A stretch of 35,710 nucleotides of DNA from Oxalobacteraceae bacterium (GTDB lineage: Bacteria > Pseudomonadota > Gammaproteobacteria > Burkholderiales > Burkholderiaceae_D): NCBI GenBank assembly GCA_027490465.1, contig JAIXXZ010000106.1:1-35710 (forward strand), given 5' to 3'. The translations under genes were made by a program, and so were the position numbers. A model generated the notes under the pieces. It saw nothing but the letters and a program-made list of their open reading frames with translations. It had not been told where the DNA came from and made no database searches. This document shows, piece by piece, positions 1 to 35,710 of the stretch (position 1 is its first letter; each line of letters starts with the position of its first letter).

Positions 1-1
1 G

Positions 2-409
2 ATTAAAATCAGCGAAGCGCCCATGTGGCAAGCCACGCGCAATGTGATCCCGGTGGGTAAGGTAGTGGCGCTCGATACCGCTGCATCGAACAACCGCGTG
101 ATTGCGAGCGCTTCTTTCGAGATTGTTGATGGTTTTGCCTCAGGTATGACAACGATTGAAGTCGGTGGTGGTCAGGCAGTACCAGCCAACGTCGACAACA
201 ACAGCGGTAAGGTCACGCTCAATGGGGCACGGTCGGTGGGGGATTACGACAAAGCGATTCGCGACATCAGGCTGCGCATGGGGGCTGATGTGCCACCGAA
301 TGCCGTGTTCCGCATCAAGATCACGCTGACCGATCAGAGCGGCAAGACCGAGTCCAAGACCGTGACCTTGCAGGTGAATCAGCCTGAGGTGGTATCGCGT
401 AATCCGTAA
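2..409 (+). CDS. C-terminal part of a large protein with an Ig/cadherin-like domain (partial)
   Basis: The reading frame is open from base 2, before the first ATG at 23, so this is the 3' end of a gene that begins outside the window. The visible 135 residues are rich in beta-branched and small residues, have no cysteine, and end in alternating hydrophobic strands (FRIKITLTDQSGKTESKTV), like the last domain of a repeated Ig-, cadherin- or calx-beta-like extracellular protein. No catalytic motif is visible. The function cannot be named; a surface or secreted adhesin-like protein is an inference from composition only. No clear terminator follows the stop. Confidence 0.5.
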   Translation: MKISEAPMWQATRNVIPVGKVVALDTAASNNRVIASASFEIVDGFASGMTTIEVGGGQAVPANVDNNSGKVTLNGARSVGDYDKAIRDIRLRMGADVPPNAVFRIKITLTDQSGKTESKTVTLQVNQPEVVSRNP

Positions 410-511
410 CTTTGTGGTGATGCATTTACCGTTGGCTGGGGTTTTGTGTCCTGGCTTTGAGATCAGGATAAAGTACGCTGCATACCAATACGATTACTGA
501 GGGAGACCATC

Positions 512-964
512 ATGCGCCATTACATCGCCATCGCGTTTTTTTGTCTTGCCCAGGCGGTTGCAGGATTCGCCCACGCTGCTGCTTGCGATCCGGTGACTGA
601 GGCGCAAGTCCAGGCCGCCGAGGATGCTCGCTACGCAGCACAAACCACCCTGGACTACACTGCGCTGGAAAGTCTTCTCGCTGATGATCTGATCTACATT
701 CACAGCTCGGCGGCCGTTGATACCAAACAGTCCTACATTGCCTCAATGCGCGATGGCAGTGTGCGATATCTTGCGATGAAGCGTTCGGAGGTGCAGGTGC
801 GGACGTATGGCTGTGTCGCAGTGATGACTGGTGTTGGTCAATTCGATGTGCAGATCAAGGACAAGCTGCTGAACGTCGAGCTACGTTTTCATAGCCTGTG
901 GATCCGTCGCGAGGGCAGGCTGCAATTCGTTTCTTGGCAGTCGACGCGGCTACCTCAGAAATAG
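512..964 (+). CDS. Secreted SnoaL/DUF4440-like (NTF2-fold) protein
   Basis: A 150-residue protein with a signal peptide (hydrophobic residues 4-22, cleavage likely after AHAA). The mature part follows the NTF2/DUF4440 pattern: an N-terminal helix (AEDARYAAQTTLDYTALESLLADDLIYIHSSA) followed by curved sheet strands ending in SLWIRREGRLQFVSWQSTRL. Members of this fold are small-molecule binding or enzymatic pockets; the substrate cannot be predicted. The start is supported by an AGGGAG ribosome site seven bases upstream. It converges with the SOUL-like gene at 991. Confidence 0.75.
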   Translation: MRHYIAIAFFCLAQAVAGFAHAAACDPVTEAQVQAAEDARYAAQTTLDYTALESLLADDLIYIHSSAAVDTKQSYIASMRDGSVRYLAMKRSEVQVRTYGCVAVMTGVGQFDVQIKDKLLNVELRFHSLWIRREGRLQFVSWQSTRLPQK

Positions 965-990
965 GTATGAACAGGTTCGGTATCAAGTTG

Positions 991-1638
991 TTATTTGCCT
1001 GACACCTCAATCAGAATTTCATTGCGCCGGCGCCAGGGCAGCGTGAACGGATCGTTGTAGCGAGCGACCTGCGGCACACCCGCTAGCGTCAAGTTTCGTG
1101 CGCTGGCCCATTGCTGCAGCTTTTCGGTGTTTTCTCGTATGGAGGCCGCTGTAGTCCAGCCACTGAACCGTATCGCTACAACCTCGTGTTCGCCCACCTT
1201 GCGCAGATTGATTTGGGCATTGTTGGGGCGGGGCAGCGTGTCCAGTTTTTCCTGACTGGGCATCACGAAATGTAGTTTCCATCCTGATTCGGCGGGTGAC
1301 ACCGTCACCGGCGCTGTCATGGAAATCTTGCGACTCTTGCCTGCATCTGCGGTGTTGTCACCAAAAATATAAGCAGCAATACGACGAAAACCCGTCTGGC
1401 TGGCAGAATCAAAATCACCGCTGAGTATCGTCTCGGCAACCACAAACCCTGAGTAGCGTCGGTGTTCGAATGGCGCGTCGGAGACAAGTACTTGATAGGC
1501 GGGTTCTTCGATAGCCATTACATCTCCGGCAGTAAACAGAGTAAACAGAAAAATCATGCCAACGATTTGCGTTGCATGACGTACGCGATTCTTGATGCAA
1601 TCTGATACGCGATAGCGCTGTGGTGTGAGGATGGGCAT
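991..1638 (-). CDS. SOUL-family haem-binding-like protein, exported
   Basis: A 215-residue reading. The core (YQVLVSDAPFEHRRYSGFVVAET, then a GFRRIAAYIFGDN segment and KISMTAPVTVSP) is the characteristic SOUL/HBP22 pattern, including the 'I..F.T.PV' block. A hydrophobic stretch (MIFLFTLFTAGDVMA) lies at residues 28-42. The true start may therefore be the ATG at 1557, which would put a signal peptide at the N-terminus; neither start has a convincing ribosome site. Some SOUL proteins bind haem, but binding is not conserved, so haem binding is inference. It starts seven bases after the stop of the hydrolase at 1646, so the two are probably co-transcribed. Confidence 0.8.
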   Translation of the reverse strand: MPILTPQRYRVSDCIKNRVRHATQIVGMIFLFTLFTAGDVMAIEEPAYQVLVSDAPFEHRRYSGFVVAETILSGDFDSASQTGFRRIAAYIFGDNTADAGKSRKISMTAPVTVSPAESGWKLHFVMPSQEKLDTLPRPNNAQINLRKVGEHEVVAIRFSGWTTAASIRENTEKLQQWASARNLTLAGVPQVARYNDPFTLPWRRRNEILIEVSGK

Positions 1639-1645
1639 CTGATTT

Positions 1646-2521
1646 TCAGTTTAAGTGTTTCTGCATCCACTGCCATAGTGCTGCGAAAATTTCATGCCGA
1701 TTGGTCTCATTGAAGTTTTCATGAAAATTCTCCGGAAAATAATGCAGCGTACGATATTGCTCAGGAATGGTACCCAGCATTTGACGGCTCACATTTGCAT
1801 CGGCCAGCTTGTCGTCACCGGCGACAACAGCAAACACCGGATGTCGCCATTGACTTAAATCGCTACCAAGCGCCGACTGCGCATCAAGCAAACTCCGTCC
1901 AAAGCGCATGCTGGCCTCAGTGCCGCGCCTGTGCATACGCTCATCCTCGTGGTGCCGTTGGATAATGGCCTCATCATGCGTGAGCCATTCGGTGAGTGAA
2001 GTCATTGGTACCTTCGCCGTGGGGAACAGCTTGGCCAGCAAACCTGAGAGATGTACCACCAGTGCCGGCACCGGAATCGCATTTGCATAGTAGGGCGAGG
2101 ACAGTATGACGCCGCGAATATCAAAAGATTCAAGCCTTCTCGTGATTTCCAAGTGTGTGGCGATCAGCGCACCCATCGAATGCCCCATCACAAAAATCGG
2201 CAGGTTAGGATATTCGGCGCGCGTCCACGCCAGCATGTGCTCTGCATCATCCAGAAAAACACCAAAATGCGGAATATCGATGCGCGACTTCTTGCCATGA
2301 CCGGTAAGATCAAAGCTGATTGTCGTTACCCCCTGCTCGCGAAAATACGCACCCACAGTCGCATAATCACCCGAGTGCGACATGCCGCCGTGAATGGCGA
2401 CGATCACGGCGCGGGGATGGGCTGCTTCCCAAAAGCGAACGATGCGATCGCCGTTTGGGAATGGCAGTTGCAGTACCCGGTCTTCCTGATAAATGCTCGC
2501 TGTCATGGTTTCATCACTCAA
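1646..2521 (-). CDS. Alpha/beta hydrolase, monoacylglycerol-lipase-like (Hydrolase_4)
   Basis: A 291-residue alpha/beta hydrolase. Visible elements: oxyanion-hole strand AIHGGMSHSGDY (residues 42-53), nucleophile elbow GHSMG with Ser115, acid candidate in VAGDDKLAD (Asp236/237) and a late histidine (ENFHENFNE, His267). The layout matches lysophospholipase and monoacylglycerol lipase relatives, so the substrate is probably a carboxylic ester of a lipid, acting in the cytoplasm (no signal peptide). It lies between an AlkB-like hydroxylase and a SOUL-like gene on the same strand, so a lipid or alkane-derived ester is a reasonable guess. Confidence 0.85.
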   Translation of the reverse strand: MSDETMTASIYQEDRVLQLPFPNGDRIVRFWEAAHPRAVIVAIHGGMSHSGDYATVGAYFREQGVTTISFDLTGHGKKSRIDIPHFGVFLDDAEHMLAWTRAEYPNLPIFVMGHSMGALIATHLEITRRLESFDIRGVILSSPYYANAIPVPALVVHLSGLLAKLFPTAKVPMTSLTEWLTHDEAIIQRHHEDERMHRRGTEASMRFGRSLLDAQSALGSDLSQWRHPVFAVVAGDDKLADANVSRQMLGTIPEQYRTLHYFPENFHENFNETNRHEIFAALWQWMQKHLN

Positions 2522-2539
2522 TATTTGGGGAAGCGCCTA

Positions 2540-2645
2540 AGGAACCCACGTTTTGTGGCGAGCCAGCTTGGCTCTGCGACGCGGGACCATGAAAAACGAG
2601 GGGTTTGTCGCGATGAATGTAGCCAACAACCTCTCCGATTTTATT
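2540..2645 (-). promoter_or_regulatory. Structured leader or intergenic hairpins upstream of the hydrolase gene
   Basis: The 161 bases between the AlkB-like stop and the hydrolase start contain two adjacent short hairpins: CCAC-N5-GTGG at 2546-2558 and GAGCCA-N3-TGGCTC at 2560-2574. On the minus strand they would lie in the hydrolase leader. A 44-codon frame starting with TTG and ending just before the hydrolase start also reads through them, without a ribosome site. This could be a regulatory leader, a processing site or a dispersed palindrome; I cannot tell which. Confidence 0.25.
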
Positions 2646-2682
2646 CAATCAGTGCTTCTCTCAGTCACCACATCAAGTATCG

Positions 2683-3657
2683 CTATGCCCGTGACAGAGC
2701 GTAAGCCTTCAGGCGTGGTGTCATGACCCATTTGTAGAGGGGCGGCAGCATCGCCAGTACCGACATGCCTGCATAACCGGTTGGCATTTGAGGCGAGCCC
2801 GGAGAGCGGTAGAGCTCGTCGCAAGCCAGCGAAGGCTCGGTGTGATGCGCTGCATGGCGCGGCAGATTGAACAGCATGGCATCGGCGACGAGATTGGCGC
2901 AGTCCCAAGTGTGAGCAATTCCCATGCGCTCGGGCTTGCCGTTGATTTCGGTGCGCTGCAATCCCCAATGTTCTACATAGTCGATACTGCCGACCAGCAG
3001 CAGCGCGAATGCCGCCTGTATCCCGCAAAACACCAACGTCTTGATGCCGCCCATCGCAAACATCAGCGCATACAGCAGGCAAGTCGCCATGAGCAGCGCG
3101 AGTGCCTCATTCCATCGGCCGGGCTGTGCGCGAGAGAGGCGCACAGCATCCGTGAATACACCGTAAAAATAACGCGGCAGGAAAGTCCATAGTCCTTCGT
3201 GCAGCCGCGCGGTGGCAGGATCGTTGTACGTAGCAGCAGCCCGGTGATGACCGCGATTGTGCTCGATGGCGTAGTGCCCATAAGCGACCGAGAGCAGCAG
3301 CAGCCGCGCCAACACGCGATCGGGCAGCGCACGCCGATGGCCCAGCTCGTGGGCCAGTACGATGCCAATACCACCCAGGATATAACCGCACGACAGCGCA
3401 AGCCACACCAGACCCCACCAATCCAGCGTCGGCGCTTGCGTGGCCAGCCCGAGGCTGATGAGGATGACAAGCGCCAGAATCAGTCGGGGAAAACCCTGGC
3501 CCCAGCGCAGGTTTCGATTGGCGTTTGTGCCGGGACCTACCCACCATTCCGCAATGGGCAGTACGACCGCTGCAATAACGACGGTCAGCCCAAACCAGCC
3601 CGAGACCCAAGCAAGGAGCGGCGAGATCGTGAATGCGAGAGGCAGGATCAGGTGCAT
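2683..3657 (-). CDS. AlkB-like alkane 1-monooxygenase / membrane fatty-acid desaturase family
   Basis: A 324-residue integral membrane di-iron enzyme. The three histidine motifs are present: HELGH (103-107), EHNRGHH (132-138) and RHAAHH (267-272), together with the AlkB signature DYVEHWGLQR (227-235), the counterpart of NYVEHYGL in alkane hydroxylases. This separates it from ordinary desaturases. About four to six hydrophobic segments are visible (residues 5-35, 57-73, 80-103, 185-225). It is shorter than typical AlkB (about 380-400 residues). AlkB enzymes hydroxylate terminal carbons of alkanes using electrons from rubredoxin; no rubredoxin or rubredoxin reductase gene is visible in the window. 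The exact substrate is uncertain. Confidence 0.82.
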   Translation of the reverse strand: MHLILPLAFTISPLLAWVSGWFGLTVVIAAVVLPIAEWWVGPGTNANRNLRWGQGFPRLILALVILISLGLATQAPTLDWWGLVWLALSCGYILGGIGIVLAHELGHRRALPDRVLARLLLLSVAYGHYAIEHNRGHHRAAATYNDPATARLHEGLWTFLPRYFYGVFTDAVRLSRAQPGRWNEALALLMATCLLYALMFAMGGIKTLVFCGIQAAFALLLVGSIDYVEHWGLQRTEINGKPERMGIAHTWDCANLVADAMLFNLPRHAAHHTEPSLACDELYRSPGSPQMPTGYAGMSVLAMLPPLYKWVMTPRLKAYALSRA

Positions 3658-3992
3658 GGGGGTGAAGGGTTGGGTGGAGTACCGGGTAAGTGCACGAGGT
3701 TTTTGTTAGGCGGGCAGATGTCGCACTGATCTTACACTGTTAGGCGGCTGTGCTTCAGATAGGGGCAGTGGTACGCCCAGACCAGGCGACGACTGATCGC
3801 TCTCGACAAATTTACTTATTTGATAACTTCGACGGCAAAATCTATTTGGTGCTACATTTTATAAATAGTAAAAAACACCTCTTAAAACATGAGCGGCAAA
3901 TCGATCGCGTCTTCGGGCAGCACGAACGAGACGGGTTCCAGGAAAAGCCATCCAAAAATCAGGTTTAAGTAAACACCAACGGAATCATTTCG
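3658..3992 (+). promoter_or_regulatory. Divergent intergenic region with AT-rich presumed promoter for the six-gene cluster
   Basis: This 335-base gap separates the minus-strand AlkB-like gene from the plus-strand cluster. Bases about 3805-3895 are markedly AT-rich compared with the surroundings and include a TATAAA at 3860-3865, but no well-spaced -35 box fits it. A 72-codon frame at 3750 begins with GTG and has no ribosome site; I do not call it a gene. The promoter of the downstream cluster most likely lies in the AT-rich part. Confidence 0.3.
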
Positions 3993-5429
3993 ATGAAAAT
4001 AACAAGAATTTTTTTTCGGTGCACGCTACTTTTAATTTCTCTGAGTTTGGCCGGTTGCGCCGGCATGTCGAATGACAGTAAAAACCAGCTACTGAAGCTG
4101 CGTGCTGAGTCGAATTTCGAGGGCGCCGCGCAGCTTTATCTGACCAAAGATCAAAAGCCCAACTACAACGCGAATGATTTGCAGCAGACGCTCGAGGCTG
4201 CCAAGGCTTTCCATGACGCCGGACGATGGAAAGACAGTAATGATGCATTCACGCGCGCGCACAACCTGATGCCCTGGAAAGAAGATACGGTCGATACACC
4301 AAAAGAGGTCGTTGATCTCATTGCAACGACAATGACGAGCAGTAGTTTTGGGCCTTATCAGGGGAAAGTTTTTGAAGGCGGCATGATTGATTTTTACCGG
4401 GCGCTCAATCATTTGATGCTGAAAAATGAAAATGCTCGCGTATCCTTCAATCGTCTTCAGGAGCGCCAAAGGAATGCTGTAGCGCAGCTTGGTGCCTTCT
4501 CTCGTGCCTCGGCCAACGGCGCTGCAGCCGGTGTGCAGGAAGCGCAAAAGACGGGTGCCGGTGTGGGTACGGATAAAATCCAAAACGAGCTTGCGCGTGG
4601 CACGAGCAAGATCAAACCGGGCATCATGATGTCCGAAATACGCAATTCGGCGGGTGATGTCATGTCGGCATTGTTCCGTTCGACTTCCGCTGATCCGCAA
4701 GACCATCAGGATCCCAGAATCCAGTCCATGTTGGCTGCTGCTGGCGAGAGCGCGGCGTCGCAAGAGGGCAAGGCGCTTGTCACGAAGCTCAAGCAGGACC
4801 TCGCAACTAAAAACGGCAGTATGAACAACTTTGTCATCGTCTTGTACGAGGATGGCAACGGTCCTGGTTTTGATGAATTCAGGCTGGACCTGCCGCTGTA
4901 TCTGGTATCGGACAAGGTGCTGTACAGTGGCATTGCGCTACCGGAGTTTCGGGAGGGGCAGAGTGCCGGTGGACGGCTTCTGGTGGGCGAAACAGCGGTC
5001 CCGACGTCTCTTCTGACTGACATGAACCGTATCGCTGGCCTGGAGTTCGACAAGTCTTACGAAGGCGTGGTTACCAAGGCGATTGTGTCAACCATGATCA
5101 AAACGGCTGCTCAGTACGCGGCTAACGAGGCAATCGATCAGCAAGTGGAGAAGAATAAGCTGGATCCACTGGCGGGTGCATTGCTGCAGATTGGTACGGC
5201 AGCAACGCAGGCGGCGACCACCCAAGCAGACACTCGGGCCTGGCGCAATCTTCCCAATACGATACAAATTGCGATTGTCAACCGCCCTGCATCAGGTAGT
5301 CTGCCGCTGTTTACCGCAACGCGTGAGCTGGTCGGTAACGCGTCGGTAGCGGAGGAGGGTAATTACCTGGTGCTCGTCAAGGCGGCCAGTCCTCAAGCCA
5401 AACCTGTTTTTTATGTAGCAAAGCTTTGA
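3993..5429 (+). CDS. COG3014-family outer-membrane-type lipoprotein
   Basis: A 478-residue lipoprotein: signal peptide with a lipobox LAGC, so Cys22 would be acylated. The next residue is Ala, not Asp, which favours outer-membrane sorting. The N-terminal half is helical and TPR-like (LRAESNFEGAAQLYL, AAKAFHDAGRWKDSNDAFTRA). The segment FEGGMIDFYRALNHLMLKNE and the following NENARVSFNRLQERQ is the pattern I associate with COG3014 proteins, which have no assigned function. It is the first gene of a six-gene plus-strand series and precedes an LpoB-like lipoprotein by 22 bases, suggesting an operon. A role in envelope assembly or peptidoglycan control is inferred from the neighbours only. Confidence 0.75.
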   Translation: MKITRIFFRCTLLLISLSLAGCAGMSNDSKNQLLKLRAESNFEGAAQLYLTKDQKPNYNANDLQQTLEAAKAFHDAGRWKDSNDAFTRAHNLMPWKEDTVDTPKEVVDLIATTMTSSSFGPYQGKVFEGGMIDFYRALNHLMLKNENARVSFNRLQERQRNAVAQLGAFSRASANGAAAGVQEAQKTGAGVGTDKIQNELARGTSKIKPGIMMSEIRNSAGDVMSALFRSTSADPQDHQDPRIQSMLAAAGESAASQEGKALVTKLKQDLATKNGSMNNFVIVLYEDGNGPGFDEFRLDLPLYLVSDKVLYSGIALPEFREGQSAGGRLLVGETAVPTSLLTDMNRIAGLEFDKSYEGVVTKAIVSTMIKTAAQYAANEAIDQQVEKNKLDPLAGALLQIGTAATQAATTQADTRAWRNLPNTIQIAIVNRPASGSLPLFTATRELVGNASVAEEGNYLVLVKAASPQAKPVFYVAKL

Positions 5430-5451
5430 TTATTTGAACGGATAACACATC

Positions 5452-6057
5452 ATGGAAAAATTCATCAGAAGAGTCTGTCTGCTGGCCCTGCCGCTTTTGC
5501 TCACTGCGTGCGCGTCGAACGTAGTGACATCGAACCCCCGGGCAAGCAAGGACGGTATAAATACCTTTGGTCTAACGACGGTTGATTTCGAGTTCGCTGC
5601 CAAAAAGTCGCTCGACGAGTTCATGATGTCTCCCTGGCTGGCAAAAAAAGAGGGTCGCTGGCTCGTTCAAATCGGTAATGTTCGTAACGAAACGACGCAG
5701 GAGGTCGATACCAAACGCCTCACGCAGCGGATGATGAGTCACATGACGCGTAACGGTAAATTCGCCTTCTCCTCGGTCGGCGGAAGTCTGGCAGACAGCA
5801 ACGTAAAAGATTACCGGCAGCTCGAGAATTCTGATCTCTACGATCAGGATACTGGCGCAAAAGGAAAAGCAATTAAGCCTGACCTCTCTATGGTTGGCGA
5901 GATATCTCAAACCACCAACGTCAGCGCTGATCGCTCAAAGCAGCAGTTGGAGTATGAATTTCGGTTGCGGGTGACCGATCTTGCCTTGGGGGTGATTGTC
6001 TTTGATTCGCTGGTACCTATCGATAAGCTGGGCTCCAACCAGAATTTTTCCTGGTAA
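5452..6057 (+). CDS. LpoB-like lipoprotein (penicillin-binding-protein activator family)
   Basis: A 201-residue lipoprotein. The signal peptide ends in a lipobox LTAC with acylated Cys20. The body carries the LpoB/YcfM pattern: GRWLVQIGNVRNETTQEVDTK, a helix with MMSHMTRNGKFAF, and PDLSMVGEISQ followed by EYEFRLRVTDL. LpoB of E. coli is an outer-membrane lipoprotein that reaches through the periplasm to stimulate the peptidoglycan synthase PBP1b. The sequence here lacks the long disordered Pro/Gln-rich linker typical of enterobacterial LpoB, so PBP activation should not be assumed; many LpoB-like proteins sit beside CsgG-like genes, as here. Confidence 0.8.
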   Translation: MEKFIRRVCLLALPLLLTACASNVVTSNPRASKDGINTFGLTTVDFEFAAKKSLDEFMMSPWLAKKEGRWLVQIGNVRNETTQEVDTKRLTQRMMSHMTRNGKFAFSSVGGSLADSNVKDYRQLENSDLYDQDTGAKGKAIKPDLSMVGEISQTTNVSADRSKQQLEYEFRLRVTDLALGVIVFDSLVPIDKLGSNQNFSW

Positions 6058-6093
6058 GCCCGCCGTTTAAAGCTTTTGGAAATCGATACGGCC

Positions 6094-7341
6094 ATGGAAA
6101 CTTCTGTCCGCTCTTGTGTTACGCGCTTTCTGATGTTGTGGTGTCTCGCCTGTGGTTTGGCTAACGCCCAGGTTCAGGAGGCGGAGATGAGTGCCGAAGG
6201 GCGAGGGGCAACCCGGGCACTGGCGATTCTCGATGGTTTGTCCAATGCGACCGCACAGGCATTCGGTTTTACCCTGCAGTCGTCCACGCGGCAGAGCGTA
6301 GCCTCCGCAGAGCTACTGGTCGATGACATGCAGTCCTCTGCTTTGCTCGAGCAGTTCAACAAGGCGATTGCCAAGCAGGTCAGCACCGACAGGTCTCGTC
6401 CTGTCACAGGTTATCGGGTCAACTCGGCAGAGGAATCAGCGAACGGTCGATGGATCGCCAATGTCACGATTCGCTATGCCACTTATGCGAAACCCGGTGC
6501 TGACTCCAACCGTCGTACCCTCATTATTGCGAGTACTTCGAAACAGTATCCTCAGGCGGCACTTGAGGCAGTCGAGCAGGCAGTGGTGGCATCTCGTCGT
6601 TTCGATGTACTCACGCGCAGTCACAACGCAGTATTCGAGCAGGAAAAGTTGTTCATCACCGGGCCAGACGCTTCGCGTGTCGAGGTGGCGCGGCTCTCAG
6701 GCGCGAGTGGAGCAGATTATGTGCTGATCATCGATCTGCAGGATCTCGAGGTACAAAACAACATCCGCGAAGTTATCAAGATGTCGGATGAAGTCATTGT
6801 CTCTAGCAAAGTGTCGGGTACGCTTCGTCTGCGCATCATGGAATTCACCAGCCGCAAGATCAAGTGGGTGGGTACTCAGGCCTTTGCCGAAACTCTGAAA
6901 GGCCGCACACAGATCACCAGCGACGTGCTTGCAAAAAATTTATCAACTGCTGCACGCAAGCTGGTGTCGGGTATGGTGGAGACGATTTTTCCGATTCGCG
7001 TGGTTCGACGCGATGGCAACATGCTCGTGCTGAACCGGGGTGAGGGATCCATTGATCAAGGCGAGCAGCTGTCGGTGTTCGTGCTGGGAGAGGATTTGCG
7101 TGACCCGCAGTCCGGCGAGTCGCTCGGACGCATGGAGACCCACGTAGCGACCGGGACTGTTATCGAAGTAAAGCCGAAGTACGCCATCTTGCGACTGACC
7201 TCGGCGTTATCAGCTGCTGACAGCGCTGAACTTCTGGTGAGATCACAACTGAGCAAAGAGACTACGCCAGCACCCAATCGCAAGCGGGATGCTACCGCCG
7301 AGGGCAGGGAGCGGGGTCGCTCACTGCTCAATGACTACTAA
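6094..7341 (+). CDS. CsgG/FlgT-like periplasmic protein
   Basis: I chose the ATG at 6094 (415 residues), which starts a clean signal peptide cleaved near ANAQ; a TTG at 6076 would add six residues. The middle has a CsgG-type half-barrel pattern (EQAVVASRRFDVLTRS, then GASGADYVLIIDLQDLEVQ and KVSGTLRLRIMEFTSRKIKW). The C-terminus (VLNRGEGSIDQGEQLSVFV, then DPQSGESLGRMETHVATG) matches the small beta domain found after CsgG-like domains and in FlgT. CsgG itself is a lipoprotein pore; this protein has no lipobox, so a soluble periplasmic or surface partner is more likely. It lies 36 bases after the LpoB-like gene, in the same direction. Confidence 0.65.
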   Translation: METSVRSCVTRFLMLWCLACGLANAQVQEAEMSAEGRGATRALAILDGLSNATAQAFGFTLQSSTRQSVASAELLVDDMQSSALLEQFNKAIAKQVSTDRSRPVTGYRVNSAEESANGRWIANVTIRYATYAKPGADSNRRTLIIASTSKQYPQAALEAVEQAVVASRRFDVLTRSHNAVFEQEKLFITGPDASRVEVARLSGASGADYVLIIDLQDLEVQNNIREVIKMSDEVIVSSKVSGTLRLRIMEFTSRKIKWVGTQAFAETLKGRTQITSDVLAKNLSTAARKLVSGMVETIFPIRVVRRDGNMLVLNRGEGSIDQGEQLSVFVLGEDLRDPQSGESLGRMETHVATGTVIEVKPKYAILRLTSALSAADSAELLVRSQLSKETTPAPNRKRDATAEGRERGRSLLNDY

Positions 7342-7364
7342 CAAGAACTTTCGAGTCGTATGCC

Positions 7365-8756
7365 ATGAATCCCAAAATCATTAGTCGCGTCGCGACGTTT
7401 TTCGCGATCACACCGCTCTTCTTGCTGCAGCCCGCGCTGGCGCAAGACGCACCTTCAGAATCGCAGGTTTCAGCCGCCGAGGCAGACAATGCACTCAATC
7501 GCCTCAGCTTTGGTCAGTGGGTTAAGGATTTCGAAAAGCAGTTCGCACCGATAGGGCGTCCGGATCCGGCAACTGGCCGGATATTTTATAAATCCAAGGC
7601 AGTCGTGCGCGTGCCTACCAACCACCCTGGCTATGCGAAGGAACTGGTACTGGCCTACGAAAAAGCCATGCTGGAGTTGCAGGTCGCATTCATTTTGCAG
7701 AATTACGGCACGATTACAACCAAGCGAATCTCCGAATTCATGTCCGACGATTCGGAGAATGCGCGTAAGTTCGATGACAATAAAGCAGTCAGTCCAGCGC
7801 CGCCTAAGCGTAGCGGAACAAAAATGGACATGGACAAGCTGCTCGCCGACATCGACGCTCGGGTCGATCAGTATCTTGTGCAACAAGGGGAGTCGCGTGA
7901 CAAAGTATCACGCATGTCGATACCCGAGAAAAAACAGTTATTCCGGAATAATCTGATCCGGGAAACCGTGAAAACTGCGGTACAGAACATGCAGGGACTG
8001 GTGCCCGTTCAGACCCGTCTGTTCACGCTGTCGACCCCGAATGGTGAACGTACACAGATTGGTATCATCGCCGTTCAATCTGAAAAAACCCGGCAGTTTG
8101 CAGAAGATATCCGCATGCAAAGGACCTCAATGGTCAAGGGGTCTGGTAAAGCCATTGACGAGTATTTGCCCAAGACTGATGCCGAGTTGCTCAATGAATT
8201 TGGTTTTCGTTTCGCCTACGACGAGAATGGACACCCCATGCTGATCTCATACGGCCGCTGGGGAGTTGCGTCAGAAAACCCGAATCCCACGCGACATTTG
8301 ATGAACGTTGAAAATGCACAGAGAACGGCCCAGACGCTGGCAGAAGCGTGGATTGCTGAATTTGCCGGTACGCGATTGCAAGTACTTGATGCACGCATGC
8401 AGGGATCAGTGATGGAAGAAATTGCCACTCGCATTACACACTACGAAAACTCGGAAAAAATCGGTACGGAGGATGCGATTGAAGATATCGGTAATACGAT
8501 AGACAAGAGTCTTCGTTCGGCTAAATCGGATACCACGATCAGCCTCAAAGGTACTTCCGAGATCAAAGTCTGGGAAGAAAAAGATTCGTCTGGTCAGATC
8601 CATGTGGGCTCCATCATTACCTGGACGGCGGCCCAATTGAACAATGCACAGAATATCGAGCGAAACGGTACGGCTACGAACACGAACACCAACAACGGAC
8701 CCACCGTGAAAGACAATCGCGGATCGCGTGTTGTAAATTCCAAGGATGACTTTTGA
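7365..8756 (+). CDS. Secreted protein of unknown function, cluster member
   Basis: A 463-residue protein I do not recognise. A signal peptide is clear (residues 8-26, cleavage near ALAQD). Visible features: NRLSFGQWVKDFEKQF at the mature N-terminus, a helical block with AKELVLAYEKAMLELQVAF, a charged region (about 125-205), a sheet-like middle with RTQIGIIAVQSEKTRQFAE and an Asn/Thr-rich, low-complexity C-terminal tail (NGTATNTNTNNGPT). No catalytic motif or membrane helix is seen. It starts 23 bases after the CsgG-like gene and its end is directly followed by the caspase-like gene, so it should be part of the same transcript. Function unknown; a periplasmic partner of the neighbours is inferred. 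Confidence 0.7.
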   Translation: MNPKIISRVATFFAITPLFLLQPALAQDAPSESQVSAAEADNALNRLSFGQWVKDFEKQFAPIGRPDPATGRIFYKSKAVVRVPTNHPGYAKELVLAYEKAMLELQVAFILQNYGTITTKRISEFMSDDSENARKFDDNKAVSPAPPKRSGTKMDMDKLLADIDARVDQYLVQQGESRDKVSRMSIPEKKQLFRNNLIRETVKTAVQNMQGLVPVQTRLFTLSTPNGERTQIGIIAVQSEKTRQFAEDIRMQRTSMVKGSGKAIDEYLPKTDAELLNEFGFRFAYDENGHPMLISYGRWGVASENPNPTRHLMNVENAQRTAQTLAEAWIAEFAGTRLQVLDARMQGSVMEEIATRITHYENSEKIGTEDAIEDIGNTIDKSLRSAKSDTTISLKGTSEIKVWEEKDSSGQIHVGSIITWTAAQLNNAQNIERNGTATNTNTNNGPTVKDNRGSRVVNSKDDF

Positions 8757-8770
8757 GTAGCGGCACCCGC

Positions 8771-10105
8771 ATGTACCGATTTAGCCAGGTACCAGTTTTG
8801 GCAAGAATGATCTTGCTCGCTCTGGCGCTGACATCTGTTTCCGCAATCGCGCAGAGCACTCTGCCCGCGTGTACGGGGAAAAATTCATCCAGCTGGAGCG
8901 GCTGTACAGGCACGCTGGCAAGCGGCAGCACGATTCTATATTCCGGCGAATTCTTGAACGGTAAAAAACATGGCTATGGTGAGGAGATCATCCCCGAGGC
9001 CAACGGGAGCGATCGTTATGTAGGGCAGTTTCGCGAGGGACGTCGGCACGGCAGAGGCATTTACTATTTTGCGAATGGTGGCAAGTACGAAGGTGAACTT
9101 GTACGCGATCAGTTTACTGGGGACGGCAGCTTCGAGAGTCCTAATGGTGACCGCTATGTCGGGCAGTTTAGAAATGGGCAGTTTGCTGGTGAGGGTATCT
9201 TCACGTTTGCGAATGGCAATGTGGTGCAGGAAGGCGTTTTCGAGAACGGCAAATTTGTTCGCGCAGCCAAAATACAGCAGCGAAGCATCACGCCGGACAC
9301 AACAAGCCAGTTCAATGAAGCGAGCCGGCTCAATCCGGGTGCGCTCAAGGCTCTTCCTGAGCGCGATGCCGTTGCCATCATCATTGGTATTCAGTCTTAC
9401 AAGCATTTACCGCCGGCGCGGTTTGCAAATTCCGATGCCCGACTGTTTTCCGAGTATGCGCAGCGTCTCTTGGGTGTCAGACCAGACAAGATACGCTTGC
9501 TAACCGATGGCGATGCGGGCGAAATTGACATTGCGCGTGCATTCAGAAGCTGGCTGATGCGCAATGTGAACAAAGGCAAGACTGACGTGTATATTTTTTA
9601 CAGCGGTCACGGTCTGCCATCTGACGATGGAAAATCCTTGTATCTGCTGCCGCACAATGCTGATCGAGATTTCATAGATAAGACCGCGATCAATCAAGCA
9701 GAGTTGATTAGTCTGACCGAAGCGACAGGGGCCAAGACCGTTACCATGTTTATTGATAGCTGCTACAGCGGTCAAACTCGTAATGGCGATGCTTTATTGG
9801 CAAATGCCAGACCGGTAAGCTTGAAATCCAAAAGCTCGGGCTACCCCGCGACGTTTACTGTGCTAACCGCATCGGCACCCGATCAGATTTCCTGGTCCAG
9901 CGATGAATTGGGACACGGCATTTTCAGTTACTATCTGATGAAGGGCATGGGAGGCGAGGCGGATGGAAATCAGGATGGCAGGCTGACTTCCGGCGAGTTG
10001 CATGCCTATCTGCTGGACAAGGTCAATCGGCAAGCAGCCATTCTGAACAGAAAACAGCAGCCACAGCTAGTTGGTGATCCCGATCAGATTTTGATCAGCA
10101 AGTAA
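8771..10105 (+). CDS. Secreted MORN-repeat caspase-like (peptidase C14) protease with EF-hand-like loop
   Basis: The ATG at 8771 (444 residues) starts a signal peptide cleaved near AIAQS; a TTG at 8753 overlapping the previous stop is possible. The mature protein begins with a Cys-bearing segment (PACTG, SGCTG), then four to five MORN repeats (about residues 57-160, for example YVGQFREGRRHGRGIYYF). The caspase p20-like domain starts near 198 (DAVAIIIGIQSY). Its catalytic dyad is His280 in YSGHG and Cys331 in DSCYSG. Near the C-terminus, DGNQDGRLTSGE (398-409) has an EF-hand-like Ca2+-loop pattern. Bacterial C14 proteins usually cleave after Arg/Lys; substrate and activation here are unknown. 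The gene sits in a run of exported envelope proteins, and MORN repeats commonly act as surface or binding modules. Confidence 0.85.
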   Translation: MYRFSQVPVLARMILLALALTSVSAIAQSTLPACTGKNSSSWSGCTGTLASGSTILYSGEFLNGKKHGYGEEIIPEANGSDRYVGQFREGRRHGRGIYYFANGGKYEGELVRDQFTGDGSFESPNGDRYVGQFRNGQFAGEGIFTFANGNVVQEGVFENGKFVRAAKIQQRSITPDTTSQFNEASRLNPGALKALPERDAVAIIIGIQSYKHLPPARFANSDARLFSEYAQRLLGVRPDKIRLLTDGDAGEIDIARAFRSWLMRNVNKGKTDVYIFYSGHGLPSDDGKSLYLLPHNADRDFIDKTAINQAELISLTEATGAKTVTMFIDSCYSGQTRNGDALLANARPVSLKSKSSGYPATFTVLTASAPDQISWSSDELGHGIFSYYLMKGMGGEADGNQDGRLTSGELHAYLLDKVNRQAAILNRKQQPQLVGDPDQILISK

Positions 10106-10190
10106 TCAGATAGCCAGTCCTGCTGCATACACAGCGCGGTCTTCGATCGTGTGTCGTAGATTCGGGCCTAACTCTCCCATCAGGAAAATT

Positions 10191-10943
10191 ATGAGAACGG
10201 TAACAGCGCTTGTTTCCTTAGCCGTCTTTCCGACACTTGCACTCTTGTCTTCACCAGCATGGTCGGAGCAAAAAAATCCCTACAAGCGACCGCTTTGTAC
10301 AAAGGCTGATTATCCGCGCAAGCTGGGTGAAGAGCGCGCTGCAAACGGTTACGCATGCTGGGGTCGCTACATAGTGTCCTCGGACCCGATATATAAAAAC
10401 GGTGTCTACGAGGGAGAATTCCTGAATGGTAAGTTTCACGGTCTCGGTACTTATCAGTTCAAGGCAGGGAAGGGAAATCGTGGTGATCGCTATGTCGGCC
10501 AGTTCAATGAGGGTCAGATGACGTCCAAAGGTACGTATTACTTCGCGAATGGCGAGAAGTACATTGGAGATTTTCAAGGTAGTCAGCGCAGCGGTTTTGG
10601 TACTCAGTACATTAAAAACGGAGATCGTTTTTCAGGGGAATGGTTGAACGATCAGTTTCATGGCCAAGGAAAACTGACGTTTCCGTTTGGTGAGGTTTAC
10701 GAAGGTGCTTTTGCATTCGGTATGCGTAACGGTGAGGGCGTAATGAAATTTGCAGATGGATCCCTCTTCACCGGGACCTTCATAGCGGACCAACGTCATG
10801 GAATCGGCGTAGAGGTTCGCCGAGATGGCACGCAATTCGAGGGACTCTGGGTCGCTGACAAGCGAGAGGGTACTTTTATCGTAAAGCCCAAAAATGGTGG
10901 CAGCAGAGAGGTTCGGTTTGTTAAGGATAGAGTAGTCGAATAG
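10191..10943 (+). CDS. Secreted MORN-repeat protein
   Basis: I chose the ATG at 10191 (250 residues), preceded by AGGA five bases upstream and starting a signal peptide cleaved near AWSE; the longer GTG frame from 10149 is unlikely. After a Cys-containing N-terminal segment (LCTKADY, ACWGRY) the protein is about seven MORN repeats, for example YEGEFLNGKFHGLGTYQF and FSGEWLNDQFHGQGKLTF. There is no enzymatic domain. Its first repeats closely resemble those of the caspase-like protein upstream (both have EFLNGK.HG and DRYVGQF.EG), suggesting duplication. It ends the six-gene run; the 85-base gap before it is the largest in the run. Confidence 0.85.
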   Translation: MRTVTALVSLAVFPTLALLSSPAWSEQKNPYKRPLCTKADYPRKLGEERAANGYACWGRYIVSSDPIYKNGVYEGEFLNGKFHGLGTYQFKAGKGNRGDRYVGQFNEGQMTSKGTYYFANGEKYIGDFQGSQRSGFGTQYIKNGDRFSGEWLNDQFHGQGKLTFPFGEVYEGAFAFGMRNGEGVMKFADGSLFTGTFIADQRHGIGVEVRRDGTQFEGLWVADKREGTFIVKPKNGGSREVRFVKDRVVE

Positions 10944-11104
10944 ACATTTGACCAGTTCGTTCCATGGCGATCATATGGCAGGGGATTAACACGCTGTACC
11001 GCCAAACTGCGAAACGATACTGGCGCATCAGCTAGTATGCGGTCTGCGAGGAATACGCATTGCACAAGCGGCACCCTGTCCCCAAGAACAGGCTGCGCCC
11101 AACC

Positions 11105-11935
11105 ATGCATCGAATAATGAAAAAAATAGACCTTTCACCCTGGCGCATCCGGCATGGATCAGCGTGTGATTTACATGATTTCAGCACGCAGCCTGAAGGC
11201 CCATTGTCGCTCAATGAAGACGAAGTCAGGCAGCAGACACAAAAGCTATCTGCCCGCTTGAACAAGCTGCAGTCCAAATTGCATGCGGCGAACAGTCATG
11301 CTGTTCTGCTTGTCTTGCAGGGTATGGATACCTCGGGCAAGGACGGCGTGATACGCCATGTATTTGCAAACGTGAGTCCACTAGGTGTTCGCGCTGTGCC
11401 ATTTTCCGCACCGGCCGAGGCAGAATTGAAACACGATTTTTTGTGGCGCATTCATGGCAAGGTGCCGGCACGGGGTGAGCTCGTGATTTTCAATCGCAGT
11501 CATTACGAAGATGTGCTGGTCACTCGCGTTCACAAGCTCATCGACAAGACTACCTGCAGCAAGCGCTATGAGCATATTTCACATTTTGAGTCGCTATTGC
11601 ATGACAGCGGTACGACGGTAGTCAAGTGTTATCTGCACATCTCGAAGAGTGAGCAGAAAAAGCGACTGCAACAACGTATCGATGATCCCGACAAGCACTG
11701 GAAACTGCAGCCTTCAGATTTTTCAGATCGCAAGCTGTGGCCCAAATTTATCAGTGCTTACGAGGACACTATCTCGGCGACCAGTACCAAAAACGCGCCC
11801 TGGTACATCGTCCCGGCAGATTCCAAACCGCACCGGGATCTCTTCATTGCCACGCTGCTGGTACAAACACTGGAATTGATGGATCTCACAATGCCCAAGC
11901 CGAATTTCTCGTTGGACGATGTGATATTGACGTGA
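11105..11935 (+). CDS. ppk2: Polyphosphate kinase 2 family protein (PPK2)
   Basis: A 277-residue kinase from the ATG at 11105. The Walker A loop GMDTSGKDG is at 73-81 and the Walker-B-like NRSHYEDVLV at 130-139, both hallmarks of PPK2; the following helices carry the lid region (SEQKKRLQQRIDDPDKHWKL). PPK2 enzymes transfer phosphate from inorganic polyphosphate to nucleotides, so the enzyme would regenerate ADP/ATP or GTP in the cytoplasm. The single-domain length fits class I or III; which nucleotide is used cannot be read from the sequence. It stands alone on the plus strand, 161 bases after the MORN gene, and converges with glpK. Confidence 0.85.
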   Translation: MHRIMKKIDLSPWRIRHGSACDLHDFSTQPEGPLSLNEDEVRQQTQKLSARLNKLQSKLHAANSHAVLLVLQGMDTSGKDGVIRHVFANVSPLGVRAVPFSAPAEAELKHDFLWRIHGKVPARGELVIFNRSHYEDVLVTRVHKLIDKTTCSKRYEHISHFESLLHDSGTTVVKCYLHISKSEQKKRLQQRIDDPDKHWKLQPSDFSDRKLWPKFISAYEDTISATSTKNAPWYIVPADSKPHRDLFIATLLVQTLELMDLTMPKPNFSLDDVILT

Positions 11936-11981
11936 GGCCGCATCTGACGCGCGCATGCACTTGCATTTCTGTTTGATGCGT

Positions 11982-13496
11982 TCAGTGATTCTTTGCCCAG
12001 CCAGTTGCGCGTGTAATGGCTTCTTGCCAGCGCTCGAGGCGAGTTTGGCGTTCATCATCCGACATGCGCGGTTCGAATCGTTTTTCGCATTGCCAGTGTT
12101 GTGCCAGCGCGCTTTCGTTTTCCCAAAGTCCGATGGCCAAACCCGCGAGGCTGGCAGCGCCAAGCGCCGTTGTCTCGGTGATCTCAGGACGCAGCACCGG
12201 CACGCCGAGTATGTCTGACTGAAACTGCATCAGCAAATCATTGCGTGATGCGCCGCCGTCCACGCGCAGCTCGCGTATCGGCATGCCGGCGTCGGCTTGC
12301 ATGGCCTGCATGACATCGGCGTTCTGGAGTGCGATACCTTCCAGTGCCGCACGCGCAATATGCGCTGCGCCAGTACCGCGCGAGATGCCGACCAGCGTGC
12401 CGCGCGCATACGGATCCCAATGAGGCGCACCCAATCCCGAAAAGGCAGGCACGAAAACCACCCCACCGGTATCCGGCACGCTCGCTGCCAGCGGCTCAAT
12501 GTCTGCCGCACTGCGTATCAGCCCCAAACCGTCGCGCAGCCATTGCACCGCAGCGCCTGCGGCAAAGACGCTACCTTCGAGCAGATGATCTGTCGTCAGG
12601 TGCGATGTGCCGTGTACATCCCGCTGCAGTGTCCAGCCCACAGTGGTGAGCATCTGGTTGTGAGAGACCACCGGCGCACCCGTGTTCATCAGGATGAAGC
12701 AGCCCGTGCCGTAGGTAGCCTTGACCATGCCGCGCTCAAAGCAGGCCTGACCAAAGGTTGCCGCCTGCTGATCACCCGCGATGCCAGCGATTGGTATGGC
12801 GGCACCAAACAGCGATACATCCGTATAGGCAGCGATACCACTGCTGGGGACCACGGTCGGCAGGACGGCGCGAGGCACATCAAAGAGCGCAAGCAGCTCA
12901 TCATCCCAGCAAAGCGTATGCACATTGAAGAGCATGGTGCGCGAGGCATTACTGGGATCGGTGAGGTGCGCACCGGAGAGTTTGAAAATCAGCCAGCTGT
13001 CTACAGTGCCAAACGCGAGTTCGCCGCGCTCGGCACGTTCGCGAATGACGGGGTCTTGATCCAGCAGCCAGCGTAGCTTGGTCGCAGAAAAATAGGCGTC
13101 TATCACGAGCCCGGTTTTTTGACGAATGAGTTCAGCCTTGCCTTGCTCGCGCAGCAGATCACAGGCACCGGCAGTACGACGGTCTTGCCAGACGATGGCA
13201 TTGCTGACAGGTTCACCGGTCTTGCGATCCCAGAGCAGGGTGGTTTCGCGCTGATTGGTGATCCCGATGGCGGCGATGTCGTCCGGCGCAAGATGCTGCT
13301 CTCGCATGAGCTGCCGCGTGACGGTCCACTGGGAATGCCAGAGGTCATAGGGATCATGCTCGACCCATCCCGGTTGCGGGAATAATTGCCGGAATTCCTG
13401 CTGCGCGATATGCCGCATACGGCCTTCGCGATCGAACAGCACGGCGCGGGAGCTGGTGGTGCCCTGATCCAGAGCGAGCAGGAATTTTTCTGGCAT
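11982..13496 (-). CDS. glpK: Glycerol kinase
   Basis: A full-length 504-residue FGGY kinase, the usual size for GlpK. Diagnostic segments are [17 protein letters not shown] at the N-terminus, [38 protein letters not shown] and [19 protein letters not shown]. It phosphorylates glycerol to sn-glycerol-3-phosphate using ATP in the cytoplasm. No glpF, glpD or glpR is next to it; the upstream neighbourhood is non-coding. No good ribosome site precedes the ATG. The stop is 46 bases from the convergent PPK2 gene, with no visible terminator between them. Confidence 0.95.
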
Positions 13497-13756
13497 GTGA
13501 GTTTATGATGGCAAGAGCAAGAACGTAATCCACAGTATATAGCGCCCCATAATTCGACTCATTCTCAAGGGCTTGCACCGTGAACTTCTCACAGCCGTGA
13601 CATTCGGTGCAGTCTATGGCGGTACTAATTAAATGAAACCAGACATTTTTTGGTTGAATGAATAGCGGCAAGCTCTTGATTGTTCCATGCCCCGCATCGC
13701 GCAGCTGCGCTGGCTGGTCATTTCATGTGGACTTATTCAGCGTCGATCTATATCAG

Positions 13757-13988
13757 TTGAAATAGCTTGGCTTTGTTTATCAATTATCAATGTCGGCCTT
13801 TTGAGGTATTGCAAGATGTGTTTGCGACATCCCTGAATGGACATGCTGCTGGCGATGGCAGGTAGCGGTCAATTTCTGCGGGTATAAGCGCCTTTTCGGA
13901 AAGTCAATGCTGACCCATATAGGCATCGATGACTGATCAGGTCCCGTCGTATAGCCCCGATTCCTGCGAATCCGGGGCTATTTTTTTG
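13757..13988 (+). ncRNA. Candidate small RNA ending at an orphan terminator
   Basis: The 655 bases between glpK (13496, minus) and the HTH gene (14153) hold no supported protein gene, yet a strong terminator stands at 13952-13988 on the plus strand. Upstream is a weak promoter-like pair, TTGAAA (13757) and TATCAA (13779) with 16 bases between, and a hairpin GATGT-N7-ACATC (13815-13831). A transcript of about 200 bases starting near 13790 would be consistent. No known RNA family was recognised, so this stays a hypothesis. Confidence 0.3.
13952..13988 (+). terminator. Strong rho-independent terminator without an upstream gene
   Basis: The sequence TAGCCCCG-ATTC-CTGC-GAATC-CGGGGCTA forms a GC-rich stem with a single-base bulge and a CTGC loop, followed by a run of seven T residues. 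This is a textbook intrinsic terminator on the plus strand. No plus-strand protein gene ends upstream before PPK2 at 11935. Confidence 0.8.
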
Positions 13989-14152
13989 TTTGTTGAATAT
14001 GTTTTTGATTTAGATCAGACACTTTGGATGTCAAGTGTTTCTATTCACAGTTTGGTAAAAACTTTGCGTTATTGGTATACCAAGCCGCTCACAAATCGAT
14101 ACTTTTGTCGCCAAAAAGACTACCTTCGGTGCTTTCATCGAGGGAGTGGATC

Positions 14153-14401
14153 ATGGCAAAAACTTTACTGCAGGTTGATCCAGGTGATCTGCTCGACTGG
14201 GCGAGATGGAAGCTGCGGATTTTTTCGGATTTTGACTTGGCCCGCAAGCTGGACACTTCGGCATCTGCCATTTCGAAAATACGCCGAGGGCACGCGCCAT
14301 TAGGATCGACGCTGCTACTTAGAGTCTTAGTACTGACTGATGCTAAATTCCATGATCTTCCACTGCTGATTGAAAACACTCGGCCCCTTTGGCGATATTG
14401 A
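14153..14401 (+). CDS. Small helix-turn-helix protein (XRE/Cro-like)
   Basis: An 82-residue basic protein. An AGGGAG ribosome site six bases upstream fixes the start at 14153, against a longer TTG frame at 14024. Residues 28-48 (DLARKLDTSASAISKIRRGHA) read as a helix-turn-helix of the Cro/CI type, the motif most often used to bind operators. There is no oligomerisation or ligand domain. It is the first of three small genes before hsp20; the next starts 75 bases downstream. It could be a regulator of those neighbours, but nothing in the sequence proves that. Confidence 0.65.
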   Translation: MAKTLLQVDPGDLLDWARWKLRIFSDFDLARKLDTSASAISKIRRGHAPLGSTLLLRVLVLTDAKFHDLPLLIENTRPLWRY

Positions 14402-14476
14402 TTGATTTGCAGATTGCCCGAACCATCAAGAGTCAAGAACCATCCTGCAATTCTTTCATTTTCCAGGGGGCTGATA

Positions 14477-14704
14477 ATGCAAAAAGCACGTGTGAAGTTT
14501 AAAGAAAAAAACTTCGTCTATGAAGGATTGATTGGAGAATTTCCTGAATTGACAGATCATGATGAGGTTGAAGAGACTTATATCGCTATCTTTGATGATT
14601 CAAAAGTGTTTTTATACGGCAGTGAATCACAGCTCGTGGCTTGGTTAAATACGAATGAGTTAGTAAGGTTGATCGAGCAGGGGAAAGTTCAGGTACTCCC
14701 CTGA
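14477..14704 (+). CDS. Small protein of unknown function
   Basis: A 75-residue acidic protein. AGGGGG six bases upstream of the ATG at 14477 supports the start over the longer TTG frame. It has a beta-rich composition with alternating hydrophobic residues (ARVKFKEKNFVYEG, ETYIAIFDDSKVFLYG) and a final helix (ESQLVAWLNTNELVRLIEQG). No cysteine, signal peptide or membrane segment is visible. I do not recognise the family. It sits between an HTH gene and a small membrane-protein gene. Confidence 0.6.
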   Translation: MQKARVKFKEKNFVYEGLIGEFPELTDHDEVEETYIAIFDDSKVFLYGSESQLVAWLNTNELVRLIEQGKVQVLP

Positions 14705-14740
14705 TTTTGAGATGGCTAATTTGAGTTTTTAGAGGAAATC

Positions 14741-14992
14741 ATGACCATGCTGCGTACGTGCTTTATGAGTGGTCTGTGTCTTTCAGGATTTCATGCGTTC
14801 TGGGCTTTTCTGGTGTTTATGGGTTGGGCTCAACCACTCATCAATTTCATTTTGGAGCTGCATATGATGGACTTGCCCTTGACTGTGCAGCCATTCCAGC
14901 TATTGAGAGCACTGGAATTAGTTGTATTTGCATTTCTGGCAGGCTGCTCTTACGGGTTAGTTTTTTATCATATTGGAAAGCGGGTTTTATGA
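14741..14992 (+). CDS. Small two-helix membrane protein
   Basis: An 83-residue protein with a good ribosome site (AGAGGAAATC directly before the ATG). Two hydrophobic stretches (about residues 8-40 and 54-77) predict two transmembrane helices. The pattern FHAFWAFLVFMGWAQPLINFILELH followed by LTVQPFQLLRALELV resembles, from memory, a widespread uncharacterised family of small inner-membrane proteins in Proteobacteria. Function unknown. It ends 46 bases before the predicted hsp20 promoter. Confidence 0.65.
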   Translation: MTMLRTCFMSGLCLSGFHAFWAFLVFMGWAQPLINFILELHMMDLPLTVQPFQLLRALELVVFAFLAGCSYGLVFYHIGKRVL

Positions 14993-15037
14993 GGCATCCT
15001 CGAACCCAGCAGGTGGCTATTGTCCTGCCAGTGGCCT

Positions 15038-15065
15038 CTTGAAATAGCGTGATGCATCCCTATTT
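15038..15065 (+). promoter_or_regulatory. Sigma-32 (heat shock) promoter for hsp20
   Basis: CTTGAAA at 15038-15044 is a perfect match to the sigma-32 -35 consensus, followed by 13 bases and CCCTATTT at 15058-15065, close to the -10 consensus CCCCATnT. The spacing is within the known range. The start of transcription would be near 15072, leaving a leader of about 60 bases before the hsp20 start codon. Confidence 0.7.
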
Positions 15066-15067
15066 TT

Positions 15068-15131
15068 GGTGCAGGCCGGATGCTTCCGGGGTCCGGCCCA
15101 CACCTTCAACTTGCTCAATAGGAGATGAATC
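15068..15131 (+). promoter_or_regulatory. hsp20 leader with ROSE-like RNA thermometer
   Basis: The leader folds into two hairpins by eye. The first is GGCCGGA (15074-15080) with TCCGGCC (15092-15098), extended by GGTG/CACC. The second covers the ribosome site: TTGCT (15111-15115), loop CAAT, AGGAG (15120-15124). This pairs U-A, C-G, a G opposite G, U-A and U-G, and is extended below by TTCA (15105-15108) with TGAA (15126-15129). TTGCT facing AGGA with a G-G mismatch is the known signature of ROSE thermometers of small heat-shock genes. Confidence 0.6.
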
Positions 15132-15602
15132 ATGAACTATCCATTCGGACGCAATATTCTGCTCAGCACCGTGGGTTTTGACCGCTTGCTGGATGCTTTC
15201 AGCGACCTCGAAAATACGCTGCCGGAAAACAAGGCCGCCAGTTATCCACCCTATAACATCATCAAGCGCGGCGAACATGATTACGTGATCGAGGTTGCAG
15301 TGGCCGGTTTCCGCCGCGACGAACTCGACATCACTTTTGAAGGCCGCAAGTTGACTGTGACCGGCAAGGTCGGCGTCGAACGTGGCGGCGAGTACCTGCA
15401 TCGTGGCGTTGCCATGCGCGAGTTCACGCACAGCTTCACGCTGGCTGAGACAGTGGTGGTGAATTCCGCCGATCTGGAAGACGGCATGCTGGTCGTGCGC
15501 CTGCAAAACGTCATCCCCGAAGAGAAAAAGCCTCGCAAGATATTGATTGGTGGCGATGCGAAGTATCTGGTCGAGGAGCCGGCTGAGCGCGTTGCGGCTT
15601 AA
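15132..15602 (+). CDS. Hsp20/alpha-crystallin small heat-shock protein (IbpA-like)
   Basis: A 156-residue small heat-shock protein. Strong ribosome site AGGAGATGAATC before the ATG. The N-terminal arm has the IbpA pattern STVGFDRLLDAFSDLE. The alpha-crystallin domain runs from about residue 37 (YPPYNIIKRGEHDYVIEVAVAG) through KLTVTGKVG to the FTHSFTLAETVVVNSADLEDGMLVVRLQN block. The C-terminal tail carries the oligomerisation I-x-I-like RKILIGG motif. Such proteins hold unfolding proteins in the cytoplasm for refolding by DnaK/ClpB. A sigma-32-like promoter and a ROSE-like leader precede it, and a REP-like hairpin follows the stop. Confidence 0.92.
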   Translation: MNYPFGRNILLSTVGFDRLLDAFSDLENTLPENKAASYPPYNIIKRGEHDYVIEVAVAGFRRDELDITFEGRKLTVTGKVGVERGGEYLHRGVAMREFTHSFTLAETVVVNSADLEDGMLVVRLQNVIPEEKKPRKILIGGDAKYLVEEPAERVAA

Positions 15603-15640
15603 TGCGTGTAGTGGCAGCTGGTGGCGGCTAGTGGTCGTCC

Positions 15641-15680
15641 AACCGTTGCCGGGCCCCAGCTTTCGCTGGGGCGACGGTTT
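15641..15680 (+). repeat. REP-like hairpin after hsp20
   Basis: GCCCCAGC-TTTC-GCTGGGGC forms a perfect 8-bp stem with a TTTC loop, extended at the base by AACCGT/ACGGTT across an asymmetric internal loop, then TTTTGGGG. The core GCTTTCGC and the terminal GACGG match the element at 24898-24927, read on the opposite strand, with different bases in the arms. It probably ends hsp20 transcription. The rest of 15603-15891 shows nothing else I can support. Confidence 0.5.
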
Positions 15681-15891
15681 TGGGGCTAGTGGCGGCTGCT
15701 CGCTGCATCCGGGCAAGCTCGTTTATGGATCAGAGGGGAGGCTTCCCAAGCACATTTCGATGTGCATGCATCATCTCTTCTGCAGCGTCTATTTGGGCGG
15801 TGAAGTCCGGGGGGCGGGCGGTGAGTTCAATGCCGTGGTGCATCTCTAACCGCTGCCAGTTACTTGAGTGCTCCGGGCATTCATGTTGCTA

Positions 15892-16668
15892 TTATTTCGG
15901 CATGTCCTGGAGAAAGAAGCGGGCAGTCATTTCTTTCGTGATGTCCAGAGCCCGCTTGAGGCTCATGTCGATGTGTTCGGTTAGCTGTTTCAGTGCCGCC
16001 TCTTTGTCGCGAGAAGCGATGAGCTCAACGATACGCGCATGCGAATTGAAAGCTCGCTCATTCCAGTCGGACTGCTGGACATCGATGTGGCGTGCGATGT
16101 GAATACGACGTACTACTTGCTCCAGGAAGGCTGAAAGCTCGCGATTGTGAGATAGCGCTACGAGTCGAGAGTGAAATTCCTCATCGGCCTGCAACATTTC
16201 TTCCGGGCTCATCACTTTGGCCTGGCTCATGACGTCCGCCCAGTATTGCCCTACCGCCGCGATTTCTTCATCCGTGGCCCGATCAATGGCGAGAAAAACG
16301 GCGCGTCGCTCAAGCGCCACTCGTACCTGGTATAGGTCGAACACTTCATCCACACTAATCGGTTTTCGGAAAAATCCTTTGTTCATCACGAACTGGAGGA
16401 AACCCTCCGACTCCAGTCTGTTCAGTGCTTCGCGTAGCGGGGGCCGGCTGACGCCCAATTCCCGACCAAGTTCTTGTTCATTGACTCGCTCTCCGGGGCG
16501 CAGGTCGTAGCGCATTGCACGGTCGCGCAACTCGAGATACAGGCGATTCACGCTGCTCTCGTCGCGGGTACGACGCACGATTCGACCGCCAACGACCGAA
16601 GCCGGTGCGCGAGGAGGCCGGTTGCGCAGCTTAGGGACGACTTTCTTGGCTGCTCGTATTGGTTTCAT
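15892..16668 (-). CDS. GntR-family (FadR/FCD subgroup) transcriptional regulator
   Basis: A 258-residue regulator. Residues about 40-110 form a winged helix-turn-helix of the GntR type (RLYLELRDRAMRYDLRPGE, VNEQELGRELGVSRPP, LREALNRLESEGFL). The C-terminal FCD effector domain shows the metal-ligand pattern with Asp/His in ADEEFHSRL and later histidines in RRIHIARH, NSHARIVEL and QLTEHID. These proteins usually bind a carboxylate effector and release their operator. It is divergent from the dehydrogenase pair starting at 16877, with a palindrome between them, so it is probably their local repressor. The basic, Pro/Arg-rich first 30 residues are unusual. Confidence 0.85.
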   Translation of the reverse strand: MKPIRAAKKVVPKLRNRPPRAPASVVGGRIVRRTRDESSVNRLYLELRDRAMRYDLRPGERVNEQELGRELGVSRPPLREALNRLESEGFLQFVMNKGFFRKPISVDEVFDLYQVRVALERRAVFLAIDRATDEEIAAVGQYWADVMSQAKVMSPEEMLQADEEFHSRLVALSHNRELSAFLEQVVRRIHIARHIDVQQSDWNERAFNSHARIVELIASRDKEAALKQLTEHIDMSLKRALDITKEMTARFFLQDMPK

Positions 16669-16745
16669 GGGCTAGTGCTTAAAAAAACATCAGTTTACCC
16701 GTATGCCCGGTCGCAAGCACCTCCTAGGAGAGTTGCCGGGGGGGA

Positions 16746-16798
16746 TTGACGGCCACTTTTAAACTGTCTACAGTTGTGTCGGCACTATTACAACACAA
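16746..16798 (+). promoter_or_regulatory. Predicted promoter with overlapping GntR-type operator
   Basis: TTGACG (16746-16751) and TACAGT (16769-16774), separated by 17 bases, form a good sigma-70 promoter pointing at the dehydrogenase genes. The palindrome AACTGT-CT-ACAGTT (16762-16775) overlaps the -10 box and has the GT-N2-AC core seen in operators of several FadR-subgroup regulators such as VanR. A second, wider inverted repeat TTGTGT/ACACAA lies at 16774-16798. The position fits repression by the divergent GntR-like protein. Confidence 0.55.
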
Positions 16799-16876
16799 GG
16801 GCGTCCGGCAGCAAATCGAAGTGCATCACGTTGCCACTGGCTCGCAGGCGGAGGTCCTTTTTCCTGGGGGGAGCTT

Positions 16877-17389
16877 ATGTCGATAGATTCGCAACTAGAC
16901 TCGCAGAGTCGCAGGGAAGCACTCGAAAGAATGTTCAAGGGGTCCCTTGCGGCGGGATCGCTGAGTGTTATTCCACCAGTACAAGCGGCAGATTCCGGCT
17001 TTACGGATGCTGAGCGCGCCATGCTCGAGGCAGTGGCCTACACGCTCTTCCCGCACGCATCACTCGACAAATCTCATTACGCGGCTGTTGCCACGGCTCT
17101 GCAGGGTGCGCTTGCTGCGGATGCGGCCAAACTGGCAAATGCCCGCGAGACACTAGCCACCCTTCAGCAGAGGGGGTTCCTATCAGCGTCTCAGTCAGAG
17201 CGAGAAAGCCAGTTGAGAGCTGTTGAGAAATCGGACTTCTTCGGTGTGGCCTATGGCACCACGCTCAATACCTTGTATTCAGATAAGGTGGTCTGGGCGA
17301 AGTTTGGCTACGAGGGCTCGGCAGTTGAACATGGGGGCTACATCAAGCGTGGCTTTAACAACATCAACTGGCTCCCACGCCGCAAGTAA
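16877..17389 (+). CDS. Gluconate 2-dehydrogenase subunit 3-like protein
   Basis: A 170-residue protein that begins with a Tat-like signal (SRREALERMFKGSLAAG, then AQAADS-like cleavage around residues 35-38). The mature part matches the small subunit of membrane-bound gluconate dehydrogenases (FTDAERAMLEAVAYTLFPH, ending GYIKRGFNNINWLP). This subunit assists export and maturation of the GMC flavoprotein partner, which follows 13 bases downstream. The ribosome site GGGGGGAG precedes the ATG. No cytochrome c subunit gene is adjacent. Confidence 0.8.
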   Translation: MSIDSQLDSQSRREALERMFKGSLAAGSLSVIPPVQAADSGFTDAERAMLEAVAYTLFPHASLDKSHYAAVATALQGALAADAAKLANARETLATLQQRGFLSASQSERESQLRAVEKSDFFGVAYGTTLNTLYSDKVVWAKFGYEGSAVEHGGYIKRGFNNINWLPRRK

Positions 17390-17402
17390 CCGGAGACTCG
17401 CT

Positions 17403-18962
17403 ATGGCAACGACTTTTGCACACAACGATGATTCAGTGGTGGTGGTGATTGGCTCGGGCGCGGGCGGCGGTACGCTCTCGCACGATCTAACCCGACGTGG
17501 CATTAATGTGGTCTGTCTGGAGGCAGGCCCACGACTGGAAGCCAACACATTTGTGAATGATTACAACACCATGTTCATGCGTTTGTCGTGGTTGGACAAG
17601 CGCATTGGCGAGGGCGAACTGCTGGCGGGTCTTCCGGCCTGGATTTGCAAGGTGGTTGGGGGCACCAGTGTTCACTGGAACGCGGTTGCGCTTCGCTTCC
17701 GGAGTCAGGATTTCCGAACTAAGACGCTATTCGGGAACATCGAGGGCGCCAATTTGGCTGACTGGCCAATCAGCTATGCGGAACTCGATCCCTACTACGC
17801 GATGGCAGAGCGACGCATGGGTGTGACCGGCATTAATGGCAATCCGCCCATGCCCCAAAATAACGCGGGTCTGGTGATGGAGCATGGTGCGCGCAAGCTC
17901 GGGTTCAAGAAGGTTGGCGCCAGCCGGATGGCGATTAATTCCAAGAACCGAGACGGCAGACCGGCGTGCAAGCAGATTGGCTTTTGCGACACGGGTTGTG
18001 TGATTGGGGCGAAGTGGTCGACGCTCTACGTTGATGTGCCCAAAGCAGAGAAGACGGGTCACTTCGAATTGCGGCCCGAGTGCATGGCGCTCAAACTCAA
18101 TCACGATGCTACCGGTCGTGTGGTCAGCGTAACTTACGTAGACAAGGACAAGAAAATTCATGAGCAAAAATGCCGGGCAGTAGCGGTCGCTGGTAATGCG
18201 ATCGAAACGCCTCGCCTATTGCTCAACTCCGCCTCTTCCATGTTCCCCAACGGCATGGCGAACTCTTCGGGTCAGGTCGGTAAGAACTACATGACCCACG
18301 TGTCGGCGGGAATTTACGCATTCATGCCGGGCGAGGTGTACGGAGATCGCGGTACGCAGATGAACGGTATCATCAGCGACATGGAAGCGAATAACGAGAA
18401 ACGGGGTTTCGTGGGTGGCTACCATCTCGAGCGTCTCCCGGTGTTTGGTTTCCCATGGTTCCCATCGTTTCTCAAGCCGGGCGCTTGGGGTCAGGAGTAC
18501 GCTGGTTGGGTCGAGCAATATCGCAATGCGGTCAATATGTGGGTGTGTGGTGAAGACTTGCCGCAGCAGGCCAACGGTGTCACGCTGCATGCCACTGAAA
18601 AAGACCAGCATGATATGCCAGTACCGGTGGTGCGCTACAACTCCCATGCCAACGACAAGGCCATGCAGCAGCACGCAATCAAGACGGGTACTGATGTGTG
18701 GAACGCCGCTGGCGCCAAAAAAGTGTTTGAGCGTGGTCCGTGGCCAGCATCGCACAATATGGGTACCGCGCGAATGAGTGCAAAAGCAGCGGACGGTGTG
18801 GTGAATAAATATGGTCGGGCACATGACATACCCAACCTTTTCATTTCCGATGGCAGCCAGTTTACGACGAGCTCGGCGAACAATCCGACGCTAACCATTG
18901 TGGCACTGGCTATTCGGCAGGCTGAGCACATCGCAGGGCTCATGTCGCGCAAGGAGTTGTAG
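17403..18962 (+). CDS. GMC-family flavoprotein oxidoreductase (gluconate dehydrogenase-like large subunit)
   Basis: A 519-residue GMC oxidoreductase. I chose the ATG at 17403, preceded by GGAG, over an upstream in-frame start at 17223 that overlaps the previous gene. The N-terminal FAD-binding loop is GSGAGGG (17-23). The catalytic His/Asn pair lies in SHNMGTARM (about residue 450) and SSANNPTLT (about 493). Such enzymes oxidise sugar or alcohol hydroxyls and pass electrons to a cytochrome or quinone; gluconate itself is not proven, and polyols or other hydroxy compounds are equally possible. With the Tat-bearing subunit 3 it would work in the periplasm. A hairpin terminator follows at 18998. 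Confidence 0.85.
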   Translation: MATTFAHNDDSVVVVIGSGAGGGTLSHDLTRRGINVVCLEAGPRLEANTFVNDYNTMFMRLSWLDKRIGEGELLAGLPAWICKVVGGTSVHWNAVALRFRSQDFRTKTLFGNIEGANLADWPISYAELDPYYAMAERRMGVTGINGNPPMPQNNAGLVMEHGARKLGFKKVGASRMAINSKNRDGRPACKQIGFCDTGCVIGAKWSTLYVDVPKAEKTGHFELRPECMALKLNHDATGRVVSVTYVDKDKKIHEQKCRAVAVAGNAIETPRLLLNSASSMFPNGMANSSGQVGKNYMTHVSAGIYAFMPGEVYGDRGTQMNGIISDMEANNEKRGFVGGYHLERLPVFGFPWFPSFLKPGAWGQEYAGWVEQYRNAVNMWVCGEDLPQQANGVTLHATEKDQHDMPVPVVRYNSHANDKAMQQHAIKTGTDVWNAAGAKKVFERGPWPASHNMGTARMSAKAADGVVNKYGRAHDIPNLFISDGSQFTTSSANNPTLTIVALAIRQAEHIAGLMSRKEL

Positions 18963-18997
18963 CAACTCGCGAGCATTGCGGGGTAATTTACTCCCGC

Positions 18998-19033
18998 GAA
19001 CAAAGGCCCAGCAGTAATACTGGGCCTTTGTTC
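18998..19033. terminator. Bidirectional terminator hairpin between convergent genes
   Basis: A perfect 14-bp stem, GAACAAAGGCCCAG with CTGGGCCTTTGTTC and the 8-base loop CAGTAATA. It lies between the GMC gene ending at 18962 (plus) and the epimerase gene ending at 19128 (minus), so it can serve both. The T and A tracts inside the stem act as the U-run in either direction. Nothing else is visible in the 165-base gap. Confidence 0.85.
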
Positions 19034-19127
19034 ATTTGGGTTTGACGCGCAGACGTGTAAACGTGATTTCAATGCGATCAGTGGCGTACTGCTCGAGATT
19101 GACGCTCCTCGTTTGCACTGCCGGTAT

Positions 19128-20102
19128 TCAGCGCGGCACGTAGCTGCGGTACCAGTCCGCCCAGTGCTGCAGACCTTGACTGAGTGGTGTCGAGGGCGCG
19201 AAACCCACATCGCGGCGCAGATCATCGGTGTCTGCGTAAGTGACAGGTACATCGCCTGGCTGCATGGGCATAAAGTTTTTCTTCGCTTCTACACCCAACA
19301 CGCGCTCGAGCGTGCCAATGAAATCCATCAGCTCGACGGGTTGGTGGTTACCGATGTTGTAGAGGTGATAGGGCGGTGCGCCGGTCGGCGCCTGATCAAG
19401 CACGCGCAGCGTTCCTTCGACGATGTCGTCGATGTAGGTGAAGTCGCGCTGCATCTTGCCGTGGTTGAAGACATCAATCGTGCGACCTTCGAGAATCGCA
19501 CTAGTGAACAGCCAGGGTGACATATCCGGACGACCCCAGGGGCCATACACGGTGAAGAAGCGCAGACCTGTCGTGGGTAGGCCGTAGAGATGGCTGTAGC
19601 TGTAGGCCATCAACTCATTCGATTTTTTGGTGGCCGCATACAAGCTGACCGGATGATCGACCGGATCTCCTACGGCAAAAGGTACCTTGGTGTTCGCGCC
19701 ATAGACACTTGATGAACTCGCATAGACAAGATGCTGCACACCATGATGCCGGCATCCTTCGAGAATATTCACGAAACCCACCAGATTACTCTGCACATAA
19801 GCATGCGGATTTTTCAGTGAATAGCGCACGCCGGCTTGTGCGGCGAGGTGAAGCACGCGTTCCGGGCGCACTTCGGTGAACAGCTTCTCAAGCGCATCGC
19901 GGTTGGCGATGTCCGTCTCAATAAATCTGAAACCGGGGTGGGAGGTGAGCTGCGCGAGCCGGGCCTGCTTTAGGCGCGGGTCGTAGTAATCATTCAGGTT
20001 GTCGATGCCGATCACCTGATGGCCTTGTGCCAGCAGTCTTGCGCTGCAATGCATGCCGATAAAGCCAGCGGCGCCTGTGACAAGGATGGGTGAAGTGTTC
20101 AT
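19128..20102 (-). CDS. NAD-dependent epimerase, UDP-glucuronate 4-epimerase-like
   Basis: A 324-residue extended short-chain dehydrogenase. The Rossmann loop is TGAAGFIG (9-16), the catalytic segments SSSSVYG (129-135) and YAATK with Tyr155/Lys159. SLYAATKKSNELMAYSYSHL followed by GLRFFTVYGPWGRPDM is typical of UDP-glucuronate 4-epimerases (LpsL, CapI/GAE types), which form UDP-galacturonate; UDP-glucose and UDP-GlcNAc epimerases differ here. It overlaps the PAP2 gene by four bases (ATGA), so the two are translationally coupled. The divergent glycosyltransferase genes suggest the product is used for envelope glycolipids. Substrate assignment is from pattern only. Confidence 0.85.
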   Translation of the reverse strand: MNTSPILVTGAAGFIGMHCSARLLAQGHQVIGIDNLNDYYDPRLKQARLAQLTSHPGFRFIETDIANRDALEKLFTEVRPERVLHLAAQAGVRYSLKNPHAYVQSNLVGFVNILEGCRHHGVQHLVYASSSSVYGANTKVPFAVGDPVDHPVSLYAATKKSNELMAYSYSHLYGLPTTGLRFFTVYGPWGRPDMSPWLFTSAILEGRTIDVFNHGKMQRDFTYIDDIVEGTLRVLDQAPTGAPPYHLYNIGNHQPVELMDFIGTLERVLGVEAKKNFMPMQPGDVPVTYADTDDLRRDVGFAPSTPLSQGLQHWADWYRSYVPR

Positions 20103-20827
20103 GATTGTGCGGCTTGGTTGGATTCGCCAGCGTCGGCGTCGTCACGTGGAGATCGAAGCATCAGACTGGCGAGGATCGCAGAGCTTAAATAGACCACCCA
20201 GAAAGCGAAAACGATATCGGAAAAAAAATGTCCGCCCTGAATCATGCGGCCCAATCCTACCAGGCTGCCGAGTGCGATACCCGCGATCAGCCAGCGACGT
20301 CGTCGCGTGGTCCAGTAGAGGCCGATCAGCGCAAAACCTGCAGCGGCATGGCCGCTGACGAAAGAGCAGTTGCGGTCGCATTGAGCGGCGGGATGCAGAG
20401 GCGGTGAATAGCTGCGATCACCGCCAAATTGCGTGACTTGTGAAGGTCGAGCGCGGCCCCAGTGATCTTTCAGGCCGCTGTTGACGAGTAATACGGGCCC
20501 AGCCACGATCATCGCCAGCAAAAACAAGGCAGCATTGCGCTTGGCCGGTACCGGAACGCGTCGCGTCATCGCGTAGGCGAGATAGGCCAGCAGCGCGACA
20601 ACCACCCAGCCAACGGAGCGAGCCTTGAACAATTCGTAAGAGAGCAGTACCGGCGGCAGCTGGCTCCAGTGAAAGCCGGTGTCGGGCTCGTAAAACCAGG
20701 AGGCGACGTGAAGATCAAGATCAGGAAAGACGGCAAACATCAGCACGCTTGCGGCGAACATCAGCAGACCGGTGCCGAAAGGCAGCATTGAGGACGTTGT
20801 CGGTCTCTGGTCAGGCAAGATCGTCAT
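20099..20827 (-). CDS. PAP2-family membrane phosphatase
   Basis: A 242-residue membrane protein with five or six hydrophobic segments and the acid-phosphatase motif set: KDHWGRARP (120-128), SGH (158-160) and GRMIQGGHFFSD (193-204). PAP2 enzymes remove phosphate from lipid phosphates or lipid diphosphates at the membrane surface, e.g. undecaprenyl diphosphate or lipid A phosphates; the substrate is not determined here. Its stop overlaps the epimerase start and it lies divergent to the flippase/GT2/GT39 genes, which fits recycling of a polyprenyl carrier or processing of lipid A. Confidence 0.85.
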   Translation of the reverse strand: MTILPDQRPTTSSMLPFGTGLLMFAASVLMFAVFPDLDLHVASWFYEPDTGFHWSQLPPVLLSYELFKARSVGWVVVALLAYLAYAMTRRVPVPAKRNAALFLLAMIVAGPVLLVNSGLKDHWGRARPSQVTQFGGDRSYSPPLHPAAQCDRNCSFVSGHAAAGFALIGLYWTTRRRRWLIAGIALGSLVGLGRMIQGGHFFSDIVFAFWVVYLSSAILASLMLRSPRDDADAGESNQAAQS

Positions 20828-20973
20828 CGGGGTGTGCCGTCAGCGAGAACTGGCAGCAGGTGCGGGAGAGGGCGTTCAAAACTGCCGAATTGTACTTGTT
20901 TAATGGTACCTTTACCCGTTTTTTGGGCGGCGCACGCCCTGCTGACGGGGGGGTGCCCCCAAGCCTATCCCGT

Positions 20974-21915
20974 ATGACATTGAATCACCCACGCATGAAG
21001 TACTTTGTAATGATCTCGCTCACTGGGGCGTTTGCCCTATGGCTGGTCGTGTCGGGGCAGGGCGCGCAGGTAATGACCGCATTGGGCACGCTGTCCGCGC
21101 CGCTGTTGCTGCTGTTGTTCGCCGGGATGATCGTGACCTACCTCTTGCGCGCGCTGCGGGTGTACTACGAATTCGGTGATGCCACGCGGGGTCGGTTTGG
21201 TGCCTGCCTGAAGCTGGTGCTAACGCATAACGCGCTGGTGAATGTGCTGCCCATGCGTGCGGGCGAGCTCTCGTTTCCGGTGCTGCTCAAACGCGAATTC
21301 GCGGTGCCCATGATGCGCTCGGGCGGCTCGCTGCTGTGGTTGCGTGCGCAGGATGCGATCATTCTGGCGACGCTCTCGGTGTTGGTCTGGCCGGGTCTTG
21401 CGTTGGCGCTGCGTATGGCGGGTGTGTCCTTGCTGATTATCGGTGGCATATTGCTGCCACATGTCGCGCAGCGTCTGCTGGCAAAATTCAGTACCGGCAA
21501 GCTGGGCGATGCGTGCGCTGCGCTGGCGGACTCGGCACATCATGCGCGTATTGGCTGGTTGTGGACCATCGCCAATTGGGTCGTGAAGCTGATGGTCTTG
21601 TCGCTGGTGTTTGCCCAATTGCTGGCTGCGGACTGGCAGGTCGGTGCTGCGGGTGCGGTGGGTGGCGAACTGGCGGCGATACTGCCGGTACAAGGTGTGG
21701 CGGGGATTGGCAGTTATGAAGCGGGTGCTGCCGCCGCACTGGCGCTGTCGGATATCGCGTGGGCCGATGGCCTCAAGGCCGCGTTTTCGCTGCACTTGCT
21801 GGTGCTCGCCAGTGCGCTGGTCTCCGCCGGTATGGCGCTGTTGGCATCGGCAATTTTCAGAAACCGCGTTGCATCAGACGATGCGCGCACAGATAAATCA
21901 TCACAGGAATCATGA
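20974..21915 (+). CDS. Flippase-like/lysylphosphatidylglycerol-synthase-TM-domain protein
   Basis: A 313-residue polytopic membrane protein from the ATG at 20974, or the ATG at 20995; neither has a clear ribosome site. The longer frame from 20749 overlaps the divergent PAP2 start and is not credible. About six to eight hydrophobic segments are present. The pattern RALRVYYEFGDATRG, then NVLPMRAGELSFPVLLKR and PVQGVAGIGSYEAGAA is typical of the UPF0104/AglD-like family whose members are proposed or shown to move lipids or lipid-linked sugars. It overlaps the GT2 start by four bases, so a role in handling the GT2 product is plausible. Confidence 0.75.
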   Translation: MTLNHPRMKYFVMISLTGAFALWLVVSGQGAQVMTALGTLSAPLLLLLFAGMIVTYLLRALRVYYEFGDATRGRFGACLKLVLTHNALVNVLPMRAGELSFPVLLKREFAVPMMRSGGSLLWLRAQDAIILATLSVLVWPGLALALRMAGVSLLIIGGILLPHVAQRLLAKFSTGKLGDACAALADSAHHARIGWLWTIANWVVKLMVLSLVFAQLLAADWQVGAAGAVGGELAAILPVQGVAGIGSYEAGAAAALALSDIAWADGLKAAFSLHLLVLASALVSAGMALLASAIFRNRVASDDARTDKSSQES

Positions 21916-22967
21916 GCACTGCCGATATGAAGTCCCACGATATGCCTGCGCACACACTGTCGCTGGTCATCCCCATGTATAACGAGGTCGACAATGTCGT
22001 GCCGATGCTCGATCGCGTTCATGAAGCGCTGGGCAATTATCCGCATCCATGGGAACTGGTGCTGGTGGATGATGGCAGCAGCGATGGCACTGCTGAAGCG
22101 ATTCGGCGCGAGTCGGCCCTGCGCGGTGCGCATGTACGTTTGATCGAGCTTGTGCGCAATTTCAAGCAAACGGCCGCGATGCAGGCGGGTATTGATGCGG
22201 CGCGCGGTGATGTGATTGCCACGCTGGATGGTGATCTGCAAAATGATCCTATCGATATTCCCCGTATGGTCGGCCGTCTGCTGAACGAGAACCTGGACCT
22301 GGTGGCGGGCTGGCGCAAAGACCGTAAAGACGGACTGTGGTTGCGCAAGATCCCGTCGCGCATCGCGAACCGACTGATCGCACGGCTCACGGGAGTGCAT
22401 CTGCGCGACTATGGTTGCAGTCTTAAAGTCTTCCGTGCATCGGTGCTTAAAAAATTGCGCTTGTACGGTGAGATGCATCGATTCATTCCAGCCTGGCTGT
22501 CAACCGTCACGCAGCCACGCCGCATTGCGCAGGAAGTGGTGCAACATCATCCGCGTGTACACGGCGTTTCCAAGTACGGTATCTCGCGCACCTTCCGTGT
22601 GCTGCTTGATTTGGTGTTTGTGTATTTTTTCATGCGCTTTCGCAGCCGTCCCGGTCATTTTTTTGGTGGCATCGGCATTGCTCTGGGTGCACTGGGTGGC
22701 GTGATCCTGTCGTATCTGTTCGCGCTCAAGCTGGTGTTCGGTGAATCCATCGGCGGCCGGCCCTTGCTGTTTGCGGGCTTCTTTCTGGTGATCGCTGCAG
22801 TGCAGATGGTGACGGCCGGTGTGCTGGCCGAAGTGCTGGCGCGGGTGCTGTTTGAATCGGGCGGGACACGTTCTTATTTTCTGCGCGATGAGTCTGCGCC
22901 ATCTGCCGATGAGGGCTGGCATCACGCATCCGATGCGAAAACCCATCATGCGGGGACTTCCCGATGA
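21912..22967 (+). CDS. Polyprenyl-phosphate glycosyltransferase, GT2 (ArnC/RgtE/DPM1-like)
   Basis: A 351-residue family 2 glycosyltransferase. Active-site motifs: IPMYNE (20-25), LVDDGSSDGT (51-60), DGDLQNDP (106-113) and the later WRKDRKDGLWLRKIPS with DYGCSLKVFR. Two C-terminal hydrophobic pairs (about residues 250-300) anchor it in the inner membrane, as in ArnC, RgtE and GtrB. These enzymes load a sugar from a nucleotide onto polyprenyl phosphate on the cytoplasmic face. With a UDP-uronate epimerase across the divergent promoter and a GT39 immediately downstream (four-base overlap), the product is predicted to be polyprenyl-phosphate-hexuronate. Confidence 0.85.
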   Translation: MSTADMKSHDMPAHTLSLVIPMYNEVDNVVPMLDRVHEALGNYPHPWELVLVDDGSSDGTAEAIRRESALRGAHVRLIELVRNFKQTAAMQAGIDAARGDVIATLDGDLQNDPIDIPRMVGRLLNENLDLVAGWRKDRKDGLWLRKIPSRIANRLIARLTGVHLRDYGCSLKVFRASVLKKLRLYGEMHRFIPAWLSTVTQPRRIAQEVVQHHPRVHGVSKYGISRTFRVLLDLVFVYFFMRFRSRPGHFFGGIGIALGALGGVILSYLFALKLVFGESIGGRPLLFAGFFLVIAAVQMVTAGVLAEVLARVLFESGGTRSYFLRDESAPSADEGWHHASDAKTHHAGTSR

Positions 22968-24448
22968 CAGTCACTGACGCGACGGCACAAAGCCGTTCGC
23001 GCAGCGCACTGCTGACCTTGCTGGCGCTGATCGTGTTGCTTGCGGGATGGCGCGCGATGGTCGCCGCCGGTGTGTCCTTGTCCGTGGACGAATCCTATTA
23101 CGTTGCCTGGTCGAAGTCGCCGGACTTTGGTTACTGGACCAAGCCACCCATGATCGCCTGGACTATCGGTGCAGCGCGCCTGTTGTGTGGTGAAAGCGCG
23201 GGTTGTGTGCGGCTGGTACCGGTGATTGCATTTCCGCTGTCGACGCTGCTGATGTTTGTGCTGGCGCGTCGCTTGGCCTTTACCGAGTGGCAGGCCTGTG
23301 TTGCAGCACTGGCATTCGCGACGCTGCCGATGACGTCTTTCTATGGCGTGGCAGCGACCACCGATGGATTGCTGCTGCTGTACTGGATCGCGGCGATGCT
23401 GTTCTTGCGCATCGCGCTGGAGGGCAATCGTATTGCCTGGCTGGTTGCGGGTGTCTTCATGGGACTGGCACTGCTCTCGAAATATTCTGCCGGTGTTTTT
23501 GCAGCCTCGGCTGCACTGGCGATGCTGCATCCGAGCTGGCGGCATTGGTGGCGCAGCCCCTGGCCCTGGTTTGCGGGACTGACGGCACTGCTGGTTTTCT
23601 CCCCTAATTTGTGGTGGAACTTTACGCACGGCTCGCCCACCTTTGCACATACCGCAGAGATATCCGAGCATGGTGGTTATTCTGCGCATCCTGCCGCCAT
23701 GCTGGAATTCTTGTTGGCGCAATTTCTGGTCGCTGGCCCCATCATCTTTGGCGGTTTTTTGGCGTGGTTGATCTCGCGCGAATGGCTGCCCAATCGCGCG
23801 GTCTCTGCAGACAGTTGGTTTCTGCTTTCTCTCTCATTACCTTTTCTCGCGGTGATCTCACTGCAGGCGCTGCTCTCGCGTGCGCATGCGAACTGGGCTG
23901 CACCGGCGATGGCGGCAGCCTGTCTGGCGGCCGTACATTTTTTGCTGCAGCGACGACGCTGGCTGGTGGCCTCTTTTGCTGTGAATGTGCTGCTGGCAGT
24001 GCTGCTGTATCACTTCGATGTACTGGTGCGTGAACCTTTGGGTTTGCAGCACACAGTGCGCACGGATCCTTTCTGGGCCACACGCAGCTGGCCGAATATT
24101 CATGCGCAGGTGAGGGAGGTGCTGCGCAATCCACCGTCGGGTAATGCGAATGTCAGAGTCGCGTCTGATGATCGCGCAGTGCTCGCACAATTACAGTGGG
24201 GGTTGGTGTTACCGCCGGGTTCTGCACTGGGTTGGCAGCGCGGCCCACGACCGGCTAATCACTTCGATCAGCATTTTCCGTTGCCTGCCAAGCTGGATGC
24301 GCCCGTGCTACTGGTGACGACTGCATCTGCGGCTGATGTGCTGGCCGCGTTTCCAACCGCGCAATCGGCAGGCACGGCGCGTTCCGAGGTGCTGCAAGGC
24401 AGACCGCTGAGTTTGCCAATGTGGTGGCTGCTGCCTGAAGCGCACTAA
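22964..24448 (+). CDS. Polyprenyl-phosphate-sugar-dependent glycosyltransferase, GT39 (ArnT/Rgt-like)
   Basis: A 494-residue GT-C enzyme with at least ten transmembrane segments across residues 15-400. The first periplasmic loop has VDESYYVAWS (Asp42/Glu43) followed by YWTKPPMIAW (57-66), the GT39/ArnT signature in which the Asp-Glu pair binds metal and substrate. Such enzymes take a sugar from a polyprenyl phosphate in the periplasm and attach it to lipid A, LPS core or protein. The hydrophilic C-terminal part (about 375-494) carries no motif I recognise. It overlaps the GT2 by four bases. Confidence 0.85.
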   Translation: MTVTDATAQSRSRSALLTLLALIVLLAGWRAMVAAGVSLSVDESYYVAWSKSPDFGYWTKPPMIAWTIGAARLLCGESAGCVRLVPVIAFPLSTLLMFVLARRLAFTEWQACVAALAFATLPMTSFYGVAATTDGLLLLYWIAAMLFLRIALEGNRIAWLVAGVFMGLALLSKYSAGVFAASAALAMLHPSWRHWWRSPWPWFAGLTALLVFSPNLWWNFTHGSPTFAHTAEISEHGGYSAHPAAMLEFLLAQFLVAGPIIFGGFLAWLISREWLPNRAVSADSWFLLSLSLPFLAVISLQALLSRAHANWAAPAMAAACLAAVHFLLQRRRWLVASFAVNVLLAVLLYHFDVLVREPLGLQHTVRTDPFWATRSWPNIHAQVREVLRNPPSGNANVRVASDDRAVLAQLQWGLVLPPGSALGWQRGPRPANHFDQHFPLPAKLDAPVLLVTTASAADVLAAFPTAQSAGTARSEVLQGRPLSLPMWWLLPEAH

Positions 24449-24490
24449 GTAGCGTCGTATCTTTGATTGTCAGAGTCTGCTGCTGCGCGA

Positions 24491-24691
24491 CGAAAGACAC
24501 TGGATCCCCCCTTGCAGGGCGCGCCATGGCGAGTACGCCATGACCGTTGCGCGGGCAGACCGCATGCGGTCTGAAACCCCCGCGACACCTTTCGCCGGGA
24601 GCGAGTGGGGAATTCAGATCGCATGCGATCCGCCCACGCAGAAGTCATCACATGCAGGTGATGTCGGTAGTGTTTGAGGTGACCGTCATAT
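24491..24691. repeat. 201-bp palindrome-bearing repeat, copy 1
   Basis: First of two tandem 201-bp units that follow the GT39 gene. Inside are four palindromes: P1 CATGGCG-N4-CGCCATG (24525-24542), P2 CAGACCGCATGCGGTCTG (24556-24573), P3 GATCGCATGCGATC (24617-24630) and P4 CATCAC-N6-GTGATG (24646-24663). Three are centred on or contain ATGC. The unit has no credible gene: minus-strand frames read through it only because the period is divisible by three. It resembles dispersed intergenic repeats rather than a mobile element with a transposase. Confidence 0.75.
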
Positions 24692-24892
24692 CGAAAGAAA
24701 CTGGATCCCCCCTTGCAGGGCGCGCACTGGCTTGCAAGCCAGTGCCGTTGCGCGGGCAGACCGCATGCGGTCTGAAACCCCCGCTCCACCTTTCGCCGGG
24801 AGCGAGTGGGGAATTCAGATCGCATGCGATCCGCCCACGCAGCAGTCATCACATGCAGGTGATGACGGTAGTGGTTGAGGCGACCGTCATAT
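24692..24892. repeat. 201-bp palindrome-bearing repeat, copy 2
   Basis: Second unit, in direct tandem with copy 1 at exactly 201 bases. My manual comparison finds 16 differences, nine of them in the 30 bases around P1. P1 here is the perfect 20-base palindrome CACTGGCTTGCAAGCCAGTG (24725-24744). Three base pairs of the P1 stem changed on both arms (C-G to A-T, A-T to C-G, G-C to T-A), keeping the pairing. P2 is unchanged at 24757-24774, P3 at 24818-24831, and P4 (24847-24864) gains a wider stem. Confidence 0.75.
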
Positions 24893-24897
24893 TCCCA

Positions 24898-24927
24898 CCG
24901 TCATCCCGGCGAAAGCCGGGATCCAGT
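24898..24927. repeat. REP-like palindromic element
   Basis: The sequence CCGTCATCCCGGCGAAAGCCGGGATCCAGT has arms ATCCCGGC and GCCGGGAT around GAAA. It is a very common intergenic repeat type in Proteobacteria. It follows the tandem repeat and ends 20 bases before the stop of the indolepyruvate oxidoreductase on the minus strand, where the hairpin could act as its 3' end. Copies 1 and 2 also begin with ACTGGATCC, related to its reversed right end. Confidence 0.6.
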
Positions 24928-24947
24928 CTTTGTTTTATCTACGGACA

Positions 24948-27900
24948 TCAGGCTGTGAGACGCTGCTCTTCGTTGCTTCGGATGTCGGTGCTGAATTCAG
25001 CGTTGGCTTCCGTGCTGGGTTCAGCATCGTGGTCAGTGCGTTGACTCGAGTAGTTCTCCATCGCTTTTTTCAGTTCCTCACGATACCGCTCCACTGACGC
25101 GGCCTTCACATGACCAAAGCCTCTGATTTTTTCAGGGAGCGATGCGATGGTGATCGCCGCTGACAAGCGCTCTGCAGTCAGTGTCGGTAGCAAGTTCGTG
25201 ATCAGTTCCCGATAGTCGACGATCAGCTGCCGCTCCATCTTGCGCTCGGCAGTCCAACCGAACGGATCAAGCCGGGTACCACGCAGTGCTTTGAGCTTTG
25301 CGAGCAGCTTAAACATAGGCCAGACCCAGCTGCCGTACTCGGCCTTTTGCGGCTGGCCTTGTGCATCCTTCTTCGCGAACAGGGGTGGCGCGAGATTGAA
25401 CGACAGTGTGAGCTTGCCATCAAATTGCTGCTTCAGGCCCTTCATGAAAGCAGGATCAGTATAGAGCCGCGCGACTTCGTATTCGTCCTTGTAAGCCATC
25501 AGCTTGAACAGTGATTTCGCCACGGCCTTGGACAGCTTGTCGCCTTGTCCGAGCTTTGCTTCGGCTTGTTTCACGTCATCGACCAGTGTCTGATACTGGT
25601 GCGCATAGTCTGCATTCTGATACGAGGTCAGGGATGCAACCCGGCGGGCTACGATAGCCGTCAGTGTCTCCGGCATGTTCAGCACCACGGGTTGTGACGG
25701 CAGCGCGATTTTCTCGACTGCTTTCTGATCGACTGCCGCACGACGACCCCAGCGGAAGGCTTCCTGATTGAAGGCGATGGCCACACCATTGAGTTCAATC
25801 GCACGCATCAGCGAGCATTCTGACAGGGGCAGCAAGCCTTTCTGATAGGCATAACCCAGCATGAACAGATTGGTTGCAATCGCATCACCCGTCAGCGCCG
25901 TCGCTAGTTGGGTGGCATCGATATAGTCTGCAGCGCCAGCCACGGATGCATCGATCAAGGTCTTGACTTCATCGGCCGGAAACTGCCAGTCAGGCTGACG
26001 AGCAAACGGGCCTATGGGCTGTTGGTGACTATTGATCACGGCGCGCGTGCGGCCGGGTCGCATTTTGGCGATGGCATCATGCGTACCGGCGGTGAGCATG
26101 TCGCAGCCGAGCACAAGATCGGCTTCGCCAGTCGCGATACGCTGCGCACGTATGGCATCTGGTGTGGCAGCGATTCGCACATGCGAGGTCACTGAGCCAT
26201 TCTTTTGCGACATGCCGGTCATGTCGAGCACGGATACGCCTTTGCCTTCGAGATGACCCGCCATGCCGAGCAGTGCACCGATGGTAATCACGCCCGTGCC
26301 GCCAATACCGTTGATCAGAACGTTATAAGAGGTTTCGCAAGAAGCGGGTACGGGTTCGGGTAGTGCGCTGTCATTGTCGTAAGTGCTGCCTTTGGCAGTC
26401 GTGACCGATTTCATTTTTTTCAGTGTGCCACCAGTGACGGTGACGAAGCTCGGGCAGAAGCCCTTCACGCAAGAATAATCCTGATTGCATGAGGATTGAT
26501 CGATGGTCCGCTTGCGACCGAATTCTGTCTCCAAAGGCATGATCGAGGTGCAGTTGGATTGCATGCCGCAGTCACCACAGCCTTCGCACACCGCCTCGTT
26601 AATGAAGAGTCGCTTGGATAGCTTGGGCAATTCGCCTTTCTTGCGACGACGGCGTTTTTCCGCAGCGCACACCTGATCGTAAATCAGGACGGATACGCCC
26701 TGAATTTCACGCAGCTCGCGCTGTACTTTGTCCATGTCGGCGCGATCATGCAGAGTGACGTGTGAGGGCAAACCGGCAGGGTCATCGTAGCGACTCAGAT
26801 CTTCGGTCACGAGTGCGATACGTTGAATCCCTTCGGCTGCCATTTGCTGCGCAATTTGTCGCACCGAGATCGTGCCATCGACTGCCTGACCGCCGGTCAT
26901 TGCAACCGCGTCGTTATAAAGAATTTTGTAGGTGACATTCACCTTGGCGGCAACAGCGGCGCGTATGGCCAGATAACCCGAATGAAAATACGTGCCATCA
27001 CCAAGATTTTGAAACACATGCGGTACTTTGGAGAAAGCGGCCTGACCGATCCATGGCGCGCCTTCGCCACCCATTTGCGTGGTGAGCTTGTTGAATTCGG
27101 GATAAATCGCCGTGGCCATCACATGACAGCCGATGCCGGCCAGCGCGAGACTGCCCTCGGGAACTTTGGTGGAGGTGTTGTGCGGACAGCCCGAGCAGTA
27201 GTAGGCGGGGCGGGGTGGGGTGTTGACGGCCTTGTTGAGTACTTGTTCTTTGGCTTCGAGAAAGGCGAGGCGTGCCTTGATCAGATCGCTGGTGTGAAAA
27301 CGCGCGATGCGTGATGCAATCACACGGGCAATCTGCGCGACAGAAAAATCCGCCTTCGAAGTCAGCAGCCAATCGCCGCGCGGTGCAACCCATTCACCTT
27401 TTTCATCGAACTTGCCGATCACGCGTGGTCTTACGTTTTCCTGCCAGTTGTAGAGCTGCTCTTTGAGCTGGTATTCAACGATCTGTCGCTTTTCTTCGAC
27501 CACCAGAATTTCATCCAGCCCTCGCGCGAAATCACGAATGCCTTCGGGCTCCAGCGGCCAGGGCATGGAGACCTTGTGTACGCGCAGACCGATCTCGGCA
27601 GCTCGAGTTTCATCAATGCCCAGCTCTTCCAGCGCTTCGAGTACATCGAGATAGGATTTGCCGGAGGCGATGATGCCCAGCTTCGCATTCGGACTGTCTA
27701 TCATCGTGCGGTTGAGTTTGTTGGCTCTGGCGTAGGCGATCGCTGCATAGATCTTGTAGTCCTGCATCAGCGCTTCCTGTTTGCGCGCTTGTACGCCGAG
27801 CGTGTCGGTCGAGAGGCGCGTATTCAGGCCGCCTTCGGGTATTTTCACATCGTCCGGATAGACGATCTTCAGGCGAAACGGATCGGCATCGACCGAGGCG

Positions 27901-28580
27901 GTGGATTCGACCGTATCGGCCAGCGCTTTGAAACCAACAGCACAGCCGGAGTAGCGTGACATCGCCCAGGCATGCAAGCCGAGGTCGAGATATTCCTGCA
28001 CATTGCACGGATAAAGCACCGGGATCATGCAAGCGGAGAACATGTGTTCTGACTGATGCGGCAGCGTGGATGAATACGCACCATGATCATCGCCGGCGAC
28101 CAGCAGCACACCGCCATGTTGCGCGGTACCGGCATGATTCATGTGCTTGAACACGTCACCGCAGCGATCAACGCCGGGGCCTTTGCCGTACCAGAGCGCG
28201 AACACACCATCGTATTTGGCAGGACCAACCAGTCCCACGGTTTGTGTGCCCCAGACTGCGGTGGCGGCGAGGTCTTCGTTGACACCGGGGACGAACTTCA
28301 CATGGTGCGCGTCGAGATGTTTTTGTGCCTTCCAGAGTGCTTCGTCCAGCATGCCGAGTGGTGAGCCGCGATAGCCGCTGACAAAGCCGGCGGTGTTCAG
28401 GCCGGCGGCGGCATCGCGCAGTCGCTGCATCATGGGCAGACGTACCAGCGCCTGAATACCCGAGAGATAAATACGCCCGTCGACTTTGCTGTACTTGTCG
28501 TCCAGCGTGACGTCAGGTCGACGAATGGCGGTGACGGTGGTCGTGGCGGCGGCGGGCCCGCGCTCTGTCTCGGTCGGCAT
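24948..28580 (-). CDS. Indolepyruvate:ferredoxin oxidoreductase, fused alpha/beta/gamma type
   Basis: I chose the ATG at 28580 (1210 residues), preceded by GGAGGAGACTTTC, over a GTG at 28652. The N-terminal part (LSGIQALVRLPMMQR, VSGYRGSPLG) is the pyrimidine/alpha domain. A CSGCPHNTS segment near 462 opens the thiamine-diphosphate domain. A Cys-rich ferredoxin-like segment CEGCGDCGMQSNC is near 660-672. A gamma domain NVLINGIGGTGVITIGALLG starts near 755. The enzyme decarboxylates indolepyruvate and other aryl pyruvates to acyl-CoA with ferredoxin reduction. Single-chain fusions of about 1150-1200 residues are known in Proteobacteria, so this is a normal length. It stands alone on the minus strand. 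Confidence 0.88.
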   Translation of the reverse strand: MPTETERGPAAATTTVTAIRRPDVTLDDKYSKVDGRIYLSGIQALVRLPMMQRLRDAAAGLNTAGFVSGYRGSPLGMLDEALWKAQKHLDAHHVKFVPGVNEDLAATAVWGTQTVGLVGPAKYDGVFALWYGKGPGVDRCGDVFKHMNHAGTAQHGGVLLVAGDDHGAYSSTLPHQSEHMFSACMIPVLYPCNVQEYLDLGLHAWAMSRYSGCAVGFKALADTVESTASVDADPFRLKIVYPDDVKIPEGGLNTRLSTDTLGVQARKQEALMQDYKIYAAIAYARANKLNRTMIDSPNAKLGIIASGKSYLDVLEALEELGIDETRAAEIGLRVHKVSMPWPLEPEGIRDFARGLDEILVVEEKRQIVEYQLKEQLYNWQENVRPRVIGKFDEKGEWVAPRGDWLLTSKADFSVAQIARVIASRIARFHTSDLIKARLAFLEAKEQVLNKAVNTPPRPAYYCSGCPHNTSTKVPEGSLALAGIGCHVMATAIYPEFNKLTTQMGGEGAPWIGQAAFSKVPHVFQNLGDGTYFHSGYLAIRAAVAAKVNVTYKILYNDAVAMTGGQAVDGTISVRQIAQQMAAEGIQRIALVTEDLSRYDDPAGLPSHVTLHDRADMDKVQRELREIQGVSVLIYDQVCAAEKRRRRKKGELPKLSKRLFINEAVCEGCGDCGMQSNCTSIMPLETEFGRKRTIDQSSCNQDYSCVKGFCPSFVTVTGGTLKKMKSVTTAKGSTYDNDSALPEPVPASCETSYNVLINGIGGTGVITIGALLGMAGHLEGKGVSVLDMTGMSQKNGSVTSHVRIAATPDAIRAQRIATGEADLVLGCDMLTAGTHDAIAKMRPGRTRAVINSHQQPIGPFARQPDWQFPADEVKTLIDASVAGAADYIDATQLATALTGDAIATNLFMLGYAYQKGLLPLSECSLMRAIELNGVAIAFNQEAFRWGRRAAVDQKAVEKIALPSQPVVLNMPETLTAIVARRVASLTSYQNADYAHQYQTLVDDVKQAEAKLGQGDKLSKAVAKSLFKLMAYKDEYEVARLYTDPAFMKGLKQQFDGKLTLSFNLAPPLFAKKDAQGQPQKAEYGSWVWPMFKLLAKLKALRGTRLDPFGWTAERKMERQLIVDYRELITNLLPTLTAERLSAAITIASLPEKIRGFGHVKAASVERYREELKKAMENYSSQRTDHDAEPSTEANAEFSTDIRSNEEQRLTA

Positions 28581-28897
28581 GAAAGTCTCCTCCTTCAGGT
28601 TTTGGGGTTGCGCTGCGGCCTTTGCTCGTCCGGTAAGACGGTGTCGGGTCACAGGGCGGGGTGCCGCGGTAGCGGCTGAAACACAGGGATTTCAGTGAAA
28701 TGCCATACCGAAAATATAGGGGTTTGTTTACGGAAAATGTTTCCGAATTTTTGCCGAAATGCGGTTGATTCAGAAAATTCGTCTGAAATGGGAGGATTTT
28801 TCAGATCGTTTGTATGCTCCCGGTCCGCGCCCGTGCTGATGCGGGTGGACCGGGCGTTGGCCGGGGATACGCTCTGGCCCGGGTGATGGGTCCAAGT
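28581..28897 (-). promoter_or_regulatory. Upstream region of the oxidoreductase gene with three short inverted repeats
   Basis: This 317-base gap holds the presumed promoter of the oxidoreductase. Three compact dyads stand in an AT-rich stretch: ATTTCA-G-TGAAAT (28689-28701), CGGAAA-ATG-TTTCCG (28731-28745) and TTCAGA-N7-TCTGAA (28769-28787). They are spaced about 40 bases apart, like operator sites. A GC-rich hairpin CCCGGTCC/GGACCGGG (28819-28854) lies beyond the DUF3237 stop without a U-run. No gene is seen here. Confidence 0.3.
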
Positions 28898-29434
28898 TCA
28901 GCGCGCGATGAAGATGTCGTACTTCACATAGGCCTCGGTACTGGTGCGCTTGAGCTCGATCATCTTGCCGATTCCCTGCACCTTGTTCAGCCAACTGTAT
29001 TTTTCTGCGGATGTCTGGAACAGCGGCGTGTTGATGAAATACGGCACGCTCTTGTCGTTCAAGACTTCGCCGCGACCCAGTGTCTCAGCCGCTTCTTTGC
29101 TCATGGCGACGACGCCGACATAGCTCATGTGAATGAATGCGCCGTCATCGGTTTCAATCGTCAGCTTGGCTTCCTGACGTAAGGCGCCCGAAGGCATCGT
29201 GCGTATCCAGTCGCCGCCAGGCGCGATGATCTTGCCGTTGATGCCTGGCCCTTTGACCCAGCCGCCGGGCAGGATGTTGACGATGGTGAGCGTGGGATCA
29301 ATCGCCTTGCGCTCGGTGGGCAGGTAGATCGTCATCAGATACTCGGTGCTGACTTGTGTGGTTTGCGCGTGACTGGTGAGCGGCAATGCGAACAGCGATA
29401 GCAGCAGGGCAAGGGCAGTGGTGAAGGTTTTCAT
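28898..29434 (-). CDS. Exported DUF3237-family protein
   Basis: A 178-residue protein with a clean signal peptide (residues 4-22, cleavage near SHAQ). The mature sequence has the DUF3237/UPF0311 hallmarks: GGWVKGPGINGKIIAPGGDWIRTMPSG (segments shown in part), then LTIETDDGAFIHMSYVGVV and a conserved YFINTPLFQTSAEKYSWLN near the end. The family forms a beta-barrel of unknown function, and most members lack a signal peptide, so export is a difference here. It is divergent to the PhyH gene across a 293-base spacer holding an inverted repeat. Confidence 0.85.
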   Translation of the reverse strand: MKTFTTALALLLSLFALPLTSHAQTTQVSTEYLMTIYLPTERKAIDPTLTIVNILPGGWVKGPGINGKIIAPGGDWIRTMPSGALRQEAKLTIETDDGAFIHMSYVGVVAMSKEAAETLGRGEVLNDKSVPYFINTPLFQTSAEKYSWLNKVQGIGKMIELKRTSTEAYVKYDIFIAR

Positions 29435-29727
29435 GTTGGTGTCTCGTGGTTGATGGATAAACGGGTCATCGAAGGTCTGCGCGCGGTGCGCGAGGCAGAG
29501 CGATAACAGGGGCCGGCTTGGCGCGTTATCGCAGACTCTCGCATATGAGGCAAGCGAAATGCCTTTCGCGTTATTGAATTGAAAACGTCAAAGCTCACCA
29601 TCACATGTCTGGGCTGTCACCGGCGAATACCCGGCAATTGCTCTGATACCGCGAGCGGCATTTTGTTGGCGCTTCGCGGGCACAGTAGTACAGTGCGAAT
29701 CAACAACCCTGATCGCCGGAGACGCAG
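29435..29727. promoter_or_regulatory. Divergent spacer with an 8-bp inverted repeat
   Basis: Between the DUF3237 gene (minus) and the PhyH gene (plus). A perfect inverted repeat GCGATAAC (29500-29507) and GTTATCGC (29525-29532), separated by 17 bases, could bind a dimeric regulator of either gene or form a hairpin. No sigma-70 promoter is clear enough to report, and no further gene is seen. Confidence 0.3.
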
Positions 29728-30561
29728 ATGCCTTCCATTCTTGATCCCGTCCAGCGCGCCGAATTCGAGCGCGACGGTTTTGTACTCGTGCCCTCGTTGT
29801 TCAATGCGGATGAAATTGCGCTACTGAGCGCGGCGATAGAGACGGATCCTCAATTAAAGGCGAGTCTTTACGACCGCCATGACGCTAGCGGCAAGAGCAC
29901 ACGCATGGCGACCTGGAACCATCCGGGTGACAGCGTCTACGGTCTGGCAGCGCGCTCGCGCCGTGTGGTCGATACGATGGAAGAACTGCTGGGTGGCGAG
30001 GTGTATCACTATCATTCCAAACTCACCGCCAAGGAGCCACGCGAGGGCGGTGCGTGGGAATGGCATCAGGACTACGGCTACTGGTATCACAATGGCTGTG
30101 TGTATCCGTTCATGGCCAGTGTGATGGTGGCGCTGGACAAAACCAATCGCGACAACGGCTGCCTGCAGTTGATACGCGGCTCTCATCATGCGGGTCGCGT
30201 CGAGCATGGCATTCTGCCCGGCGAGCAGGTGGGTGCCGATCCACGGCGTGTCGAAGAAATGCTCAAGCAGCTGGAGTTGGTATACGCCGAGATGGCGCCG
30301 GGTGATGGTTTATTTTTTCATGCGAACGTGATGCACCGATCTGATCAGAATCGTTCACCAAACCGACGCTGGACGGTGCTGTTTTGCTATAACGCGGCGC
30401 GCAACAATCCCTACATCGAACATCATCATCCGCAATACACACCGCTGCACAAGGTTGATGATGACGCCATCCTGCAAGCGGGTATGCGTCACGCGCCCGA
30501 GTCTGATGATTATTTCCGGAAGAATTTTGCAAATCCACCCGAGTTGAAGAAACGACTCTGA
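29728..30561 (+). CDS. Phytanoyl-CoA dioxygenase (PhyH) family protein
   Basis: A 277-residue non-haem iron/2-oxoglutarate dioxygenase. CGGAG lies six bases before the ATG. The metal-binding triad is His113 and Asp115 in EWHQDYGYW, with the distal histidine likely His203 in FFHANVMHRSDQN; Arg213/Arg214 in SPNRRWT would hold 2-oxoglutarate. PhyH proteins hydroxylate lipids, amino-acid derivatives, ectoine or secondary metabolites; the substrate here is unknown. No partner gene hints at it, as the flanking DUF3237 and lysozyme-inhibitor-like genes are on the opposite strand. Confidence 0.88.
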   Translation: MPSILDPVQRAEFERDGFVLVPSLFNADEIALLSAAIETDPQLKASLYDRHDASGKSTRMATWNHPGDSVYGLAARSRRVVDTMEELLGGEVYHYHSKLTAKEPREGGAWEWHQDYGYWYHNGCVYPFMASVMVALDKTNRDNGCLQLIRGSHHAGRVEHGILPGEQVGADPRRVEEMLKQLELVYAEMAPGDGLFFHANVMHRSDQNRSPNRRWTVLFCYNAARNNPYIEHHHPQYTPLHKVDDDAILQAGMRHAPESDDYFRKNFANPPELKKRL

Positions 30562-30589
30562 TCTTTTCGTCGCGGCCTGCGAATAATAA

Positions 30590-31027
30590 TTAGTTGAATT
30601 TTGAGAGCAATATATTCTTTTCATCAGCCGATAACTCACCGAAGAACTTCATATTGCCTTCGAGGACATACAGGCCGCGTACCAAACCACTGCGGGGATC
30701 GTAGATGGTAAAAAATGCATGGGTACAATTGTGCGGCTCGCACGCGAACAACAGGAAACGAGTCCCAGCGTCATTCTGCAAAAGTTCGGCAGGCGAGGCT
30801 GTGCTGCGGCTCAGCCAGCTCGGTTTGCGTATGCCGGCGCGCCGTATCGTTTCGTCGAATGTGGTACGAAACGCCTTGTTCTTTGGATAGAGATCGAAAA
30901 AGAAAGGGCACTCCACCGCTCCGGTACTGCATTTCTGCCACCGATCGACCTCGGCAAAGCTGGTGCCTGTGATCATGCTGACGAAAAGGATCAGGCTGGC
31001 TGCAAGACTACGTCGGGATATTTTCAT
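30590..31027 (-). CDS. Ivy-like periplasmic C-type lysozyme inhibitor
   Basis: A 145-residue exported protein (signal peptide residues 8-24, cleavage near SFAE). The loop CEPHNC (96-101) corresponds to the CKPHDC loop with which Ivy plugs the lysozyme active site, and its two cysteines form a disulphide. Other Ivy features are FFFDLYPKNKAFRTTFDE near the mature N-terminus and GLYVLEGNMKFFG after the loop. Ivy inhibits host C-type lysozymes and can also restrain the cell's own lytic transglycosylases. It is convergent with the PhyH gene (28-base gap). Lys to Glu and Asp to Asn in the loop are mild changes. Confidence 0.7.
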   Translation of the reverse strand: MKISRRSLAASLILFVSMITGTSFAEVDRWQKCSTGAVECPFFFDLYPKNKAFRTTFDETIRRAGIRKPSWLSRSTASPAELLQNDAGTRFLLFACEPHNCTHAFFTIYDPRSGLVRGLYVLEGNMKFFGELSADEKNILLSKFN

Positions 31028-31204
31028 GATGTTGGGTCGTTATGGTTTTGGCAATTAATGATCTGGTAGCACGAGCATCGGATGTGCAGCGCTCCAACGA
31101 TAACGTACTTTCCAATGGGTGACGACAAGTTAGCGTCCCCGCGTTCTGCATTGATCAGGTACCCTCATAACAGGCAAGACAATCAACCAGACTTCAAATT
31201 TTCG

Positions 31205-32668
31205 ATGCACGCACTCCCGGACGAGATTACTGGCCTGAGCGCCCAGGCACTATCGGCTGCAATACACGATCGCACGCTGTCGTGCCGTGAGGTGATGCAG
31301 GCCTATCTGGCGCGCATTCATCGTTTGAACCCCGGATATAACGCACTCATCCATCTTGCGACAGATGATCAACTGCTTGAACAGGCGGAGGCGCGTGACG
31401 CGCAGCTGGCGCGCGGTGAATCCATGGGCTGGCTGCACGGTCTACCGCATGCGATTAAAAACACCGCGCATGTGATGGGTTTTCCAAGCGACTTTGGATG
31501 CCCTTTGCTGCAGGGGGTGATGCCACACCACGACCAGATCATCGCGGAGCGTATCAAGGCGGCCGGCGCCATCATCATAGGCAAGACCAATATTCCCGAA
31601 CTGGGTTTGGGCTCGCATACCTTTAACAAGATTCACGGCACGACCCGCAATGCATGGGATACCAGCGTGAGCGCGGGCGGTAGCAGTGGTGGTGCGGCGG
31701 TAGCGCTCGCGCATCACATGCTCCCTGTGGCGGATGGTTCGGATTTCATGGGTAGCCTGCGTAATCCCGCAGGTTGGAACAATGTATTTGGCCTGCGACC
31801 CAGTCAGGGTCTCGTGCCGCGCTGGCCTCGTGCTGAATTCTGGTTGCATCAATTGGCGATCGAAGGCCCGATGGCGCGCAACGTGCGCGATCTGGCGCAG
31901 CTGCTGGCTACACAGGCAGGCGCGGATCTACGTGATCCGATGTCGCTTGGCTCGGCGTATGCCATGCCTGCGCGCTGGCCCGAGGCATCTTCGCTTAAAG
32001 GTTTGCGCGTGGGCTGGCTGGGCAGCCTCAATGGTCATCTGGCGCTCGAACCTGGCGTGCTTGAGGTGTGTGAACAAGGTCTGAGCAGGATGGCGGCGGC
32101 AGGTGCGCTGGTAGAACCTCTGTCATCCGACTTGGGCTTTGATCCCGAAGCCGTCTGGGAGGCCTGGCTGGTGTGGCGGCGCGCGCTGACGGCAGCGAAT
32201 GTGCGTGGGCTGATCAAGCTGCCGCGCGCGCGTGAATTGCTTGAGACTAAAACGCTCTGGGAATATGAACAGGCTGAGGGTTTGCTCTACACGGAATTCG
32301 AAAGGGCGAGTGAGGTACGCAGCGCGTTTTACAACGCCATGTTGAGTCTATTGTCGCGATTTGATGTGTTGGCTCTGCCGGTCACCCAAGTCTGGCCTTT
32401 CCCTGCCGAGCAGGCATGGCCAACACAGATTGCGGGTCGCACGATGGACACCTATCATCGTTGGATGGAGTGCACGATTTACGCGACGATGGCTGGCTTG
32501 CCGGCGATTAGCGTGCCGGCCGGATTTGATGCATCGGGACGGTGGCCCATGGGCTTGCAGTTGATTGGCCAGCCCAAGGGAGATGGCGCTTTGCTGGAGG
32601 TGGCAGCTGCCTATGAGGTGATCGCTATGGATATCCTGAATCGTCGGCCACCTGTACCGGGTCTGTGA
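31205..32668 (+). CDS. Amidase (amidase-signature family)
   Basis: A 488-residue amidase from the ATG at 31205, where homology to the family begins (ITGLSAQALSAAIHDRTLSCREV); an in-frame ATG at 31082 would add 41 residues with no recognisable content. Catalytic Lys85 (HAIKN), the cis-Ser in SAGGSSGGAA (156-165) and the nucleophile Ser184 in GSDFMGSLRNPAG are present. The usual DTGGSIR reads DFMGSLR, so a Met replaces a conserved Gly. The reaction is hydrolysis of a carboxylic amide; the substrate is unknown and the protein lacks a signal peptide. No ribosome site is obvious at either start. Confidence 0.85.
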   Translation: MHALPDEITGLSAQALSAAIHDRTLSCREVMQAYLARIHRLNPGYNALIHLATDDQLLEQAEARDAQLARGESMGWLHGLPHAIKNTAHVMGFPSDFGCPLLQGVMPHHDQIIAERIKAAGAIIIGKTNIPELGLGSHTFNKIHGTTRNAWDTSVSAGGSSGGAAVALAHHMLPVADGSDFMGSLRNPAGWNNVFGLRPSQGLVPRWPRAEFWLHQLAIEGPMARNVRDLAQLLATQAGADLRDPMSLGSAYAMPARWPEASSLKGLRVGWLGSLNGHLALEPGVLEVCEQGLSRMAAAGALVEPLSSDLGFDPEAVWEAWLVWRRALTAANVRGLIKLPRARELLETKTLWEYEQAEGLLYTEFERASEVRSAFYNAMLSLLSRFDVLALPVTQVWPFPAEQAWPTQIAGRTMDTYHRWMECTIYATMAGLPAISVPAGFDASGRWPMGLQLIGQPKGDGALLEVAAAYEVIAMDILNRRPPVPGL

Positions 32669-32716
32669 AGCTTTTGATTCACCGCGTTTGCCCGAAACTA
32701 TCTTTTCTTATATTCA

Positions 32717-33538
32717 TCAGCGATTCGCTACATTCAAAGCAAGAATTTTTTGAGAATCACATTTGATGTTGCGATGAAAGGCCGTAGAAAAACTTTTCGC
32801 TAATCGGAACAGTAACCGCAAAGGTACGCCATTTTCGTATGAAAAGGATTTTTCCATCAGAAGAAATGGCCAGTCATCGTCATCCTCAATAGCTTTCATC
32901 TGGAAGAGCGGGTACCTTTCTTTTGCTATCTCCGCAATTTCCTCTACATCTTTTAGCAAAGAATTTTCAACGGACACGGCTTTGCCGATCAAAACGATGG
33001 ATTTGTCTTTGGGCCGTATTTTGACAATGATCGGAATATCAATGCCACTCTCGATGCTGACTTCGTTTTTGCCGGCAAGCTTTGCGTCAAACTTGAATCG
33101 CTTGAATAGCTGAAGCAGACTGTCCTGAGTCACATCTTCCATATTCAGCACCATCATCATGGTGTCGCTGAATTGAGCGCGAGATTCTTCGACTATTTCG
33201 AGGATTTCAAAAGATAATCTCGGTATATGGTCATCGCTAATATTCTGATCTCTCAAAATTTGTACCAGAATTTTGTGAACCTCTTCGAACACCGTCGACG
33301 TGACTTGAATGGCGGGCATTGAACTTTTTTGAGCGCGGATTGGATCCCGATAGTGATTCTCGGGTTGCTCCATCACGAAGTGGCTAAACTTGTGGACATC
33401 CGCGATCAATGCGTCCATGTGAACGCTTATGAAAAAATGCGAGATAGTCCGATTGCCGGTGACCTGAGTATAAAGTTCCTGCAAAACGGAATTCAATATC
33501 AGCCTTGGATTTTTATAACTTTCCAATTGTGAAAACAT
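32717..33538 (-). CDS. Globin-like (truncated-haemoglobin-fold) protein lacking the proximal His, with a C-terminal unknown domain
   Basis: A 273-residue protein with an AGGAGG ribosome site. Residues about 14-120 follow the truncated haemoglobin pattern: LYTQVTGNRTISHFF (cf. FY..V..D..L..FF), MDALIADVHKFSHFV, NHYRDPI, then VTSTVFEEVHKILVQIL. By eye alignment with mycobacterial HbN, the proximal His position falls on Met74 (SSMPAI). Haem binding is therefore doubtful. Residues about 135-273 form a second alpha/beta domain (IDIPIIVKIRPKDKS, an acidic EDDDDWPF, then GVPLRLLFRLAKSF) that recalls YbjN or secretion-chaperone folds, though weakly. A gene for a Cys-rich small protein lies 44 bases upstream on the same strand, suggesting joint expression. 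Confidence 0.6.
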   Translation of the reverse strand: MFSQLESYKNPRLILNSVLQELYTQVTGNRTISHFFISVHMDALIADVHKFSHFVMEQPENHYRDPIRAQKSSMPAIQVTSTVFEEVHKILVQILRDQNISDDHIPRLSFEILEIVEESRAQFSDTMMMVLNMEDVTQDSLLQLFKRFKFDAKLAGKNEVSIESGIDIPIIVKIRPKDKSIVLIGKAVSVENSLLKDVEEIAEIAKERYPLFQMKAIEDDDDWPFLLMEKSFSYENGVPLRLLFRLAKSFSTAFHRNIKCDSQKILALNVANR

Positions 33539-33582
33539 GGCGTCCTCCTGTTGATATCGTGGATATCCCGATTACAAGCAAC

Positions 33583-33951
33583 TCAGGCCAATGAGCACCA
33601 GCAACCGCGCGTACTGCCCGTGCGCATGCAGCAGGGGCATTTGGCTCTGGCGCAGGGTCTCTCGCTGGTTTCGTTATCGTCCTCCTCGGGCAGCGCGGGA
33701 AATTCGTCGATGCGCACGTATCCAGCGCTTTCAGAATGTGGTTCCCAGTGATTGGGAAATTCGGATGCCAGATAACGGCTCAGCTGATCAAGGGTGAGGA
33801 TGGTTTCGACCTCGCTCAGCTCACAGTAGCGCCATACCGTTCCTTCGCTTTCGACGTCCTCGCCCTGACAGGCTGCCACGACTCGCTTCCAGGTACTACC
33901 CCTGTGGGAGGCGATGTGCCATTTGAATAAAGTGTGATGCCATTTATTCAT
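33583..33951 (-). CDS. Small protein of unknown function with Cys-rich C-terminus
   Basis: A 122-residue cytoplasmic protein. AGGAATGTCGC precedes the ATG, a fair ribosome site. The first 90 residues are soluble and acidic toward the middle (KWHHTLFKWHI, then SEVETILTLDQLSRYLASEFPNHWEPH). The tail packs six cysteines in CARAKCPCCM...GCWC (about 100-119), which suggests metal binding. I do not recognise the family. It precedes the globin-like gene by 44 bases on the same strand. Confidence 0.55.
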   Translation of the reverse strand: MNKWHHTLFKWHIASHRGSTWKRVVAACQGEDVESEGTVWRYCELSEVETILTLDQLSRYLASEFPNHWEPHSESAGYVRIDEFPALPEEDDNETSERPCARAKCPCCMRTGSTRGCWCSLA

Positions 33952-34104
33952 GCGACATTCCTATGGACGGTAACGAATAACAAAGGGGTAGGGTAAACCA
34001 ATTTCGCCATATACCTAGAAAAATCAGGGACTTATGGCGATTTATTTGGCCGAAAAAGTGTGCGGGTTTGCTCATCAGCGCTTCCCTGACAGCAGGAGTA
34101 TGGC

Positions 34105-34668
34105 TTACATCGTCTGAAGTTGGCGGAGCTGAAGTCGGAACTGGCCTGCCTGCTTATCGGCGATCAGAAGGCCGAACTCAAGGGCTTCAGAAAAAACGAG
34201 GGGTTTTGCATCTACCGGTCGGCCGCGAAATGCTGCCTCGAAATCCTCTGGTTTGAATTGATGTGTCTTCCAGTCTTTTGAAGAAACGAAATTGCTTTTG
34301 TAGATAGGCGCCGTGGTGGATACCTCGGTGCGGATGATGAGCTGATATTGCTTGCCATCGCCGCGGGTGGTCAGTTGCAAGCCTGAGGTCTTGTGCTGAA
34401 AACGGACCGGGCATCTTACGGAGGCGAAGCCGCCATTGTTTTCCAGCGAGACCGTACCTTCGAAGAGCACGCCCTCCGGGTCGATGGCAAAGCGGGAATT
34501 GGATCGCCCGCCCATGACGTCGTCATTGACGATTCTCATCTGCTGGGCGAATTCGGGATCTCTGAAGTCCATGATGGCGGCACCGTCTCGGGCATGCCCC
34601 TGAGTGTGAATCAAAAATGAAGGTCCAAGTGCCAGATGCATGAGCATGGCTCTTCGTGTAAAACGCAT
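34105..34668 (-). CDS. CIA30-family (NADH:ubiquinone oxidoreductase intermediate-associated-like) exported protein
   Basis: I chose the ATG at 34668 (187 residues), with AGGGAG seven bases upstream and a Tat/Sec-type signal (RFTRRAMLMHLALG, cleavage near GHARD); a longer frame from 34713 lacks support. The motif VNDDVMGGRS (47-56) is the CIA30 signature, followed by LFEGTVSLENNGGFASVRC and the sugar-binding-like sheet ending in FGLLIADKQAGQFRLQL. In mitochondria CIA30 is a complex I assembly factor; bacterial homologues are uncharacterised and the signal here argues for a periplasmic role. Its gene is followed (minus) by a 153-base gap holding no gene. Confidence 0.85.
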   Translation of the reverse strand: MRFTRRAMLMHLALGPSFLIHTQGHARDGAAIMDFRDPEFAQQMRIVNDDVMGGRSNSRFAIDPEGVLFEGTVSLENNGGFASVRCPVRFQHKTSGLQLTTRGDGKQYQLIIRTEVSTTAPIYKSNFVSSKDWKTHQFKPEDFEAAFRGRPVDAKPLVFSEALEFGLLIADKQAGQFRLQLRQLQTM

Positions 34669-34769
34669 TGGTATGCTCCCTGGTGCGACGGCGGTACCCG
34701 TCCCTACGGCCATTACTCTGTGAGTGGCATTCGTGTTGATTTCAAAAACGATGTTGCAAGCGCGTCGCC

Positions 34770-35558
34770 TTACATACGCCAGCCATAGCCAAGGTACATC
34801 AGAGGCGTGTAGCTCCGCTCTGCAATGGGACTGTTGGCTTGGGCATTGGACAGTCGGTTGACACTGACCCCAAAAAAGACGGCGCCGCTGTCACCGATCG
34901 TGTAGAGGCCAGTGAGGCCCGCCGAGAAGCTCACGCCGGCACCCACGTTGCGCGGCAGCCCGTCGCTTGTCTCCGAGGCTCGCATACCCCAGTAATAGTC
35001 ATTCATTGCGGCATTCTGCCAGGAGGCACCCGCCAGACCATTCAAGCGAAATCCTTGTCCGGTGATGAGTGGACGGATGAATTGCATCTGCGCCGCCTGG
35101 CCGTTGCTGCGGCCTGTCACATCAAAGCCATACTCGAGGTTCACCACGCCAGCGGGAGTAGTCCAGCGCATGCTGGGTCCGGCGTCGATTGCGAATTCCC
35201 GATCGGCCATGCCGGCGGTGCGTGCATTGTCGCTGGCGTCATAACCGAACCGCGGCTCGGCATACAAACCAATGCGCAGCGATCTGTCTTCGGTAGTAAA
35301 GCCCCAGACGCCGGCTTTCAGGCCCGAGACGTAAGCGATGTTCCGCCAGCTGTACTGAACTACGGGCAGGGCCATCACGCGCAAATCACTGCTGCCTGAG
35401 GTTTTGGGGAAAGCTCCGATACCAAGGCCAAGGAAATTGCTCCCGGCGGGTATCGGTAGCTGAGCCTGCTTCTCGGCCGTAGACTGAGCCACCGCAATCG
35501 ATGTGGGTATGAGACAACCCAACAGCATGCGCAACATCGAATTTTGAAAAAGAGTCAT
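34770..35558 (-). CDS. MipA/OmpV-family outer membrane protein
   Basis: A 262-residue beta-barrel protein. The signal peptide ends near SIAVAQ. The mature part shows the MipA/OmpV pattern: GLGIGAFPKTSGSSDLRVMALPVVQYSWRN (shown in part), repeated amphipathic strands, and a terminal aromatic strand MYLGYGWRM typical of outer membrane insertion. In E. coli MipA is a scaffold between the transglycosylase MltA and PBP1B, while OmpV relatives are porins or adhesins; the role here is open. It is 101 bases upstream of the CIA30-like gene on the same strand, so co-transcription is possible. Confidence 0.85.
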   Translation of the reverse strand: MTLFQNSMLRMLLGCLIPTSIAVAQSTAEKQAQLPIPAGSNFLGLGIGAFPKTSGSSDLRVMALPVVQYSWRNIAYVSGLKAGVWGFTTEDRSLRIGLYAEPRFGYDASDNARTAGMADREFAIDAGPSMRWTTPAGVVNLEYGFDVTGRSNGQAAQMQFIRPLITGQGFRLNGLAGASWQNAAMNDYYWGMRASETSDGLPRNVGAGVSFSAGLTGLYTIGDSGAVFFGVSVNRLSNAQANSPIAERSYTPLMYLGYGWRM

Positions 35559-35611
35559 GTCGGATCCCTATACCAGTTGCTTTCAACACATGACTCTATT
35601 ATCTATGGCTT

Positions 35612-35710
35612 TTACGAAAGCCGTCGCTTTCGCTTCGCCAGCACCCAAGCCGTGTTGACCCCTGTGAGCACCATGATTGGCCACAGAAATGTGCAAACCA
35701 TGGTCCAGAA
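35612..35710 (-). CDS. C-terminal end of a membrane protein (partial)
   Basis: The frame is open from the window edge for 32 residues and ends with TAA at 35612. The residues FWTMVCTFLWPIMVLTGV and then VLAKRKRRLS form one transmembrane helix followed by a basic tail, a typical inner-membrane C-terminus. The rest lies outside the window, so the family cannot be named. It lies 53 bases before the MipA/OmpV start on the same strand. Confidence 0.5.
   Translation of the reverse strand, partial: FWTMVCTFLWPIMVLTGVNTAWVLAKRKRRLS

Follow-up and report, generated by a model that had tools for sequence, protein, structure and literature searches.

An exported caspase encoded beside a COG3014-like and LpoB lipoprotein pair in one bacterial genus

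A stretch of 35,710 nucleotides from an Oxalobacteraceae bacterium (contig C59 in an assembly of 3.03 Mb; hereafter the window) carries six adjacent genes for exported proteins, among which lipoproteins of the cell envelope stand next to a caspase. The original prediction, made from the letters alone, was that these genes form a single unit that matches no named system. This raises the question of whether the caspase belongs with its neighbors, and which of those neighbors belong with it. Literature searches uncovered, among the matches listed, neither a named system of this make-up nor a paper on the combination of a caspase with COG3014 and LpoB proteins. The comparisons described below do not favor a unit of six. 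What remains of interest, as judged from sequence, is that within one genus an exported caspase is apparently linked to the COG3014-LpoB pair, a linkage that recurs once in a different family.

Layout of the locus

All six plus-strand open reading frames were confirmed at positions 3993-10943. The first, g1 (3993..5429), encodes a lipoprotein that we take to be COG3014-like, although no search performed here returned this label, and the second, g2 (5452..6057), encodes a lipoprotein of the LpoB family. These are followed by g3 (6076..7341), whose exported product has a middle domain resembling CsgG, LpoB, and possibly FlgT_M and a C-terminal domain like that of the LysM-domain protein 6ve2_O; by g4 (7365..8756), for an exported DUF6844 protein related to Francisella FTT_1539c (PDB 4qvr); by g5 (8753..10105), for an exported MORN-repeat caspase; and by g6 (10149..10943), for an exported MORN-repeat protein. 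On the left, a fatty-acid desaturase gene (2683..3657, minus strand; PF00487) is oriented divergently, and on the right lies a gene for polyphosphate kinase 2, or PPK2 (11060..11935, plus strand; PF03976, E 2.5e-72). Both flanks are retained in genomes G002, G012, and G017. ARAGORN found no tRNA in the window.

The predicted gaps of 14-85 bases were recovered when later ATG starts are used, which yield gaps that include 14 bases between g4 and g5 and 85 bases between g5 and g6; g5 and g4 share 4 bases when the first TTG of g5 serves as its start. Each product had also been called a lipoprotein or a signal-peptide protein. This is upheld by lipoboxes in g1 (LAGC) and g2 (LTAC), whereas g3 to g6 have no lipobox pattern within their first 45 residues and N-termini that look signal-peptide-like by eye only. 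Between positions 3500 and 12100, promoter-like sites (6 versus 5.9 by chance) and terminator-like sites (10 versus 9.1 by chance) occur at chance numbers, and thus a single transcript is neither supported nor contradicted. A foreign base composition for g1-g5 was considered and rejected, given that their G+C content of 52.8% is unremarkable beside the 55.7% of positions 13497-35710. Purifying selection acts on g1-g5, with dN/dS values of 0.03-0.14 for pairs among three or four genomes (three for g1, g2, and g4).

A widespread lipoprotein pair and its sporadic partners

The g1 protein has no Pfam match. Its predicted model comprises a TPR-like helical domain (about residues 25-275) and a C-terminal alpha/beta part, and a fold search returned only TPR-type neighbors, similar no further than in their general arrangement. 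We know of no role for COG3014 proteins. The identification of g2 as LpoB-like proved sound (PF13036, E 4.7e-26), and a profile of the g2 alignment matches solved LpoB (E 3.6e-7); its score of 97.2 bits is below the cut-off of 110.55 for TIGR02722, the NCBIfam equivalog for LpoB. Outside the genus, an LpoB gene is located within 1.5 kb of g1 on the same strand at 75 of 79 loci (76 of 80 with G018 added), and at least two of the four loci that lack a near LpoB lie at contig ends. The spacing between the two is often some 400 bases, a gap that in Azospirillum contains YcfL. These counts cover 33 of the 34 family-sample genomes with a g1 match outside the genus and 50 of 67 such genomes in the phylum sample, four DUF6844-type loci counted and the remainder being mostly weak matches. 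CsgG-like matches within 5 kb of g1 were found at only 4 of the 79 loci, one of them strong.

Although g4 had been described as unknown, it belongs to a named family: it exceeds the cut-off for DUF6844 (PF20891, E 3.5e-15) and has the fold of 4qvr. We are not aware of any role for DUF6844. PF20891 matches 5 of the 398 phylum-sample genomes, and a search with the g4 alignment (A1) detected the family in 8 of the 369 class-sample genomes, the window's genome being included both times. Ten DUF6844 loci outside the genus show the orders g1-g2-g4-g3 (four loci) and g2-g4-g3-g1 (three loci), or hold g4 and g3 only (three loci, one of which begins at a contig end). Thus g4 and the CsgG/FlgT-like g3 join the g1-g2 pair sporadically in distant Proteobacteria. 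Among four loci compared, the g1 closest to the genus (37% identical) is that of locus L024 (G061:C1 3495000-3514900), where the cluster is followed by a transposase and an LprI-FGE-sulfatase protein. Five of the six rows of alignment A1 end in DF, four of these in DDF, which might be a C-terminal interaction motif.

The assignment of g3 as CsgG-like is only partly sustained. The window's own protein matches neither CsgG nor any other Pfam family above cut-off, and g3 is CsgG-like by sequence through its relatives, of which 10 of 15 aligned members match CsgG and 9 of 15 match LpoB (E <= 0.01). FlgT_M is matched by one of the 15 (E 1.8e-10), a member other than the window's g3. The g3 profile matches 6ve2_O (E 3.7e-11), TsaP 3jc8 (E 0.013), and CsgG 4uv2 (E 0.041), and hhalign relates g3 to the LpoB alignment at 96%. 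The same program gave 2% for g4 with g3, and kinship between these two was rejected as unsupported.

Variation of gene content within the genus

The full six-gene arrangement is present in 4 of 21 genomes of the genus (G000, G002, G012, and G018, the last over two contigs) and at no other locus examined; these four are also the only genus members with g4. In G012 the gene for g4 (G012:C44, L021 7323-8707) is split into three open pieces with intact neighbors, reflecting either decay or an assembly error. G014 carries g1-g2-g3-g5, with no g4, an N-terminally truncated g3, and a contig that ends inside g5. In G015 and G020 the caspase gene directly follows LpoB without g3 or g4, and the flanks differ, one of them being an aminotransferase-like gene as judged by eye.

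The sister genome G017 argues against a unit of six. One of its contigs holds a hydrolase, the desaturase, g6, and PPK2, without g1-g5, and no g1 match exists in this genome, which is rated 82% complete. Of the genomes compared it is the closest to the cluster-bearing G002 (desaturase 97% and PPK2 94% identical). No clean insertion junction was discernible. Because g6 occupies this site without g1-g5, it seems to be separable from them and not to belong, and the six-gene unit was rejected. In four further genomes without the cluster (G016, G003, G010, and G004), a MORN-type match that is 28-33% identical lies near PPK2, and MORN-only matches are plentiful across the genus. Overall, the six genes are rarely neighbors elsewhere, but subsets of them do occur together.

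Linkage of the caspase to the pair

The g5 protein matches MORN and Peptidase_C14 in Pfam, the latter with E 3.1e-16 and 60.2 bits against a cut-off of 21.4. Its His/Cys dyad is intact, as had been predicted, with the motifs SGHG and DSCYSG; the cysteine is Cys337 from the TTG start and Cys331 from the ATG start. Both motifs also occur in the five other linked caspases that were seen complete. In G015 and G020 the linked caspase has no MORN repeats, which rules these repeats out as an essential part and weakens the role once proposed for them.

Two observations suggest that the caspase belongs with the pair. First, the genomes with a g5 orthologue are exactly the 7, out of 21, that carry g1; as best matches the other 14 yield paralogues (54% identical in G009) or weaker hits to caspase or MORN proteins, and G011 yields none. 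In six of the seven genomes g1 and the caspase share a contig; in G018 the assembly is interrupted at the cluster, and the two genes fall on different contigs. The margin of identity to g5 is thin, at 61-62% for the G015 and G020 caspases and up to 60% for paralogues, and therefore their orthology rests on the tree. From 57 caspase open reading frames found, 22 entered the main tree, in which a branch with support of 100/99 separates the six complete linked caspases from 16 genus paralogues. That tree excludes four distant sequences and the divergent paralogue L057; in a 27-row tree to which these were added, the linked caspases required 2 changes and came out together in only 20% of bootstrap trees. 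The incomplete G014 caspase is in neither tree. Second, the caspase keeps its place while g3 and g4 come and go. Thus the predicted association of a caspase with LpoB and COG3014 proteins extends beyond chance neighborhood within the genus, even though a unit of six is not supported.

The main rival to a functional association is a single ancestral event kept by linkage, in which one of many caspase paralogues landed beside the COG3014-LpoB pair once in the ancestor of the genus and was thereafter inherited with it while performing a job of its own, such as extracellular protein degradation. The link in the genus may indeed be one event, inherited once. The genome contains 12 Peptidase_C14 matches, and so a caspase neighbor by chance would be unremarkable. 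Furthermore, a caspase lies within 3 kb of COG3014 on the same strand at only 1 of 79 loci outside the genus and at none of the 10 DUF6844 loci there, including those of the three small genomes G492, G623, and G724, which implies that the core can do without one. (The caspase profile was first built from 3 sequences and later iterated to 42 open reading frames, and the DUF6844 loci were scanned with the latter.) In addition, the excerpted text of a survey (PMC4933709) speculates that betaproteobacterial metacaspases degrade extracellular proteins. Simple linkage is harder to reconcile with the retention of the caspase where the flanks differ and both g3 and g4 are gone, with its complete co-occurrence with g1 (7 of 7, and 0 of 14 elsewhere in the genus), and with the separate tree group of the linked caspases. 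We regard this history as possible, with a sizeable minority share of the probability.

The single case outside the genus is G227, a member of another family, where LpoB, COG3014, and caspase genes lie in this order on one strand, with 19 bases between the last two, and where the N-termini of all three proteins look lipoprotein-like by eye. Across the family, represented by five genomes, the search listed 18 further caspase places, and the three contigs examined among these have no g1 or LpoB match. Another family member, G175, has a weak COG3014-like match, with no caspase evident by eye in the 4.4 kb seen.

Caspase genes, many with MORN repeats, also form local groups of at least two per contig stretch at L075 (G000:C101), L076/L077 (G000:C92), and L082/L083 (G015), and some of these clustered proteins have a lipoprotein-type N-terminus by eye. 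Near the g1-g2-caspase genes, loci L074 (6002-9257, G020) and L073 (G015) are alike in carrying a TPR lipoprotein, a below-cut-off DUF4384 protein, and an opposite-strand DUF6502 gene. The DUF4384 protein was rejected as an operon partner in G020, given its score and the opposite-strand gene between it and the caspase.

An arginine-rich tail shared by g3 and two caspases

The final 14 residues of g3, encoded at 7297..7338 on the plus strand, form an Arg-rich tail that is near-constant across five genomes. The caspases of G015 and G020, the two genomes without g3 at the locus, carry a similar stretch in their prodomains. This stretch scores 50 against the G014 tail and 48 against the window's tail, versus a maximum of 24 in 40 other caspase pre-domains. 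Shuffled sequences reached the observed score in 0-2 of 5000 trials in four comparisons, a result that is stronger than that of BLASTP (E 0.31) and comes from a test run post hoc, with the motif already noticed. Most simply, a deletion would have joined the 3' end of g3 to the caspase gene, and retention of the fused motif suggests that it matters. A motif common to g3 and these caspases also counts against mere linkage. According to the excerpted text of one report, orthocaspases cleave after positively charged residues (PMC6426788), which makes the Arg-rich tail a natural candidate for a substrate or docking site. Variation within the genus marks this one short motif as a possible link.

A proposed function

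Variants within the genus with and without g3, g4, and MORN repeats point to COG3014, LpoB, and the caspase as the minimal unit, and the linkage hints that the caspase works on or with envelope machinery. We therefore propose that g1-g5 constitute an accessory cell-envelope unit with an exported caspase dedicated to the COG3014-LpoB complex, a proposal with about an even chance of being correct, whose substrate and mechanism are inferred. The lipoproteins g1 and g2 would form a scaffold, most likely at the outer membrane, with g3 and g4 as exported partners that come and go. Judging from its N-terminus, g5 would reach the periplasm or beyond, where, as co-occurrence and co-location suggest, it would be dedicated to the g1-g2 complex. 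Most probably it would cleave after basic residues in the manner of an orthocaspase, once g1-g2 or g3 delivers it to a substrate. For docking or cleavage, the leading candidate would be the Arg-rich g3 tail, or its counterpart in the prodomain of caspases from loci without g3. The g6 protein would be a bystander. To our knowledge, exported bacterial caspases have no established envelope substrate.

A more ambitious version, which we consider rather doubtful, has the complex sense the envelope through its TPR-like and LpoB parts and license the caspase as its dedicated effector. The Arg-rich tail of g3 would then serve as the switch or substrate, fused into the caspase in a sister lineage, and the pairing would have arisen again in G227.

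Other roles can be envisioned for the proteins of this locus. They could build a ring or scaffold analogous to the flagellar H-ring of Vibrio, with which they can be compared by LpoB-like, FlgT-like, and LPP20-like parts, and the caspase would then serve as the protease for quality control or maturation of this structure; this appears unlikely. A role in anti-phage defence or abortive infection, with the caspase as effector, is very improbable even though the PADLOC caspase model matches g5 (E 2.4e-13), because all six proteins have export-type N-termini that would place the protease outside the cytoplasm, and no other PADLOC model was matched among the six genes at E <= 0.1, with no known defence partners.

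Comparison with known systems

Several characterized or annotated systems resemble parts of the proposed accessory unit. With LpoB, the activator of PBP1b, g2 shares PF13036, though it misses the TIGR02722 cut-off, and stimulation of PBP1b by g2 is putative. Likeness to CsgG, LysM/TsaP-type proteins, and possibly FlgT lies in the middle and C-terminal domains of g3, by its relatives and profile, and the window's g3 differs from CsgG in having neither a lipobox nor a Pfam CsgG match of its own. Proteins with MORN repeats followed by a metacaspase have already been tabulated from aquatic bacteria, in a survey whose excerpted text mentions no LpoB or COG3014 neighborhood (PMC4933709).

A parallel in gene order is the proteobacterial locus of COG3014-like, YcfL, and LpoB genes, exemplified by plasmid p1 of Azospirillum sp. 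TSH100, where genes for a hypothetical protein, YcfL, LpoB, DUF6844, and a second hypothetical protein follow one another on one strand. Homologues of g1 (24.5%) and g4 (23.3%) accompany lpoB there, and the last hypothetical gene, likened by position alone, stands where g3 homologues stand elsewhere. This locus differs in that YcfL separates the g1 homologue from lpoB, DUF6844 directly follows lpoB, and the annotation of the 16 kb covered includes neither a caspase nor a MORN gene. Finally, g4 shares both family and fold with Francisella FTT_1539c (PDB 4qvr), a protein described in the excerpted literature as an immunodominant antigen (PMC4207810) that is recognized by sera of mice treated with outer-membrane vesicles (PMC10963506).
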